Positions 1-64,000 of a stretch of 64,000 nt of DNA are shown here, in pieces. The stretch spans positions 1 to 64,000 of the forward strand of contig JALVOT010000018.1 in NCBI GenBank assembly GCA_027026255.1, in the 5' to 3' direction. The notes beneath the pieces were generated by a model, which saw only the letters and a program-made list of their open reading frames with translations, was not told the origin of the DNA and did not search any database. A program made the position numbers and the translations under genes. The first letter of the stretch is position 1; each line of letters begins with the position of its first letter. This stretch comes from Caldifarciminota bacterium. Its GTDB lineage: Bacteria > Hydrothermota > Tepidihabitantia > SM23-42.

Positions 1-20
1 GGAAGAATCAGTTTCTTCAT
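1..20 (-). CDS. 5' end of a truncated gene, probably secreted protein
   Basis: Only the first six codons lie in the window (MKKLIL), running off the left edge. The start is supported by a strong GGAGG ribosome site 6 nt upstream and by a consensus promoter at 103-130. The Lys-Lys-hydrophobic beginning suggests a signal peptide. Nothing can be said about function. Confidence 0.55.
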
Positions 21-102
21 TATTTCCTCCTTTCTGTATTACTCACCCAAAATAATCTTTTTTTCTTCTCCGCTATCACCCCCCTTTCAAAACAACTATA
101 AA

Positions 103-130
103 ATTATAGTTAATATTCATAAAATGTCAA
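103..130 (-). promoter_or_regulatory. Promoter for the truncated left-edge gene
   Basis: On the minus strand TTGACA (125-130), a 16-nt spacer and TATAAT (103-108). The leader is about 80 nt and carries GGAGG before the ATG at 20. Confidence 0.6.
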
Positions 131-148
131 GGATAATCCGGCATACTC

Positions 149-242
149 AGGGTCAAATCTCGACATTGGACAAATAACCGCAAAAGATAATAGCCGGGAA
201 GCTCAAAAGAGAAAAAATTGTCCAATGTCGAGATTTGACCCT
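149..242. repeat. 25-bp perfect inverted repeat around a 44-nt core
   Basis: Arms at 149-173 and 218-242 are exact reverse complements; the left arm begins AGGGTCAAATCTCGACATTG. The core is 174-217. The element lies between yraN and the left-edge gene. It has the form of a REP/MITE-like palindromic element and could also terminate transcription of the yraN operon. Assignment to a known family is not possible from one copy. Confidence 0.7.
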
Positions 243-253
243 ATTTTATTTAT

Positions 254-613
254 TTAGAAGGCATCCTCAATATATTCGTATTTCACCTTACCCCCCTCTT
301 CATCAATTGCCAAAACATCAAAATGCATCTCCGAATCAAGGGGTAAATGCCTTAACTGAAGCCAGTAAATGGCTGTTTTTCTGATTCTTTGCTGTTTATA
401 TCTTACCACTGAACTCTGGGGTGAACCATAGTCCCTGCTTCTGCGATACTTTACTTCAACAAATCGAAAAGCCCTGTCTCTCCTCAAAATTAAATCAATC
501 TCACCATATCGAGTGCGAAAGTTGCGGGCAACGATATTATCTTTTCTCGCTTTAAAAAATCTGCGGGCAAGTTCCTCTCCTTTCCTGCCGATTGCCGTCC
601 GATTCAATTTCAC
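254..613 (-). CDS. yraN: YraN/UPF0102 family putative endonuclease
   Basis: A 119-residue protein, the usual length for UPF0102. It has the PD-(D/E)XK-like core of the family: GRKGEELA near the N-terminus, then RYGEIDLI with Glu-Ile-Asp and FVEVKYR with Glu-Val-Lys. The family is predicted to be Holliday-junction-resolvase-like, but its physiological role is not firmly established. It is the last gene of the rpsP operon and overlaps rnhB by 4 nt (ATGA), the common rnhB-yraN order. Confidence 0.88.
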   Translation of the reverse strand: MKLNRTAIGRKGEELARRFFKARKDNIVARNFRTRYGEIDLILRRDRAFRFVEVKYRRSRDYGSPQSSVVRYKQQRIRKTAIYWLQLRHLPLDSEMHFDVLAIDEEGGKVKYEYIEDAF

Positions 614-1194
614 AAGAGTCGAAATGTCTTACGATGGATCGGACAGGAACCATACTTTCTGAGACATTGACGGTGGAGTCGGGTTGGATATCCTTTATGT
701 TGAGCAAATTGGTAAAGAGGATATTTTTTATGATACTCATACATAATTGCATCCCTCTTTACCTTGGCAAGTATAGATGCCGCAGCAATTGATATGCTGA
801 GCTGATCCCCCTTTATTATAGAAACCTGCCTTATCTTAATGTCATCAAGTTTCAAGGCGTCAATCAAAACAATTTCCGGAGAAGGATTCAGGGATTTTAT
901 CGCCTGAGACATCGCCCTTTTGGTTGCCTCAAGAATATTTATTTCATCAATTACAGCTGCATCAACAATACCGAATGAAAATGAAAGGGCATCTTTTTTT
1001 ATTAAACGGAAAAGCCTTTCCCTTTTTTTGGAATTAAGTTTTTTTGAATCATCTATTTCCGGATTAGAATAACCCTGGGGTAAGATTACCGCAGAAGCAA
1101 CAACCGGGCCAGCAAGTGGACCCCGGCCTGCCTCATCGACTCCAGCAATAAGGTTATACCTTTTCCACAGTCTCTTTTCCGGAAACGACTTCAC
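610..1194 (-). CDS. rnhB: Ribonuclease HII
   Basis: Cleaves RNA in RNA-DNA hybrids and at single ribonucleotides in DNA. The protein shows [16 protein letters not shown] with the first catalytic Asp-Glu, LIDAL with the third acidic residue, and a later KVKRDAIM block. The ORF track starts at 1254, which would overlap rplS by 101 nt. I prefer the GTG at 1194: it has AGGGGA about 8 nt upstream and begins just before the conserved LW..Y.LIAGVDE block. This gives about 194 residues, normal for the family. It still overlaps the rplS 3' end by 41 nt, and the Lys/Ala-rich rplS tail is encoded in that overlap. Confidence 0.92.
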
Positions 1195-1573
1195 CGGCCT
1201 TCCCCTGGGCCTCTGATGCAGATTTTGCCGCAGCGGTTTCTGATTTCTTGGCAACCGATTTTTTGGGTTGTTGAGCTTCTTTTATCTTTATCTTGCGGCC
1301 CCGAAGTTTTCTTAAATAATTTAGTTTAGCACGCCGGACCCGACCCCTTTTCTTAATTTCAATCTTGGTAATCATTGGTGAATTAAGGGGAAAGATCCTC
1401 TCAATGCCGACACCTGCTGAGACCTTACGGACCGTGAATGTCTTATTGAGATTCTGGCCCTTTATCTTAATCACTACCCCCTGAAAAGGGGTAATTCTTT
1501 CTTTATCGCCTTCAATAATCTTTGAATAAACACGAACCAGATCTCCGGGCTTAATTTCCGGTATCTCTGCCAT
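1154..1573 (-). CDS. rplS: 50S ribosomal protein L19
   Basis: L19 sits at the 30S-50S interface. The core reads [11 protein letters not shown]...ITPFQGVVI...[20 protein letters not shown], the L19 signature. The ORF track begins eight residues early; the ATG at 1573 is preceded by GGAGGTGCTTG and is the proper start (139 residues). The roughly 25-residue Lys/Ala/Glu-rich C-terminal extension beyond the usual ~115 residues is not part of the conserved fold. It overlaps trmD by 23 nt upstream and rnhB downstream, so translation is probably coupled. Confidence 0.95.
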
Positions 1574-2282
1574 CAAGCACCTCCAGAAGAATCTCAAAAT
1601 CTTTTTTTGTAAAAACCCCAGAACTAATCAGGTCAGGCCGCTGCCTGAGAGTCTTTTCAAATGCCTTTTTCCTCCGCCAGTATGCAATCTGACGGTGGTT
1701 ACCGCTCCTTAAAACTTCAGGAACATTGTAATTCAAAAATCGAGCCGGCCTTGTGTAGAGGGGAGATTCTAAAAGGGAATATTCAAATGAATCACTATAT
1801 GCAGAATCCTGATTCCCAAGAACATCTGGTAAAAGCCGTGTTATTGCGTCGATTAAAATAAGGGCGCCGATTTCACCACCAGAAATAATGTAATCACCGA
1901 CTGATATTTCTAAAGGATTAAATAAATCCTTCACTCGTTCATCAATACCCTTATATCGACCGCAGATAATGAGTATATGCGATTTTTGGGTAAAATATTT
2001 AATCCGCTTCTGGGTTAGAGGCTCACCCCGGGGTGTAAGATAGACCATACAGGTTCTCTTTTTCTGCCGTGCGCTGATCGCCTTATATAAAGGTTCAGGT
2101 TTCAATACCATACCTGCACCACCACCGAATTGATAGTCATCCACTATCCGATCCTGTGCGAATTCTCTGGGGTTTGTAATACAAACCTCAATAACTCCTT
2201 TATCCTGCGCAATCCTTAGTATTCCACAGGATAAAGGACTATCAAAAAATTCCGGGAACAGGGAAACGATATCAAATTTCAT
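1551..2282 (-). CDS. trmD: tRNA (guanine37-N1)-methyltransferase
   Basis: TrmD methylates G37 of tRNAs reading CNN codons and prevents +1 frameshifting. The 243-residue length is typical. Family landmarks are [13 protein letters not shown] at the start, [28 protein letters not shown], the trefoil-knot SAM site [15 protein letters not shown], and a C-terminal [12 protein letters not shown] block. It lies in the rpsP-khpA-trmD-rplS order, but the rimM gene that normally precedes it is missing. Confidence 0.96.
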
Positions 2283-2365
2283 TATTAGTATCTGTTATAA
2301 CCTTTCTAAAAGGTCTTCAGAATAAAAAAAAGGAACGGAAAAAGGCAAGAGATGTTAGAATTCAT

Positions 2366-2596
2366 TTATTCGATGATTTCCAGAACCGTCCGTTTCCCCT
2401 GTTTCATCGCTGCTGCGGTAATGATTGTTCTGATTGCCTTAGCTGTCCTTCCTTCTTTCCCAATAACCTTACCTAAATCACCTTCACCAACCCTGAGTTC
2501 ATATATAATGCTCTTCTCACCAGCAATTTCTTTCACATCAACCTTATCAGGATTGTCGACCAATGCCTTAACAATGTATTCAATTAGATCTTTCAT
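2366..2596 (-). CDS. khpA: KH-domain RNA-binding protein KhpA
   Basis: A 76-residue single KH-domain protein (YlqC/KhpA family) with the GKVIGKEGR variant of the GXXG RNA-binding loop. KhpA commonly lies directly after rpsP. The ATG at 2596 has a perfect AAGGAGG site, so the TTG start of the ORF track (2602) is unlikely. It begins 2 nt after the rpsP stop. It stands where rimM would be expected. Confidence 0.9.
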
Positions 2597-2598
2597 AA

Positions 2599-2832
2599 TC
2601 AACCTCCTTTTTCTTTTGCCATTAATTTAGCCACAGTATTGGTAGGTTGAGCTCCCTTCGAAATCCAATACTCGATGCGATCCCGATTTAATTTTAATTC
2701 TTTTTTTCTGGGATCGTAATGGCCCACTTTTTCAATGTATTCAGCATCTCTTGCCTTTTTCGAATCGATAACCACAATTCTGTAAAAAGGCACCTTTTTC
2801 CGACCCATTCTTGTTAATCTAATTTTAACCAT
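2599..2832 (-). CDS. rpsP: 30S ribosomal protein S16
   Basis: A 77-residue S16 with the family start [20 protein letters not shown] and the block [10 protein letters not shown]. It is the first gene of the operon. Its own promoter lies in the 76-nt gap to the 16S gene, with the -10 ending 8 nt before the ATG and no Shine-Dalgarno sequence, so its mRNA is expected to be leaderless or nearly so. Confidence 0.96.
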
Positions 2833-2840
2833 AGGTTTTT

Positions 2841-2868
2841 ATTATATATAAATTAAATTATTTGTCAA
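2841..2868 (-). promoter_or_regulatory. rpsP operon promoter, leaderless type
   Basis: Minus strand TTGACA (2863-2868), 16-nt spacer, TATAAT (2841-2846), then 8 nt to the rpsP ATG at 2832. No ribosome site fits in this gap. Confidence 0.7.
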
Positions 2869-2908
2869 GAATAAAAAAATCCAGGGTATCAGGTCTTAAA
2901 TCTCTTTG

Positions 2909-4476
<1,568 letters not shown>

Positions 4477-4498
4477 AAATGAGAGTTGTTTGTTTTTG

Positions 4499-4514
4499 GA
4501 CCCAATACCCTGGA
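4499..4514 (-). other. 5' arm of the pre-16S processing stem (3' arm 2880-2895)
   Basis: The transcript segment 4514-4499 (TCCAGGGTATTGGGTC) can pair over 16 bp with 2895-2880 (GACCTGATACCCTGGA), using two G-U pairs. The arms flank the mature 16S by 22 nt upstream and 13 nt downstream. This is the arrangement of an RNase III-type pre-rRNA stem. Confidence 0.7.
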
Positions 4515-4576
4515 CAAATCTGGAAATAAGTAAATTTTCAAAGAACAAATTTTATAATATTATTTTAAAGCTTAAT

Positions 4577-4604
4577 ATTATAATTAAAATTTGCAAATTG
4601 TCAA
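4577..4604 (-). promoter_or_regulatory. 16S rRNA promoter
   Basis: Minus strand perfect consensus TTGACA (4599-4604), 16-nt spacer, TATAAT (4577-4582), in very AT-rich DNA. Predicted start is about 95 nt before the mature 16S 5' end. Confidence 0.75.
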
Positions 4605-4822
4605 GGGGTAAAAAACATCCACCCCCTATCTAATTTCCATCCTGAACTTTTATAAAAAATCCAGGGCTGCCAGATATATAAGAAAAGCAAGGATAAAAAA
4701 GGCTTTGCGGCGATTAAAACACAGAAACCAAAGGCATCAAGGAAAAGAAGTATCGGTATAACAAATTCCGCCTTACCTTTTGCATATCCTTTATAAATTT
4801 CTTTTGCAATAATTAAAACAAA
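4601..4822 (-). pseudogene. Relic 3' end of a membrane protein gene
   Basis: An open minus-strand frame of 73 codons without ATG, GTG or TTG at a sensible position reads as a membrane protein C-terminus: hydrophobic stretches VIPILLFLDAFGFCVLIAA and PFLSLLFLYIW, then WKLDRGW and a stop. An in-frame stop lies just upstream at 4823-4825. The stop codon TGA is inside the 16S -35 box. Best read as a decayed gene tail; the rest of 4823-4984 shows nothing I recognise. Family unknown. Confidence 0.35.
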
Positions 4823-4984
4823 TCAAACAGAACAAATAAGATAGAAACCCGAAATTATTTGGGGTCGGAATTTACAATAGGGTTTTCCGGGAAGAACTTA
4901 CATCAGATATCCCTTTCCCGGGGAAATTGAAATATTTCTCCAAAATTCTTTAAAAATAATAGAACCGACAATTCCTTAATAATA

Positions 4985-5012
4985 TTGACATCCTATAATA
5001 TTTCGGTATAAT
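4985..5012 (+). promoter_or_regulatory. ruvX-mltG operon promoter
   Basis: TTGACA (4985-4990), 16-nt spacer, TATAAT (5007-5012), both perfect consensus. The ruvX ATG follows at 5027, so the leader is at most about 8 nt and lacks a ribosome site. Confidence 0.75.
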
Positions 5013-5026
5013 TTTTCAATTACGAT

Positions 5027-5431
5027 ATGAGAGTGATGGCAATTGATTATGGAGCTAAGCGGGTTGGGATAGCGATCACTGACCCATTGTGCACGATTTC
5101 CCAACCATTATTGACGATTAAGTTTGACTCGGAAAAGCTCCTTTTTAAACGACTTAAGTGTCTAATAGAAAAAAACAATGTGGGATTGGTGTTGATTGGC
5201 TATCCGATATCTTTAAAAGGAGATACAACAAAAATGTCTGCCGCAATTCGAAAATTTGCCGAAAAACTTGAAAAGATTGTGGGGGTTGAAATAAAACTCT
5301 GGGATGAACGTTATACAAGCCAGTATGCAAAACATCTTCTCAAAGGAGTAAAATCCCGAAAACGAAAAGAACATATTGATCAAATTGCCGCCTCAATTTT
5401 ACTGCGTGAATATCTTGAATCCATAACTTGA
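5027..5431 (+). CDS. ruvX: Putative pre-16S rRNA nuclease / Holliday junction resolvase RuvX
   Basis: YqgF/RuvX family RNase-H-fold protein of 134 residues. The first catalytic Asp is in MAIDYGAKRVGIAITD; then come LIGYPISLKGD, LWDERYTS with the conserved Asp-Glu-Arg, and HIDQIAAS with a C-terminal Asp. The family acts in 16S 5'-end maturation in E. coli and is often beside mltG, as here (1-nt gap). It is the first gene of a five-gene operon and has a near-leaderless start. Confidence 0.92.
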   Translation: MRVMAIDYGAKRVGIAITDPLCTISQPLLTIKFDSEKLLFKRLKCLIEKNNVGLVLIGYPISLKGDTTKMSAAIRKFAEKLEKIVGVEIKLWDERYTSQYAKHLLKGVKSRKRKEHIDQIAASILLREYLESIT

Positions 5432-5432
5432 T

Positions 5433-6398
5433 ATGAATCGCCAAATTATTGCACTTATCATTCTACTTACCCTATTTATCATCTGGCTTGAACCTCTGAA
5501 TTTTGGACCGATAAAAGTAAATATAGCAGAGGGCGTCAATGGAACAGAGATTGCCAAAATACTTTCTCAAAAGGGTGTCTTGCGTGATATCCCTGAATTT
5601 CTATTTTTCTTAAAGATACTGGGTAAGGAACGAAGCCTAAAATCTGGAACCTATGAACTCTACCGATATAAAAATCCCATCTATTTAATTAATAAACTCA
5701 CCCAGGGAAGGGGGGTTGATATCCGGATTACAATCCCCGAGGGATTTACGATTTTTGAGATTGCAGATGTTTTAGAAAAAAACGGGCTTGTTGACAAAAC
5801 GGCATTCATCAGCCTGTGCTGTAACCAGAAATTTATCCGCAGTTTAGGTTTAAAAGGGAAAACATTGGAAGGCTATTTTTTCCCGGACACTTACCTTTTC
5901 AATGAAAACCAGAGTGATACTGAAATCATTCAGGTGCTGGTTGATAATTTTAAAAAACATACAAATAACTTCAATATAACGGATCAAGATTCACTTTATA
6001 AAATTCTTACCCTTGCCTCGATTGTTGAAAAAGAAGCAAAATATGAGGATGAACGACCAATCATTGCCAGGGTCTTTTTGAATCGTATTAAAAAAAGACG
6101 GCCCTTAGAGTCTTGTGCCACTGTGCTTTATGCGATGAAACTCAGAAATATGGAAATCCCCCACCGCCGACTTACCGAGAAGCAGCTGTTGATTAAATCA
6201 CCATATAATACCTATCAAAATCTTGGTCTTCCGCCCGGTCCGATATGTTCACCCGGGATGGCATCACTAAAGGCGGTCATATCTCCGGCCCGGGTTGATT
6301 ATCTCTATTTTGTCTCTATGGGTAACGGCCGGCACCACTTCTCACGCACCTACCAGGAACATCTTGCCGCAAAGGAGCACTACAATGCTAAAAAATGA
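5433..6398 (+). CDS. mltG: Endolytic murein transglycosylase MltG
   Basis: YceG/MltG cleaves nascent glycan strands at the inner membrane. The 321-residue protein has one N-terminal membrane anchor (IIALIILLTLFIIWL), a LysM-like region, and the catalytic domain with LASIVEKEA (catalytic Glu), PIIARVFLNRI, and the ending SPYNTYQNLGLPPGPICSPG...LYFVSMGNGRHHFS. It follows ruvX by 1 nt; its 3' end overlaps the next gene by 14 nt. Confidence 0.94.
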   Translation: MNRQIIALIILLTLFIIWLEPLNFGPIKVNIAEGVNGTEIAKILSQKGVLRDIPEFLFFLKILGKERSLKSGTYELYRYKNPIYLINKLTQGRGVDIRITIPEGFTIFEIADVLEKNGLVDKTAFISLCCNQKFIRSLGLKGKTLEGYFFPDTYLFNENQSDTEIIQVLVDNFKKHTNNFNITDQDSLYKILTLASIVEKEAKYEDERPIIARVFLNRIKKRRPLESCATVLYAMKLRNMEIPHRRLTEKQLLIKSPYNTYQNLGLPPGPICSPGMASLKAVISPARVDYLYFVSMGNGRHHFSRTYQEHLAAKEHYNAKK

Positions 6399-8805
6399 AT
6401 TTGAGGATATAATAATCCAGGAAACACCGTATTACAGGAATCTGGAAAAACGATACCGTGATGTAATGAACTTTAAACGTTACTATAGAGTATTAAAAGA
6501 AATGAATCCCGAAGACAACTTCGTCAAATATCTGGAAAAGAAAAAAGGTAAGGAATTAATCTTTTTGGGACGAAAGATATTTTCACTACAGGAAGAATTT
6601 GTATCAAATTATCTTCTATTCCTTAAAGATGAATCCCGGGTATCACACTGGGATGAGTTTTTTGAGCGGTATAACAAAGCACTGGCAGAAATTTATGAAC
6701 GCTTTGTGGGTCGACACAGTGAACGGGTTATGATTTTTGAAATCGTTAATCGCAAATTGTTACGTGACCTTCTCACAAAATCGCTTGTCGGTAAAGACAT
6801 CAATGAAAAAATTACAATATCAGAACGCTTCGGTAAGGCTGTTAATCAGCTTTTCACCTATATCAGACATTCTCTAACAAAATTTATTCCTATATATGAT
6901 AATTTAATAAATGAATCCTATGAACAACTTCCCCTGCTACCAAGATGCGGGCATAATGAGACCCTCAAACTTCTTGCCAATCAATTTATAAAAAAAGGGT
7001 TGCCCGAACCTATATTCAGCGCCCTTTACCGCAATATAATTTCACTCTACTACACACAGGGAAAACAGGAAATAATCGATTCAATCAATAAAAACAGGTC
7101 TTTAAATAAAGAGTCCTTAATTGAACTATTTGGGTCATATTTTTTCTTTCCTGATGATGATGCCCTGGGTGAAATCCTTGAAACAATGAAAAGTAAGGCA
7201 CGAACAATCATCGGTGATATCAAATTATGTCGAGAACAGATAGAAGGCAAAATGCTGAGTATAAGAAACAAAATAAAGGATATCACAAGTTCCATAAGTG
7301 ATAATCTTACACATCTTGCCGTGAATTTTTCAACTGAGGAATCCATTGAAAATCTAATCAAACGGTTGAAACGATGCTTAATAAGCAGGGGCTACGATTT
7401 GAAAATCTTAAGTGCTCAATATCAACAATACTTAGAACAGGAGAATAATCTCAATGCGGTGTTAAATTTTAAACTGAACGACTTAATGAAATTCATCACC
7501 CGGGATGAATGGGACCCATTGATTATTTTATTGCTCGAGCCGAAAAGAACATTTGATGAAGAAGCGCTCCAGACAATCATTAAAGAAACGGTATCTGAAA
7601 TAAAAAATAATCAACCAGCGATGCAGGTTATGTCTAATTATAAAGTAAGTGGATTTTTAAAGGAAAAGTATAATACAAATATGATTATTGAAAATTTTTA
7701 TAAAATCGTTCAGGAGGTTATTGCACCATTTGTTAAGTCATTAATTCTCGAGGAGATGGTAGATTATTATCCCAAAATATCTGGAGTGGTATCCAGCGAA
7801 GGGATACGGTATCTCGGGGAAGAGATCGTTTCTGGTCGAGCCCTGGTTGTGGAAAAAGACATCAAGGAACAAACCAAAAACCAGACTGAAGAGATTAAGT
7901 CAAATATTTCACGGTACAAAAAACTTGTTTCCATACTTGTCTATGATATTCGCGGTTCTACATTTATGGGCACAAAACTGAAGGACGCAAAAAAAGAAAG
8001 TGAAATCAGGAATCTCTTCCAGGAATCAATGCTCTCGGCGGCGGAAAAGTATGGCGGTATTCCAATCAAGGACACCGGTGATGGCGGGATAATTTTATTT
8101 GCAGCCAACCATTACGATATTAAAGAGAATAAAACACTCATTCCCGAACCCGGCAGCACCCTTTCTGCAGTAAGAAGCAGCCTGCAGATGATTAAGGACG
8201 CAGAAATCTTTGTCCAGGAAAATATTCACAAATATCAGCATTGGTTTCGTGAAGCCGAAGAGCGAAAGATAAATTTTGAGGGTGTTACTTATGCGACACT
8301 CCCGCCTTCCTATAAGACGATTTTTCAGATTGGCATAGGAATTGCCTCGGGTCATTATCCAAAAGAGGTCTATCTTGATAAAAATGCCTTTGGTGAGTTT
8401 GATGTAACCGGGATGCTGGTTCGGGAAGCAAATTTCTACTCAAAGATTAAGGCAAAAGGCAGATCAACCATCGTTTGCGATGATGCTACAGTATACAATC
8501 TATTACTGAATGTAAATAAATTTTCGTTTTTGAGCGAATCCGGTCTGAGGATCGACCCGATGCTTCTTGACCCAGAACAGGGTCTGGAATACTGGATAAA
8601 TCAGAAGGTATCAAGGAAAGGTTTTATACTTGACCTTTATAAAATATTCATATCTGATTTCGGACAGGAGATAAAACATCCAGGCAGTATAAGAATCCTT
8701 GTTGGCGTGGATGACATTGTCATTAATGAAACAGGTGAAATAAAAGATGGTAAAGGCGGTCGGGGTAAGTTTCTTTTTGAAATTTCCAGTGAGGAGGTAC
8801 GATGA
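6385..8805 (+). CDS. Large protein with divergent class III nucleotidyl cyclase-homology domain (paralog A)
   Basis: An 806-residue soluble protein, no signal or membrane segment. The ATG at 6385, with AAAGGAG 8 nt upstream, is preferred over the ORF-track start at 6295. Residues 1-500 are largely helical and unrecognised. From about 510 a cyclase-homology domain follows: VYDIRGST (metal Asp about 521), IKDTGDG (Lys and second Asp about 566), FDVTG (adenine-contacting Asp about 673). The following GxxVNxAAR block is GMLVREANFY, so the transition-state Asn and Arg of true cyclases are replaced. ATP-type base recognition seems kept while catalysis is doubtful. The next gene is a paralog with a 4-nt ATGA overlap. 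Product and ligand unknown. Confidence 0.75.
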   Translation: MLKNEFEDIIIQETPYYRNLEKRYRDVMNFKRYYRVLKEMNPEDNFVKYLEKKKGKELIFLGRKIFSLQEEFVSNYLLFLKDESRVSHWDEFFERYNKALAEIYERFVGRHSERVMIFEIVNRKLLRDLLTKSLVGKDINEKITISERFGKAVNQLFTYIRHSLTKFIPIYDNLINESYEQLPLLPRCGHNETLKLLANQFIKKGLPEPIFSALYRNIISLYYTQGKQEIIDSINKNRSLNKESLIELFGSYFFFPDDDALGEILETMKSKARTIIGDIKLCREQIEGKMLSIRNKIKDITSSISDNLTHLAVNFSTEESIENLIKRLKRCLISRGYDLKILSAQYQQYLEQENNLNAVLNFKLNDLMKFITRDEWDPLIILLLEPKRTFDEEALQTIIKETVSEIKNNQPAMQVMSNYKVSGFLKEKYNTNMIIENFYKIVQEVIAPFVKSLILEEMVDYYPKISGVVSSEGIRYLGEEIVSGRALVVEKDIKEQTKNQTEEIKSNISRYKKLVSILVYDIRGSTFMGTKLKDAKKESEIRNLFQESMLSAAEKYGGIPIKDTGDGGIILFAANHYDIKENKTLIPEPGSTLSAVRSSLQMIKDAEIFVQENIHKYQHWFREAEERKINFEGVTYATLPPSYKTIFQIGIGIASGHYPKEVYLDKNAFGEFDVTGMLVREANFYSKIKAKGRSTIVCDDATVYNLLLNVNKFSFLSESGLRIDPMLLDPEQGLEYWINQKVSRKGFILDLYKIFISDFGQEIKHPGSIRILVGVDDIVINETGEIKDGKGGRGKFLFEISSEEVR

Positions 8806-11069
8806 ATAAATATCTGATCAGTGATTTTCAGAGATATCTTGATGAAAACAGCAAATATTGCAAACTACTGGAAGAACGATTTATCAACCCTGAACTCTAT
8901 AGAAAAAATTTGCATAGTATTGAACAGGGACTTGCGTGCCTCGGCATCGCTTCCGATGTAATTCATATCTTCCATAACCGTAAGAACTTCATTATCTGGT
9001 TGGGGCACCATTTAAATGAATATGAAGGATATGAATTGGCACTTTATATCGGACATAAAAAGATGGGCCTGCCAATACCCGCAGGGTTAAAAGAAAAATG
9101 TCCTGAGGAATGTATTTCAATCATTGATAAGGTCAGTAACAGAAAATTTCTCTATGAATTCAAGGATGAACTCCGTCGGGTCTCTTTTTCACCGAATATC
9201 TTTCTCGCAATTCATAAATCACTGATGTCGGCCCGGGTTGAAAACCTCTTTCCGGTCTTCCTTGCCGATATTGAGAAATTGGGTTTTACCAGCATTGATG
9301 ATGCCCTGAAAAAGATTCCCCGGGTCTACATAGACTATCTTCCAGAACCATCATTTATGAAACTAATCAGAAAATTATCTTCAATGCTCAAAGGGTTAAA
9401 AAGCAAAATGCTTTCAGAACTAAAGGATATTAATCTCTATGCCCTGCGGCTAAAAGAACAGTTAGAGGGGCTGTTTTTAGAAACAAATCAAAGTTTAAAA
9501 GAGATTATTGAAAATGATGTGGTTCAGGGAACCGATATAAATGTTATTACCCAAAAGGTGGCAAATCTTTTCTCAAGACTCGATCGACTGTTTCTCGGCA
9601 ACATCTATCATCTCAAGGATTATGAAAAGAAAGAGAAAAAAATCCAGGACTTTCTGAATCAAGAAGAACAACTGAAATACACCGCGGATAAAAGAGCATC
9701 AAACAAAAGGAAAAAACTTTCCGAGTTGTATGAAGAGTATATGTTTTTCAATAAATTCGGTGTCCTGACAAAAGATGAGTATAAAAATTTCACAAAATTC
9801 CTTTTTGCAGAACTTGAGCAATTACACCGCCAGAAAAAAGATGAAGTTTCACTGCTCAATAAATTTGAGAAACGAGGGCTTTTATCTGTAGAGCTTGATT
9901 TTGCCGCCATTGAACAAAGTTACCATACATTTCTTAAACGAACAATCATCCCTGAATATATGGGACAATGTTTCATAAACCTGGTTAGTTGTTTGCCGCC
10001 ACCGGCGAATGCACCAAAAAGGGTAGTTATCGACCAGGCGAATTTATACAATCTTTCCTTAGAGGGGAAGGGAATCTTACGGTTCAGGGAAAAGCGTGTT
10101 TTCCCTGAAGACCTTGTTAAATATGTAAAAACATTCCAAAAATGTATTACAATATTAATTTATGATATTCGTGGCTCATCATATATGGGTATAAAACTCC
10201 ATGACGCCGTTAAGGAACAGAAGATAAAATATAAATTCGCTCGCGAGATGGCTGAGGTGGTAAAAAATTATGGAGGATTTTTACTGAAAGATACCGGCGA
10301 TGGTGGTCTGGTCTGGTTTGCCGAAAATTCCGAATCGTTGTATAATCATCTATATACGGAATCGGTTACCGGTCGGGGGATGAAACTCCGTTATTCAATC
10401 TTTTCTGGAGCAGAATTTGATTTAATCCCGACTACCGATGCAGCTAAACGGGCGATTCTCTGTGCCCGTGATATGGTCCAGCGCGCCGAGGAATTTATTC
10501 GGGCGAACTTTATCCACTACCGGGAATGGTTCGCCGATGTTACCGAACGGACATTAGAAGTAGATGGTATCACTTATGCCCTGCTGCCACCGGAATTCAA
10601 AAGCCTTTTTAGAATCGGTATCGGTATCGCATCAGGAATTCCCGATCGGGATTTGGTCTTTTGTGCCAATTCTTACGGCGACCCGGATCTGGTTGGTCCG
10701 ATAATTGCCGACGCCCACCTCTATTCAATGAAACAGCAACCTGGACGTTCGGTTGTTATCTGTGATATCCCCTCACTTATAAATCTGATTCTCAATATTG
10801 AAAATTTTGAATATATAGTTGATGAAGATAATTTTGAAGATTACCTTAAAGAAGTTCAAAAGATTTTAGAGAAGGAGCATGGTTATCGACTCCCTGATCA
10901 TAAGATTATGATAAAACCCAGGGGTGTTCACTTTCTTGAAGAACTGAATAAAAATAATGCCCTGTCCGATAAAAAGACCAATGAGGTTCTTATCGACAAA
11001 AAAGGAAATATCCTTACGCCGGATAAGAAAAAGATTAAATTGATATACGAAATACTTAATCTCCAATGA
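8802..11069 (+). CDS. Large protein with divergent class III nucleotidyl cyclase-homology domain (paralog B)
   Basis: A 755-residue paralog of the preceding protein, started by ATG with GAGGAGGT upstream. It has a long helical N-terminal part with coiled-coil character (KKEKKIQDFLNQEEQLK) and a C-terminal domain with IYDIRGSS (Asp about 455), LKDTGDG (Asp about 500) and DPDLVG (Asp about 629). The cyclase Asn/Arg block is again changed (VGPIIADAHLY). It shares with paralog A a long insert containing a W-F-x-x-x-x-E-R and TYALLPPEF/TYATLPPSY motif, which looks specific to this pair. It overlaps the GGDEF gene by 4 nt. It may form a heterodimer with A, as class III domains act as dimers; this is inference. 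Confidence 0.75.
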   Translation: MNKYLISDFQRYLDENSKYCKLLEERFINPELYRKNLHSIEQGLACLGIASDVIHIFHNRKNFIIWLGHHLNEYEGYELALYIGHKKMGLPIPAGLKEKCPEECISIIDKVSNRKFLYEFKDELRRVSFSPNIFLAIHKSLMSARVENLFPVFLADIEKLGFTSIDDALKKIPRVYIDYLPEPSFMKLIRKLSSMLKGLKSKMLSELKDINLYALRLKEQLEGLFLETNQSLKEIIENDVVQGTDINVITQKVANLFSRLDRLFLGNIYHLKDYEKKEKKIQDFLNQEEQLKYTADKRASNKRKKLSELYEEYMFFNKFGVLTKDEYKNFTKFLFAELEQLHRQKKDEVSLLNKFEKRGLLSVELDFAAIEQSYHTFLKRTIIPEYMGQCFINLVSCLPPPANAPKRVVIDQANLYNLSLEGKGILRFREKRVFPEDLVKYVKTFQKCITILIYDIRGSSYMGIKLHDAVKEQKIKYKFAREMAEVVKNYGGFLLKDTGDGGLVWFAENSESLYNHLYTESVTGRGMKLRYSIFSGAEFDLIPTTDAAKRAILCARDMVQRAEEFIRANFIHYREWFADVTERTLEVDGITYALLPPEFKSLFRIGIGIASGIPDRDLVFCANSYGDPDLVGPIIADAHLYSMKQQPGRSVVICDIPSLINLILNIENFEYIVDEDNFEDYLKEVQKILEKEHGYRLPDHKIMIKPRGVHFLEELNKNNALSDKKTNEVLIDKKGNILTPDKKKIKLIYEILNLQ

Positions 11070-12457
11070 AAATCTTAATCTATGACCCGGACCGACTAAG
11101 ACTCACAACCCTGTCAAGGAATCTGCATGATCTGGGTTTTAACTGGTCGGCGGTTATGAATATTCGTGACATCAGCCGAAAATTGTCTAAGAAACGATTT
11201 GATATCATCATTCTTGACGAATCGGCAATAAAAAAAATTGCGCGGATAAAAAAACTGGACCGTAATATCCCGATTATTGTTATTGCAGAAAAAAAATCAC
11301 ACTTAGATTATGAAGATATTATTTATCAGGGTGTTGACGGTTTGGTCTATCGACCCTATCGCCTTGATTATCTCAAGATGGTTATAAAAAAAGCGGAAAA
11401 AACAAGAAACGAGATATTGAGTAATTTAAAGGCGGTCGCTTCCTTAAAACAAAGGATTCAAGAATTGCAGGGATTGAATGAAATTGTTCAAGCCATCAAC
11501 TCATCACTGGAACCCAAAGAAATCTTCAGGATTATTATGGAAAAGATTGCTCATTTGATTAAAGCCGAGGGCTGGTCAGTTTTGCTTCTTGATCAGGAAA
11601 GACAGGAACTTATCTTTGAAGCAGCAACTGGTGAAGCAGGAAAGAAACTTATTGGTATGCGCCTGAAGATAGGTCAGGGGGTTGCCGGCTGGGTAGCACG
11701 ATACGGAAGGTCACTGATCGTTCCCGATGTAAGTAAAGACCCCAGATTCTATTCCGGGGTTGATAAAAAAACAAAATTCACCACAAAATCTATTCTCTGC
11801 GTACCGATGAAGAGTCGTGACAAAATCATCGGGGTCGTGGAGGTGGTAAATAAAATCGGAGGCGAGCCGTTCAACCAGGACGATTTGAAAACCTTTGAAA
11901 ATCTTGTCGCCCACCTCACGATTGCCTTAGAAAAGGCAGATATGTATCGAAGAATGGAACAGGCGACACTTGTTGATGATTTAACAAAATTATACAATAT
12001 TCGATACTGTAATCAGTATCTTGATAATTTTCTAATTAAACGGAGCCGGGGACGGAATATAATTTCTTTAATCTTTCTTGATATCGATTTCTTTAAACTC
12101 GTTGATGACAATTATGGCCATCTTGTTGGCAGTGAAACACTAAAAAGGGTTGCCGAAAGAATGCGCAGGGTTGTGCGTAAAGATGATGTGCTGGTGCGCT
12201 ACGGCGGTGATGAATATATTGTTATACTGCCGCATACTGACAAAAGAACTGCATCAATTATTGCCGAAAGGATAAGAAAAGCGATAAATCAAGAACCATT
12301 TTATGCCTTTGGCAATAAAAAATTTAACATTTCAGTCACCCTTGGTGTAGCATCCTATCCTGAAAATGCAAAAAATCGCGATGGACTCATCGGTGCCGCG
12401 GACAAAGCAATGTACCGGGGAAAGATGTCCGGGAGAAATAAGGTTGTGGTGGCTTAA
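11066..12457 (+). CDS. REC-GAF-GGDEF diguanylate cyclase
   Basis: A 463-residue signalling protein. Residues 1-115 form a receiver-like domain with the phosphoacceptor-position Asp in IIILDES, although the usual Lys-Pro is Arg-Pro. A short coiled coil is followed by a GAF domain (about 140-290) and a GGDEF domain (about 305-460). The active site reads RYGGDEY, and an inhibitory RxxD site (RKDD) lies five residues before it, so c-di-GMP synthesis and product inhibition are plausible. It is last in the ruvX-mltG operon. Its stop shares TTAA with the convergent antiporter stop. Confidence 0.9.
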   Translation: MKILIYDPDRLRLTTLSRNLHDLGFNWSAVMNIRDISRKLSKKRFDIIILDESAIKKIARIKKLDRNIPIIVIAEKKSHLDYEDIIYQGVDGLVYRPYRLDYLKMVIKKAEKTRNEILSNLKAVASLKQRIQELQGLNEIVQAINSSLEPKEIFRIIMEKIAHLIKAEGWSVLLLDQERQELIFEAATGEAGKKLIGMRLKIGQGVAGWVARYGRSLIVPDVSKDPRFYSGVDKKTKFTTKSILCVPMKSRDKIIGVVEVVNKIGGEPFNQDDLKTFENLVAHLTIALEKADMYRRMEQATLVDDLTKLYNIRYCNQYLDNFLIKRSRGRNIISLIFLDIDFFKLVDDNYGHLVGSETLKRVAERMRRVVRKDDVLVRYGGDEYIVILPHTDKRTASIIAERIRKAINQEPFYAFGNKKFNISVTLGVASYPENAKNRDGLIGAADKAMYRGKMSGRNKVVVA

Positions 12458-13653
12458 TACTCTTCTGGTGAGGCATCTATCTCACCAGCCTTTTCCAGAG
12501 CAACCCTGACAAAGACGGGACCGATCAATTCATATATTACTGTAGTGATGATAATGGTTGATAAAATTGTCGTACCGATATATCCTGGAAAATAATTTTT
12601 TGCTACCAGAGCAAGGCCGATTGCTACACCAGCCTGGGGTGCAAGACCCAGGCCCAGATACTTTTTTATTTTTTCATCGGCATTTGCGATATAAGCACCG
12701 AGAAAGGCACCAAGCATTTCCCCCGGTAACCTTGTTAAAACAAAAATCAAGGCGATAATCCCCAGGGTTGGAATATCAACAATTTTAAGGTTGGCGCCGG
12801 CAAGAACGAAAAATAATAGATAGATCGGAGGATCAAAGTGCTTCATCGTATCAAAAATTTCTTCACTCAATCTTACTCGATTGGTAATTGTTGCCCCGAA
12901 CATCATATTTGTTAGGAGCAATGAAACATTAAGTGTAATTGACAAACCAGTATTTAATAATATCATACCCAGGGTGTAGATTAAAAGACCTGATGCCGAC
13001 CTTATATATTTAAGAAATAATGGATAGATAAATCCAAATATAAAACCAAGAAGCAAACTACCCAGGACTTCCCAGAAACCATGAACTATATCAGAAAAGA
13101 TATTAACAAAGATACCAGTATGGGCACCGGCAAAGCTTTTAGCAAGTGCGAGGGAGAAGGCAAATAGAATAATGCCCCAGGCATCATCAATAGCGACAAC
13201 ACCGAGAAGGGTATCGGTAAATGGTCCTTTTGCCCGATATTCCCTTGTTACCATAACTACAGCAGCCGGCGCAGTAGCCGGCGCGATTGCACTCAAAATA
13301 ATAGCAATAGGTAATGGTACCCTTCCAATCAGACAAAGAGAAAGAAAGACGAGCAGGAAAGAACCGACCACTTCACCCAGTGATATTGCAAAAACCACCC
13401 TACCGATACGTTTCAATTTCTGGAATGTGAAATTTTGTCCCAAACTTACGGCAATTAACCCCAGGGCGATATTGGAGACAAATGTCGAAGAATCAATAAT
13501 TTCGTGAGAAATAATATTTAACAGATGAGGACCTAACAGGATACCAAAAATGATGTAGCTCGTTACCGAAGGTAATTTGAGTTTTCTGATAATTCTTGCC
13601 CCGAAAAGCCCGGCTGTTAAAATCAATCCCAGACTGAAGATGGTATTCAGCAT
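12454..13653 (-). CDS. CPA2-family cation:proton antiporter (first copy)
   Basis: A 399-residue integral membrane protein with about 12-13 hydrophobic helices. It resembles NapA/Kef-type antiporters: RKLKLPSVTSYIIFGILLGP at the start, APATAPAAVVMV, and GVVAIDDAW, where the two adjacent Asp residues are typical of electrogenic exchangers. A paralog lies at 14430-15623. It follows the CBS-domain gene by 3 nt, so the two are cotranscribed; the CBS pair may gate the transporter (inference). The ion is not determinable. Confidence 0.88.
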   Translation of the reverse strand: MLNTIFSLGLILTAGLFGARIIRKLKLPSVTSYIIFGILLGPHLLNIISHEIIDSSTFVSNIALGLIAVSLGQNFTFQKLKRIGRVVFAISLGEVVGSFLLVFLSLCLIGRVPLPIAIILSAIAPATAPAAVVMVTREYRAKGPFTDTLLGVVAIDDAWGIILFAFSLALAKSFAGAHTGIFVNIFSDIVHGFWEVLGSLLLGFIFGFIYPLFLKYIRSASGLLIYTLGMILLNTGLSITLNVSLLLTNMMFGATITNRVRLSEEIFDTMKHFDPPIYLLFFVLAGANLKIVDIPTLGIIALIFVLTRLPGEMLGAFLGAYIANADEKIKKYLGLGLAPQAGVAIGLALVAKNYFPGYIGTTILSTIIITTVIYELIGPVFVRVALEKAGEIDASPEEY

Positions 13654-13656
13654 CCG

Positions 13657-14130
13657 CTAAATTATGCCCTTATCTTTAAAGATTCTCAGAATAACATCAA
13701 AAAGTCCAATAAATCCTACAAATTTTTTTTCTTTATCTATAACTGGCAATTGATCTCTTTTATGTAATCTCATCAACCTGAAGGCTTCTTCTATTGAGGC
13801 ATCTTCATTGATTGCCAGAAATTTAGTTACCATAATATCCTCAGCCACAATGAGTTGCCCCATTTCAGGTGACAGCTCAACTCGGGATATCTCAATCGGC
13901 CTTTCATCCAGAAATGGAATGGTCTTTAAAATCTCCGGCTCTGCTGGTTTAAAAATATCAATAAGATTTTCTAAGGAAATGATACCGATGAGGATATTAT
14001 TTTCGTCAATCACCGGAATCAGCGGCAGGGCGTGAAATCTGCGGAATGTCTTGAGTATTTTACTCAGAGATGTGAATCTCTGAACAGTTATCACCTTTTT
14101 ATTAACTATATCACCAACTTTTTCTATCAT
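13657..14130 (-). CDS. CBS-domain pair protein
   Basis: A 157-residue soluble protein made of two CBS motifs: residues about 5-65 (NKKVITVQRF...PLIPVIDENNILIGIISLENLI) and about 93-155 (EDIMVTKFLAINEDASIEEAFRLM...LPVIDKEKKFVGFIGLFDVI). Such Bateman modules bind adenine nucleotides. The gene leads the antiporter gene by 3 nt and has its own promoter and AAGGAG site. A role in regulating the antiporter is inferred from position. Confidence 0.88.
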   Translation of the reverse strand: MIEKVGDIVNKKVITVQRFTSLSKILKTFRRFHALPLIPVIDENNILIGIISLENLIDIFKPAEPEILKTIPFLDERPIEISRVELSPEMGQLIVAEDIMVTKFLAINEDASIEEAFRLMRLHKRDQLPVIDKEKKFVGFIGLFDVILRIFKDKGII

Positions 14131-14188
14131 AACTCCTTACTCTCCATCCGGTTTTTAAATATTATTCTGAATTGCTCGCCCATATTTA

Positions 14189-14216
14189 ATCTTATTTAAA
14201 ATAAGGAAATTGTCAA
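14189..14216 (-). promoter_or_regulatory. Promoter of the CBS-antiporter operon
   Basis: Minus strand TTGACA (14211-14216), 16-nt spacer, TAAGAT (14189-14194). Leader of about 55 nt with AAGGAG before the ATG at 14130. Confidence 0.6.
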
Positions 14217-14307
14217 TAAGTCAGATTCGTTTCATTGCCGGCTGATGCTGAAGAAATAAAGTTTCACACTAATAGAAAAATTGAGAAAAGTATTTTGCGA
14301 ACAGAAC

Positions 14308-14335
14308 TTGACTTAAAATAATTTTAAGGTATAAT
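14308..14335 (+). promoter_or_regulatory. Promoter of the second antiporter
   Basis: TTGACT (14308-14313), 16-nt spacer, TATAAT (14330-14335). It points toward the gene at 14430; the leader is about 50-90 nt depending on the start. Confidence 0.65.
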
Positions 14336-14429
14336 GGAATAATATGTCCATTATTATTCCTTACCTTGTTGAAAATTCAGAGTCTGATTTTCAATGGAGA
14401 TTATTTCCTCTGTTTTTTCTTGTGATAGT

Positions 14430-15623
14430 ATGAATGCAATATTGAGTCTGAGTATAATTTTCTTAACGGGTTGGGGGATGAGCAAGCTGATAAAAAAATT
14501 GAAGCTACCCACCGTAACCGGGAATCTGATTCTGGGCATTATTATCGGTCAGGAAGTATTAGATTTAATTTCCTCCGAAATTCTTGATGCATCTTCCTTT
14601 ATCTCAAATATAGTTCTCGGTATAATTGCCTTCAGCATCGGCCAAAATTTTTCCCTTCAGAAATTCCGGGAAATCGGCAAAACTGTCCTAATTATCTCAC
14701 TGTGTGAAGCAATTGGTGCCTGGTTGATTGTAACTTTTGTCTTCAGCGCGCTACTGAAATTTCCTTTTCATGTAGCAATTTTATTCGGTTCAATCGCATC
14801 GGCAACCGCCCCGGCAGCAACAGTAATTATTATTAAAGAGTATCAGGCACGCGGACCATTTTCAAATATCCTGATTGGGGTTGTTGCCTTAGATGATGCC
14901 TGGTGTTTAATAATCTTTGCATTCAGCCATGCCCTGTCACGTTCTATCGGTGCCCATATAATTGAAAACGATTTTTTCATTAAAGTAATCATCAAGGTTA
15001 TTATTGAAATTGGTGGAGCACTTATCTTTGGAGGTGGATGTGCCTTTGTCCTCAATTACTTTTCGAAATATATAAAAACCAGTGGTGAACTGCAGATTTA
15101 TACATTTGGATTTATTTTATTAGCTGTAGGTGTTGCATTGGCACTACATATTTCAGTGCTCCTCTCAGCAATGTTCCTTGGTGCCTTTGTTGTGAATATT
15201 GAAAAACATTTTGAAGAAAAAGGATTCTTTGATGCACTTAAAGCCTTAGAGCCGATGTTCTATATGCTATTTTTTATTCTGGCTGGGGCAAATCTATCAA
15301 TCTCTCTGCTGAAGGATATCGGCCTCATCGGTATAATCTATTTTATCACCAGAATAATCGGCAAGTTTGCCGGTTCGTATACAGGCGCTATTCTGGCACG
15401 GGCGCCATCGACGATAAAAAAATATATCGGTCTGGGGTTGATACCTCAGGCCGGTGTCGCACTCGGAGTTGCCTTGGTAGTAAAAGGTGAATTTCCGGAA
15501 ATTGGTAAATTAATATTCAACACCATTATTACAACTACAATAATTTATGAGTTGATTGGTCCAATATTCACCAAAATCGGTCTTCAAAAAGCAGGTGAGA
15601 TAAACTTAACAAGCGACGGTTGA
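14430..15623 (+). CDS. CPA2-family cation:proton antiporter (second copy)
   Basis: About 397 residues, clear paralog of 12454-13653 over its whole length: KKLKLPTVTGNLILGIIIG, IASATAPAATVIII, GVVALDDAW, and ending ELIGPIFTKIGLQKAGEI. The ORF track starts at 14394, but the ATG at 14430 aligns with the N-terminus of the paralog. Neither start has a good ribosome site. The gene is divergent from the CBS-antiporter operon and ends 4 nt before the tRNA-Pro gene on the other strand. Confidence 0.88.
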   Translation: MNAILSLSIIFLTGWGMSKLIKKLKLPTVTGNLILGIIIGQEVLDLISSEILDASSFISNIVLGIIAFSIGQNFSLQKFREIGKTVLIISLCEAIGAWLIVTFVFSALLKFPFHVAILFGSIASATAPAATVIIIKEYQARGPFSNILIGVVALDDAWCLIIFAFSHALSRSIGAHIIENDFFIKVIIKVIIEIGGALIFGGGCAFVLNYFSKYIKTSGELQIYTFGFILLAVGVALALHISVLLSAMFLGAFVVNIEKHFEEKGFFDALKALEPMFYMLFFILAGANLSISLLKDIGLIGIIYFITRIIGKFAGSYTGAILARAPSTIKKYIGLGLIPQAGVALGVALVVKGEFPEIGKLIFNTIITTTIIYELIGPIFTKIGLQKAGEINLTSDG

Positions 15624-15627
15624 TTTA

Positions 15628-15702
15628 TCGGGGCGATCGGACTTGAACCGACGACCTCCAGCACCCCAAGCTGGCGCGCTAATCCACCTGCGCTACGCCC
15701 CG
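15628..15702 (-). tRNA. tRNA-Pro (GGG)
   Basis: Cloverleaf on the minus strand: acceptor CGGGGCG pairs with CGCCCCG, anticodon stem CCAGC/GCTGG with loop TTGGGGT giving anticodon GGG, T-loop TTCAAGT. Discriminator A; CCA is not encoded. Confidence 0.95.
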
Positions 15703-15853
15703 AAATCAAATCAGACAATTATATATAATTGTGCCACTGTGTCAAGACAGGTCATTCATTATTTTCAAAATTTTCGCAGGGAAATTAAAGTCAATATGCG
15801 CAGTCAGTAAAATTACGATAGTCACAGCCCCTTCATCTCTTTAATTCATCCTT

Positions 15854-16273
15854 TTATTCAATTCTTTTCCCGGTTGTTGTCGTAACTAACTTCCCGTGTT
15901 TTACCCCCCTGGTGCTTAGAAGGTGGTCAGCTATCTTTTTAATCTCCTTTCCCCGGCCTCTAACAATCAGAACCTCCAAACAATTATGGGCGTCAAGATG
16001 AATATGAGTTGTCGATATTATCTGTTTGTAAAATTTGTGCTGGAGTGCCGTGATGGTATCGGATAATTCGCGCACTTTATGGCTATATACAATGGTGATG
16101 GTGCCTATCGTTTCTTTATTCACTAAAGTCCACTCAGCACGAATCAAACTCTCGCGGATTAAATCCCTGATCGCCTCAGAGCGGTTACGATATCCCCGCT
16201 CGGCAATCAACCTGTCAAAATTTTTCAGTAACCCCTTTTTCATTGAAACCCCGAATCTTACCATTTCACTCAT
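15854..16273 (-). CDS. nikR: NikR-family metal-responsive transcriptional regulator
   Basis: A 139-residue protein: ribbon-helix-helix domain at 5-45 (VRFGVSMKKGLLKNFDRLI...NRSEAIRDLI) and an ACT-like metal-sensing domain. The nickel ligands of NikR can be matched: a His in LQHKFY and His-x-His plus Cys in THIHLDAHNCLEVLIV. The start has AAAGGAG 5-6 nt upstream. It follows the MFS gene by 31 nt on the same strand and may be cotranscribed. No NikR-type palindrome was seen nearby, so its targets are unknown. Confidence 0.9.
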   Translation of the reverse strand: MSEMVRFGVSMKKGLLKNFDRLIAERGYRNRSEAIRDLIRESLIRAEWTLVNKETIGTITIVYSHKVRELSDTITALQHKFYKQIISTTHIHLDAHNCLEVLIVRGRGKEIKKIADHLLSTRGVKHGKLVTTTTGKRIE

Positions 16274-16304
16274 TTTAACTCCTTTAATCTTAATTTAGTA
16301 ATTA

Positions 16305-17555
16305 TCATAATCTTGAACGAAGTTCATCCGGAATTTTCCGGTAAACGATTAATGCGATTATCAGGATTAATAAAAGAACCACACCAGCCATCCTTATGAT
16401 TGTATAGGGCGCGATGGACTTAGCGATAATTCCAAAAATGATTGCACTGATTAAAAATGTCAGATTGATTATGAATTCCTTGGTGGCAAAGATTCTTCCA
16501 CGGATTCCTTTAATTACATCCTCCTGGAGCATCGTATCCTGGGCAATACCGATGAAAGAAAAAACCACACCGGATACAAAAGCGATTAGATAAAGAACTA
16601 TCACATTAGGAAAAAAAGGACCAAGAAGAAAAAATACGGTAAGGATTGTAAGATTGTATAAGATAATCTTACTGCGGCAGAATTTTTTACCAAAATATCC
16701 CATCAGCAGTGCGCCCAGAAGCATTCCAAGACCGATTATCCCACCGAATATTCCAACCCCTGCAGTTCCCAGATTAAATTGCTGCTGAACCATAAACACC
16801 AGGACAGTATGAGCGGTCGCGGCGGTAAACGGAAGAACAAATACCGAAAGCATTACGAATATTACCACCCGGTCTTTCATTAAAAGTTTAAGTAGTTTGT
16901 TTATATCATCGCCAAAGAGCCTGAGCGATTTTTTAATTTCTTTGGTGATTGAGAAACCCAACTTTTTTTCCGGCTCAAATAATATATTTGCCCCCATACC
17001 CAATGCCAGGGCACCGGCAATAAAATGGGTTGTTGCATCGGCATAAAAGCCGAGACGCCAACCCAGGACCGATATAAGATATCCACCCCCGACCATTCCA
17101 ACAAATGTAGCGATTCTGGAAAGGGTAATAATCACTGAATTTGCCGGAACCAGGTCATTATATTCAACCAGCTCTGGAACAACACTATTGCGTGATGTAT
17201 TATTAAACACCTCCAAAGAGTAAAACAGAACAATCAGAAACCAGACCGGTGTAAGACTGTGGGTGAAAAATATAAAGGCAGGGGTTATAAATATCAGAAC
17301 AGACTGTATCAGATGGCATCGAAACATAATTAATTTCTTGTTTCCATGATCAATAACAACACCAACAAAGGGTGAGAGGATAATAACGGGCAGGGTAAAT
17401 GTTGCTGAAAATTCACTGAATGCAGATATTCGACCCGGCGCCATTACGCCGATAAGGGTAACAATTACCATATATGTAAGGCGATCCCCAAACTGGGAAA
17501 TTGTATTAGAAAGGCTTAGGAACAAAACACCCCGGTGCTTTAAAAGTTTAAACAC
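16305..17555 (-). CDS. MFS transporter
   Basis: A 416-residue major facilitator with about 12 membrane helices. The early FGDRLTYMV and the loop motif VGVVIDHGNKK fit the EntS/macrolide-efflux-like MFS_3 group. The start is GTG, 5 nt after a promoter -10, without ribosome site, thus probably leaderless. The neighbouring NikR gene suggests metal-linked regulation, but substrate cannot be read from sequence. Confidence 0.85.
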   Translation of the reverse strand: MFKLLKHRGVLFLSLSNTISQFGDRLTYMVIVTLIGVMAPGRISAFSEFSATFTLPVIILSPFVGVVIDHGNKKLIMFRCHLIQSVLIFITPAFIFFTHSLTPVWFLIVLFYSLEVFNNTSRNSVVPELVEYNDLVPANSVIITLSRIATFVGMVGGGYLISVLGWRLGFYADATTHFIAGALALGMGANILFEPEKKLGFSITKEIKKSLRLFGDDINKLLKLLMKDRVVIFVMLSVFVLPFTAATAHTVLVFMVQQQFNLGTAGVGIFGGIIGLGMLLGALLMGYFGKKFCRSKIILYNLTILTVFFLLGPFFPNVIVLYLIAFVSGVVFSFIGIAQDTMLQEDVIKGIRGRIFATKEFIINLTFLISAIIFGIIAKSIAPYTIIRMAGVVLLLILIIALIVYRKIPDELRSRL

Positions 17556-17560
17556 AATAG

Positions 17561-17588
17561 AGTCTACTTATTATTTGCCTGAAGTCAA
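17561..17588 (-). promoter_or_regulatory. MFS-nikR promoter, leaderless type
   Basis: Minus strand TTGACT (17583-17588), 16-nt spacer, TAGACT (17561-17566), then 5 nt to the GTG start at 17555. Confidence 0.55.
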
Positions 17589-17649
17589 CGGTTGGATTCA
17601 AACCGGCATCCCCTTGACTAATAAAGAATATTGAATAAAATATCGAGTC

Positions 17650-17720
17650 TGGGGGATCGTCTAATGGCAGGACAATTGGCTCTGGACCAATAAGTCGGGG
17701 TTCGAATCCCTGTCCCCCAG
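17650..17720 (+). tRNA. tRNA-Gln (CUG)
   Basis: Acceptor TGGGGGA pairs with TCCCCCA, anticodon stem ATTGG/CCAAT with loop CTCTGGA giving anticodon CTG, T-loop TTCGAAT. Discriminator G; CCA not encoded. Confidence 0.95.
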
Positions 17721-18091
17721 TTATTTTATCACCGACTGGCTGGTTTATTCTCTTTGCTTAGTTTAATTTAATTATTTATTTGAGGTTCTTCACCCGCCCA
17801 AATGCCTGGCGGATTCAGAATGTAACAACCTATATACCTCACCCTACTTTTGTCATTCAAATGCCCCGGACTGAAAAGACCTGATAATCTCAGTTTACGG
17901 TTTATAGAGAATCGTTATTCATTGAACGATATCGCAGCCTGGCTGGTTTATTTAGTTTGTTTGGTTTGAATCTGAAATTCTATTTACTATTACGGATAAC
18001 TTTCCGAGCGAAGCTTCTTTATATTATCGCGTGCAGCGTGTTTTGTTCAGCGGAAAGTTTTTCATCCCTCTGCGGTGCCCTGATTCCCGGA
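17721..18091. other. 371-bp gap between tRNA-Gln and tRNA-Leu
   Basis: No convincing gene; the ORF-track entry at 17957 runs into the tRNA-Leu gene and is not coding-like. A GGTTTATAGAGAATCGTTAT segment (17906-17925) and nearby CTGGCTGGTTTATT words recur, diverged and inverted, around 48400-48485. Confidence 0.4.
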
Positions 18092-18173
18092 TGCCGGGGG
18101 CGGGATTTGAACCCGCATGCCCGAAGGCCTACGCCCCTCAAACGTATGTGTCTGCCAATTCCACCACCCCGGC
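18092..18173 (-). tRNA. tRNA-Leu (GAG)
   Basis: Class II tRNA with acceptor GCCGGGG/CCCCGGC, anticodon stem TACGT/GCGTA with loop TTGAGGG giving anticodon GAG, and a long variable arm with a TTCG loop. Discriminator A; CCA not encoded. Confidence 0.95.
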
Positions 18174-18280
18174 AATATTTTAATTTACTTCACTATAATA
18201 TCCATAAAACTTTGAGTGTCAATATTTTTATTCAATCAACCCGAATAAAAACATTCTGAAAAATCAAGTTAAAGAAATAC

Positions 18281-18309
18281 TTGAATTTTTTTAAATTTTC
18301 GCTTATAAT
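18281..18309 (+). promoter_or_regulatory. DUF512-der operon promoter, leaderless type
   Basis: TTGAAT (18281-18286), 17-nt spacer, TATAAT (18304-18309), then 5 nt to the ATG at 18315. Confidence 0.6.
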
Positions 18310-18314
18310 AAAAA

Positions 18315-19532
18315 ATGATAAAAATCATTGAGTCCCGGGACAGTAGAATTCCTAAGGGGACCTATCTTGTCAGCATCAACGGTCAAAAAATAGATGATGA
18401 ACTGGAATTTAAATTCTATAATGACATCACCACAACGAGAAAATTTCTTTTCAAAATAAAGAATGAAAAGAAGGCCATTATCTTTAAACCCCTTCAAAAA
18501 CTTGCAGTCCAGTTTGAGCCAATAAAATATCGTCAATGTGAAAATCATTGCAGTTTCTGTTTTATCAAGGCATTACCAAAGGGTTTAAGAAAAGAACTAT
18601 ATTTCCGGGATGATGATTACCGATTATCCTTCCTCTTTGGAAATTATTTAAGCCTGACCAACATTACAAAATCAGATATTAAAAGAATTGACCGACTCAG
18701 ACTTTCGCCCCTTTACATTTCCGTCCATACAACCGATCCAGTATTGAGAAAAAAAATCTTCAATAACGAACGCGCCGGCCTTATTATGGAACAACTCAAT
18801 GCCCTCATCCATAATAATATTAAACTCCATTGTCAGATAGTACTCATCCCGGGAATAAATGATGGAAAACAGCTCTTCAATACAATCAACAATCTAAGTA
18901 AATTATGTCCGGGAGTCAGCTCAATTGGTATTGTCCCGGTCGGAGTTGGAAAACTGCTGAAGGATATCCAGCCCATATCAAAAAAACTCTGTAAACAGAT
19001 TATTAGATTAGGAGAAATATTTCACAATACATTCCGCGCCCGGTATGGCAAGGGGATAGTCTATCTTGCTGATGAATTCTATCTCAAGGCAGAATATCCC
19101 ATACCACCCCGAATCTATTATGATGATTTTCCCCAGATCGAAAATGGTATTGGTATGTCACGGGCATTCCTTGATGAATTAAATGCATTAACAAAAATAA
19201 AAAAGATAACAAAACAGGTGCTGTTGCTCACCGGCAGAATGGCATTACCCCTGCTTATAAAACTGAAACAACGTTTAAACAATGCACGGGTCGATGTAAT
19301 GGCCGTGGATAATCAGGTCTTTGGAAAAAAAGTTACGGTCTCCGGACTAATATGTGGTTGTGATTTTCTCCATAAAATTAAGAATATAAAGGCAAAATAT
19401 GACCTCATTGTACTTCCACCAAACTGTGTAAACGAAAACGGAAACTTTATTGATGACAGAACGATTGATGATAAACGCGTAATGATTGCTCCGGATACCC
19501 TCAGGGAATTGGTTCAATGTCTACAGTCGTAA
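18315..19532 (+). CDS. DUF512 family radical SAM-like protein
   Basis: A 405-residue protein of the DUF512 family: PDZ-like N-terminus (PKGTYLVSINGQKIDDELEF), then CENHCSFCF, a CX3CX2C cluster-binding motif of radical SAM type, then the diagnostic FRDDDYRLSFLFGNYLSLTN, and a C-terminal DUF512 region. The reaction is unknown. The gene regularly precedes der (engA) in other bacteria, as here with a 16-nt overlap. It starts an operon with der, plsY, gpsA and merR. Confidence 0.9.
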   Translation: MIKIIESRDSRIPKGTYLVSINGQKIDDELEFKFYNDITTTRKFLFKIKNEKKAIIFKPLQKLAVQFEPIKYRQCENHCSFCFIKALPKGLRKELYFRDDDYRLSFLFGNYLSLTNITKSDIKRIDRLRLSPLYISVHTTDPVLRKKIFNNERAGLIMEQLNALIHNNIKLHCQIVLIPGINDGKQLFNTINNLSKLCPGVSSIGIVPVGVGKLLKDIQPISKKLCKQIIRLGEIFHNTFRARYGKGIVYLADEFYLKAEYPIPPRIYYDDFPQIENGIGMSRAFLDELNALTKIKKITKQVLLLTGRMALPLLIKLKQRLNNARVDVMAVDNQVFGKKVTVSGLICGCDFLHKIKNIKAKYDLIVLPPNCVNENGNFIDDRTIDDKRVMIAPDTLRELVQCLQS

Positions 19533-20791
19533 TCGTTGGCCGTAAGAATGTCGGTAAATCAACCACTTTCAATCGTCTAACTGGCCGACGCCAGAGTCTT
19601 GTCTATCATGAACCCGGTATTACCCGGGACAGAATTTATGGTCAGGTAGAATGGAATAATCAGACATTTGACATCATAGATACTGGAGGATTCTTCCCTG
19701 AAGAAATCGATTCCTTATCTCGAAAGATTGAAAGGCAGATTGAAGATGCATTACACGAGGCAGATTTAATATATTTTGTCGTTGATGCCAAGGTCGGACT
19801 TTTACCTGAAGACATTGAAATCGCCGCACGATTAAGAAAATTGAATAAACCAATATTTCTATTACTCAATAAATGCGACCACAAAAATGCCCGAATCAAC
19901 CAGACCGAATTTTACAAACTGGGTCTGGATAAGATTATCCCGGTGTCAGCTGAGCATGGTATTGGGTTTGATGAAGTGCTGGATGAAACCCTGAATATTT
20001 TACCGACACCGGCAAAGGTAGAATCAAGCAAACCGTTTATCAAACTATTAATCCTGGGCCGTCCCAATGTTGGAAAATCGACCCTTCTAAACTCAATCCT
20101 GAAAAAAGAACGGGCAATCGTGGATGATAAATCAGGAACAACCCGGGATATCATCAATGAAGAATTTATTTATCAAAACAGAGTCTTGAGAATAATCGAT
20201 ACCGGAGGAATCAGAAAGAGAGCCCGCATCAAAAATCCTCCCGAATTCTATTCAGCGATCAGGGCATTAAACACAATCCCACGCTCTGATGTTATTGTTT
20301 TAGTCTTTGATGCCACGCAGGGGGTGGTAAATCAGGATCGACGGATCGCATCAATGGTTCTTTCCCATGCCCGGGCGATTGTCTTAGCGCCAAACAAACT
20401 TGACCTTTTCAAAAACCGGGATTACAAAAAAATCATTACCGCAACCTTTCGTTCATTTAACTTTTTAAATTTTGCTCCGGTGATTCCCATTTCGGCGAAA
20501 TATGGTCGGGGGATAGAACAGCTACTCAATACAGTATTAAACACTTATGATGAATTCAAAAAAACCGTGGACCGAAAGACCCTGAGGGAACTTCCCGACC
20601 ATCTGAAACCCCCCTCATCAGGTAAATTACTTTCTCTGCGCCAGATCAAAACCAGACCTCCGGTCTTCAAGGCGGTCCTCACCTCCTCTGTAAAAAAAGA
20701 GTATATCCATTACCTCAGAAACTCAATTCGCAATTACTTCGGTTTTAAGGGCGTACCAATTCTATTCAAAACCGAGGTAAAAAAGAGATGA
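19517..20791 (+). CDS. der: Ribosome-associated GTPase Der (EngA)
   Basis: A 424-residue protein with two tandem GTPase domains and a C-terminal KH-like domain. Domain 1 has GRKNVGKST, DTGGF and NKCD; domain 2 has GRPNVGKSTLLN, DTGGIRKRARI and NKLD. The end FKGVPILFKTEVKKR matches the Der KH domain. It acts in 50S assembly. It overlaps DUF512 upstream by 16 nt and plsY by 4 nt. Confidence 0.97.
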   Translation: MSTVVIVGRKNVGKSTTFNRLTGRRQSLVYHEPGITRDRIYGQVEWNNQTFDIIDTGGFFPEEIDSLSRKIERQIEDALHEADLIYFVVDAKVGLLPEDIEIAARLRKLNKPIFLLLNKCDHKNARINQTEFYKLGLDKIIPVSAEHGIGFDEVLDETLNILPTPAKVESSKPFIKLLILGRPNVGKSTLLNSILKKERAIVDDKSGTTRDIINEEFIYQNRVLRIIDTGGIRKRARIKNPPEFYSAIRALNTIPRSDVIVLVFDATQGVVNQDRRIASMVLSHARAIVLAPNKLDLFKNRDYKKIITATFRSFNFLNFAPVIPISAKYGRGIEQLLNTVLNTYDEFKKTVDRKTLRELPDHLKPPSSGKLLSLRQIKTRPPVFKAVLTSSVKKEYIHYLRNSIRNYFGFKGVPILFKTEVKKR

Positions 20792-21378
20792 TTATCTATC
20801 TAATCCCCTTTATTATCGGTTTTGGTCTTGGGATGATTCCATTCTCCTATCTGATTGGACATCTGAAGGGTGTCAATTTAAGAAACACAGGAAGCGGTAA
20901 TATCGGAGCAACAAATCTGGGTCGGGTATTGGGATTAAAATTCTTTTTACTCGGTTTCATCCTTGATGGACTCAAGGGAATCATTGCCGTGATTATTGCA
21001 CGAAACCTTTGCTATGAACCTTCCATAGCCGCCATTTCAGCAATCCTGGGTCATATCTTTAATCCATTTTTTAAAATGCGCGGCGGAAAAGGTGTTGCAA
21101 CCACACTCGGTGTTGTGCTGATACTATGCCCAAAGGCGTTTCTTGGTGCTTTAATCATCTGGCTCATAATTTATTTTTCAACATATCTTGTATCTCTGGC
21201 ATCAATAAGTGCTGCCATATGTCTGCCGATAATTTCATTCGCCTTGAATTTCGGAAATACAACTGAGCGTATCTTCTTTATTGTAATATCAATTTTTATT
21301 GTCTATGCCCACCGCCCGAACATCAAAAGACTCCTATCCAGAAAAGAACCAAAAACAATTCTCTGGAGAAAAGTATGA
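20788..21378 (+). CDS. plsY: Glycerol-3-phosphate acyltransferase PlsY
   Basis: A 196-residue membrane enzyme transferring acyl from acyl-phosphate to glycerol 3-phosphate, first step of phospholipid synthesis. Motifs: GSGNIGATN, LDGLKG, GHIFNPFFKMRGGKGVATTLG and AHRPNI. It overlaps der and gpsA by 4 nt each, and gpsA makes its substrate. Confidence 0.96.
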   Translation: MIIYLIPFIIGFGLGMIPFSYLIGHLKGVNLRNTGSGNIGATNLGRVLGLKFFLLGFILDGLKGIIAVIIARNLCYEPSIAAISAILGHIFNPFFKMRGGKGVATTLGVVLILCPKAFLGALIIWLIIYFSTYLVSLASISAAICLPIISFALNFGNTTERIFFIVISIFIVYAHRPNIKRLLSRKEPKTILWRKV

Positions 21379-22358
21379 AATTAGGAATTCTGGGTTGTGG
21401 AAACTGGGGCTCGGTATTTGGCATTATGCAGTATCATAACGGTCATAAAATAAAAATCTGGGAATTTGATAAAACCAGGGCGGAACTTGTTAATAAAACC
21501 CGAAATAATGCACCATTTCTAAAGGGCTATAAGATTCCATCTCCAATTGTAATTGACCATCGCCTTGAAAAGATTATCAACGATAGTGATTTAATCGTTA
21601 TTGCACTTCCATCCCAGGTTCTCGATTCCGTGATGAAGAAGGTCGCCGGATTCGATAAAAAAAATGAATATCTAATCCTTACCAAAGGGATAGATATAAA
21701 AAGTCTGAAACGGCCCTCAGAAATTGTTGGAACCTATGTTGACAGCGATAAAATCTTTGTCCTTTCCGGACCCTGTATTGCCAATGAGATTATTCGGGGT
21801 GAACCCAGTGCGGTCGTCATTGTCGGCAAAAATCAGAAACGGTTGAAACAACTCCAATACCGGCTCGCCACAGAATATTTTCGTATTTACCGTAGTGATG
21901 ATATGATTGGAGTTGAACTGGGTGCAGCCGTAAAAAATGTTATTGCAATCGGGGCGGGGATATGTGCGGGACTTGGTTTTGGTAACAATGCAAGGGGTGC
22001 CCTGATTACCCGGGGAATCGTTGAGATGCAACGACTTGGGATGAAACTTGGTGCCCGGGCAAAGACATTTTTCGGTCTTTCCGGCTTGGGTGATTTAATT
22101 ACCACTTCCTGCAGTGAGGAATCACGGAATCACCGCCTGGGAAAGATGCTGGGTCAGGGTAAGACCCTTGAGTATGCCCTCAGGAAAATGGTAATGGTTG
22201 CCGAGGGTGTACCTACGGCAAAAGCGGTTAAAAAACTTTGTGTATTAAAAAAGATTGAAATGCCCATCTGTCAGCTCATCTATGATATACTATATAAAAA
22301 CAAATCACCCCGCTCAGGGATAAAGGAACTTATGGCAAGGAAATTGAAAAATGAATGA
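21375..22358 (+). CDS. gpsA: Glycerol-3-phosphate dehydrogenase [NAD(P)+]
   Basis: A 327-residue enzyme reducing dihydroxyacetone phosphate to sn-glycerol 3-phosphate. N-terminal Rossmann motif GILGCGNWGSVF, then LSGPCIANEI, the catalytic-Lys helix GAAVKNVIAIGAGICAGLGFG, and FGLSGLGDLITTCS-like FGLSGLGDLITTSCS. It supplies PlsY, with which it overlaps. Confidence 0.96.
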   Translation: MKLGILGCGNWGSVFGIMQYHNGHKIKIWEFDKTRAELVNKTRNNAPFLKGYKIPSPIVIDHRLEKIINDSDLIVIALPSQVLDSVMKKVAGFDKKNEYLILTKGIDIKSLKRPSEIVGTYVDSDKIFVLSGPCIANEIIRGEPSAVVIVGKNQKRLKQLQYRLATEYFRIYRSDDMIGVELGAAVKNVIAIGAGICAGLGFGNNARGALITRGIVEMQRLGMKLGARAKTFFGLSGLGDLITTSCSEESRNHRLGKMLGQGKTLEYALRKMVMVAEGVPTAKAVKKLCVLKKIEMPICQLIYDILYKNKSPRSGIKELMARKLKNE

Positions 22359-22394
22359 TGGGCAGAATTTTTATGCTTAAACTGGAGGAGATAT

Positions 22395-22727
22395 ATGGCA
22401 GAAAAAGAATTCTTTTCAATAAAAGAAGTGGCTGAGATGCTGCAATTAAAGGCATATATTTTACGATACTGGGAAAAGGAGTTTGCCATCCTGAGGCCAA
22501 AACGGAACAGGGTAGGAAGACGTTACTATACTAAAAAAGATATCAACATTGTCAAGACGATTAAAAATATCCTCTATGAACAGGGCTACACTATTGCCGG
22601 CGCAAAAAAAAGATTGGCGGAAATCACTGAAGGACCTGAACAACTCGCCTTACCCTTACAGAAAAGAGACAAACTCCTTAAAGATATCAAAGAAGAACTG
22701 GTAAAGATACGGGAATTATTGGGATAA
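22395..22727 (+). CDS. MerR-family transcriptional regulator
   Basis: A 110-residue protein with N-terminal winged helix-turn-helix: FSIKEVAEMLQLKAYILRYWEKEF, then GRRYYTKKDINIVKTIKNIL and YTIAGAKKRL. No Cys-based metal site; a short C-terminal helix follows. This small MerR type, found with housekeeping operons, has no known ligand. It has GGAGGAG 5-6 nt before the ATG and is last in the DUF512 operon. Confidence 0.88.
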   Translation: MAEKEFFSIKEVAEMLQLKAYILRYWEKEFAILRPKRNRVGRRYYTKKDINIVKTIKNILYEQGYTIAGAKKRLAEITEGPEQLALPLQKRDKLLKDIKEELVKIRELLG

Positions 22728-22762
22728 GATTTTGCTGACATTATTACGGTCGATTATCCGTG

Positions 22763-24841
22763 CTACTGCTCACCGATTCTACCGATCTTCATAATTGCTT
22801 TATTCTTAAAGACTGGTGATTCGGCAATAAGATTGGCACGCAAATAAAATTTCTTTGCCTCTTCTTTTTCACCCAGGGCATTTGAGGCATCCCCAGCCAG
22901 AATTAGTGCCCGGGCAGCTTCATCCCTTTTTTGCCGATAATGTTCACAGGCCCTTAAATAATTCTTCCGTGCATTTACATAATCCTCATTCTGAAAATAG
23001 ATATTTCCTATATCAATATAAACCTCTGCCCTCTCTCCTTCCGTCTTTAATAACTCCTTCAATATTCCAATCGCCTTATCATAGTCACCTTTTTTCTCAT
23101 AGAGTCGTGATTTCAGCCGGTACGCATCAACAATAAAAACTGATTCCGGGAATTCCTTAATCAATCGATCAACCATTGTTTCAGCCTCATCCGTGCGGCT
23201 TAAGATTTCATAGATATGGGCAATATCCATTATTGCCTTTTCCTGATACTTATCAGAATCAAGCAGGATATTGTAATAATAGAGTGATGAATCATACTTC
23301 ATCTCATCACGAAATATACCGGCGAGTTCATTTACGGCATAGAGATAATATTCCTGATTCCCTTTATTTTGCAAAAGGTCTTTCAAGGTGTGTTTCAACC
23401 CTTCTTTATCATCAATCGCACGACAGATTCGCACCTTTTGAAAAAGCGCATCATCCCTTATCATCGCCGAAGGATGTTCCCTGAGGATTGTTTCAATTTC
23501 TGATAAACTCTGATAATAATTTCTTTGATTAAAAAAGATCCGGGCAATTCGAAGATGCACCTTATGGGCAAGCGAAGTCGCCGGATAGTCCCGCAAATAT
23601 CTCCTCAATGCCTCAACAATGCTTCTATAGTATCCAAGACGGTATTTTGTTTCATAAATCTTAAGATTAAGTTCCGGATCCTGCTTCAGGAATTTCTTCT
23701 CCTTCTGGGCATCAAGAAAAAAACTCAATGCCCGACGATATTCCTTCATATTATAATAAGCATCACCGATACCAATTTTGGCTGCCTTTACATAGTCTGA
23801 TTTCGGAAAATTCTTAATCAGTTCCTGCCAGAAATCTATGGCACTTCTATATTCCTTCCGTTTAAAATTAATCGCAGCAATAATATATATCACCCGATCG
23901 GCATATTTTGAATCAGGGAAGAGCTCATAATGGCGCATCAGCTCTTCCTCCGCCCTACCCCAGAAACCAAGAAAATAATCTGTCCTTCCTTTATAAAAAA
24001 GAAAGGCATCTACAGAATCAGGAAGAACGCGAAAATATCGAACCGCTTCTCGATACCTCTGTTCATCACTCAGAATTTTCCCCATAAGGAAATTGGCGGT
24101 ATTACCGGTTCTATGTTCTAAATATTTTTTAAGATATTGTTTCGCCCTTTTAAAATTTTTTATCCGATAATAAAGCCTTCCCGCCTCAAGTAATCCCGAA
24201 AAATAGAGCAAACTGTCGTTATTTACTTTAATCACACTATCAAGAAATCTTCGCGCCAGCTTATATTGATGAAGTTCAATCAAGGTCATTGCCCGGCCCA
24301 GCCGCCGATATCCGGGAAAACCCTTCACCTTATCATATAATTCAAGCGCTTTTTTATAATCACCCTGAATAAATTTTTGGCGCGCCCTCTGTAAATATCC
24401 CAGATCATCGGCATATTGGATTAAGCCGGTGCGTAGTTCGGGTTCAGACAGGGAATCAAAATATCTCTTTGCTTCACTGATTTTGCCCGATTTCAAATTT
24501 ATGAGTCCGAGATAATATTTAATTGAAGTTATATCTTTTTCTTTTAATTTATCAAAATAACAAGCCGCACTATCCAATTTCCCCAGCCTATAATATGCAA
24601 CACCAAGATAGAATAATGCCTCTGGTTTATTATTCATCACTCTATAAAAACAGGTGATCGCCTGTTCAATCTTGCCCTGTGCCAGGGCGCAGATACCGAA
24701 ATTATAATAGACATCAGGACGGGCAGAAATTTTTGCCTCCAGTTCATAATACCTTAATGCCGTATTAAAATTCCCCGCGTGAAGGTAATCACCGCCCTGC
24801 AGAAAGATAAAGAGAACAATACTACTCAAGGGGCACTCCAT
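22763..24841 (-). CDS. TPR-repeat protein, probably periplasmic
   Basis: About 692 residues, nearly all tetratricopeptide repeats: pairs such as YYNFGICALAQGKIEQAI, AYYRLGKLDSAACYF, DIGNIYFQNEDYVNARKNY. The ORF track starts at 24907, but the ATG at 24841 gives a hydrophobic N-terminus (SSIVLFIFLQG) and only a 20-nt overlap with the lipoprotein gene. Likely an exported scaffold for protein assembly; partners unknown. Third gene of the xer-lipoprotein-TPR operon. Confidence 0.85.
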   Translation of the reverse strand: MECPLSSIVLFIFLQGGDYLHAGNFNTALRYYELEAKISARPDVYYNFGICALAQGKIEQAITCFYRVMNNKPEALFYLGVAYYRLGKLDSAACYFDKLKEKDITSIKYYLGLINLKSGKISEAKRYFDSLSEPELRTGLIQYADDLGYLQRARQKFIQGDYKKALELYDKVKGFPGYRRLGRAMTLIELHQYKLARRFLDSVIKVNNDSLLYFSGLLEAGRLYYRIKNFKRAKQYLKKYLEHRTGNTANFLMGKILSDEQRYREAVRYFRVLPDSVDAFLFYKGRTDYFLGFWGRAEEELMRHYELFPDSKYADRVIYIIAAINFKRKEYRSAIDFWQELIKNFPKSDYVKAAKIGIGDAYYNMKEYRRALSFFLDAQKEKKFLKQDPELNLKIYETKYRLGYYRSIVEALRRYLRDYPATSLAHKVHLRIARIFFNQRNYYQSLSEIETILREHPSAMIRDDALFQKVRICRAIDDKEGLKHTLKDLLQNKGNQEYYLYAVNELAGIFRDEMKYDSSLYYYNILLDSDKYQEKAIMDIAHIYEILSRTDEAETMVDRLIKEFPESVFIVDAYRLKSRLYEKKGDYDKAIGILKELLKTEGERAEVYIDIGNIYFQNEDYVNARKNYLRACEHYRQKRDEAARALILAGDASNALGEKEEAKKFYLRANLIAESPVFKNKAIMKIGRIGEQ

Positions 24842-25250
24842 TTGTAAATATCCTGACCAATCTTTTGGTATCAATATCAAACACCAGTTGTATCTGGTAT
24901 CCTGCATAGATCGGATGCTCGAATATCCGGGCGAAATATCTCAATATAAGATATCCCTTTTCATCATCGATACATGCATACTTAAATTTGTAATTAAGTT
25001 GCTGGGGAACCATAAAAAACTTTCTTGTAATTTTGGGTAAAATATCCTGATGTCTTTCAATCTCCATTTGAAGTTTCTTAACCAGTTTATTATATTCGGT
25101 TCCCGGACCAATAAATCTGGTCTCACCATAATAAAATCCCCTTTGCACATCCTCAAAATTTCCTGCTTTTATTCTCCGAAAAATCATCTGCTCCTTACAC
25201 CCGGCAATCAAAAAAAATAAGATGATTATTGCAAGAGAATATCTTTTCAT
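24822..25250 (-). CDS. Small lipoprotein of unknown function
   Basis: A 142-residue protein with a type II signal peptide: YSLAIIILFFLIAGC with the lipobox Cys at about 18. The mature part has an amphipathic helical stretch (KLVKKLQMEIERHQDILPKI) and a beta-rich end. No family recognised. Overlaps xer upstream (4 nt) and the TPR gene downstream. Confidence 0.75.
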   Translation of the reverse strand: MKRYSLAIIILFFLIAGCKEQMIFRRIKAGNFEDVQRGFYYGETRFIGPGTEYNKLVKKLQMEIERHQDILPKITRKFFMVPQQLNYKFKYACIDDEKGYLILRYFARIFEHPIYAGYQIQLVFDIDTKRLVRIFTNGVPLE

Positions 25251-26113
25251 TGCGACCGGGGATGGGATTTTTTATATACCTCTTTTAAATGACGCTTTGT
25301 AATATGGGTGTAAAGTTGAACTGTGGAGAGTGAGGAATGACCGAGCAATTCCTGAACCGCCCTCAAATCTGCCCCCCTTTCCAGGAGATGGGTTGCAAAA
25401 CTGTGCCTGAGAATATGAGGATTTGTGCCGGTCGCCTTTGATACCCGAAGTAAATATTTGTGCACAATCCTGCGTAATGACCTTGTAGATAATCGACCTC
25501 CCCGGTGATTCAAAAATAGCGGGCTCATCTTCTGAACCTTCTTGCGTGTTTCCAAATACCTTAAAATCGCCTGCCGGGCAAAACTACCGAGCGGCACAAT
25601 CCTTTCTTTCTTTCCCTTACCCCGCACCCTGACCTCACCAGACTGGAGACTTATATCATCAATATTCAGACCCACAAGTTCCGCCGCCCTCAACCCGCAG
25701 GCATAAAGGGTCTCCATTATCGCACGGTCCCTGGCATTCTCGATACCAAGACCCTGGTCCACCTGTTCAATACTCAAAAATCCCGGCAATCTCTTTTTAC
25801 GGCGCGGGGTGCGGACAAGGCTTGCCGGGTTTGTTTCAATTAAATGCAGTTTCTTCAGGGTCTTAAAGAATGATTTGATACTGGATAATTTTCTTGCCAC
25901 GGTATTACGGTCGAACCCATAATGGAGTAAAAAACCAACAAAACGAGATATGGAATTCTGATCAATAATCCCTATTTTATGGTCGGTTAAATAATCAAAG
26001 AAAAATTTCAGGTCGTTCTCATAGGCACGCAGGGTATGGAAAGAATAGTTTTTCTCTTTTTGAAGATGAGAGATAAATAGTGAGATTTTTTTTTCAAGAA
26101 AGTCCCTTTCCAT
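25247..26113 (-). CDS. xerC: Tyrosine recombinase XerC/XerD
   Basis: A 288-residue tyrosine recombinase of the Xer type, typical length. SAM-like N-terminal domain (FHTLRAYENDLKFFFDYL), then catalytic residues: Arg in YACGLRAAELVGL, Lys in GKGKKERIVPLG, His and Arg in ILRHSFATHLLERG, His in LGHSSLS, nucleophile Tyr in VQLYTH. Probably resolves chromosome dimers at dif; C versus D cannot be told apart here. Own promoter upstream. Confidence 0.92.
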   Translation of the reverse strand: MERDFLEKKISLFISHLQKEKNYSFHTLRAYENDLKFFFDYLTDHKIGIIDQNSISRFVGFLLHYGFDRNTVARKLSSIKSFFKTLKKLHLIETNPASLVRTPRRKKRLPGFLSIEQVDQGLGIENARDRAIMETLYACGLRAAELVGLNIDDISLQSGEVRVRGKGKKERIVPLGSFARQAILRYLETRKKVQKMSPLFLNHRGGRLSTRSLRRIVHKYLLRVSKATGTNPHILRHSFATHLLERGADLRAVQELLGHSSLSTVQLYTHITKRHLKEVYKKSHPRSQ

Positions 26114-26127
26114 TTAGCACCTGTTAT

Positions 26128-26155
26128 ATTCTACCTCAAAATCATCCTATGTCAA
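26128..26155 (-). promoter_or_regulatory. xer operon promoter
   Basis: Minus strand TTGACA (26150-26155), 16-nt spacer, TAGAAT (26128-26133); ATG at 26113 is 14 nt beyond the -10. I see nothing else in the 26114-26392 gap. Confidence 0.6.
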
Positions 26156-26392
26156 GTCTGATACGCAATTGGTCTAAAAATCAGCGAACATTGAAGCGAA
26201 CAATAGCCATACCGAGTGACAATTAAAACCGTATGTGATTATACCCCTGGAAATCATTCTGATGATGGTGCAGACAAACATCAAATTATAAGGTCAGGCT
26301 TGATATACTCTTGAGCATACAAAATTTAGTTGTTCATTTTTCACCCCATATACCCGGCACCTTCAATTATACAACAACCGTGCATCTTCGCA

Positions 26393-27364
26393 TCATTTTC
26401 CCTCCAGCAATCGCTTAACCCCAAAATTGTTTATATTCTGGGAATATTTTTTCATCACCCGCTGTGCCTGATTATAAAACTCTTTGCTCTTGCCTTCTTT
26501 CCGGTAAATCATCTTTACTAAAAGATACTCCATCTCCTCACCTAACATTGAACCTTTATATTTCTTTATAAACTTATTCGCCTCGATAATACCCTTATCA
26601 AGTTTACCCCTGTCACCATCAAATGCCAGCATACCGATGTAAACAAAATCAGCGTAAGGCGCCAAATATGAGCCCGACTTCCTTATTTCATCAAGCACTG
26701 AATATGCGAATTCACGACAGGAATCAGAAACAGTATTTTCTTCACCGTAGCCGAAAAACTCTGCCATAAATGGCCGGATTTTTGTCAACTCCTCTTTTCG
26801 TAAAACCGGTTCTATAATAAATCGTGCGGTGTCCGAATGTATAAATAAGGTTCGCGCCGGTTTTGGCAAAAATTTCGTTCCCAAGTAAATCCTGGAAAAA
26901 ACAACATAACTGTCTGGAGATAACGAAACTATCTTTCGTTCTTTGAGATTAAAGAAATTATCCGGCCATAAAATGCCATTTATGCACACAGTATCACCCG
27001 GTTTCAACAATCTTTCCTGTTCCTTTCTTGACGCAATATCACTATGTATCCGCATAAAGTAGCCGCATACCGAACCATTGGCACGAGAAACTTCATAAAC
27101 AATATTATGATACTCCAAGGCTTCAATTCTATCGGTTGGGGCTAAAATAATTTTTGCAGGCGTTTGTGAATGGTTTACAAGAACACATCGAATAAGTAAT
27201 GGTTCACCTTCTAATAAAATGTATTTTTCCATCTTTAAGCGGTAAACGAACTGGTCAGGCACGGCTAAATCAAAAGATGCCTGCCATTTCTTCCAATCGT
27301 AAGCCATACACGATATAACAAAACCGACAAAACACAAAACAATAATAATTTTTTTAACTTTCAT
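26393..27364 (-). CDS. Exported protein of unknown function, possible lipoprotein
   Basis: A 323-residue protein with a signal peptide (KKIIIVLCFVGFVISC); the VISC could serve as lipobox. The mature N-terminal part (YILLEGEPLLIRCVLVNHSQTPAKI) looks like an Ig-like/BsuPI-type beta domain. The C-terminal third is helical and TPR-like (DKGIIEANKFIKKYKGSMLGEEMEYLL). Function not known. It has AGAAAGGA before the ATG and follows a decayed region. Confidence 0.7.
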   Translation of the reverse strand: MKVKKIIIVLCFVGFVISCMAYDWKKWQASFDLAVPDQFVYRLKMEKYILLEGEPLLIRCVLVNHSQTPAKIILAPTDRIEALEYHNIVYEVSRANGSVCGYFMRIHSDIASRKEQERLLKPGDTVCINGILWPDNFFNLKERKIVSLSPDSYVVFSRIYLGTKFLPKPARTLFIHSDTARFIIEPVLRKEELTKIRPFMAEFFGYGEENTVSDSCREFAYSVLDEIRKSGSYLAPYADFVYIGMLAFDGDRGKLDKGIIEANKFIKKYKGSMLGEEMEYLLVKMIYRKEGKSKEFYNQAQRVMKKYSQNINNFGVKRLLEGK

Positions 27365-27371
27365 AATATCC

Positions 27372-27586
27372 TTTCTTAAAGGTCGCCTGCCGTATAACCA
27401 CCATAATGTTCATCCGAAATCTTCTACATTGCTGTATTCGGCATATTACCAATCTTCCATTCAGATTATATCAATGGAATTATCTTCGTGGCCGTGAATA
27501 AAGATAACGGACCAATCCCCACCATACCCGATTCCTGTACAAATCAAAAAAAGTAAAATATTTAATGTCGTCCATAACTCACCTCC
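27372..27586 (-). pseudogene. Decayed remnant of a small secreted protein gene
   Basis: After GAGGAGGTGAG there is an ATG (27575) opening a 31-codon frame that is not protein-like after residue 10. One frame over, the sequence reads like a signal peptide and mature start: LNILLFLICTGIGYGGDWS then VIFIHGHEDNS. Another frame further on reads KISDEHYGGYTAGDL. Frame switching suggests a gene broken by indels. VIFIHGH resembles the start of alpha/beta hydrolases, a weak hint only. Confidence 0.35.
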
Positions 27587-28255
27587 TCAAAATTTGATGG
27601 TAAATAACTTCATATCGATTTTTTGTGGATAATAGTTATCAGACAATTTATTCCAGCCAATGTATTTATTTATATTATTATTATAATTATAATTTTTCAT
27701 ATTATCAACAGCCCTATTATTTCTATTATAAGCCACAACAGCTCCAACCGAAACCGGGATAAAGAAAAAAATCAATGATTCCTTGCCAATATATGCCATA
27801 AGTAATTGTGCCCCCCAGCCAATTGCTTCACCGATTAACGCTCCTCTGACTACCGATCCAAAAGATTTACCTGGCTCACTTAGTAATTTACCTGTAGTTA
27901 TGCATCCTACTGTTGAGCCTATTGGTGCACCTATAGCATATAAAATCAAAAATGTTATTGATGACTCTATTGTCGTCCCCACATCTTCTCCGGAAACAGA
28001 AGATTTAACAATTAAATACGGTAACCCAAGACCCAAACCAGCCTGTCCGACACTCGCACCTAAAAATTCTGCTGCGATTCTGCCCGTCTTATCACCTCCG
28101 GAACTTTTACTTCCTGAGGTATCAATATAGCAACAATTTGCTGAGGATAAATGCGGAAGACAGGTTTTATCATAGCCTGATGATAAAACAGTTAAACTGA
28201 TTAAAGACAAAAATAATCTGGATACTATATACCCGATGGGCTCAGTTTTTTTCAT
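27587..28255 (-). CDS. Membrane protein of unknown function, glycine-rich helices
   Basis: 222 residues. An N-terminal hydrophobic segment (YIVSRLFLSLISLTVLSSG) is followed by three or four Gly/Ala-rich helices (RIAAEFLGASVGQAGLGLGL, FLILYAIGAPIGSTVGCI, ALIGEAIGWGAQLLMAYIG) resembling glycine-zipper segments, then an Asn/Tyr-rich tail. It starts 2 nt after the folE stop, so is cotranscribed. No family recognised. Confidence 0.65.
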   Translation of the reverse strand: MKKTEPIGYIVSRLFLSLISLTVLSSGYDKTCLPHLSSANCCYIDTSGSKSSGGDKTGRIAAEFLGASVGQAGLGLGLPYLIVKSSVSGEDVGTTIESSITFLILYAIGAPIGSTVGCITTGKLLSEPGKSFGSVVRGALIGEAIGWGAQLLMAYIGKESLIFFFIPVSVGAVVAYNRNNRAVDNMKNYNYNNNINKYIGWNKLSDNYYPQKIDMKLFTIKF

Positions 28256-28257
28256 TA

Positions 28258-28815
28258 TTACTGTCCATTGATCAATGAAAATGCCTCGGCCCGGGTTGGT
28301 GCTGACCTCATCACCCCGCGAATTGCTGAGGTTACGGTTCGGGTACCGGGTTTTTTCACTCCGATCATTGACAAACAGAGATGTTCCGCCTCAATCACCA
28401 CCAAAACACCCATCGGCTTCAGATATTTCATCAAAAAATCGGCGATTTCATGGGTAAGCCGTTCCTGAAGTAAAGGCCTCTTTGCCATCACATCAATCAC
28501 CCTAACCAGGGTAGAGAATCCCGTAATCTTATCCTCCTTGGGTATATAGACAATATGGGCACGGCCAAAAAATGGCAGGAGATGATGTTCACAGATTGAG
28601 TAGAACGGAATATCTTTGATAATAATCATCTCATCATCATTCTTTGCCTTGTAGGTCTTCAACTCTTTTCTTGGGTCCTTATTTATTCCTGAGAATATCT
28701 CTGCATACATCTCGGCAACCCGATGCGGGGTGCCTTTTAACCCCTCGCGATTCGGATTTTCACCGATCGCCTTTAACAGGGTTCTTACCGCCTTTTCTAT
28801 TACCTTTTTTTGCAT
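28258..28815 (-). CDS. folE: GTP cyclohydrolase I
   Basis: A 185-residue enzyme forming dihydroneopterin triphosphate from GTP, first step of tetrahydrofolate synthesis. Motifs: [15 protein letters not shown], zinc-site [57 protein letters not shown] with the second zinc Cys. Overlaps the end of ftsH by 56 nt. folD lies elsewhere in the window. Confidence 0.96.
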
Positions 28816-30649
28816 TCTTTTTCTTACCTTTCAAAATTTCATCAATCTCTGCCCCGGAAAGTATCTCTTTTTCTAAAAGAATCTGGGCCAACAACTTCAA
28901 TTTTTTAAGATTCTTCTTGATAATAGATTCAGCAAGCTGTTCAGCCTCTTCAACAATCCGTCTTACCTCTTCATCAATTTCCCGCGCCGTGATCTCTGAA
29001 TAATCACGATGCATACCGATCTCCCGACCTAAAAATATCTCCTCCTGTTTTTCTCCATAGGTAAGTGGTCCAAGCTGCTCACTCATCCCCCATTCACAAA
29101 CCATCTTTCTTGCGAGTTTTGTTGCCTTTTCAATATCATTGCCTGCACCGGTTGAAAGTTCTCCCAGCACAATCTTCTCTGCCGCCCGGCCACCAAGCAT
29201 AAATGCCAATTGATTTAAGCAATAAGATTTTGAATATGTCCTTCTTTCATCAATGGGCAGTGCCTGGGTTACACCCAGGGCCATACCCCGAGGGATAATC
29301 GTTACCTTATGGATCTGGTCCATTCCGGGTAAAGATTTTGCAACCATAACATGACCGCACTCATGATATGCAGTAAGCTTTTTCTCATCCTCAGAAATAA
29401 GCAAACTCTTCCTTTCCACCCCCATAAGAATCTTATCCTTGGCATCCTCAAATTCCGACATTGTAATCTTATCTTTGTTGCGTCGGGCCGCAAGTAATGC
29501 TGCCTCATTAACCATATTTGCCAGGTCTGCTCCGGAAAAACCCGGTGTACCCCGGGCTAAAACCTCAAGGTCGACATCTTTACCCAGGGGTTTTTTTCTT
29601 GTGTGAACCTTCAAAATACCGAGTCTCCCCCTGATATCAGGACGGTCAAGTACCACAACCCGGTCAAACCTTCCCGGCCTTAAAAGAGCAGGGTCAAGAA
29701 TATCCGGACGATTCGTTGCCGCCATAAGAATAATCCCCTCATTTACCTCAAAACCATCCATTTCCACCAATAATTGATTCAGGGTCTGTTCCCTTTCATC
29801 ATGGCCGCCACCAAGCCCCGCCCCCCTTAACCTTCCTACCGCATCAATCTCATCAATAAATATAATACAGGGTGAATTCTTTTTTGCCTGGTCAAAGAGG
29901 TCGCGCACCCGTGATGCCCCAACTCCAACAAACATCTCAACAAAATCTGAACCGCTGATGGATATGAACGGCACCCCTGCCTCACCAGCCACTGCCCTTG
30001 CCATCAGGGTCTTACCCGTGCCCGGAGGTCCAAGCAGAAGCACGCCCTTGGGTATCCTGCCCCCAAGGCGGGTAAATTTTCTTGGTGCCTTTAAGAATTC
30101 AATGACCTCAGTCAGTTCCTGCTTTGCCTCATCAACGCCTGCTACATCATTAAATGTAATATTCAATTTATTCTCTAAGATAATCTTTGCCCGACTCCGG
30201 CCGAATCCCAGGGCACGATTCTGACCCGACTGCATCTGTTTGATGAAAAATATCCAGACTCCAATCAATAAAAGCCAGGGAAGAACCGATAATAAAATCT
30301 CACCCCAGCCCGATTTCTGTTTGGCAACAACCCGGACACCGTATTTTACAAGTTCATTTGCCAGGGCCGGGTCATCAAATGGAACGAGGGTTGTAAATTT
30401 TGAGAAATTTCCCTTATCCTCATATGAAATTGGACTCTTGAATTCACCCTTGATTGACCGCTCAGTAAGAGTAACTTCTTCAACATTACTCTTTCTCATC
30501 TCCTTTAAAAATCTTGAATAGGAAATCTCTACCGTCCGGTCCTTGCGATTGATTACCTGAATCACCAAAAACCAGGTAAGGATAAAGAGAATTGACCAGA
30601 TGATTACGGTACGCAGCGCCTGATTTCTTCCTGAAGGTTTATTTATCAT
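28760..30649 (-). CDS. ftsH: ATP-dependent zinc metalloprotease FtsH
   Basis: A 629-residue membrane-anchored AAA protease. Two membrane segments (about 12-34 and 118-137) flank a small periplasmic domain. Walker A is GPPGTGKT (about 207-214), Walker [14 protein letters not shown], then the SRH region and the zinc motif HECGH. The C-terminus is Lys-rich. Lies between hpt and folE; hpt-ftsH-folE neighbours with tilS upstream is a widespread arrangement. Confidence 0.97.
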
Positions 30650-31148
30650 TCAGCACCCCGATAAAATTTAAATTTCTATATTGATTATTATAATCAAGCC
30701 CATAACCGACAACAAATCGGTCAGGAATTTCAAAACCGACATATTTGAGTTCAACCTTATTAAATCTCTTTGTCCTTTTTTTGAGCAAAGTACAGACTGT
30801 AATACTCTTCGGCTGCCGGGTCTTCAGATTTTCGATAATATAATCAAGGGTGCGTCCGGAATCAACAATATCCTCAACCAGAATCACATCCCGGGTCTGG
30901 ATATTTAGAGAAAGGTCCTGAGTAATCCTTACAACACCGCTTGATTCTGTTCCATTATAGCTGTGGATTGAGAGAAAATCCACTTCCACCGGGATATCAA
31001 TCGCTTTTAAAAGATCAGCAAGGAAGATAAATGCACCCTTTAATACACCAACCATAATCGGTCTGCGACCCTGATAATCTATATTTATCATCCCCCCGAT
31101 CTCCTCAACCCTTTTTGTTATCTCTTCTGGTTTAATTAATATCTTCAA
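30639..31148 (-). CDS. hpt: Hypoxanthine phosphoribosyltransferase
   Basis: Purine salvage enzyme with the PRPP loop [31 protein letters not shown], and a C-terminal [19 protein letters not shown]. The ORF-track start at 31202 overlaps tilS by 71 nt and its first residues are not family-like. I prefer the TTG at 31148, giving (M)KILIKPEEI and 169 residues, with a 17-nt overlap. The usual tilS-hpt-ftsH order is kept. Confidence 0.93.
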
Positions 31149-32502
31149 TCCGCACCACCAGAAATCGGCGTGTCCTTTGATTAATAAATCCCCGGTCTGC
31201 ACGCCGATAATTTAAAACCCAGAGGATTCCCTTTTTATCGCAGAGCATCATAATCCCATCCCTTTTATGAATAGGAATCTTAAATTCATTATAAAGTTTT
31301 TTAAGTTTTTTCTTTCCTGCCTTTGTCTCAATATAATCTCCTTTTCTGCGATTGCGCAAATAAAGGGGTGGAAAAATTTTATCATAGTCAAAGACCTCAC
31401 AATTCGACTGCCGTGTTTCAAGGTCAAAATGAGAAACAAGTTCCGTTGTCAATCGGAAATGCTGAATAACCCGGTTCTCACCATCCGGAGCAATCTTAAC
31501 CCTGCGTATTTTCGATTCCTGTTTCCTGCCCAGCACAATCTTATCATATTCTCTGCGGGCAAAGACACCTTTAACAAGTTCAATTGTCTTACCACTCCGC
31601 TTATTAATTAGACCAATCACGCCATATAAATGTTTACTTTCAAATCCTTCAAAATCTCCAACCAGTTCTCCAATCGCTTTCATTATCACGCGCATGACAA
31701 TTGCTAAATTATAACGCATAATACCCTTTATGTCAAGAATTATCAGTTCATCCTCTTTAACCCGGTTCTTCTTATATACCCTTTCTGCCTTCTTTTCAAG
31801 ATATTCATTATCAGCCCGAATAATCTCGGCAGTCCTTCTGATATTTTTATGCAATTCTGGATTGAGCTTAATAAGTTCTGGAATTACTTTATGCCTCAGA
31901 ATATTACGCCGATATCGCAAATCAAAATTAGATTTATCAAGCGCGTAGTGCAGATGTCTTAACTTAAGATAATCGAGTATGGCCTTTTTCTTAATATTAA
32001 TCAGGGGTCTTATAAATTGACCGCGCCGGATGGGAAGTGCACTCAATCCCCGGGTTCCACTACCCCGAATCAGATTTATAAAGAATGTCTCGACAAGGTC
32101 ATCAAGGTTGTGTCCAAGAAAAATCACCTGGGCTCCAATCTTCTTTTGATATTGGACTAAACTATGATACCGTGCCCTGCGTGCCTCGGCTTCAATCCCG
32201 AGCCGTGATTTTTTGACCTTAATATCTATTATCTTATAATTAAGATTGTATCGCCGGGCATAAAATCCTGTCAATTCCTCTTCATACCGGGTCGCCTTTT
32301 CTGGTCTTAGATGGTGATTCACATAGACAAGGAAGAATTCAATTTTTTTACTGTAAAGCGTATGCAGTGTATCAAGCAGGCAGACCGAATCCGGGCCTGC
32401 AGAAAATGCAATAATCGCCTTCTTTATTCCCTTTAATAACCGTGCCCCCTCAATCGTCTCTTTTATCTGACCAAGGATATTCTCTGAACAAACCTTCTTC
32501 AT
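31132..32502 (-). CDS. tilS: tRNA(Ile)-lysidine synthase
   Basis: A 456-residue PP-loop ATPase that modifies C34 of tRNA-Ile2. The P-loop reads AFSAGPDSVCLL; the usual second Gly of SGGxDS is Ala-Gly here. Other landmarks: VYVNHHLRPE, GHNLDDLVETFFINLIRGSG and NIRRTAEIIR, plus a C-terminal domain with LYNEFKIPIHKRDGIMML. It has its own promoter and a near-leaderless start. Confidence 0.94.
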   Translation of the reverse strand: MKKVCSENILGQIKETIEGARLLKGIKKAIIAFSAGPDSVCLLDTLHTLYSKKIEFFLVYVNHHLRPEKATRYEEELTGFYARRYNLNYKIIDIKVKKSRLGIEAEARRARYHSLVQYQKKIGAQVIFLGHNLDDLVETFFINLIRGSGTRGLSALPIRRGQFIRPLINIKKKAILDYLKLRHLHYALDKSNFDLRYRRNILRHKVIPELIKLNPELHKNIRRTAEIIRADNEYLEKKAERVYKKNRVKEDELIILDIKGIMRYNLAIVMRVIMKAIGELVGDFEGFESKHLYGVIGLINKRSGKTIELVKGVFARREYDKIVLGRKQESKIRRVKIAPDGENRVIQHFRLTTELVSHFDLETRQSNCEVFDYDKIFPPLYLRNRRKGDYIETKAGKKKLKKLYNEFKIPIHKRDGIMMLCDKKGILWVLNYRRADRGFINQRTRRFLVVRIEDIN

Positions 32503-32513
32503 AACTTATATCT

Positions 32514-32541
32514 ATTATATCCTGAATTGCCCTTATGACAA
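32514..32541 (-). promoter_or_regulatory. tilS-hpt-ftsH promoter
   Basis: Minus strand TTGTCA (32536-32541), 16-nt spacer, TATAAT (32514-32519), 11 nt before the tilS ATG at 32502. Confidence 0.6.
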
Positions 32542-32550
32542 GATATTTAC

Positions 32551-32569
32551 TTCCACTTACGAAGTGGAA
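32551..32569. terminator. Hairpin between purL and tilS, possible terminator
   Basis: TTCCACTT and AAGTGGAA form an 8-bp perfect stem with a 3-nt loop, just upstream of the tilS promoter. No strong U-run follows on either strand, so termination is uncertain. Confidence 0.4.
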
Positions 32570-32653
32570 ATATGGTACTGAATTGCACCTCTGAACCGTT
32601 GAACAATGATAAAACGGCGTTGAAATTACAAAAAATTTTTGCTAATATCAGGG

Positions 32654-35461
32654 CTAAACAACCTTTTTCAACCACTTTTGTTTGATTAATAAAAGTGGAA
32701 GGTCAACAAGTTTGCGTTTTTTATAATAAACCCTTAGATACCCATCCCTTATGGTCTTTCCAATCTTTGTGCAGGGCAGGCCCTCAAACAGCGACTCAAG
32801 ACTTTCTGCATTATCATCAGAAACTTCAAGCAGAAATCGGGTGTTTGATTCCGAAAAGAGAATATAATCAAAACGAAGATTTTTACCTTGATAATTAATA
32901 CTACTCAAGTCAATTTCTGCTCCTATACCACCGCTAATCGCCATCTCACTCAATCCCAGGCCCAATCCTCCTTCTGACAGATCATGGCAGGAAAGAATCA
33001 ACCCCTGTTTCACTGCCCGATGCAATCTCCTCATAATCTCCGGAGCCTTTTTAAGATCCACTGTGGGAACCACACCTCCATCAATACCCAGCAATCGATA
33101 ATATTCTGAACCACCCATCTCCCCGGCAGTGTCACCGATTAAATAGATATTACTGTTTTCCGCCTTGAAATCAAGTGTAATACAATCCCTGACATCATCA
33201 ATGATACCAACCGCAGAAATAAGAAGCGTGGCAGGAATCATATAGACATTCCCTTTGTTGTCGGTCCACTCATTATATAAACTATCCTTTCCAGAAATAA
33301 ATGGAACCCGGAATGCTGTGGCTGCATCATAACAGGCCTTTGTAGAAAGCACAATATCACCGAGAACCTCTTCCCTTTCCGGCGATGAAAAACAAAAATT
33401 GTCCAAGATGGCGGCTTTTTCAATATCCCCACCTACTGCTACAAGATTCCTCAATGCCTCATCAATTACTGAGAGTGCCATATTATACGGGTCAAGCCGA
33501 CCATAAGCCGGGTTTATTCCACAGGAAACTGCTACGCCCTGGTCCTTATCCAATCTCGGCCTGATTACCACGGCATCCTGGGGACCGATAAATCCCTCAC
33601 CAACCAATGGTTTTACTACGCTCGTTCCCTGAACCTCATGGTCATACTGCCTTATTACCCATTCCCGTGAAGAGCAATTGGGTTGAGAAACTATATTTAA
33701 CAATAGAGAATTAAATTCTATGGGCTTAGGAATATCAATATCTTTTACTTCAATTTTTCTCGGTCTTGCCTTTCTCCAGGGCTTCGGCAATCCATTATGG
33801 AGGAAGTCCATATCCAGATCACATACCTCCTCTCCGTTATAATAGAGCCTCAGCCTTTTATCATCGGTAAACTCACCGATCCTGGTCGCCTCAACACCCT
33901 CTCTTTTAAAGATTTCAATCACCTCTTTGAGATTTTCTCCAGGAACCGCAAGAATCATCCTTTCCTGGGATTCAGAAATCCAGATTTCGCGTGGACTCAG
34001 ACCCTGATATTTTAAAGGCACCTTATCAAGTTCCACCCTTACTCCGCATTCCTTACCCATCTCACCAACCGCACTGGAAAGTCCTCCACCTCCGCAATCG
34101 GTTACTGAATCGAGCAGACCTTTTTCAGTTACAACAAGCAGACAATCCATAAGCCTCTTCTCCACAATAGGATTTCCAATCTGAACACAGGACTTTTCTG
34201 CACCTTCAGAAAGTTCGGCTGAGGCGAATGTGACTCCATGGATTCCATCCCTTCCGGTTCTTCCTCCAACCAGTAAAACCGCATCCTTTGGTCTTACCCG
34301 CTTTTCAATTCGGTCCCTGCGGATAAGTCCGAGACAACCGCAAAACACCAGAGGATTATACAAAAATGATGAATCAAAATAGACCGCACCACTACTGGTA
34401 GGTATACCCATCCGATTACCATAATCCCTCACCCCCTGTATTACTCCTTTCACTATGGTCTTGGGATGAAGAATACCTTCGGGCAATTTTCGATAATCGA
34501 AATCAACCGGACCAAAACAGAAGACATCCGTATTCATTATCGGCCTGGCACCCAGTCCGGTTCCTAAGATATCCCGAATCACACCGCCAATACCGGTTGC
34601 TGCTCCCCCGTAGGGTTCTAATGCAGAAGGATGATTATGGGTTTCCACCTTAAAACAGATACCGTATTCATCATCAAATGCAATTATCCCGGAGTTGTCA
34701 TGAAATACAGAAAGACATAATGGATGGTTGATTTCTGCAGTCGCCTTCATTATCGTCTGTTTCAGAAGATTATCAATCTGCTCGCCATTAAATTGAATCC
34801 TGCCCAGAAATGTCTTATGCCGGCAATGTTCACTCCAGGTCTGGGCAATCGTTTCCAGTTCAACATCCGAAGGCTTTCTGCCCTTTTTCTGAAAATATTC
34901 TTTAATCACCTCCATCTCAAGCCGTGATAAAGAGAGTCCCATATCCTGGCTGATTTTCATAAGGTCTTCATTCAAATCAATATGCCTGATCCCCGATGTA
35001 TAAGCTGCGGGTTGATGGACCAAATGCTCAGGAGACCTGATATACTGAACCAATGGATTATAGAGAAACAACCCGGCTGCCCGGTTCAATTCACTTATAT
35101 TGAATTCTCCCTGAAATCTATAGTATGTTCCGGTCTTCACATACGAAACCTCAATCCCTAAATCACCAAGCGCCTTTTTTACACTGTCCTCTTTTGGATC
35201 GGTCACTCCGGGATTATACAAAACCTCAAAGGCATCTTTGGTCTTTTCTCCATCCCCAATCCGATAATCCTCAATCACCGGGTCGTGAAGGAGTTCACTT
35301 GCAATAAACTCCACCTGATGCTTTGAGAGCTCACCGCCCAGATAATAGACATCGCGCACCTCAACCCTTTCTATCCCTTCAATGCCAAAGGTCTTAAAAT
35401 CCTCGACAATGAATCTGCCGCGCGGGTCATCTTTTTTGATGATTTCAATCCGATATTCCAT
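32654..35461 (-). CDS. purL: Phosphoribosylformylglycinamidine synthase, PurS-PurS-PurL fusion
   Basis: A 935-residue purine biosynthesis enzyme. Residues 1-170 look like two PurS-like modules (YRIEIIKKDDPRG...LLHDPVIEDYRIG; AFEVLYNPGVTDPKEDSVKKAL...FLYNPLVQYIR). The PurL part follows: WSEHCRHKTF, KVETHNHPSALEPYGGAATGIGGVIRD, DCGGGGLSSAVGEMG, and the second half with SGKDSLYNE and SCHDLSEGGLGLGLSEM. There is no C-terminal glutaminase, so a separate PurQ must exist. No other pur gene is near. A stop codon directly before the ATG fixes the start region. Confidence 0.95.
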   Translation of the reverse strand: MEYRIEIIKKDDPRGRFIVEDFKTFGIEGIERVEVRDVYYLGGELSKHQVEFIASELLHDPVIEDYRIGDGEKTKDAFEVLYNPGVTDPKEDSVKKALGDLGIEVSYVKTGTYYRFQGEFNISELNRAAGLFLYNPLVQYIRSPEHLVHQPAAYTSGIRHIDLNEDLMKISQDMGLSLSRLEMEVIKEYFQKKGRKPSDVELETIAQTWSEHCRHKTFLGRIQFNGEQIDNLLKQTIMKATAEINHPLCLSVFHDNSGIIAFDDEYGICFKVETHNHPSALEPYGGAATGIGGVIRDILGTGLGARPIMNTDVFCFGPVDFDYRKLPEGILHPKTIVKGVIQGVRDYGNRMGIPTSSGAVYFDSSFLYNPLVFCGCLGLIRRDRIEKRVRPKDAVLLVGGRTGRDGIHGVTFASAELSEGAEKSCVQIGNPIVEKRLMDCLLVVTEKGLLDSVTDCGGGGLSSAVGEMGKECGVRVELDKVPLKYQGLSPREIWISESQERMILAVPGENLKEVIEIFKREGVEATRIGEFTDDKRLRLYYNGEEVCDLDMDFLHNGLPKPWRKARPRKIEVKDIDIPKPIEFNSLLLNIVSQPNCSSREWVIRQYDHEVQGTSVVKPLVGEGFIGPQDAVVIRPRLDKDQGVAVSCGINPAYGRLDPYNMALSVIDEALRNLVAVGGDIEKAAILDNFCFSSPEREEVLGDIVLSTKACYDAATAFRVPFISGKDSLYNEWTDNKGNVYMIPATLLISAVGIIDDVRDCITLDFKAENSNIYLIGDTAGEMGGSEYYRLLGIDGGVVPTVDLKKAPEIMRRLHRAVKQGLILSCHDLSEGGLGLGLSEMAISGGIGAEIDLSSINYQGKNLRFDYILFSESNTRFLLEVSDDNAESLESLFEGLPCTKIGKTIRDGYLRVYYKKRKLVDLPLLLIKQKWLKKVV

Positions 35462-35475
35462 TTATGGGTTTATTT

Positions 35476-35610
35476 TCAAGCCTTTCGGCTTAACCTCCTA
35501 ATATTTAGTCTGATTATTATCAATATAATAAGTAAACCGATGAGTAGAATAATCAATCCATAATTATAATCGGTTGGTTTATTTCTGATTCGGCTGGTTT
35601 TTAGCGGCAC
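35476..35610 (-). other. Out-of-frame membrane-helix reading frame overlapping the ctpA 3' end
   Basis: In the frame shifted from ctpA an open stretch of 44 codons from GTG (35610), or 26 from TTG (35556), encodes YGLIILLIGLLIILIIIRLN followed by RRLSRKA and stop. It has the helix-plus-basic-tail form of a membrane anchor. No good ribosome site precedes either start. It could be a small membrane protein, a frameshift extension of the protease, or chance in AT-rich DNA. Confidence 0.3.
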
Positions 35611-37282
35611 GAAAAAGGTCGCGCTGCGACTTCACCTCCTTTAACAGTTCAACCGCCTTTTTTACCAGGGGATCATCACTAACCTTTACACGATAACCTT
35701 CATGCATCCCCCAGAGATTGGTAAAGATATCCTGGCGCAGGCGCTGTTTTAATCCCTTTTTTGCTTCTTGAAAATCATCCTCATCAAATTCAACCTTCTT
35801 TTGCACAAGATATTCCTCAAACTCTTTGAGCATCCTGTCATCGACGGTAAAATCCTTGTCGATATCTTTATGTTTGGCGGTATATTGAACAACAAAATCA
35901 AAATCGAGCCCCTTGATAAAGACCTCGGTCTCAAGTCGGGTCAACTTTGGAGGTTTAATAATAATATCCGGGGTAATCCCACCTTCACCATAGACCTTTC
36001 TCTTTAAAGGTCCTAATGTAGTAAACTCTTTTTTCTTTTTCTCTTTTTCTTTTCCGGCACGGGATTCCTCAATATCCTTTTTTATCCGGGAAACTTCATT
36101 ATCAAGTTTCAGATACGCCTTTTTCACTGCCTCATTATCCGCCCGCTTTTTGTAACGGGTAATAATATCCTCTATCTCCTCAATCAAATCATTCTGGGCA
36201 TTAAGTATCCTTTCCCGCTCACTCTTCAACAATTCTGAAGATTTATCAATACTCCGGCCTGAAGGTGTATACCAGCGCGCGGTTGTCAATTTCAGGGCAG
36301 TGCTGTCTTCAAACGGACCGATAACATTCTGAACCGAGCCCTTACCAAATGTAGTCGTGCCTATAATCAAACTCCGGTCCCAGTCCTGAAGTGCCCCGGC
36401 GACAATCTCAGATGCTGATGCCGAACCGCCATCCACAAGTGTAATCATTGGAAATTTTCCATAAGAATAAGCCCGGGATGCACGAAATGTCCGGGCAATA
36501 TCCACCCGTCCCCGGGTTGATACAATCTCCTGGCCATTGGAAAGAAAAAGTTCACTCACCCGCACACCCTCATTAAGCAGTCCTCCGGAATTCAAGCGCA
36601 GGTCAAAGATTATCTTCTTTGCACCAATACTGAAAAGTGAATCCAATGCCTTCCGCACCTCATAATCTGCCGTGCGTGAGAAATTCCTCAGATATACATA
36701 TCCGATATCATCACTAACCATACCAAAATACGGCACCGCATCCAATTTAATCACCGCCCTGGTAATCTCAACATCAAAGGGCTTGGCAATCAATGTCCGC
36801 TCAATCGTCAGAACAACCCTGGTTCCTGGTTTACCCCTGATCTCCTTGACCACAACATCAACCGATTTCCCCTCAGTCGGCACCCCATCCACTTTAATTA
36901 TTGCATCACCGGGTAAGAGTCCAGCCCGGTATGCCGGGGTTCCTGCCAGAGGAGAGATAATAGTAATCTTATCGTTTCTTTTGCCGATTGTTGCACCAAT
37001 GCCGCCAAATTCTCCGCGCGTAGAAATCATTAATGCCTCATACTCTTCTCTGCTCAGATAGTCGGTATGGGGGTCCTTTAAAACCTCAATCATACCATTA
37101 ATTGCCCCCTCAATCAAGCTGTCAGATGGAACTTCAACCACATATTTTGTCTCCAGTTCATTAAGGATTTTATTGAAGTTACGTAACAGAGTATAGGTAT
37201 CTGCATTTGCCCATAGCCTGCTGCCGATAAATATCCCACAGAACAGGGATATCATCACAATTAAGATAAAGATTTTTCTCAT
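35579..37282 (-). CDS. ctpA: C-terminal processing protease (S41 family) with PDZ domain
   Basis: A 567-residue exported protease. Signal anchor FILIVMISLFCGIFIG at the N-terminus, PDZ domain about 85-165 (GGIGATIGKRND...AYRAGLLPGDAIIKVDG), and the S41 catalytic core with Ser in VDGGSASASEIVAGAL and Lys in GTTTFGKGSVQ. A charged insert (KEKEKKKKEF) precedes the substrate-binding end. Probably trims periplasmic or envelope proteins. Overlaps tmk by 4 nt. Confidence 0.94.
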   Translation of the reverse strand: MRKIFILIVMISLFCGIFIGSRLWANADTYTLLRNFNKILNELETKYVVEVPSDSLIEGAINGMIEVLKDPHTDYLSREEYEALMISTRGEFGGIGATIGKRNDKITIISPLAGTPAYRAGLLPGDAIIKVDGVPTEGKSVDVVVKEIRGKPGTRVVLTIERTLIAKPFDVEITRAVIKLDAVPYFGMVSDDIGYVYLRNFSRTADYEVRKALDSLFSIGAKKIIFDLRLNSGGLLNEGVRVSELFLSNGQEIVSTRGRVDIARTFRASRAYSYGKFPMITLVDGGSASASEIVAGALQDWDRSLIIGTTTFGKGSVQNVIGPFEDSTALKLTTARWYTPSGRSIDKSSELLKSERERILNAQNDLIEEIEDIITRYKKRADNEAVKKAYLKLDNEVSRIKKDIEESRAGKEKEKKKKEFTTLGPLKRKVYGEGGITPDIIIKPPKLTRLETEVFIKGLDFDFVVQYTAKHKDIDKDFTVDDRMLKEFEEYLVQKKVEFDEDDFQEAKKGLKQRLRQDIFTNLWGMHEGYRVKVSDDPLVKKAVELLKEVKSQRDLFRAAKNQPNQK

Positions 37283-37920
37283 AATTTATACCCCTTTTTG
37301 CACAAAAATTCGTTCACATAACCGATTACCTCGGTCTTCAATTCTTCAACCGAACGTTCACCGTTAAGCACCTTTATTCGACCTCGTGCCCGGTGGGCAA
37401 GTCTTAAATAAGCGCGCCGAACCTTTTCGTGATAAATCCGGTTAAGCCCTTCTATCCGGTCATTAATCTTACCCCGGCTTCTTCCCTTTAAAACATCAAT
37501 ATCCACTAAAAAAGTGAGATCCGGCTTGAGCCCGGCGCTGGCAAAACGGTTAAATATTGAAATCAATCGTTTGGGCAGATTATGACCATATACCTGATAT
37601 GCCAGGGTTGAATCAGAAAACCGATCAGCCACGACAATCTTTTTATCATTCAAAGCAGGAAGAATCTTTTCATAGACCAGTTGTGCCCGTGCGGCCAGAA
37701 ATAGAAAAAGTTCACATCGGGGATTCATTATTTTATATTCAGGATTGAGAAGGACCTGCCTGATTGACTCCCCAATTTCAGTACTGCCCGGGTCTCTGAC
37801 AAAGAGAAATGGTGCACCTTTATTTTCAAGATAATCTACCAATGCCCGGGCCTGAGTGGTCTTACCCGAACCCTCAACCCCCTCAAAACTTATTAACACG
37901 CCCCTTTTTATACCCGGCAT
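37279..37920 (-). CDS. tmk: Thymidylate kinase
   Basis: A 213-residue kinase converting dTMP to dTDP. P-loop FEGVEGSGKTTQ, DPGST (family DR/DP motif), VADRFSDSTLAYQ and LTFLVDIDV. It lies 11 nt after the inositol-phosphate synthase gene and overlaps ctpA by 4 nt. Confidence 0.95.
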   Translation of the reverse strand: MPGIKRGVLISFEGVEGSGKTTQARALVDYLENKGAPFLFVRDPGSTEIGESIRQVLLNPEYKIMNPRCELFLFLAARAQLVYEKILPALNDKKIVVADRFSDSTLAYQVYGHNLPKRLISIFNRFASAGLKPDLTFLVDIDVLKGRSRGKINDRIEGLNRIYHEKVRRAYLRLAHRARGRIKVLNGERSVEELKTEVIGYVNEFLCKKGYKL

Positions 37921-37931
37921 CAGGGGAAATA

Positions 37932-39023
37932 TTAAGGTTTTCTTCTTGGTTTACCATATTTCTTTATGAATCTTTCTGTCTTTTCCCGACACAAATAATC
38001 AGGATACTGTACCGGTGGAGATTTGAAGAAATAACTGGACGGTTCAATAATCGGCCCGCTCAATTTATTATCTAAGGCAAGTTTTGCACACCTGATTGCA
38101 TCAATGACCACACCGGCTGAATTAGGCGAATCCCAGACCTCAAGTTTCAATTCAATATTCAAAGGCACATCACCGAAGGTGCGACCCTCAAGTCTCATAT
38201 GAGCCCATTTGCGGTCCTTAAGCCAGGCAACATAATCAGAAGGGCCGATATAGATATTCTCTTCACCCATATCATACTTTAAAAGAGATGTAACCGCCTG
38301 GGTCTTGGACTTCTTCTTCGAGGCAAGCCTTGACCTTTCAAGCATATTAAGAAAATCGGTATTACCGCCCACATTCAACTGGGATGTCCTTTCAAGTTTC
38401 ACCCCGCGGTCATTAAATAGATTCACCAAAACCCGGTGCAGAATAGTCGCCCCAACCTGGGATTTTATATCATCGCCCAGCACCGGCAGTCCCTTCTCAA
38501 TAAATCGCTTCTGCCAGTATTCCTCACTCGCAATAAATACTGGAATACAATTGATAAATGCACATCCTGCAGTAAGCACCTGTTCCACATACCACTTGGT
38601 CGCCTCTTCGCTGCCAACCGGAAGAAAATTGATCACCACATCGGTCTTGGTATTTTTTAGAAGACCCACAACATCAGCCGTAGGTCCGGGTGCCTTCTCA
38701 ATAATCTGGGATAGATAATACCCTAAGCCATCATGGGTCATTCCCCTCACAACCGGCGCATTTAACTTTGGAACATCACAAAATTTATAGGTATTATTTG
38801 GCTTTATAAATATTGCCTCAGCAAGGTCCTTTCCGACCTTATTTTTATCGATATCAATGCCAAATGTAAACTCGATATCATTGATATGATAACCACCAAG
38901 TTCAGTATGCATAATCCCCGGGATGAAATCGCCAACCCGGGCATTTCGGTAATAATAAACCCCCTGCACCAAACTGGAAGAACAATTTCCCACTCCAATA
39001 ATTGCTGCTCTGATTTTGCCCAT
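37932..39023 (-). CDS. ino1: Inositol-3-phosphate synthase
   Basis: A 363-residue NAD-dependent enzyme converting glucose 6-phosphate to 1D-myo-inositol 3-phosphate. Rossmann start [16 protein letters not shown], then [41 protein letters not shown], and [15 protein letters not shown]. It is of the short prokaryotic type. Product may feed inositol phospholipids or compatible solutes. It has GGAGG before the ATG and its own promoter. Confidence 0.94.
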
Positions 39024-39081
39024 TGAACCTCCTTTCAGAAAATCCTCATTTCAACATTTCAAGATTCAAGATTTATAATCT

Positions 39082-39109
39082 ATTTTACATCTTTTTTTGT
39101 CAATGTCAA
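39082..39109 (-). promoter_or_regulatory. ino1-tmk-ctpA promoter
   Basis: Minus strand TTGACA (39104-39109), 16-nt spacer, TAAAAT (39082-39087); leader about 55 nt with GGAGG. It abuts the left end of the repeat element at 39121. Confidence 0.55.
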
Positions 39110-39120
39110 GGCACGATTTT

Positions 39121-39508
39121 CCTGACTCCTCTCCACTTTTTTCATTATGCCTCCTTGATCAATTGCAGCGGTATTCTGAACAGAATAAACTTTCATAAGA
39201 TTATTAAACTAAGACGAAAAATACTCAACAACTTCGTTTTACTTTTTTTATATTATTTTATTGGTCATTTGAAACATTTCTCTACCATCTTCGCCCGGTT
39301 CAATTTTTACCAGGGCTGGTGGCGCTTCCATTTTTCTCAGCGCGGGCGGCGTCCCCTTTTTTCTCAGCGCGGGCGGCGTCCCCGCCGCCCGCTGGAGGTT
39401 TGTCATCCTCAACTCGTTTCAGAAACTCCTGCAGCCCGCCAGGCGTCCTGCCTCGGGGCGAGACGCCCCCCGGCTATATTGTACTTACAAAAAACCGAAA
39501 TAAATCAG
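39121..39508. repeat. Dispersed GC-rich repeat element, copy 1
   Basis: About 390 bp closely related to 60364-60770 in the same orientation. Common parts include TCCACTTTTTTCATT, TTTATTAAACTAAGACGAA, a run of 27-bp units CTCAGCGCGGGCGGCGTCCC (two good and one degenerate here), the 9-bp hairpin GCGGGCGGC/GCCGCCCGC, and GGCTATATTGTACTTACAAA. The left terminus CCTGACTCCTCTCCACTTTT matches the inverted terminus of copy 2; the right terminus is eroded. No ORF is conserved, so a non-autonomous mobile element is likely. Confidence 0.8.
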
Positions 39509-39560
39509 ACGATTTTTCCGGTATACTGAATTTAAAAAGCGTTTGCCGGGAATTTCAATC

Positions 39561-39592
39561 TTTAACGTTTTTTTAACGGCCCGGATTATAAT
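39561..39592 (+). promoter_or_regulatory. Conserved upstream box of the 39601 pseudogene
   Basis: TTTAACGTTTTTTTAAC followed by ATTATAATTA, TATAAT at 39587-39592, 8 nt before the ATG. The same arrangement occurs at 42347-42380 before the zinc-ribbon gene, showing duplication. Confidence 0.5.
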
Positions 39593-39600
39593 TAACCATA

Positions 39601-40311
39601 ATGGCAAAAGGTTTAAGCAAAATCTGCCCTGAATGCAACGAACCGGGTGAAATAGAAAAGGATATCCGCTCTAATTGTAGGATAAAATTGATTTCAGCAC
39701 TTGCGGAATGTGACGCCGCACCAGGAACTGCCTTTGTCAGATACCGCTGTCAAGACGGTTTTTATTGTCAGAACACCGACCGAAAAAAATTTCCAGCTAT
39801 CTTCGAACCCGGAAAGGCATTAAAGAAGATGGTGATTATACGCTATATGCTGGAGTCGTTCTATCCGACGGCATTTATATCAACCCGGATAGCAGATACA
39901 GTCCGGACAAAAACCTCAGGCACAACTGTGCATAACGATGATATCGGGTTGCTGAAGCTTGCATCAATTCTCAAGGTCAAAGAAACAAATCCATCGCTTA
40001 CTAATGTATTGTTTATAACTGCCGGGCCAAATCTCCATCCAGACGCAGTCGATATTGGATTTAAAATGGGGACTAAATTATTACTCATATTCTATAATAA
40101 TTACAAAGGGCAGAGAGTTGCAGAATTTGTTAACCAATATCATAAGATTCCGGGAACTCATACGATTAACCGGCCGCCGACCGCTCCGCCTTCAGGTATA
40201 TATTTTTTGAACCTGAAATCTAACTACAATGCAGCCGTCGCCAAGGTTGTTATCCATCTATTATCAATCGGTAATGATAAAAAATTAAATGATGCCAGAT
40301 CAAATAAATAA
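39601..40311 (+). pseudogene. Degenerate fusion of zinc-ribbon start and T9SS cargo tail
   Basis: The 236-codon frame is open but mosaic. Its start (KICPECN...) aligns with the zinc-ribbon gene at 42388, yet most Cys pairs are lost. The end (YNNYKGQRVAEFVNQYHKIP...SGIYFLNLKSNYNAAVAKVV) is a recognisable T9SS/Por sorting domain. Between them the plausible protein sequence lies in another frame (GIKEDGDYTLYAGVVLSDGI), so frameshifts are present. Read as a pseudogene of a secreted protein; its upstream box is still intact. Confidence 0.55.
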
Positions 40312-40324
40312 AAGGAGATAAAAG

Positions 40325-41983
40325 ATGATTAAAATATTAATATCTTTGATATCCGTCACCTTTACTCTCGGGTCTACGCAGCCGGTATGGTCCTGGCTTG
40401 AAAAGATGTCCAGGGAGGAAAAAAATAATGCTGAAATTAAAATTTTCCTTGCCCCGGATGCAAGCGAACCGGCTAAACAGCTGGCTAAAAATATTGAAAC
40501 TCTATGGAATAATGGTAAATTTGATTCAGCCCTTGTCTTATTTCCCGAGTTCAAACCATTGACCGATATTAAAGATATGATAATCGGTAATAACTGGCGT
40601 AAGTCAATCCCAACATCATCGCAGGGTCGCTGGGGGGATAATGTGCTTATTAGTTCCGCACGCGGTGTCTATGATGTGGAACTTGATTATAAAATAGTGG
40701 GCAGCAATCATCATACCTTTGCAGCAACCTTTTCCGGCTATGGAACTTCCTATAATATCCTGCACATCTATTTTTCAACTGATAAAGGTGCAACCTGGAC
40801 CGAAACCTATGCTGCAAATACCGGTGACCAAACCCGCGATTTATCTGCGGTAGTCTGCGGCAAGCATTTTTATGTTGCCTTCACCAGCGGTCAAAACAAT
40901 AAGCATGCTTCGATTATGCGCTTCAGGTTCACAGACGGAAAAGTGGATGCATTCAGTAACAGCAGCACCATCCAGACAATATACAACACCTCCTCTTCAA
41001 TAGGAGCAAATGTATTATGCTCTGCCGAGGACAATGGATATAAAATTCTTTACTATCTTGCACGGCAGGGGCACGAACTTAAATTCTTTTTCGCCGACAC
41101 AGCTTGTGATTCCTGGGTAGAAAAAAATACAAATACCACGGATGCCTATCGTGGCATTGCTATGTGCTGTAATCCATTTGGTTCAACCTATAGCCAGTTT
41201 GCATGTTATTACGATGAATCTGATACTCTGCAAATCATCGCACGTGGAAGCGGAGATTGGCATAAGATTTATTTCCTGGACAGCTGTGGTTATAGAGCAT
41301 ACACAAGCGCGATTAGTGCCTGGAAAGATACGGTATTTTGTGCCTTTGAATATAACGGCGAAATTCATTATCTAAGAAGCGCCAATGGCGGAAGTCACTG
41401 GTACACGGGGAATGTAGACTACGCTACTGCTCAGAACCCAGATGTTACCTGCCGCTGGGGAGGCGGGATATCAGTTGTCTACCAATCATTAACAGGCAAT
41501 AAAGAGTTAAGATACCGATGGCGTGATTATGATTCAACCTGGTTGCCGCCTGTAAAAATTGCCGATGATACTCTTCTATATTACGGATGTCAACCGGCAA
41601 TTAATTATCTTGGTTACAACACTTACGGAATCGTCTTTGCAGGCAAGATGAATTCTGACGTTGTTGCCTATTATAACTACAGTGCCTGGACCGGTATCAC
41701 TGAACAGAAGGATTTAGACAAAAAGCATAATCTTATTAACATCTTTCCTAATCCTACGGCGAATAATACCAAAATTACTTACGCCCTCCAGAATCCAGGC
41801 GCGGTCGAACTTTCAATTTTTGATATTTCCGGAAGGCAAATCCTTGTTCTTTTTAATGGAATAGTCGCTAAAGGTAAACACATAATTTCACTGAACTGCG
41901 CAAAAATTCCTGCCGGCATATATTTTATCAGAATAAAAACCAATGATGCAGATGCAACACATCCGCTGCTCATTGTAAAATAA
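40325..41983 (+). CDS. Secreted beta-propeller-like protein with T9SS sorting domain
   Basis: A 552-residue protein. Signal peptide MIKILISLISVTFTLGS, a helical linker, then a region with sialidase/BNR-like repeats (HIYFSTDKGATWTET, HYLRSANGGSHWYTG, FACYYDESDTLQII) suggesting a beta-propeller, and a C-terminal Por-type domain (about 470-552): NIFPNPTANNTKITYAL, LSIFDISGRQILVL, IPAGIYFIRIKT. Cargo of a type IX secretion system, exported to the surface or medium. AAAGGAG lies before the ATG. Enzymatic activity is not evident. Confidence 0.82.
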   Translation: MIKILISLISVTFTLGSTQPVWSWLEKMSREEKNNAEIKIFLAPDASEPAKQLAKNIETLWNNGKFDSALVLFPEFKPLTDIKDMIIGNNWRKSIPTSSQGRWGDNVLISSARGVYDVELDYKIVGSNHHTFAATFSGYGTSYNILHIYFSTDKGATWTETYAANTGDQTRDLSAVVCGKHFYVAFTSGQNNKHASIMRFRFTDGKVDAFSNSSTIQTIYNTSSSIGANVLCSAEDNGYKILYYLARQGHELKFFFADTACDSWVEKNTNTTDAYRGIAMCCNPFGSTYSQFACYYDESDTLQIIARGSGDWHKIYFLDSCGYRAYTSAISAWKDTVFCAFEYNGEIHYLRSANGGSHWYTGNVDYATAQNPDVTCRWGGGISVVYQSLTGNKELRYRWRDYDSTWLPPVKIADDTLLYYGCQPAINYLGYNTYGIVFAGKMNSDVVAYYNYSAWTGITEQKDLDKKHNLINIFPNPTANNTKITYALQNPGAVELSIFDISGRQILVLFNGIVAKGKHIISLNCAKIPAGIYFIRIKTNDADATHPLLIVK

Positions 41984-42023
41984 ATAGTAGGCCCCGGGGA
42001 TTAAAAAATTCAGGGGGACATTA

Positions 42024-42057
42024 ATTACGCCATTACACCCGGGTGTAATGGCGTAAT
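42024..42057. repeat. 34-bp perfect palindrome
   Basis: ATTACGCCATTACACCC is followed at once by its exact reverse complement, centre CCC/GGG at 42040-42041. It is preceded by CAGGGGGACATTA, and an ACTTTT follows. It could act as a bidirectional terminator after the T9SS gene or be a REP-like element. Confidence 0.75.
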
Positions 42058-42131
42058 ACTTTTCTGAAAAGTTAAATTTAAAATAATCTTTCTTTATTAA
42101 TTATTATTTTATTATTATAATCAGTAATTCT

Positions 42132-42281
42132 TCTTACATCTCAACAACAAACTGCCAGACCGGATTTAATGATTACCCACTCAATATTGAAGTCAATGAT
42201 ACAGTAAAAGTCGTTATGAATAATGTAATATGGATAACTGCCGCAATCAACGGCCCTGATTCCGCTAATCTTTATTCATAA
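42132..42281 (+). pseudogene. Relic of a secreted protein gene
   Basis: An open frame without start codon reads CQTGFNDYPLNIEVNDTVKV then VMNNVIWITAAINGPDSANL and a stop. Composition is protein-like, but no start or signal exists. The rest of the 41984-42387 gap holds the palindrome and the promoter box. Confidence 0.3.
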
Positions 42282-42346
42282 TATGGGAGCAGCCGATGAA
42301 TGGCTTCTTAAGCAGTCGAATATTAACCTTATTTAACACCGTATAT

Positions 42347-42380
42347 TTTAACGTTTTTTTAACACCTTAAATTATAATTA
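42347..42380 (+). promoter_or_regulatory. Promoter box of the zinc-ribbon gene
   Basis: TTTTAACGTTTTTTTAACAC then ATTATAATTA, with TATAAT at 42373-42378 and ATG 9 nt later. Near-identical to the box before 39601. Confidence 0.5.
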
Positions 42381-42387
42381 GTCGGTG

Positions 42388-42585
42388 ATGAAGAGTTCAA
42401 AAAAGATATGCCCGAAATGCAATTACCTCGGCACCAAGGAAGATAATATCTGCCCGTATTGTGGGTTAAGGTTGATCGCACGGTGTCCAGATTGTGGTGC
42501 ACCAATCAGAATCGCCTTTGCTGCATACTGCTATCAATGTGGATTCCGCTTCAAAGATATTGTAAAGAAATCAAAGAAAAGATGA
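42388..42585 (+). CDS. Small zinc-ribbon protein
   Basis: A 65-residue protein with four Cys pairs: CPKC, CPYC, CPDC and CYQC, i.e. a double zinc ribbon, with a Lys-rich end. ATG at 42388 is 9 nt after a -10 box; the GTG at 42385 is an alternative. Role unknown; a regulator or assembly helper for the neighbouring secreted proteins is possible but unsupported. Confidence 0.7.
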   Translation: MKSSKKICPKCNYLGTKEDNICPYCGLRLIARCPDCGAPIRIAFAAYCYQCGFRFKDIVKKSKKR

Positions 42586-42668
42586 ATATGAATCATAACA
42601 GCACTAAGCATAATCGCTTCTGGATTATATCGATATTTATCTGCATTTGGGGTAAAGGGATTCAGTAA
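42582..42668 (+). CDS. Possible 28-residue membrane peptide
   Basis: Starts with an ATGA overlap on the zinc-ribbon stop and encodes MNMNHNSTKHNR followed by FWIISIFICIWGKGIQ, one hydrophobic segment. Ribosome site weak. Coupled translation is the only support. Confidence 0.3.
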   Translation: MNMNHNSTKHNRFWIISIFICIWGKGIQ

Positions 42669-42687
42669 ATAACAAAAGAAGATTATT

Positions 42688-44118
42688 ATGCGTTACATAC
42701 TATTCTTTCTAAGCCTTATCACCTATGCATCGGCCCGGACATCGGATACACTCTGGACAAAGACCTTTGGCGGACCTGATGACGAAGTGGGAAATGCAGT
42801 GGCACAGACCTCGGATGGCGGCTATATTATCACCGGCAGGACAAATAGTTTTGGCGCTGGTCTTAACGACCTCTATCTGATAAAGACCGACAGTCTGGGT
42901 AATGGAAAATGGATAAAAATCTTTGGTGATACTCTTTCTGATATCGGCTATTCAGTCCAACAAACTCCGGATAAAGGTTATATAATAACCGGTATGACTA
43001 CTTCTCATTACACCGGTAATAATATCTGGCTGATTAAAACCGACAGCCTGGGTAACATAATCTGGGAAAAAAACTACGCTGGGTCCGGAACCGATGTCGG
43101 TTATTCGGTGAATCAAACCGCTGATGGCGGTTATATCATTCTCGGCACAACCAATAGTTACGGTGCTGGCTTTTTCGATTTCTGGCTCATCAAAACCAAC
43201 AGTCTGGGAAATATCCAGTGGAGTAAGACCTATGGCGGAACCGACAGGGATGTCGGCAAGGCAGTGGTACAGACCTCGGACCACGGCTATATTATGACCG
43301 GTTATACTGAAAGTTATGGTAATGGGCAGTCAGATATCTGGTTAATCAGGACCGATAGTCTGGGTACTGTCCTCTGGGATACAACCTTTGGTGGTGGATT
43401 GGATGAAAGCGGTAATGCAATCAGAAAAACACTGGATCAAAAGTATATAATTGCCGGGTATTCCAAAAGTTCCAACAACAGTCTATGGTTGTGCAAAATT
43501 GACGACCTTGGAAATGTGGAGCATATAAAGAACCTTGGACACTCCTCTGGTATCGCCTACGGTTATTCCGTAGACCCGACCTCAGACGGAGGTTATATTA
43601 CAGTTGGGAATTTCTATTACTACTCCAACAACAAATACGATATCTGGTTGGTGAAGGTTGATAGCGCATTGAATAAGGTCTGGGAACTCTTTTTGGGTGG
43701 TGCTGATAATGACGGAGGATATTCGGTCCAGCAGACCTCGGATGAGGGTTATATTATTACCGGGTATACCACCAGTTACGGTGCGGGTAACAGTGATGTC
43801 TGGCTTATCAAGACCGAACCTGATGTCGGCATTGAAGAAGAAAAATCCTCTACTCATAAAGATCTCTTTTTTGGCACCGGACCAAACCCGACCTCTGGTT
43901 CAGTTCATCTCAGCTACGAAATCAGTAAGTCCAGTAATGTTCAAATTGTGGTCTACAATCCTCTGGGACAAAAAATTACAACCCTACGGGATCGACCTCA
44001 TGAAAAGGGAGTATATAACATTTCCTGGCGACCACAGGGTCTAAGTGCAGGCACTTACTTCATAACGCTGCAGACCGAGTATGCCAAAAAGACCATTAAA
44101 CTAATTCTTAATCGATAA
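42688..44118 (+). CDS. Secreted repeat protein with T9SS sorting domain
   Basis: A 476-residue protein. Signal peptide MRYILFFLSLITYASA, then about seven repeats of roughly 50 residues of the form W.K.FGG..DE.G..V.QTSDGGYI, ITGYT.S.GAG.SD.WLIKTDS.GN, a likely beta-propeller, and a Por-type C-terminal domain (about 395-476): GPNPTSGSVHLSYEI, VVYNPLGQKITTL, LSAGTYFITLQTEYAKKTIK. Exported by the type IX system. Function of the propeller unknown. The gene ends at a strong hairpin terminator. Confidence 0.82.
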   Translation: MRYILFFLSLITYASARTSDTLWTKTFGGPDDEVGNAVAQTSDGGYIITGRTNSFGAGLNDLYLIKTDSLGNGKWIKIFGDTLSDIGYSVQQTPDKGYIITGMTTSHYTGNNIWLIKTDSLGNIIWEKNYAGSGTDVGYSVNQTADGGYIILGTTNSYGAGFFDFWLIKTNSLGNIQWSKTYGGTDRDVGKAVVQTSDHGYIMTGYTESYGNGQSDIWLIRTDSLGTVLWDTTFGGGLDESGNAIRKTLDQKYIIAGYSKSSNNSLWLCKIDDLGNVEHIKNLGHSSGIAYGYSVDPTSDGGYITVGNFYYYSNNKYDIWLVKVDSALNKVWELFLGGADNDGGYSVQQTSDEGYIITGYTTSYGAGNSDVWLIKTEPDVGIEEEKSSTHKDLFFGTGPNPTSGSVHLSYEISKSSNVQIVVYNPLGQKITTLRDRPHEKGVYNISWRPQGLSAGTYFITLQTEYAKKTIKLILNR

Positions 44119-44141
44119 AAGAAATTGACTGAATGGAAAAC

Positions 44142-44170
44142 CCGGGTCAGCCTTTAACAGGCTGACCCGG
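44142..44170. terminator. Bidirectional terminator between convergent genes
   Basis: CCGGGTCAGCCT and AGGCTGACCCGG form a perfect 12-bp stem with 5-nt loop. On the minus strand GGTTTTCC follows, on the plus strand CTGATTTTAC. It separates the T9SS cargo gene from the convergent regulator gene. Confidence 0.8.
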
Positions 44171-44183
44171 CTGATTTTACAAA

Positions 44184-47100
44184 CTATTTTTTACCCAGTA
44201 TTCTTTTATAAAGACTGATTGTCTGGACGGATGGTGTAGTGTTAAATTCCTCCTTCAAACCCCTCTTGAGACGCTGAAACTGTCTTATGGCACTTATTCG
44301 ATTCCCCTGGTTGTAAAAACTTTCCATAATAATCTGACATGCCTGTTCATCATTAACATCAAAAGAAAGAAGCCGACGGGCAAAAAAGATTGCCTTCTGC
44401 CATTCAGCCCGCTCCATACACCTCTTTGCCAGCCAGTATAAGACCCTTCGGATCTTCTCTTTCAATTCAAACTGTTTATCAACAATGGGTCGGCTGTAGA
44501 ACTCAGGTAAAAAGTCTCCCCGGTATAAAGTCGTCGCCTTGAGTGCCCGGTCTTCAGCTGGATGTAGTTTTGCGCGTTGCTTTAGATACTGCCACTCTTT
44601 AACAAATGCTTCAAACTCCCAAAAATCCACCTGCAGCATATCTTTATTAAGAGAAAGAAAAGGACCCCTTTGCAGGATAATACCTTTACCAAGAATCTTA
44701 TTGAGTCTGGTCAAAAGAACCCGGAAATTCGCCTGCGATTTTCTCTTTGCCATATCCGGCCAGAGAAAAGATATTAAAATTTCTCGGGTAATACCACCAG
44801 GCCTCAGCAGCATCAGACCCAAAAGTTCCTGTGATTTTCTGGACTGCCATTCATTTCTGGCAATCTCCCCTATATCACCGGGCATTTTTACTGACAAACC
44901 GCCGAAGGTGGTTATCTCGATAGGATTTATTTGAAGTTTCTTCAATCTCTCACGAACAACCCGGCCGGCATTATTAAATTTTTTTGCCTCCAGTAACTTG
45001 TAAAGTTTAGAAATCCTTGGTGTCGCATTCATTTCAAAGAGCAGTTTTAATCCCTGTAAAAATATCGCCTCGCCATTTTCATCACCAAGCGCAAGTCCGA
45101 ATTTAATAAGCAAACCAGCGAGCAACATCTTTTCGCCATTTGATGACAGAATCTCCTTTGCCTTCTTGAAAAGTTTTAATGATTTATTATAATATCCTTT
45201 CTTTAAAAGCACCTGTGCCTTCTGGGCTGCAGCCTCCGCAAACCGTGTACTGAAATGGAGTCCTTTTACAAATCTTATTGCTCGTTCAGCAAATTTCAAT
45301 GCATCATCTATCTCGCCTTTCTTTAAATGAAGAGCACTTTTGTATAACATATAATCACAACGGGCGTTTATTTCCAGCTCCTTTTCATTAATTCCCTTCA
45401 GCAAATTTTCTGCCTCATCTATTTGATTCAACTCTAAAAATACACGCACCATATTCAACCGGGCAGTTAATTCCAGCCTTCTATTACATATCTTTTCCGC
45501 CTTAATCTTTGCCTTTTCAAAAAATTCTTTTGCGCGCCGGTATTCACCCTTAATCAAAAAACCGTAACCGATATAAAGTAAATCAACGCCGATAAGTTGC
45601 TCTTTCTCCATCAATTCTGCTTTTTTCAAAGATTCATAGAATCTTGCCAATGCAGAATCCATCTTACCCAATCTCGCTTCGACAATCCCTAATTGGGCAT
45701 AAGCGTCTCCGGTATACAAAAGAAGGTGGGCATTCTCTACCACCTTCACCGCCTCCAGTATAAATTCAAGTGCCTTATTTAAATCTCCCTTTGATAATGC
45801 AATCGATTTGAGATACAAAAATATCTTATATCGTGCTTCAGGCGCCTTGTCCTGAGGAATTTCGCCAATCAATCGCATAGCTTCGTCTTCGGCATTCTGG
45901 AGCAACCCCTTTCTGATTTGTAATAAACAATGTTCAGCCCTTAAGAGCCAGTAAAGGGACTCGCTCTTTTTCACCAATGTCATCGCCTTATTAAGATATT
46001 TTTCTGCCCCGGACAGATTTTGGAGTGCCAGATTTTCATGGAAAAGCATTCGGTAATGGATTCCCGCCTCTTTTTTCAATTTGTGTGCTTCACACACCTT
46101 TGCAAAATGCCCGATATCATCAATCTTTAAAACCCCTTTCTCCGACAACCAGTAAAGTTGGTTTGACAGGGATTTAATCTTCAGCGCCATTTTTTTGTTC
46201 ATCCCTTTTTTATCTACTATTCCTTGCGCAACCTTTAAATACCTCTTCGCCGATAGATATTGATAATTATCAAACAACCTCTCAGCAATATTAAATAGAT
46301 AAACAGCAAGCTCCCTGGTTTCTTCAGCAGGATGTAGGTCCTTTGTAAGGTGGAAGGCAATCTCTTCTTCAGCTGCATTATTTTTTTTCAAAATAACTGC
46401 AAGTTTTCTGTGCAGTTTACGACGCCGAGCAGGGTCTATTTTTTTATAAAACAGGGCACGAATCAAAGGGTGAATAAATAATGTCCTGGTCTCTTCAGAA
46501 TCCTTTATCAAACCTGAACTTGATAAAATATTAATCGACCTCAGAAACTGTTTTCTGGACTTCAATCCGCATAACTTATAAAGAATCGGAAGGCTGAATG
46601 ATTCGCCAATCACTGCCGCACTCTGCAGTAATTTCAATTCTGAATCTGATAATTTATGAAGACGATAACCGATTATGCTCTCAATAGTTTCGGAAACCGG
46701 AAAATCTTCATAATCGTCTTCAATCTGCCATTGATTTTTTGCCTCATCATAGAATATAATATTTTGATACATCAGGGTCTTAATGATTTCTTTAATAAAT
46801 AAAGGGTTCCCCCTTGTAATAGTAAAAAGCCAGCGTGCAAAAGCACCGGAAAGATTAGTGTTAAATATACTATTTAACACTAATCCGACTTCACCCGGGG
46901 AGAAATCAGAAAGCGTTATATACGAGACTGAATGTTCATTATTCAATTCATCTACAGCCATCTTTAACCCCTGATTATCCATCTGATCCCGCATTGTTGC
47001 AAGGATTAAAATTGATTTAGCTACGATTCTTCTAACAAGGTATTTCAATAATATAATTGAATCATCAGCCATCCACTGGATATCATCCAGCACAAGAACC

Positions 47101-47576
47101 AACGGTTTGGAAACCGACAGATTATCAAAAAAACCCTGTAAAGCGTAAAAAAATATGTGATTGTCAACCGGATAGTCTAATTCCTGTATCTCCAACGGAT
47201 AATACTCTTTTAATTTAGGTATAAGATGACTAAAATAAGAAGCAATTTCCGGTTTCAGAATCCTTCCGAACCATCCTGGTTGGTTTTTCTGTTTAAATAA
47301 ATAATCTTCAATCATCGGAACAAACGGCGAAAAAGGTCTTGCCTCATCCTTCAATGCCCGTCCGTAGAGAATGTAATAATCCCGGGAACCAATCTTTTCA
47401 ATAAATCGGTCAAGCAGTGAAGTCTTACCTACCCCTACCCCACCACGGATAATAATAAATCGACCATTATAATCCATAATATCCTTTACGGCGTCATGCA
47501 GCAGTTGTAATTCCCTTTCCCGATCGATGAATAATTCGTCGATATCTGTAGTGCTGAATAAAAATTCTTTTTTCAT
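44184..47576 (-). CDS. Large ATPase-TPR-BTAD transcriptional regulator
   Basis: A 1130-residue regulator. An N-terminal AAA/STAND-type ATPase (Walker A RGGVGVGKTSL at 44-54, Walker B LVLVLDDIQW) is followed by a long TPR-like helical region (about 400-870), then a winged-helix DNA-binding domain (about 880-975, FGGLSVKM...LLGLMLLRPGGITREILISFLWPD) and a bacterial transcriptional activation domain (about 985-1128, ALYRGDFLPEF-like ATTLYRGDFLPEF...NQGNRISAIRQFQRL). This is the reverse domain order of MalT-type LAL proteins and resembles SARP-type activators. It may control the adjacent secreted-protein genes or itself; direct repeats lie in its promoter. Confidence 0.9.
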   Translation of the reverse strand: MKKEFLFSTTDIDELFIDRERELQLLHDAVKDIMDYNGRFIIIRGGVGVGKTSLLDRFIEKIGSRDYYILYGRALKDEARPFSPFVPMIEDYLFKQKNQPGWFGRILKPEIASYFSHLIPKLKEYYPLEIQELDYPVDNHIFFYALQGFFDNLSVSKPLVLVLDDIQWMADDSIILLKYLVRRIVAKSILILATMRDQMDNQGLKMAVDELNNEHSVSYITLSDFSPGEVGLVLNSIFNTNLSGAFARWLFTITRGNPLFIKEIIKTLMYQNIIFYDEAKNQWQIEDDYEDFPVSETIESIIGYRLHKLSDSELKLLQSAAVIGESFSLPILYKLCGLKSRKQFLRSINILSSSGLIKDSEETRTLFIHPLIRALFYKKIDPARRRKLHRKLAVILKKNNAAEEEIAFHLTKDLHPAEETRELAVYLFNIAERLFDNYQYLSAKRYLKVAQGIVDKKGMNKKMALKIKSLSNQLYWLSEKGVLKIDDIGHFAKVCEAHKLKKEAGIHYRMLFHENLALQNLSGAEKYLNKAMTLVKKSESLYWLLRAEHCLLQIRKGLLQNAEDEAMRLIGEIPQDKAPEARYKIFLYLKSIALSKGDLNKALEFILEAVKVVENAHLLLYTGDAYAQLGIVEARLGKMDSALARFYESLKKAELMEKEQLIGVDLLYIGYGFLIKGEYRRAKEFFEKAKIKAEKICNRRLELTARLNMVRVFLELNQIDEAENLLKGINEKELEINARCDYMLYKSALHLKKGEIDDALKFAERAIRFVKGLHFSTRFAEAAAQKAQVLLKKGYYNKSLKLFKKAKEILSSNGEKMLLAGLLIKFGLALGDENGEAIFLQGLKLLFEMNATPRISKLYKLLEAKKFNNAGRVVRERLKKLQINPIEITTFGGLSVKMPGDIGEIARNEWQSRKSQELLGLMLLRPGGITREILISFLWPDMAKRKSQANFRVLLTRLNKILGKGIILQRGPFLSLNKDMLQVDFWEFEAFVKEWQYLKQRAKLHPAEDRALKATTLYRGDFLPEFYSRPIVDKQFELKEKIRRVLYWLAKRCMERAEWQKAIFFARRLLSFDVNDEQACQIIMESFYNQGNRISAIRQFQRLKRGLKEEFNTTPSVQTISLYKRILGKK

Positions 47577-47668
47577 AAATTAACAACCGGGGGGAAGACA
47601 TCGCTTGTTGGATTTGTAGATGGATACCGCTGATAAGTTATTTTAACAACAATCAAATAAACTTCAAA

Positions 47669-47706
47669 CATACATCAGATTATAGACATACATCAGTAAT
47701 AGTCAA
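47669..47706 (-). promoter_or_regulatory. Promoter with 10-bp direct repeats before the large regulator
   Basis: Minus strand TTGACT (47701-47706), 16-nt spacer, TATAAT (47679-47684). CATACATCAG occurs at 47669-47678 and 47687-47696 on the plus strand, one copy either side of the -10 and 18 bp apart, an operator-like layout. Leader about 95 nt, without clear ribosome site. Nothing else recognised in 47577-47840. Confidence 0.6.
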
Positions 47707-47840
47707 CAGCAATCATAAAAGCCAATCCAGAACCTGAAAGAAAGTCAAAGAAAAAATATATGGATTTCAGCCCGATTACACCAGAGTGAAGTAGTAATTT
47801 TTATTCCCTGAAAAACTGGAAAAAGGAGTGTGGTGAATTC

Positions 47841-47868
47841 TTGACAGGCTGATAAATCTTCATATAAT
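47841..47868 (+). promoter_or_regulatory. Promoter of the 47929 gene
   Basis: TTGACA (47841-47846), 16-nt spacer, TATAAT (47863-47868), all perfect consensus. Confidence 0.7.
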
Positions 47869-47877
47869 CAAAATATT

Positions 47878-47928
47878 ATGAAAAAAGCAGAACTATTTGA
47901 AACCCTCAAACGCAAAAGGAGGATTTAG
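47878..47928 (+). CDS. Possible leaderless 16-codon upstream ORF
   Basis: ATG lies 9 nt beyond the -10; the frame encodes MKKAELFETLKRKRRI and stops directly before the next ATG. Its last codons contain the AAAGGAGG ribosome site of the next gene, so translation of the two should be coupled or competitive. Confidence 0.4.
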   Translation: MKKAELFETLKRKRRI

Positions 47929-48384
47929 ATGTCAAACATTATTCTTTTTTTAACCCTTATAAATCCCGGGGTCGGAATCGAGGCAGGGTTTTGTGGTGGT
48001 CCGGTCTTCTCATTTATTATGATTGTGGAATTGAATGACCGGTTTTCCTTTAACGGCACAATCGGTGGATTTCCAGGCATCATCCTTGTATCCCGGGCGA
48101 ACTGCAGGTTTCAATTCACCCGGACAGAATGGTCACCATATCTCCAGACCGGACTTGGGTATTTTCATTATTATCGGGGAAATGCAAAGGGTAAAAGTAT
48201 TAAAGAGACCCACCTTGATTTAGGTCTAATATGGCCCAATAACAATCGCTGGACCTTGAATGGGGACATCGGTCTTCTTTATGCACCGTTCGGTTTAAAT
48301 AAATGGCTCAAAGATGAATTTCCTGACATCCCTATTTTTATCTATCCGGCAATCCATGCCGGTTTCTCATATTTTTTGAAGTAA
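47929..48384 (+). CDS. Small outer-membrane beta-barrel-like protein
   Basis: 151 residues with a short hydrophobic start (MSNIILFLTLINPGVG) and alternating aromatic beta strands (FSFNGTIGGFPGIILVSR, FTRTEWSPYLQTGLGYFHYY, RWTLNGDIGLLYAPFG), ending in AGFSYFLK. This pattern fits a small outer-membrane barrel or its fragment. AAAGGAGG precedes the ATG. Family unknown. Confidence 0.6.
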   Translation: MSNIILFLTLINPGVGIEAGFCGGPVFSFIMIVELNDRFSFNGTIGGFPGIILVSRANCRFQFTRTEWSPYLQTGLGYFHYYRGNAKGKSIKETHLDLGLIWPNNNRWTLNGDIGLLYAPFGLNKWLKDEFPDIPIFIYPAIHAGFSYFLK

Positions 48385-48397
48385 TTTGGAACGGACC

Positions 48398-48485
48398 GCG
48401 ACAGCATATAACGAATAACGATTCTGTATAAACCAGAAAAACCAGACCGTCAGCGACACCGCATAATGATTTTGTACAAACCAAA
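48398..48485. repeat. Diverged short repeat units
   Basis: Two related units, GACAGCATATAACGAATAAC..ATTCTGTATAAACCAG and GACACCGCATAATGATTTTG..TACAAACCAA, lie in tandem. The inverted form matches 17906-17930. Purpose unknown. Confidence 0.4.
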
Positions 48486-48532
48486 ATATACAGATATAAG
48501 AAAAAGTAGAAATGAGTCAGGACAAACCATTA

Positions 48533-48560
48533 TTGACTTATGTAAATTGCTTTGTATAAT
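48533..48560 (+). promoter_or_regulatory. lpxH promoter, leaderless type
   Basis: TTGACT (48533-48538), 16-nt spacer, TATAAT (48555-48560), 6 nt to the ATG at 48567. Confidence 0.65.
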
Positions 48561-48566
48561 GTGATA

Positions 48567-49262
48567 ATGCATTTATTTATCAGTGATGTACACATTCGAA
48601 CCGACAATAGTGAACGGAGCAGAAGATTAATAAAATTTATTAATGAATTTAAACCCCGGATTTCAGACCTTTATATCCTTGGTGACCTTTTTGAATTCTG
48701 GTTTGAATACAACCTCGTCATTCCCAAACACTACTTTAGAACCTTAGCCGCCTTATACGACCTTATTCAATCCGGCCGGCGTGTTCATTATATACTCGGA
48801 AACCATGAAGTTATGATCGGAGATTTTCTGAAAAATTTTGGGTTTGTCGTCCATCCGGAAAAGGTAAAACTTGAGATTGATAATCGGATTGTCTATCTTG
48901 CCCACGGCAATAAGATTGACCGCCGTATCTGGACCAGGATGTGGCAGATGCTTCTGACCTCAAAATTGAATCATACTTTATACAGCGTTATTCATCCTGA
49001 TATCGGCATCTTTTTGGCACAGGTTATCGCCTTTATTTCCCGCAAGCAAAAGACAAAACCGAACCTGGTTCATGTATTTGAAGAGTATGCGCGCGCAAAA
49101 TTGGAAGAGGTTGATATTGTAATCCTTGCCCATACCCATATCCCGGATTTTAAAGAATTCCCTGATAATAAATTCTATGTGAATACCGGAGACTGGGTAA
49201 AACATTTCTCTTATGCCGTAATAAATAACGGCAAGATATCGCTCAGATATTATGACGGATGA
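48567..49262 (+). CDS. lpxH: UDP-2,3-diacylglucosamine hydrolase-like metallophosphoesterase
   Basis: A 231-residue calcineurin-type phosphoesterase with the LpxH/LpxG motif set: FISDVH, LGDLFEFW, GNHE, LAHGNKID and AHTHIPD. LpxH cleaves UDP-diacylglucosamine to lipid X in lipid A synthesis, in keeping with an outer membrane. The ORF track starts five codons early (TTG); the ATG at 48567 lies exactly where transcription should start, so the mRNA is probably leaderless. Other lipid A genes are not nearby, so the function is likely but not proven. Confidence 0.82.
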   Translation: MHLFISDVHIRTDNSERSRRLIKFINEFKPRISDLYILGDLFEFWFEYNLVIPKHYFRTLAALYDLIQSGRRVHYILGNHEVMIGDFLKNFGFVVHPEKVKLEIDNRIVYLAHGNKIDRRIWTRMWQMLLTSKLNHTLYSVIHPDIGIFLAQVIAFISRKQKTKPNLVHVFEEYARAKLEEVDIVILAHTHIPDFKEFPDNKFYVNTGDWVKHFSYAVINNGKISLRYYDG

Positions 49263-49302
49263 TGTTCATATCTTCTCAACCGAATTTTTAAAAGTCGCAA
49301 CA

Positions 49303-49330
49303 TTGACATTCACTCAAATATGGATATATT
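49303..49330 (+). promoter_or_regulatory. Promoter of the LEA-like lipoprotein, leaderless type
   Basis: TTGACA (49303-49308), 16-nt spacer, TATATT (49325-49330), 6 nt to the ATG at 49337. Confidence 0.6.
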
Positions 49331-49336
49331 AATATT

Positions 49337-49786
49337 ATGATGAGAAAAATAATATTAATATTACCTGGACTTCTATTCTTTATCTCCTGCAGCGCCGTAA
49401 AAGAAAGGCTGGCAATCAGACAGTGTAAATTCTTTTTTGTCTCGGTTAAACCGTATAACTTTACATACCACAATTTCAGTTTAGATTTCACCCTTAAGGG
49501 TGAAAATCCAAACCGGGTGGATGCAGTCCTTGACCGCTTCACCTATACCTTTTTCATCAATGAAACCGCAATCTTTTCCGGTAAGACCGGTGAAGGCTTA
49601 AGAATTCCCGCAAATAAATCAAAGAATTTTAAGACGACCCTAGTTCTTGAATATAATAAACTCGGTGATGCCTTGATTGAAGCGATACGATTAAAAAAGG
49701 CAGACTACAAAATCAAAGCAAGGGTATATATCAAAACAATCCTGGGTGATATCGGATATCCTGTAGAGATAAAGAACCCTCAATAA
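49337..49786 (+). CDS. LEA14-like lipoprotein
   Basis: 149 residues. Lipoprotein signal IILILPGLLFFISC, then one LEA type-2/WHy-like beta-sandwich: FSLDFTLKGENPNRVDAVLDRF, FFINETAIFSGKTGEG, IPANKSKNFKTTLVL. Related proteins occur in bacterial envelopes and in desiccation responses; precise role unknown. Confidence 0.75.
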   Translation: MMRKIILILPGLLFFISCSAVKERLAIRQCKFFFVSVKPYNFTYHNFSLDFTLKGENPNRVDAVLDRFTYTFFINETAIFSGKTGEGLRIPANKSKNFKTTLVLEYNKLGDALIEAIRLKKADYKIKARVYIKTILGDIGYPVEIKNPQ

Positions 49787-49788
49787 AT

Positions 49789-49828
49789 TGCACAATTTTT
49801 GTGCAGTCAATAACAATTTTTGTGCAGT
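49789..49828. repeat. 16-bp direct repeats with a 7-bp hairpin
   Basis: ACAATTTTTGTGCAGT occurs at 49792-49807 and 49813-49828, 21 bp apart (two helical turns). The first copy is part of TGCACAA-TTT-TTGTGCA. It precedes the 49902 gene cluster and could be an operator or a weak terminator of the gene before. Confidence 0.55.
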
Positions 49829-49901
49829 ATTAATAATTTCCTCTTGAAATTTCAATATTTTTCTCCGGCATATATTTTGCATAAAAATATTGTAGAGGTG
49901 A

Positions 49902-50675
49902 ATGATGAAAATCGAAAAAATCTGCTACTTTCTCTTAATCATCTTCGGCATCCTGGCCCTTACCGGATGCTGTTATAAAGGATGTGATGATGAACCACCG
50001 GCGGTTCCCCGGGGGCTAAGGTCAATCACCGGTGATGAAGAGGTCCTGCTCACCTGGTATGATAATACTGAACCCGACCTTGCCGGATATCGGATCTATC
50101 GAAGTCTCACACCTGAAGGAACTTACCATGCAATCGGAGAAACAAACCTTGACTATTTTCTCGATTATGGTCTGATAAATGGTCAAACTTACTACTACGC
50201 AATCACGGCGTTTGATGTTAATGGTAATGAGAGTGATCTATCCTATGAAATTATATATGATACACCAAGGCCCGAAGGATATAATGAAAGACTCTTTGAC
50301 TACTCAAAATATCCTGTATATGCCGGCTGGAATTTCAGTGAATATTCCGTTGTTCCCTATAACGAACCGGGCTGCGATTTCTATTATGGTTATGATAATG
50401 CAGAAGCCGCCTATTACTTCTTTGTCGGCAATCCGAATGGCCTGATTCAGGACTTTGGCTACACCGAATCACTTGATGATATAACCTATGCCCCGGAACA
50501 GGGTTGGTCGTCAACGGGAAAGGTCGAGGCGATTTTCGGTCATACCTATATCTTCTGGACCTGGGATAATCACTTCGCCAAGTTTCGGGTTACTGGATTT
50601 GGACCTGATTATGTAATTTTTGACTGGGCATATCAGGTTGATCCCGGCAACCCGGAACTCGTAATCAAACCATAA
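49902..50675 (+). CDS. Fibronectin type III lipoprotein
   Basis: 257 residues. Lipoprotein signal YFLLIIFGILALTGC, then one FN3 domain (about 35-115): PRGLRSITGDEEVLLTWYDN, LAGYRIYRS, YYYAITAFDVNGNES. The C-terminal 140 residues are aromatic-rich and unassigned. GAGGTG precedes; the second ATG at 49905 is equally possible. First gene of a five-gene envelope cluster. Confidence 0.8.
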   Translation: MMKIEKICYFLLIIFGILALTGCCYKGCDDEPPAVPRGLRSITGDEEVLLTWYDNTEPDLAGYRIYRSLTPEGTYHAIGETNLDYFLDYGLINGQTYYYAITAFDVNGNESDLSYEIIYDTPRPEGYNERLFDYSKYPVYAGWNFSEYSVVPYNEPGCDFYYGYDNAEAAYYFFVGNPNGLIQDFGYTESLDDITYAPEQGWSSTGKVEAIFGHTYIFWTWDNHFAKFRVTGFGPDYVIFDWAYQVDPGNPELVIKP

Positions 50676-50686
50676 CGAGGTGTGTG

Positions 50687-50974
50687 ATGGATGCTATATT
50701 TAACTTAAAGAATTCCCCTGATGTCGCACCGGAATCCGCCCTATACTCACCCCTGCGAAAATATCAACTCTTAGAGCGTTTAAAGAATATCGTCATTGAA
50801 ATAAACCGGGGCAGGATAACAATCGACACGAACGAATTGATACCGAAGATGCTCGCTGTAGGCAGGTCAAGGGGAACACCGGATTTTGAAAGGGCGGTCA
50901 AAGAACTCCTTGCTGTCCTTGCACACCGAATTCCATCTTCAGAATATAATGAAGAATTTGAAAGTTTTATATAA
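50687..50974 (+). CDS. Small helical protein of unknown function
   Basis: 95 residues, soluble, no signal. The segment LLERLKNIVIEINRGRITID followed by TNELIPKML is faintly like the anti-sigma-28 factor FlgM, but no flagellar gene is present, so this is a weak suggestion. The ORF track begins with the GTG at 50684. Lies 11 nt after the FN3 lipoprotein gene, with GAGGTG upstream. Confidence 0.6.
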   Translation: MDAIFNLKNSPDVAPESALYSPLRKYQLLERLKNIVIEINRGRITIDTNELIPKMLAVGRSRGTPDFERAVKELLAVLAHRIPSSEYNEEFESFI

Positions 50975-50989
50975 AAAAAGGAGGCTGCA

Positions 50990-51916
50990 ATGAAAAAACT
51001 TATTTTATTATCACTCGCAGCCATCCCGTTATTCGCATTCGGCGTAAACTTCATCATTGCCGATTACGAATATTACGGTGATGAGTATTACTGCGATGAA
51101 TACTGGTGTGACTGTCCCTATGACGGATACTGGGTCTATTATCCGGATGGTTGTTATTGTGTCCATTATGTCTGGTGGTATCCCTGGTGGTGGGATTGGT
51201 ATTGGCAGCGATGCCACTGGTGTCATCACTTCTGCTGGGATTTCTTTTACAGTGGATTCTATATAGTCTGGTATGAGGACGGCTATTGGTGGTGGAGACC
51301 AAGATATGGCAGAGCAGTAAGACACCGACTTCCCTATACTTATAGAGAAATCAGATATCGGGCAAAGAAATATGGTATTATTCTACCCAGAAAGCCTCCC
51401 CGTAAAATAAATGTGCCCTATAAGGAGAACAAGATAAAGAGATTGATTCAGAAAAAGGACCCTGAATTATTTAGCCGGGTGGTAAAAGAGCACAAAAGCG
51501 GTAACTTAGAAAAAATGCGTAAAGTATATGATGCAAAGATCAGAAAAAATACGACACTGCGGCCAAGGCATTATCTGGAATCTTCGAACCGGACAAAAAT
51601 CAGAGACTCGAACCATAATATTCTTCCCGGCCATTCCACAGAAGATATTAGAACTCCGCACCGAAAATATAAAAACTCAGAAAATATTGAAAAAGAAGGC
51701 GGAATTCATATAATAAAAAAGAAGAAGAAAAAGAGCAATGATATTGATTACAAAAGGTCTGAAAAAGAAAGCGGTTATCATTTCAAGAAGATTGAAAGAC
51801 ATTCAATAAAAAAATCGAACCATCGAACTCAACCAAAAATAAGGCTGGATAAGGATGATACACCGGGACGAAGGTATATTCATAAAAAGGTTCATCCAGA
51901 AGGTCAAAAGAGGTAA
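50990..51916 (+). CDS. Secreted Trp/Tyr/Cys-rich protein with basic tail
   Basis: 308 residues, two-part. After the signal peptide MKKLILLSLAAIPLFAFG comes about 85 residues with some 15 Trp, 8 Cys and many Tyr and Asp (YWCDCPYDGYW, HYVWWYPWWWDWYWQRCHWC). From residue 110 the protein is very basic, with Lys/Arg/His runs (HIIKKKKKKS) and likely disorder. No family recognised. AAAGGAGG precedes the ATG. Third gene of the envelope cluster. The paired Cys and His (CHWCHHFC) could bind metal or form disulfides; metal, redox or mineral/surface binding are guesses. Confidence 0.75.
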   Translation: MKKLILLSLAAIPLFAFGVNFIIADYEYYGDEYYCDEYWCDCPYDGYWVYYPDGCYCVHYVWWYPWWWDWYWQRCHWCHHFCWDFFYSGFYIVWYEDGYWWWRPRYGRAVRHRLPYTYREIRYRAKKYGIILPRKPPRKINVPYKENKIKRLIQKKDPELFSRVVKEHKSGNLEKMRKVYDAKIRKNTTLRPRHYLESSNRTKIRDSNHNILPGHSTEDIRTPHRKYKNSENIEKEGGIHIIKKKKKKSNDIDYKRSEKESGYHFKKIERHSIKKSNHRTQPKIRLDKDDTPGRRYIHKKVHPEGQKR

Positions 51917-51918
51917 TT

Positions 51919-52527
51919 ATGTCTGCAATAATCTTATGCACACTTATTGGTCTACATCTTAACCTTTGGCTGAACCGCGAGGATGGTATATACTATCCAT
52001 CAGAGAATCTTAAGGTCTTTTTCCGGGTGGATGAAGACTGTTTTGTTACAGTCTATAATATAGAAAGAGGGGGGAAGATAAAGAAACTCTTCCCCCCGAA
52101 GGGTCATGACGGCTGGGTTTCAGCCGGCAAACGTTATCAATTACCTCCTGCTGATGCCGATTATGATTATGTAATCAGTGGGCCACCCGGGATTGAGACA
52201 ATTATTGCCTGTGCATCTACTGAGCGTCAACCCGCATTTACAGATGAAGGTCCTGATATTGTTGAATCAACCGCTTATATCGAAATAAAAGAGCCCGAAC
52301 CGGCAAGGCTCATTATTGTATCCCGTCCCATTTATGCCCGCATCTATATCTCAAAAGATGATTTTGAAGATGAAGAGTATGCAGGCTGCACGCCGCGTGA
52401 GATTGTCATAAGACCGGGTTCATATTGGGTGACGATAAGAAAACCAGGTTTTCACCCGCTCCAAAGAAAAATATGGCTTGAACCCGGTGCGATAAAAAAG
52501 GTTATGGTAAGGCTTATACTATATTGA
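51919..52527 (+). CDS. DUF4384-PEGA envelope protein
   Basis: 202 residues. A short hydrophobic start is followed by a DUF4384-like domain (about 15-90: LNLWLNREDGIYYPSENLKV, FFRVDEDCFVTVYNI, KLFPP) and a C-terminal PEGA domain (about 130-202: ARLIIVSRPIYARIYISKDD, GCTPREIVIRPGSYWVTIRK, PGFHPLQR). Both domains are typical of bacterial surface proteins. Starts 2 nt after the aromatic-rich gene's stop, so they are cotranscribed. Confidence 0.82.
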   Translation: MSAIILCTLIGLHLNLWLNREDGIYYPSENLKVFFRVDEDCFVTVYNIERGGKIKKLFPPKGHDGWVSAGKRYQLPPADADYDYVISGPPGIETIIACASTERQPAFTDEGPDIVESTAYIEIKEPEPARLIIVSRPIYARIYISKDDFEDEEYAGCTPREIVIRPGSYWVTIRKPGFHPLQRKIWLEPGAIKKVMVRLILY

Positions 52528-52561
52528 CATTATGTTTAACTTTATTATAATAAATCATACT

Positions 52562-52861
52562 ATGAAGAAAATCCTGATAACACTCATCTTTGTTGGATTT
52601 CTTTTTGGTGTGGAACAGGTCCCCAGGCATCGAACAAATAAAAAGACCAGGCAGATTGAAAAGACGAAAAAGTCAACAAGACTCAAAAAAATAAAGGTCA
52701 AAGAGGACCATTTTCTGGATGCCGATTCAAATGCAGTCAATGACCAGCGTGAAGATGATTATTTAAAGATAAAGAAAATGAATTCCAAATTTTGGGACCT
52801 ATTTCAAAAAATATTCGGCAACAAATTAAAAAAATCCAGGAAGAAAAAAAGGCACAAATAG
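52562..52861 (+). CDS. Small exported basic protein
   Basis: 99 residues. Signal peptide MKKILITLIFVGFLFG, then a Lys/Arg-rich chain (RTNKKTRQIEKTKKSTRLKK) with a few acidic residues and a C-terminal KKSRKKKRHK. The ATG at 52562 is preferred to the ORF-track start at 52532 because it opens the signal peptide. Composition echoes the basic tail of the aromatic-rich protein two genes upstream. Confidence 0.6.
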   Translation: MKKILITLIFVGFLFGVEQVPRHRTNKKTRQIEKTKKSTRLKKIKVKEDHFLDADSNAVNDQREDDYLKIKKMNSKFWDLFQKIFGNKLKKSRKKKRHK

Positions 52862-52928
52862 AATGATTCGTTAATCAACATACCCGATATTTTGCCCTAC
52901 TTCTTTTATCACCATCCCAACTGAACAG

Positions 52929-52957
52929 TTGACTTTATAAAGGTAATTGATTAATAT
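52929..52957 (+). promoter_or_regulatory. Promoter of the transporter-kinase operon, leaderless type
   Basis: TTGACT (52929-52934), 17-nt spacer, TAATAT (52952-52957), 5 nt to the GTG at 52963. Confidence 0.5.
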
Positions 52958-52962
52958 AGATT

Positions 52963-54930
52963 GTGCATAATCTATTAATCTTCATCCTCCTCAATGCCCT
53001 GTCATTGGTCCCGGCAAAAGACCCATTGGGCAACGATATCTCGGGTGCTGAACAGGTCGGCACAGTCGGTTCAATATTAAAAAAGCCTATTGTGGTTCGG
53101 GTACTGGACAGCCTGGGCAATCCCCGGGCGAATGTCACCGTAAAGTTTTCAGTAATAGAAGAACCCAGGGAGAATTTTCTTAAAAAAAGACCGGCCCGTT
53201 TAGAACCTGAAGAAACCAGGACTGATAAAGATGGATATGCAACGAGTAGATTCTGTTTCGGCGGAACAAGTGGAAATTATTATATACTCATCAAAGCAGA
53301 ATCACAGAGTTTGATATTCAAAGAGATTGCCCTGGATCGAAACTGGCTTCTTTTCTTTTTCTTTTCACTATTCGGTGGACTGGGCATATTCCTTTTCGGA
53401 CTGAACTACGGAAGCAAGGGTCTTATAAGGGCAGCCGGGGCAAAGATGCGCGACCTCCTTTTCAGTCTCACAAAAAATCGCCTTATGGCCCTGGTTATCG
53501 GCATCGTTGTAACGGTTATTCTCGGTTCCAGTACGGCAAGTTCAATCCTTTTGGTACGCTTTGTCTCCGGTGGTATCATACTTTTAGAGCAGGCACTCGG
53601 TGTGCTTCTGGGTATAAATATTGGAACAACCATAACCGTGCAGATTATCGCCTTCAGAATCTTAGATTACGCAATTCTGATTGTGGGCATTGGATTCTTC
53701 CTGATGCATTTTTTCCCACGATACCGGAATGTCGGCCAGGCGATATTCGGCCTTGGTCTCCTCTTCTTTTCTCTGAAATTAATGTCTGCCGCAACATCAA
53801 ATTTAAGATACCTGCCTCTCTTCCATACAATAATTGCCGGGCTATCAAGATATCCCTTGCTTGCAATCATCATTGCATCACTCATCACATTTTTATTACG
53901 CTCGAGTGCCGCAACCATCGGCATCATTTTAATCCTGACATTTGATTCCCTGATTGAACTTCACCAGGCGGTGCCTCTGATACTGGGAGCAAATCTGGGC
54001 ACCACATTCACCGCACTCATATCGGCAAATTCCACTGATGGCCGTCGGGTCGCATTCGGCCATTTTCTCTTCAACCTGCTGGCAATTGCAGTGCTCTTCC
54101 CGTTTCTCAACTACATCCCGAATATCGTAAAAAGTCTTGGCGGTGATATCTCCCGACAGATCGCAAATTTTCACACTATGTTCAACCTCTTTTCAGCCGC
54201 GCTCTTTCTCCCATTAATTCATCTCTTTGCCAGACTCTTGGACAGCATAGTAAAAAGAACAAAAACAGGAAGTCCCTGGACCCATCATTTAGACCCGGCA
54301 TTTCTTGATACACCGGCAATCGCCCTCGGCCAGGCAACCAGGGAAATACTTTTTATGGCCGACATTGTGAATCGTATGCTTGAAGACAGTATAAAAGTCT
54401 TTAAAGAACGCGACCGCAATCTTTTGGAAAAAGTTGTAAAAACCGACGACGAAGTGGACGAATTCGAGGAAAAGATCACCCCCTATCTTACCAGGATTAG
54501 CGAAGGCGAGATGGATAGTAAATTATCCCATTATCATCATGCCCTGCTCAATACAGTCAATGAGATTGAACATATCGGTGATGTTGTTTCAAAAAACCTT
54601 ATGTCCTATGCAAAAAAACAGATTGACACCGGATTTTTATTCTCTGAAGAAGGCTTTAACCAGATTGAAAATCTGCATCGGTTTGCATGTGAAACACTCC
54701 GCACCGCAATAAATGCCTTAGCAACCCAGGATAAAAATTTGGCACAAACGGCGGTGGCCCGGAAAAAAGAGGGATATATATTAGCAAAGAAGTATAGTGA
54801 ATTACATTTAGAAAGACTGAAAAAAGGTATGAAACAGAGTCTGGAAACAAGCACCATCCACCTTGATATCATCAGTGACCTTGAACGAATAAACTTCCAT
54901 GCCGCAGAGATAGGCGCCGGCATATTATGA
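52963..54930 (+). CDS. Na/Pi-cotransporter-like protein with N-terminal Ig-like domain and PhoU-like tail
   Basis: 655 residues. A signal or first helix is followed by an extracytoplasmic Ig/invasin-like domain (about 20-125: VRVLDSLGNPRANVTVKFSV, TDKDGYATSRF). The membrane part (about 130-440) has two NptA-type repeats, each with GTT (INIGTTITVQ, ANLGTTFTAL). The usual QSSSA signatures are changed to LGSSTASS and LRSSAAT, both lacking the Gln. A PhoU-like helical domain ends the protein. GTG start, no ribosome site. The next gene is a histidine kinase overlapping by 4 nt. Phosphate transport versus sensing is open. Confidence 0.85.
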   Translation: MHNLLIFILLNALSLVPAKDPLGNDISGAEQVGTVGSILKKPIVVRVLDSLGNPRANVTVKFSVIEEPRENFLKKRPARLEPEETRTDKDGYATSRFCFGGTSGNYYILIKAESQSLIFKEIALDRNWLLFFFFSLFGGLGIFLFGLNYGSKGLIRAAGAKMRDLLFSLTKNRLMALVIGIVVTVILGSSTASSILLVRFVSGGIILLEQALGVLLGINIGTTITVQIIAFRILDYAILIVGIGFFLMHFFPRYRNVGQAIFGLGLLFFSLKLMSAATSNLRYLPLFHTIIAGLSRYPLLAIIIASLITFLLRSSAATIGIILILTFDSLIELHQAVPLILGANLGTTFTALISANSTDGRRVAFGHFLFNLLAIAVLFPFLNYIPNIVKSLGGDISRQIANFHTMFNLFSAALFLPLIHLFARLLDSIVKRTKTGSPWTHHLDPAFLDTPAIALGQATREILFMADIVNRMLEDSIKVFKERDRNLLEKVVKTDDEVDEFEEKITPYLTRISEGEMDSKLSHYHHALLNTVNEIEHIGDVVSKNLMSYAKKQIDTGFLFSEEGFNQIENLHRFACETLRTAINALATQDKNLAQTAVARKKEGYILAKKYSELHLERLKKGMKQSLETSTIHLDIISDLERINFHAAEIGAGIL

Positions 54931-56834
54931 GGCAGAAAACCTATTTTTTAATCATAATAACACTTCTTTTGATTTTGGGAATATTCGCAATCCTTGGTAT
55001 CGTAAGCAGTCGCCGCATTATGCTCAACCTCATTACTGAAGAAGCACACTCCTTCTTATCGATGGCGGTAATGATTCAGGAAAATGCGATATTCGGTGAA
55101 GGCAGATTAGAAGATGAAATAATTGATAAACTGCTTGACATCTGTGAATACTTAGAAGATACACAGTTGAATCAGAACACCATTGACAGAATTGTAAAAA
55201 ACTTCGAACTCAATTCAATTATTGTCTTCGACCGTAAAACAAAGAGAATCATTGCAAAATCCGGACAGCCCATAGAAATTTCAAACCGAATCTTCGATCT
55301 TAAAGAACCGGTATATTACGAATACTTCAAGGTTGGTCATAAGAAAGAAATGCTCTTTATTTACCAGATACCGGAAAGGATTTATCAGATTGAACTTCCT
55401 GCCGATGTGATTGAAGACTTCAGAAAAGAATTTGGATTGAATAAAATAATAAATCAGATAATGACCAATCCGATGGTAAAATATCTTGTGCTTCAGGATC
55501 AAAAAGGCATTATCTTTGCCACCCCCAATATTCATACAGTCACCAGCATTACAGACGACACGCTATTGAATAAGGTCATTAAGGACGGTAATGAACAGAG
55601 CCGAATTATCAAATTCAATGATAAAAATATTCTTGAATTGATAAGACCATTCGGCACAAAGGGTAAAAACATCGGCCTCTTCAGACTGGGAATCAGTTTG
55701 GAGGGATATTACAGACATATGAGAGAAACCGAACGACAATTGATACTGTTATTTGCTATTTTACTCGTCACCGGATTTATATTATTCTTCTTCTTGATTA
55801 AATATCAGTCCTTCTTGGGGCTGAAAGAAATCTTTGACAAAACCCTGGGTGCTGTGGAGGATGGGGTATTGATGGTCGACAAAAAAGGTTCAATCACCGG
55901 CGTTAACCCCAGTTTCTGTAGCGTAACAAGTTTTGACGAAAAAGCACTCCTTGGTCAGAACTACTTCTCTTTATTTAAGAACGACCCATTATCAATCAAA
56001 AAGGTATTAGAACAGGGCACCAAGATTGTCGATGAACATTCAATATTTGGAAGGAATATTCAATATGCCACATACCCATTATTTGACAATCAAAATCGAA
56101 TCATTGGTTCCATCTCGGTGATGAGAGATGTCACCAGATTAAGGGCATTTGAAAAAGAGCGCGAAGAAGCCGAAAGGTTCGTATTCCTGGGTAATCTGGT
56201 TGCCAACTTCGCCCATGAAATAAAAAATCCCTTAAACGGCCTTTCCATTGCAACCCAGCGATTAATCAGGGAATTCCCTTCAAAAAATAGCGAGTATCAA
56301 CAGTTGACCTCAACCATAAAAAAAGAGATTGAGTTCTTGAATAAAACCCTCAATGACTTTCTGACCTTAGCCCGTCCCGGGTTAAAAGAGAAAAAGCAAT
56401 TTAATCTCAGTCAGCTTCTTATCCAGACCCTTGATCTGATTGGGGAGCAGATTATGAATATGGACATTGAATTAAAAAAGGAGATTGTAAAAGGTCTGGA
56501 AATTTCAGGAAACGAAGAGGATTTTAGACGTGCTATATTAAATATCCTGCTCAATGCAATAGATGCCCTTTCCATTATTACAGAAAAGAAAAAACTTATT
56601 GTGCGCTTACGAAAAACAGATGGAGAAATTTTATTGGAAATTTCTGACAATGGGGTGGGTATGGAACCTGAAGAGATTGAGAAGATATTTACCCCATATT
56701 TTACAACCAAACAAGGAGGAACCGGTCTTGGACTCTATATTGCACAAAAGATTATTCGCGACCATAAAGGCAGGATTGAAGTCAAAAGCAAAAAGGGTCA
56801 GGGCACTTCATTTTTTATAACTCTGTCCCAATAA
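54927..56834 (+). CDS. Membrane sensor histidine kinase with PAS domain
   Basis: 635 residues. Helix 1 at 5-28, periplasmic sensor region about 30-265, helix 2 about 270-292 (LILLFAILLVTGFILFFFLI), PAS about 305-400 (GVLMVDKKGSITGVNPSF), HisKA with NFAHEIKNPLNGLS (His about 430), N-box LLNAIDAL, G-boxes DNGVGM and GGTGLGLYIAQKI. It overlaps the transporter gene by 4 nt; no response regulator follows, so its partner lies elsewhere. It may sense phosphate through the transporter (inference). Confidence 0.93.
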   Translation: MRQKTYFLIIITLLLILGIFAILGIVSSRRIMLNLITEEAHSFLSMAVMIQENAIFGEGRLEDEIIDKLLDICEYLEDTQLNQNTIDRIVKNFELNSIIVFDRKTKRIIAKSGQPIEISNRIFDLKEPVYYEYFKVGHKKEMLFIYQIPERIYQIELPADVIEDFRKEFGLNKIINQIMTNPMVKYLVLQDQKGIIFATPNIHTVTSITDDTLLNKVIKDGNEQSRIIKFNDKNILELIRPFGTKGKNIGLFRLGISLEGYYRHMRETERQLILLFAILLVTGFILFFFLIKYQSFLGLKEIFDKTLGAVEDGVLMVDKKGSITGVNPSFCSVTSFDEKALLGQNYFSLFKNDPLSIKKVLEQGTKIVDEHSIFGRNIQYATYPLFDNQNRIIGSISVMRDVTRLRAFEKEREEAERFVFLGNLVANFAHEIKNPLNGLSIATQRLIREFPSKNSEYQQLTSTIKKEIEFLNKTLNDFLTLARPGLKEKKQFNLSQLLIQTLDLIGEQIMNMDIELKKEIVKGLEISGNEEDFRRAILNILLNAIDALSIITEKKKLIVRLRKTDGEILLEISDNGVGMEPEEIEKIFTPYFTTKQGGTGLGLYIAQKIIRDHKGRIEVKSKKGQGTSFFITLSQ

Positions 56835-56851
56835 TACATTAGCCTTAAAGA

Positions 56852-56879
56852 TTGACAACCTTTTTTCTCTGACTATTAT
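56852..56879 (+). promoter_or_regulatory. folD promoter
   Basis: TTGACA (56852-56857), 16-nt spacer, TATTAT (56874-56879); leader about 38 nt with GAAGGAGG before the ATG. A TATAAT 5 nt further on would need a 21-nt spacer. Confidence 0.55.
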
Positions 56880-56923
56880 ATAATGTCCAAGACAATTGGA
56901 AATTATGAACTGAAGGAGGCATA

Positions 56924-57814
56924 ATGGCGAAAATCTTAAGCGGCAAGGAACTTGCCCGGACAATGCGTGAAGAAATGAAGATTGAATTGAAGGAATTAAA
57001 GAAAAAACACAATGTAGTGCCTGGACTTGCAGTAATTCTCATCGGTGATGATCCGGCTTCAATCTCTTATATCAAAGAAAAAGAAAAAGCGTGTAATAAC
57101 ATCGGAATATTCTCACGCGAATATAGATTTCCCGGGCACTATCAAGAAGCAGAGCTTCTGGATCTAATTAAAGACCTGAATCAGTCCCCCCAAATCCATG
57201 GCATCCTTGTGCAGTTACCCCTCCCCGAACATATAAATGAAGAAAAGGTGCTGTATGCAATCAACCCGGAAAAGGATGTTGACGGGTTCCATCCGGTAAA
57301 TATCGGTCGAATGATGATCGGTGCACCCTGTTTTCTTCCCTGCACCCCGGCTGGAATCCAGCAGCTCCTTTTGAGAAATGATATTGAAATCAGCGGCAAG
57401 CATGTGGTGATCGTCGGTAGAAGCAATATCGTGGGAAAACCCCTGGCAATGATGTTACTACAGAAAAAACCCGGGGCGAATGCTACAGTAACAGTCTGTC
57501 ATACCCGAACAAAAAATATGGCGGAGATTACCCGACAGGCTGACATCCTTATTGTCGCAGCCGGCAGACCCCATACGATAAATGCAGAAATGGTAAGTGA
57601 AGGTGTCGTGGTAATCGATGTCGGTATGAATCGAGTTGAAGACAAAACGAAGAAAAAGGGTTATCGTCTGGTTGGTGATGTCGAATTTGAAGCGGTAAGT
57701 CAGAAGGCAAGTGCAATATCACCGGTGCCTGGTGGAGTTGGCCCAATGACCATCACAATGCTTTTACATAATACAATCCAGGCAGCAAAAACATCAGCGG
57801 GAATTAAAAACTGA
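56924..57814 (+). CDS. folD: Bifunctional methylenetetrahydrofolate dehydrogenase/cyclohydrolase
   Basis: 296 residues. Interconverts 5,10-methylene-THF and 10-formyl-THF. Motifs: VPGLAVILIGDDPASISYIKEKEKA with the catalytic Lys, ILVQLPLPEHI, KDVDGFHPVNIGR, CTPAGIQQLL, VGRSNIVGKPLAMML and SPVPGGVGPMTITMLL. Length is typical. It is followed 1 nt later by mtnA. Confidence 0.97.
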   Translation: MAKILSGKELARTMREEMKIELKELKKKHNVVPGLAVILIGDDPASISYIKEKEKACNNIGIFSREYRFPGHYQEAELLDLIKDLNQSPQIHGILVQLPLPEHINEEKVLYAINPEKDVDGFHPVNIGRMMIGAPCFLPCTPAGIQQLLLRNDIEISGKHVVIVGRSNIVGKPLAMMLLQKKPGANATVTVCHTRTKNMAEITRQADILIVAAGRPHTINAEMVSEGVVVIDVGMNRVEDKTKKKGYRLVGDVEFEAVSQKASAISPVPGGVGPMTITMLLHNTIQAAKTSAGIKN

Positions 57815-57815
57815 T

Positions 57816-58838
57816 ATGAAAAATATAATGAAATTTTTTACGATAAGATATAATTCCCGGAAAAATGAAATTGTCATCCTGGACCAGAAAAGGTTGCCAG
57901 AGAAAGAAACCTATTTGAGGCTGCGCACTGTCCAGCAGGTATATAATGCGATTCGAGATATGAACCTGCGTGGTGCACCATTAATCGGTGTTGCCGCTGG
58001 TTATGGTGTAGTACTTGCCGCACGCTTACTGAAAGACCCGGCAAAAATAATTGAAGCGGCTGATTACATTGGTTCGGCCCGGCCTACAGCGGTAAACCTC
58101 GGCTGGGCAATCACAAGAATGAAAAAGAAACTTGACAAACAGCCTGGTCTATACAACCGGCTCTTAAAAGAAGCAAGGAAAATTGAGCAGGAAGATAAAA
58201 CTGCCTGTCTCAGAATCGGCAAATACGGTGCCCGGTTGATAAAGAACAACGCCAAAATTATGGTCCATTGTAATGCCGGAGCACTGGCAACAAGTGGTAT
58301 CGGCACAGCACTCGGTGTCATTTACTCAGCCCATAGACAGGGGAAAAAATTTGTTGTCTACTCCTGCGAAACAAGACCCCTTTTACAGGGTGCACGACTA
58401 ACCTCCTGGGAATTGACAAAAAATGGCATCGAAACCTGCACAATCTGCGATAATATGGCCGCAACCTTTATGCCCGAAACCGATCTTGTGCTTGTCGGTG
58501 CCGACCGTATTGCAACAAACGGTGATACCGCCAATAAGATCGGCACCCGCGGTCTGGCAATTATCGCCCGTTATTATAAAGTGCCGTTCTATGTAGCCGC
58601 ACCCGTTTCAACATTCGATTTTCATATAAAAACCGGTAAAGAAATACCGATTGAAACTCGTGACGAGAATGAAATAAGAAAGTTTAATCAGAAATGTATT
58701 GTAGCCAAAAGAGCGAAAATATACAACCCTGCCTTTGATGTTACTCCAGCCCGTTTAATCAACGGCATCATAACAGAAAAGGGTATTATCAAACCACCAT
58801 ACAAACGGCATATTGCCGGTATTAATAAAATAAGATGA
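57816..58838 (+). CDS. mtnA: S-methyl-5-thioribose-1-phosphate isomerase
   Basis: 340 residues of the eIF2B-alpha-like isomerase family. Landmarks: MNLRGAPLIGVAAGYGV, HCNAGALATSGIGTALGV, SCETRPLLQGARLTSWEL, VGADRIATNGDTANKIGT with catalytic Asp, AAPVSTFD and NPAFDVTPARLINGIITEKG. The best match is methylthioribose-1-phosphate isomerase of methionine salvage, but no other salvage gene is near; a related ribose-phosphate isomerase activity cannot be excluded. Overlaps the next gene by 4 nt. Confidence 0.9.
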   Translation: MKNIMKFFTIRYNSRKNEIVILDQKRLPEKETYLRLRTVQQVYNAIRDMNLRGAPLIGVAAGYGVVLAARLLKDPAKIIEAADYIGSARPTAVNLGWAITRMKKKLDKQPGLYNRLLKEARKIEQEDKTACLRIGKYGARLIKNNAKIMVHCNAGALATSGIGTALGVIYSAHRQGKKFVVYSCETRPLLQGARLTSWELTKNGIETCTICDNMAATFMPETDLVLVGADRIATNGDTANKIGTRGLAIIARYYKVPFYVAAPVSTFDFHIKTGKEIPIETRDENEIRKFNQKCIVAKRAKIYNPAFDVTPARLINGIITEKGIIKPPYKRHIAGINKIR

Positions 58839-60088
58839 TACTTTTACTATGGATCCTCTATCAGGATTCCATCCCTCCGCTTCCCGACTTCAGCATAATT
58901 GAATTTCCCGAACCAAAGTTATGGGTTGAACCACTGCCTATGCAAATAACACTCTCTGGGTATTACGGACAATTTTCGGGCGCCGACATCAACTTTGATT
59001 ATCAGAGATTTAAGCTCCAAGCAGAATATCAAAAAGAAGATATATGGTTCAATACAACAAAAATCAACTTCGGTTCATCATATTCAATTCCCCTCCCCTT
59101 TCTCTGGATAAGACCATCGATAAAAGGCTTATATACCGAAGATTGTAACAGCTACAGATTTATCAATCCCGGTCTGGAAATCACCACCACCCCCGCCTGG
59201 GCGATTGTCTTTATGAAACTCAATTCGGATAACTGGCGGCTGAACAATAGAGATTATCGTGAATATACAGGTATACTCAAGATAATATTTGACCGGGCAG
59301 AATATCTTCCTTTTCTTCAGATAGAAGGTTCGACATTGGACGACAAACTGATTACCAGAATGACCGCGGGAATAAATGTCAAATCGATCCGGGTGAGCGC
59401 CGGCTCATTCCTTCCCTTCGGTTCCGGCTCAGATTACAGATTATCATTTTCAAAACCAGAATTTAGCCTCAATGCCCGACTTGAATCGGGCCGTAGAATA
59501 AGTTATCTTAGAAATCACTTTATTACCCGGAGCCCGATGCAGTATACGGTTCCACTTCCTGAAGAAAGTTTAAAGATTGCCGTAAATTTCACATTCAATT
59601 TCCGGATAAAAGAAAATCAATTTACATTAAAGACAGCATACAATGATTTTTCAAAAAAACTTATACCCGGACCGGATTTCTTTATTACTTCAATCAATAA
59701 TGTCAGGACCGGTGCGATTATGTTTATCATAAAAAATAAGCTGACTTATAAAGCGTTAGAAATCCACCATCAGATTAATGGCGCTTATCACCGGGCTGAC
59801 CGGGATATTCCTTTCTTGCCTGAGTATAGTATTCAGGATTCACTGGCAATAAAATTTTCGGTTATTGAATTTATCAATTTAATAGAATATCTCGATACAC
59901 GGCACGGAATTACAAAATTATTACCAAAAATAAAGCTGATCAGTCCGGAACTCGGGATAAGAATAAAACCCGTAAAATTATTTTTCCGGGTCTTCAATGT
60001 TTTGAATCAACAAAAAGAAATTTTTGATAACTACACACTATCATACAGAAAATATGCATTAGGCCTACAATTCCGGCATAAATTTTAA
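58835..60088 (+). CDS. Putative outer-membrane beta-barrel protein
   Basis: 417 residues. A short hydrophobic start (MILLLWILYQDS) is followed by a Pro-rich segment and many amphipathic beta strands (ITLSGYYGQFSGADINFDYQ, FKLQAEYQKEDIWFNTTKIN, LKIAVNFTFNFRIKENQF), ending with YALGLQFRHKF; the terminal Phe is typical of barrels inserted by BamA. Some features recall TonB-less porin-like proteins, but no family is named. Starts inside the mtnA stop (ATGA). Confidence 0.6.
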   Translation: MILLLWILYQDSIPPLPDFSIIEFPEPKLWVEPLPMQITLSGYYGQFSGADINFDYQRFKLQAEYQKEDIWFNTTKINFGSSYSIPLPFLWIRPSIKGLYTEDCNSYRFINPGLEITTTPAWAIVFMKLNSDNWRLNNRDYREYTGILKIIFDRAEYLPFLQIEGSTLDDKLITRMTAGINVKSIRVSAGSFLPFGSGSDYRLSFSKPEFSLNARLESGRRISYLRNHFITRSPMQYTVPLPEESLKIAVNFTFNFRIKENQFTLKTAYNDFSKKLIPGPDFFITSINNVRTGAIMFIIKNKLTYKALEIHHQINGAYHRADRDIPFLPEYSIQDSLAIKFSVIEFINLIEYLDTRHGITKLLPKIKLISPELGIRIKPVKLFFRVFNVLNQQKEIFDNYTLSYRKYALGLQFRHKF

Positions 60089-60363
60089 AATACTACATCA
60101 AGCAGAAACTTCATTCAGCAGTCTGAAAGACTGGTAAAACATTTTAGCCGTTGATTCATTAAATCATTACGCAGGTCGAGATGGCCTGCGGATTTGTGCA
60201 AAACTGAGGGACGCCCTGTTCTGAGATTCTTCTTCCGGATTGTTCCTCAAAACAATGCACTCACCGCAGAGCATTCTGAGCCCATTCAAACTTTATTTAG
60301 CATAAACAGCATGAAAAATCTCGTTTTATCGAATCAAAGTCCGAATTTCACAACCTTTGTCTG
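60089..60363. other. Intergenic stretch before the repeat element
   Basis: No ORF, promoter or strong hairpin recognised; only a weak CGCAGG/CCTGCG stem near 60171-60192. Together with the repeat element it makes a 730-bp gene-free gap. Confidence 0.4.
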
Positions 60364-60770
60364 CTGATTCCCCTCCACTTTTTTCATTGTGCCTCCTGGA
60401 TTAATTGCAACGGTATTCTGGACAGAATAAACTTCCCTGAGTTTATTAAACTAAGACGAAAAATACTCAACAACTTCGTTTTACTTTTATTTATTGGTCA
60501 TTTGAAAAATTTCTCCACCATCTTCGCCCGGTTCAATTTTTACCAGCGCGGGCGGCGTCCCCGTTTTTCTCAACGCGGGCGGCGTCCCCATTTTTCTCAG
60601 CGCAGGCGGCATCCCCTTTTTTCTCAGCGCGGGCGGCGTCCCCGCCGCCCGCTGGAGGTTTATCATCCTTAACTCGTTTCATACTCACCAGGCGCCCTGT
60701 TTCGGGGCGGGACGCCCCCCGGCTATATTGTACTTACAAAAAACCGGGACAAAAAGTGGAGAGGAATCAG
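60364..60770. repeat. Dispersed GC-rich repeat element, copy 2, with terminal inverted repeats
   Basis: Termini CTGATTCCCCTCCACTTTTT (60364-60383) and AAAAAGTGGAGAGGAATCAG (60751-60770) are inverted repeats matching at 19 of 20 positions. Inside lie the sequences shared with 39121-39508, four 27-bp GC-rich units instead of three, the GCGGGCGGC/GCCGCCCGC hairpin, and a GGGGCG/CGCCCC hairpin near the right end. No coding frame. Form of a MITE-like element. Confidence 0.82.
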
Positions 60771-60782
60771 CCTTGTCTGGCA

Positions 60783-60810
60783 TTGACATTAATAATTTAT
60801 TATATATAAT
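60783..60810 (+). promoter_or_regulatory. Promoter of the glycosyltransferase operon, leaderless type
   Basis: TTGACA (60783-60788), 16-nt spacer, TATAAT (60805-60810), 8 nt to the ATG at 60819. It starts 12 bp beyond the end of the repeat element. Confidence 0.7.
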
Positions 60811-60818
60811 TAAAGATT

Positions 60819-61559
60819 ATGAAAAAGGGACTGGTGATAATCCCGAGTTATAATGAAGCCGAAAATATAAAAAAAATTATCCGGGAAATACTTGAAATTT
60901 CAAATCAATTACAGGTTTTGGTCATTGATGATAACTCCCCAGACCGCACCGCGGAAATTGTTGAAAAGATGGCGCAGGGGAATAAAAGAATTCATCTTAT
61001 CAAAAGACCTCATAAAATGGGGCTGGGTACCGCTTATGTCCGGGGATTTGATTATGCCCTAAACCACGGTTATGATTTTGTCTTTGAGATGGATGCCGAT
61101 TTTTCCCATGACCCCAAGGATCTTCCCAGATTCATCGCATTACTTGATGAATATGACCTTATTATCGGCTCCCGTTATGTTAAAGGAATCAGTGTTGTCA
61201 ACTGGCCGATAAAGCGGCTCCTCCTCTCTTATTTTGCCTGCATCTTCGCCCGATTAGTAACTGGAATCCCCGTAAAAGATTTGACCAGTGGCTTCAAATG
61301 CTACTCCAAACGTGCGCTTGAAAGCATTAACTGGAAGAATTTTAATGTTGATGGTTACGGCTTCCAGATTCAGAGCGTCTATTCGGTCCATAGGGCGGGA
61401 TTAAAGATAAAAGAGATTCCGATAATCTTTGTTGAAAGAAGCGCCGGAGAATCAAAGATGTCTAAAAAGATTATCTGGGAGGCATTCTGGTTGGTCTGGA
61501 AACTGAGATTAATTTCAATCGTTGGCAATAAAAGGTATGTTAAGCATCGCAATCATTAA
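60819..61559 (+). CDS. Polyprenol-phosphate mannosyltransferase-like GT2 glycosyltransferase
   Basis: 246 residues of the Dpm1/GT2 type: IIPSYNEAENIKKIIREI, VIDDNSPDRTAEIV, GLGTAYVRGFDYAL, MDADFSHDPKDLPR (DXD-like), IGSRYVKG and DLTSGFKCYSKRAL, ending FVERSAGESKMSKKI. Such enzymes charge polyprenyl phosphate with mannose or another hexose for wall or protein glycosylation. No membrane tail. Overlaps the next gene by 23 nt. Confidence 0.9.
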   Translation: MKKGLVIIPSYNEAENIKKIIREILEISNQLQVLVIDDNSPDRTAEIVEKMAQGNKRIHLIKRPHKMGLGTAYVRGFDYALNHGYDFVFEMDADFSHDPKDLPRFIALLDEYDLIIGSRYVKGISVVNWPIKRLLLSYFACIFARLVTGIPVKDLTSGFKCYSKRALESINWKNFNVDGYGFQIQSVYSVHRAGLKIKEIPIIFVERSAGESKMSKKIIWEAFWLVWKLRLISIVGNKRYVKHRNH

Positions 61560-62421
61560 TTACAACTCCGGAAAATACCTGAGGGAATGTCTGAAAACAC
61601 TTACGGATGGAAAAATCATAAAAGACAATAAAGTTTACATCTATGATAATGGCTCCCGGGATAGCAGCATCTTGCTTGCCCAGAAGGAATTCCCCCGGTA
61701 TAATTATATCAGGGGTAAAACCAATATCGGCTTTGCCCGCGCTGTCAATCGTATTCTTAAAAATATCAAAACCAGATATGTTCTGCTTTTAAATCCTGAT
61801 ATCCTCCTCCTCCCTCATACAATCGATAAGATGTTCAAATTTATGGAAAAAACCCCAAAATGTGCTGTGCTCGGCTGTGAGATTATCACCCCGGAAGGAT
61901 ATGAACAACCAAGTTGCCGTCGATTTCCAAACTATTTTAATATCCTTTTTGGCCGTCCTTCAATTCTGCGCCGGATTTTTCCAAAAAATCCCTTTTCCAA
62001 AAAATACCTATATCTTGACCTCGACCACAACACTCCACAGCAAGTCGATATTGTCGAAGGTTCGGTAATGATGATAAGGACCGAACCCTTGAAGCATATC
62101 GGATTATTTGATGAAAAATTCTTTCTCTATCTGGAGGACGCCGATTTATGCTACCGGATGAAAAAGAACGGCTGGCAAACCTGGTGGTTACCTCAGGCAT
62201 ATGCGATACACTATCGAGGCGAAAATATCCGCCGGGATAATATCCATCCTGCAATCTATCATGCCCGTGGATTCTACCGTTTTTTCCTGAAACATAAATC
62301 ACCCCGGAAAATAGTACAGGGTATCTTATATCTTCTTTTAACAATATACAGCGTCTGTGTCATCGTCTATGAATCAATAAAAGGAGTCTTTTTTGATATC
62401 CCTCATCCTCTTTACCGTTAG
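61537..62421 (+). CDS. GT2-family glycosyltransferase (rhamnosyltransferase-like)
   Basis: 294 residues from the ATG at 61537 (AAAAGG upstream; the ORF track begins five codons earlier). LSIAIINYNSGKYLRECL, IYDNGSRDSS, NIGFARAVNRI, LLLNPDILL, EGSVMMIRTEPLKHIGLFDE and FLYLEDADLCYRMKKNGW define a GT2 of the type that extends cell-surface glycans. One C-terminal hydrophobic helix (GILYLLLTIYSVCVIVYE) may anchor it in the membrane. Cotranscribed with the polyprenol-phosphate transferase. Confidence 0.88.
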   Translation: MLSIAIINYNSGKYLRECLKTLTDGKIIKDNKVYIYDNGSRDSSILLAQKEFPRYNYIRGKTNIGFARAVNRILKNIKTRYVLLLNPDILLLPHTIDKMFKFMEKTPKCAVLGCEIITPEGYEQPSCRRFPNYFNILFGRPSILRRIFPKNPFSKKYLYLDLDHNTPQQVDIVEGSVMMIRTEPLKHIGLFDEKFFLYLEDADLCYRMKKNGWQTWWLPQAYAIHYRGENIRRDNIHPAIYHARGFYRFFLKHKSPRKIVQGILYLLLTIYSVCVIVYESIKGVFFDIPHPLYR

Positions 62422-64000
62422 TATTTTATCTCCGCAATACTACACAAATACTAATTTTATATATCAAATTGTTGGCAAAGACTCACAATTGTTCTGTGCC
62501 ACCAACGGCGGTCTTGTTGTCTACAATCCTCAAAACAATACATTTAAAGCCGTCACCAACGCCGATGGTCTACCGATGAATCGGCAGAATTGTCTCGGAT
62601 TAGATAATGCCGGCTGCATCTGGATGGGAAGTGAACTCGGCCTTAGTGTTGTGGATCAATCTCTCAGTTCAGTCCGGAAATATCCGATTGAATGTCTGAC
62701 CTGCACACGCATCCAGACAATCACCACACGTTTTGATACAATCTATATAGGTTCTGCCAATGGCCTGCTTATCATTGAAACGAATGAAACCCCGGCTTAT
62801 TTTCCTGACGACATACGCACCAAAGTCTATGAAACGAATGGCCTGCCTTCAAATAACATCCTCAGCATCGCAGTTGATGATACCACCGTGTGGGTAGGAA
62901 CCGATAATGGTATCGCCCGATGTCATAAAGACTTTGACCCCGCTTATACCCAGCGGTACAATACAAACAATGGCTTGCTCTCAGACCGTATAAACAAAAT
63001 ATTCATTCGTGATACATTAATCTATGTTGCAACAGATATGGGCTTGAATATCCTCACTAATAACCACTTTGATACATTGCTTACCGGATATCCAATAAAG
63101 GACATAAACCAACTTGGCGACTCGCTTATTCTCGGCCTTGATGAAGATCATCAGGTGGGTTTATATTATCAAAACGGCATCACAATCATCAACGATTCTC
63201 TGCCCTATAAATGCCGGGTAAACAGTATCACAAATCTCAACGGCACAATTTATATTGGATTGGGTAACCGCTATTCAAAGGACTGTTATGGCGATGGTAT
63301 CGGTGAATATAATGCTGTTTCTCATTTCTGGAAGATTATCAAACGCCGATGCCTGCTCTCAAATTATATCTCAGAGATTACCGCCAATCAGAGTGGTGTC
63401 TTCATTGCCTGCGGTAATCGGGGATTTGAATCTCAGGGATTCAGCTGGCTCCGGGATAACCGGGAATGGACAAATTTCTCCAAGGATTCTGTATTGCCAA
63501 CGAATTTAATCCACCGCTGTGTAACCGGCCCTGACGGCCGGACCATCTGGTTCAGTATCAATCCACTCGGCTCATCTGATTCAATCATTTTCTTTTCATT
63601 CAATCCCATATCCAATCAGTGGAGATTCTTCAAAAAAGGTTTTGCTGGAATGGACAATACCGATGCAGTCTGGGATATTGAACTTGATGACCGGGGTAAT
63701 ATATACCTTGCCCTGTCCGGGCCTTCAGACAAGGTATGGGTGATTGATTCTTCCCTTTCTCAAGCATATTATCTCGGTGAGAGGACATCCGGGTTCAATG
63801 TTGAATTCGCAATCGATTCTGTTGGTCGGGTCTGGCGCACCATGCTCGGTGCTGAAGGTGGTTTAATCTTGATTGACACAAAAAATACCCTGTTTGACCG
63901 CAGCGACGACGAAATAATAAAGTATGGTGTATCTGATGGTCTATTATCAAAATATGCACTCGGCTGTATCGTTGATAAAAATAATGTCTTATATCTTGCA
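62393..64000 (+). CDS. Secreted two-component-regulator-propeller-like protein, 3' part beyond window
   Basis: An open frame missing from the ORF track because it has no stop in the window: TTG at 62393 with GGAG 6-7 nt upstream, 536 codons to the edge. It opens with a signal peptide (ISLILFTVSILSPQ), then propeller repeats: ATNGGLVVYNP, GCIWMGSELGLSVVD, IYIGSANGLLIIE, VWVGTDNGIARC, YVATDMGLNIL, alternating with NGLPSNNILSI and NGLLSDRI. These are Reg_prop repeats as in PorZ-like and sensor proteins. Given its neighbours a T9SS tail may follow outside the window. It overlaps the GT2 gene by 29 nt. Confidence 0.82.
   Translation, partial: MISLILFTVSILSPQYYTNTNFIYQIVGKDSQLFCATNGGLVVYNPQNNTFKAVTNADGLPMNRQNCLGLDNAGCIWMGSELGLSVVDQSLSSVRKYPIECLTCTRIQTITTRFDTIYIGSANGLLIIETNETPAYFPDDIRTKVYETNGLPSNNILSIAVDDTTVWVGTDNGIARCHKDFDPAYTQRYNTNNGLLSDRINKIFIRDTLIYVATDMGLNILTNNHFDTLLTGYPIKDINQLGDSLILGLDEDHQVGLYYQNGITIINDSLPYKCRVNSITNLNGTIYIGLGNRYSKDCYGDGIGEYNAVSHFWKIIKRRCLLSNYISEITANQSGVFIACGNRGFESQGFSWLRDNREWTNFSKDSVLPTNLIHRCVTGPDGRTIWFSINPLGSSDSIIFFSFNPISNQWRFFKKGFAGMDNTDAVWDIELDDRGNIYLALSGPSDKVWVIDSSLSQAYYLGERTSGFNVEFAIDSVGRVWRTMLGAEGGLILIDTKNTLFDRSDDEIIKYGVSDGLLSKYALGCIVDKNNVLYLA

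Follow-up and report, generated by a model that had tools for sequence, protein, structure and literature searches.

Four genes of the window (the whole stretch of 64,000 nucleotides analysed here, part of a 222-kb contig of a 2.1-Mb WOR-3 (Stahlbacteria) genome) form a strict module: within one uncultured WOR-3 order, a genome carries either all four or none. They encode an FN3 lipoprotein, an aromatic-rich protein, a DUF4384-PEGA protein and a small last protein carrying a calcium-type loop. Chances are judged about even that the four products build a regulated multi-protein envelope structure of this order. An envelope assembly is proposed because export-type N-termini, a lipid-anchor-like Cys and surface-type domains are found together with joint gain and loss of the genes; export and lipidation themselves are predicted, as read by eye from the sequence.

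The initial annotation had described five close genes on one strand, and all five ORFs were recovered in an ORF check, on the plus strand and with small gaps between them (Table 1). For the small helical gene, ATG 50687 is the most likely start codon. For the last gene, ATG 52562 is a more likely start than 52532; its small, Lys-rich product is predicted to be secreted. The gene order FN3-aromatic-PEGA-loop protein was kept in 22/22 relatives, with the small helical gene interposed in some, and in most of them the PEGA gene starts 2 nt past the aromatic stop codon. Judged by omega, purifying selection acts most strongly on the FN3 protein and on the core of the aromatic protein.

Table 1. Genes, protein segments and regulatory elements of the module and its linked neighbour in the window.
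Feature	Position	Strand	Remarks
LEA_2-domain lipoprotein, linked neighbour, outside core	49337..49786	+	Pfam LEA_2 E 9.7e-13
Enhancer-like palindrome 1, TGCACAATTTTTGTGCA	49789..49805	+	similar site 75-77 bp upstream of -24 element in nearly all genomes
Enhancer-like site 2, degenerate	49810..49826	+	55-57 bp upstream of -24 element in nearly all genomes
Sigma-54-type promoter CGGCAT-N5-TTGC (-24/-12), putative	49866..49880	+	23/23 genomes
FN3 lipoprotein (predicted), 257 aa, highly conserved C-terminal domain	49902..50675	+	65-73% identity across two families
Small helical protein, optional, no evident signal peptide	50687..50974	+	window + 5/22 relatives
Aromatic-rich secreted protein (predicted), 308 aa, new family	50990..51916	+	23 members
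Trp/Tyr/Cys block of aromatic protein, residues 18-102	51041..51295	+	15 W, 18 Y, 8 C
Variable hydrophilic Lys-rich tail of aromatic protein, residues 206-308	51605..51913	+	net +14 in window
DUF4384-PEGA secreted protein (predicted), 202 aa	51919..52527	+	two domains in 23/23 members
Sigma-70 promoter TTGACA-16-TATAAT of last gene, probable	52524..52551	+	12/12 or 11/12 match in 23/23
Small secreted Lys-rich protein (predicted) with one calcium-type loop, 99 aa	52562..52861	+	co-occurs 23/23
Calcium-type loop DADSNAVNDQRE	52718..52753	+	D1, N8, D9, R11, E12 invariant, 23 genomes

A protein search of 61 genomes returned the aromatic protein in 23 of them, with one copy per genome. In profile searches of 65 class genomes, the aromatic protein, the full-length FN3 protein, the DUF4384-PEGA protein and the last small protein each occurred in the identical 23 genomes, all belonging to one order (27 genomes); these carriers are mutually related and mostly metagenome-assembled, and the co-occurrence counts are not phylogenetically independent. 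The same searches found the four core genes jointly missing from the other 4/27 order genomes and from 38 further class genomes. Three of the module-less order genomes are 96-97% complete, one of these being a single contig, and the fourth is 53% complete. The small helical gene is optional, with 6/23 carriers. By their record names, the relatives are metagenome-assembled genomes labelled candidate division WOR-3 or Candidatus Stahlbacteria. When the search for the aromatic protein was extended to the phylum (147 genomes), one weak extra match was obtained, confined to the first 31 positions (signal-peptide region). When 84,980 species genomes were scanned by pattern, a method that reaches fairly close relatives, matches came only from records labelled WOR-3, Stahlbacteria or TA06. 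No relative was found in viral contigs, and a viral origin was rejected on this basis. The FN3, aromatic and PEGA genes, earlier suspected of staying together, did so in 23/23 carriers, and the homologues of the aromatic protein looked for in close relatives were present in these 23 genomes.

On profile evidence, the aromatic protein is a new family with no known-family match among Pfam, NCBIfam and PDB. Profile searches gave no sequence relative in any of the three, and a PDB fold search with the aromatic core gave no match (best E 0.56), in keeping with the earlier view that the block is unlike common families. Over their full length, the 23 members are 41-51% identical to the window protein. 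The composition noted before, about 15 Trp and 8 Cys in about 85 residues, proved exact for residues 18-102, which also hold 18 Tyr. GYYC, PWWWD and GFYxVWY are near-invariant motifs of this block; invariant positions of the protein are W39, W48, P52, G54, Y56, C57, W62, P65-W66-W67-W68-D69, W72, W77, F85, G89, Y91, V93-W94-Y95, R103, R105-Y106-G107, L132-P133, K135 and P137-R138. Omega was ~0.02-0.12 in the aromatic core where measurable and 0.16-0.33 in the tail, some pairs being saturated. In the AlphaFold model, pLDDT was 25-51 over residues 18-77 (most of the Trp-rich block), and residues ~78-177 were fair to good, with block means of 67-91.

Conservation of the Cys/Trp pattern at the codon level, as put forward in the initial annotation, held for the domain and not for the cysteines, five of the eight being lineage-specific. 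C57 is present in 23/23 members, C75 in 21/23 and C78 in 16/23. One disulfide, from C57 to C75 or C78, is suggested, because C57 is accompanied by at least one of C75 and C78 in every member and three members have C57 and C75 only.

The basic tail, previously put at 200 residues, was reduced to ~103 residues (206-308), since residues ~103-205 make up a conserved, partly folded region. The tail is poorly conserved in sequence, and it is not uniformly basic: its net charge is +14 in the window, falls anywhere between -7 and +33 in relatives, and is positive in 22/23 members. This variation argues against a strict polycation role and weakens the idea of a uniform basic tail as anionic-polymer binder. 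Binding of anionic polymer or nucleic acid by the tail, as proposed earlier, is therefore tentative at best, because net charge is not conserved.

The FN3 lipoprotein, recognized as such in the initial annotation, is the most conserved protein of the module (75% mean column identity). An FN3 domain was assigned by profile (3mpc, E 3e-6) and by fold (Foldseek FN3 matches down to E 7.6e-6); the Pfam fn3 model itself reached E 0.054 only, in one member. Cys23 is invariant (23/23), follows a hydrophobic N-terminal stretch and is the predicted lipid-anchor Cys. Class-wide matches beyond the 23 orthologues span essentially the FN3 part alone. For the third core gene, the DUF4384-PEGA reading was confirmed by Pfam matches above the gathering scores (DUF4384: E 1.3e-16, 60.8 vs 27 bits; PEGA: E 5.3e-7, 29.9 vs 20.8 bits). 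A literature search returned no paper naming DUF4384 together with PEGA.

The last protein begins like a signal peptide and further contains a variable stretch rich in Lys and a calcium-type loop of 12 residues, which is conserved over the 23 genomes (consensus DxDSNGVNDQRE, broader pattern DxDxNxVNDxRE). Ligands at EF-hand positions 1, 3, 5 and 12 fit, D1 and E12 being invariant with D/N at 3 and N/D at 5. When tested as an EF-hand, the loop lacked a hydrophobic residue at position 8 (Asn8 in all) and gave no Pfam EF-hand match; when tested as TSP_3, it was single, not tandem, and gave no Pfam TSP_3 match. By eye, it looks most like a single thrombospondin type-3 repeat, and it may bind calcium.

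A sigma-54-type -24/-12 element, mostly TGGCAC-N5-TTGC, lies 36-40 nt ahead of the FN3 start codon in 23/23 genomes, with GG-N10-GC at a fixed position in each. Only 49 such matches occur in 675 kb of scanned strands, the 23 module promoters included, and the element matches the published sigma-54 consensus tGGcacg / tTGCt (PMC4641369). The window genome carries rpoN (RpoN domain match) and 10 strong Sigma54_activat genes. Most genomes have two 17-bp sites like TGCACAA-N3-TTGTGCA, of which the downstream copy is as a rule the more degenerate, at 20-21 bp from each other and thus on one helix face; in two relatives, the scan recovered one good enhancer-like site only. Window site 1 is the only perfect copy of the core GCACAA-N3-TTGTGC in its own genome, and site scans of that genome gave no other convincing target of the enhancer. 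By their likeness to the NtrC consensus, these palindromes may be NtrC-like enhancer sites; a literature search on NtrC sites returned nothing usable. The module operon is thus putatively controlled from a sigma-54-type promoter and the NtrC-like sites ahead of it.

For the last gene, a separate housekeeping promoter is probable; it has a 16-bp spacer and matches the consensus at 12/12 in 20 genomes and at 11/12 in 3. Consensus sigma-70 promoters appear to be common in these genomes, and the 12/12 match is not unusual in itself because 56 exact copies with a 16-bp spacer occur in 675 kb of scanned strands. Given a sigma-70-type promoter of its own, the level of the loop protein need not follow the operon. 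Both promoters and the calcium-type loop were missed in the initial annotation.

A small regulon probably exists, because the same enhancer-promoter layout also precedes genes for a barrel, an alpha-crystallin-like protein, a DUF6982 protein and a 205-aa secreted protein in relatives. At six loci, the product is a ~206-aa outer-membrane-like barrel with a terminal Phe; in some of these barrels, the mature N-terminus carries a VPR/VPK-like motif akin to AVxxVPR of the loop protein. At six others, the sigma-54 layout is followed by a gene for a ~90-aa alpha-crystallin-like protein without Pfam match, in two cases with the DUF6982 gene in between. The barrel was rejected as a fifth component, as it occurs in 13/27 order genomes and is absent from the window genome.

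The LEA_2 lipoprotein gene lies upstream of the module on the same strand in 16/22 relatives, at variable distance. Downstream in the window, the genes for a PhoU-domain Na/Pi transporter and a histidine-kinase-like protein overlap each other (52963-56834), without an adjacent response regulator among the ORFs listed; transporter and kinase were ruled out as partners, being beside the module in 0/22 relatives. In 18/22 relatives, the module faces an opposite-strand pair encoding geranylgeranyl-reductase-like and RarA-like ATPase proteins, and in 14/22, UppS-like and CdsA-like genes are also near (names by eye). The window genome differs in neighbourhood, because the geranylgeranyl-reductase-like and RarA-like neighbours were not seen there. 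Elsewhere in the window (44184-47576), a 1130-aa regulator-like protein resembles an ATPase at its N-terminus and a SARP protein at its C-terminus (by eye).

In the envelope structure proposed, a sigma-54 activator acting on the two tandem palindromes would jointly induce the genes for the FN3 lipoprotein, the aromatic protein and the DUF4384-PEGA protein. As the base of the structure, the FN3 protein would be anchored in the membrane via its lipidated Cys. The aromatic protein would pack through its Trp/Tyr block, held by the one disulfide, and its flexible hydrophilic, usually Lys-rich tail would extend from it; the PEGA protein and the calcium-type-loop protein, the latter expressed separately from the sigma-70 promoter, would be partners. 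Inner and outer membranes are present in a WOR-3 isolate (PMC12285271), and in Desulfovibrio, functions at the cell exterior are over-represented among sigma-54 operons (PMC4641369). A more far-reaching version seems to us possible rather than likely: that the aromatic protein stands for a new class of secreted structural proteins, made of the Trp/Tyr block, a single disulfide and a disordered arm rich in Lys, and that it forms, jointly with the FN3 protein as base, the PEGA protein as partner and the calcium-type-loop protein, a surface layer or appendage which is inducible and restricted to one WOR-3 order.

The products could instead be a surface polymer binder or adhesive of the cation-pi type, in which the aromatic block stacks on sugars or with itself, while anionic LPS, capsule or extracellular DNA is bound by the Lys-rich tails, so that a matrix becomes cross-linked. 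The Tyr/Trp plus Lys composition, the mostly positive tails and Lys-rich extensions in 2/4 module proteins fit this, as do FN3 and PEGA domains, which are frequent in cell-surface proteins. However, the tail varies in charge and sequence, and the aromatic core is conserved far beyond expectation for a promiscuous glue, and we consider the adhesive somewhat unlikely. A stress-response module, whose products protect or remodel the envelope once envelope or nutrient stress triggers an NtrC-type activator, is unlikely; the layout shared with the barrel, alpha-crystallin-like and DUF6982 genes speaks for it, but the barrel shows no tie to the module and the alpha-crystallin-like resemblance has no Pfam match behind it.

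Very doubtful is a role in metal or haem handling with the Cys/His cluster RCHWCHHF and C57 as ligands. Besides C57 and C75, H76 (21/23) and H79 (22/23) are widely conserved and position 78 is Cys or His in 21/23, but the CxxCH string seen in the window protein is broken in 9/23 members (C75S in 2; C78 to H, V or A in 7), which rules out the haem-c reading of CHWCH, and profile searches of the aromatic protein gave no cytochrome or metallochaperone match. As for a chance cluster of low-complexity ORFs, the skewed composition is all that would suggest it, and it was ruled out by the conservation of sequence, order and promoters and the low omega across 23 genomes. Overall, the interpretation in the initial annotation was partly supported.

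With the regulated envelope structure as preferred reading, a module centred on a new protein family is now defined for the poorly known WOR-3 envelope. The unusually well conserved enhancer and promoter give a handle on when the module is used, and since it is present whole or not at all, its partners can be tested as a complex.

Compared with known systems, the FN3 protein resembles FN3-domain lipoproteins (PF00041) in having a Cys behind a hydrophobic N-terminal stretch and then a single FN3 domain, whereas the window family adds the highly conserved C-terminal domain. With DUF4384 (PF14326) and PEGA (PF08308) proteins, the third core protein shares both domains above curated cut-offs; here its gene always adjoins the aromatic gene. 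The loop has the 12-residue DxDxNGVxDxxE spacing of thrombospondin type-3 repeats and EF-hand loops, but occurs once, in a short Lys-rich protein, with Asn at position 8. C-type cytochromes have in common with the window aromatic protein the CHWCH (CxxCH) string, which its orthologues do not uniformly conserve. With sigma-54 (RpoN) promoters served by NtrC-type enhancers, the regulatory region shares TGGCAC-N5-TTGC, the TGCAC-N7-GTGCA palindrome and the tandem arrangement of sites.
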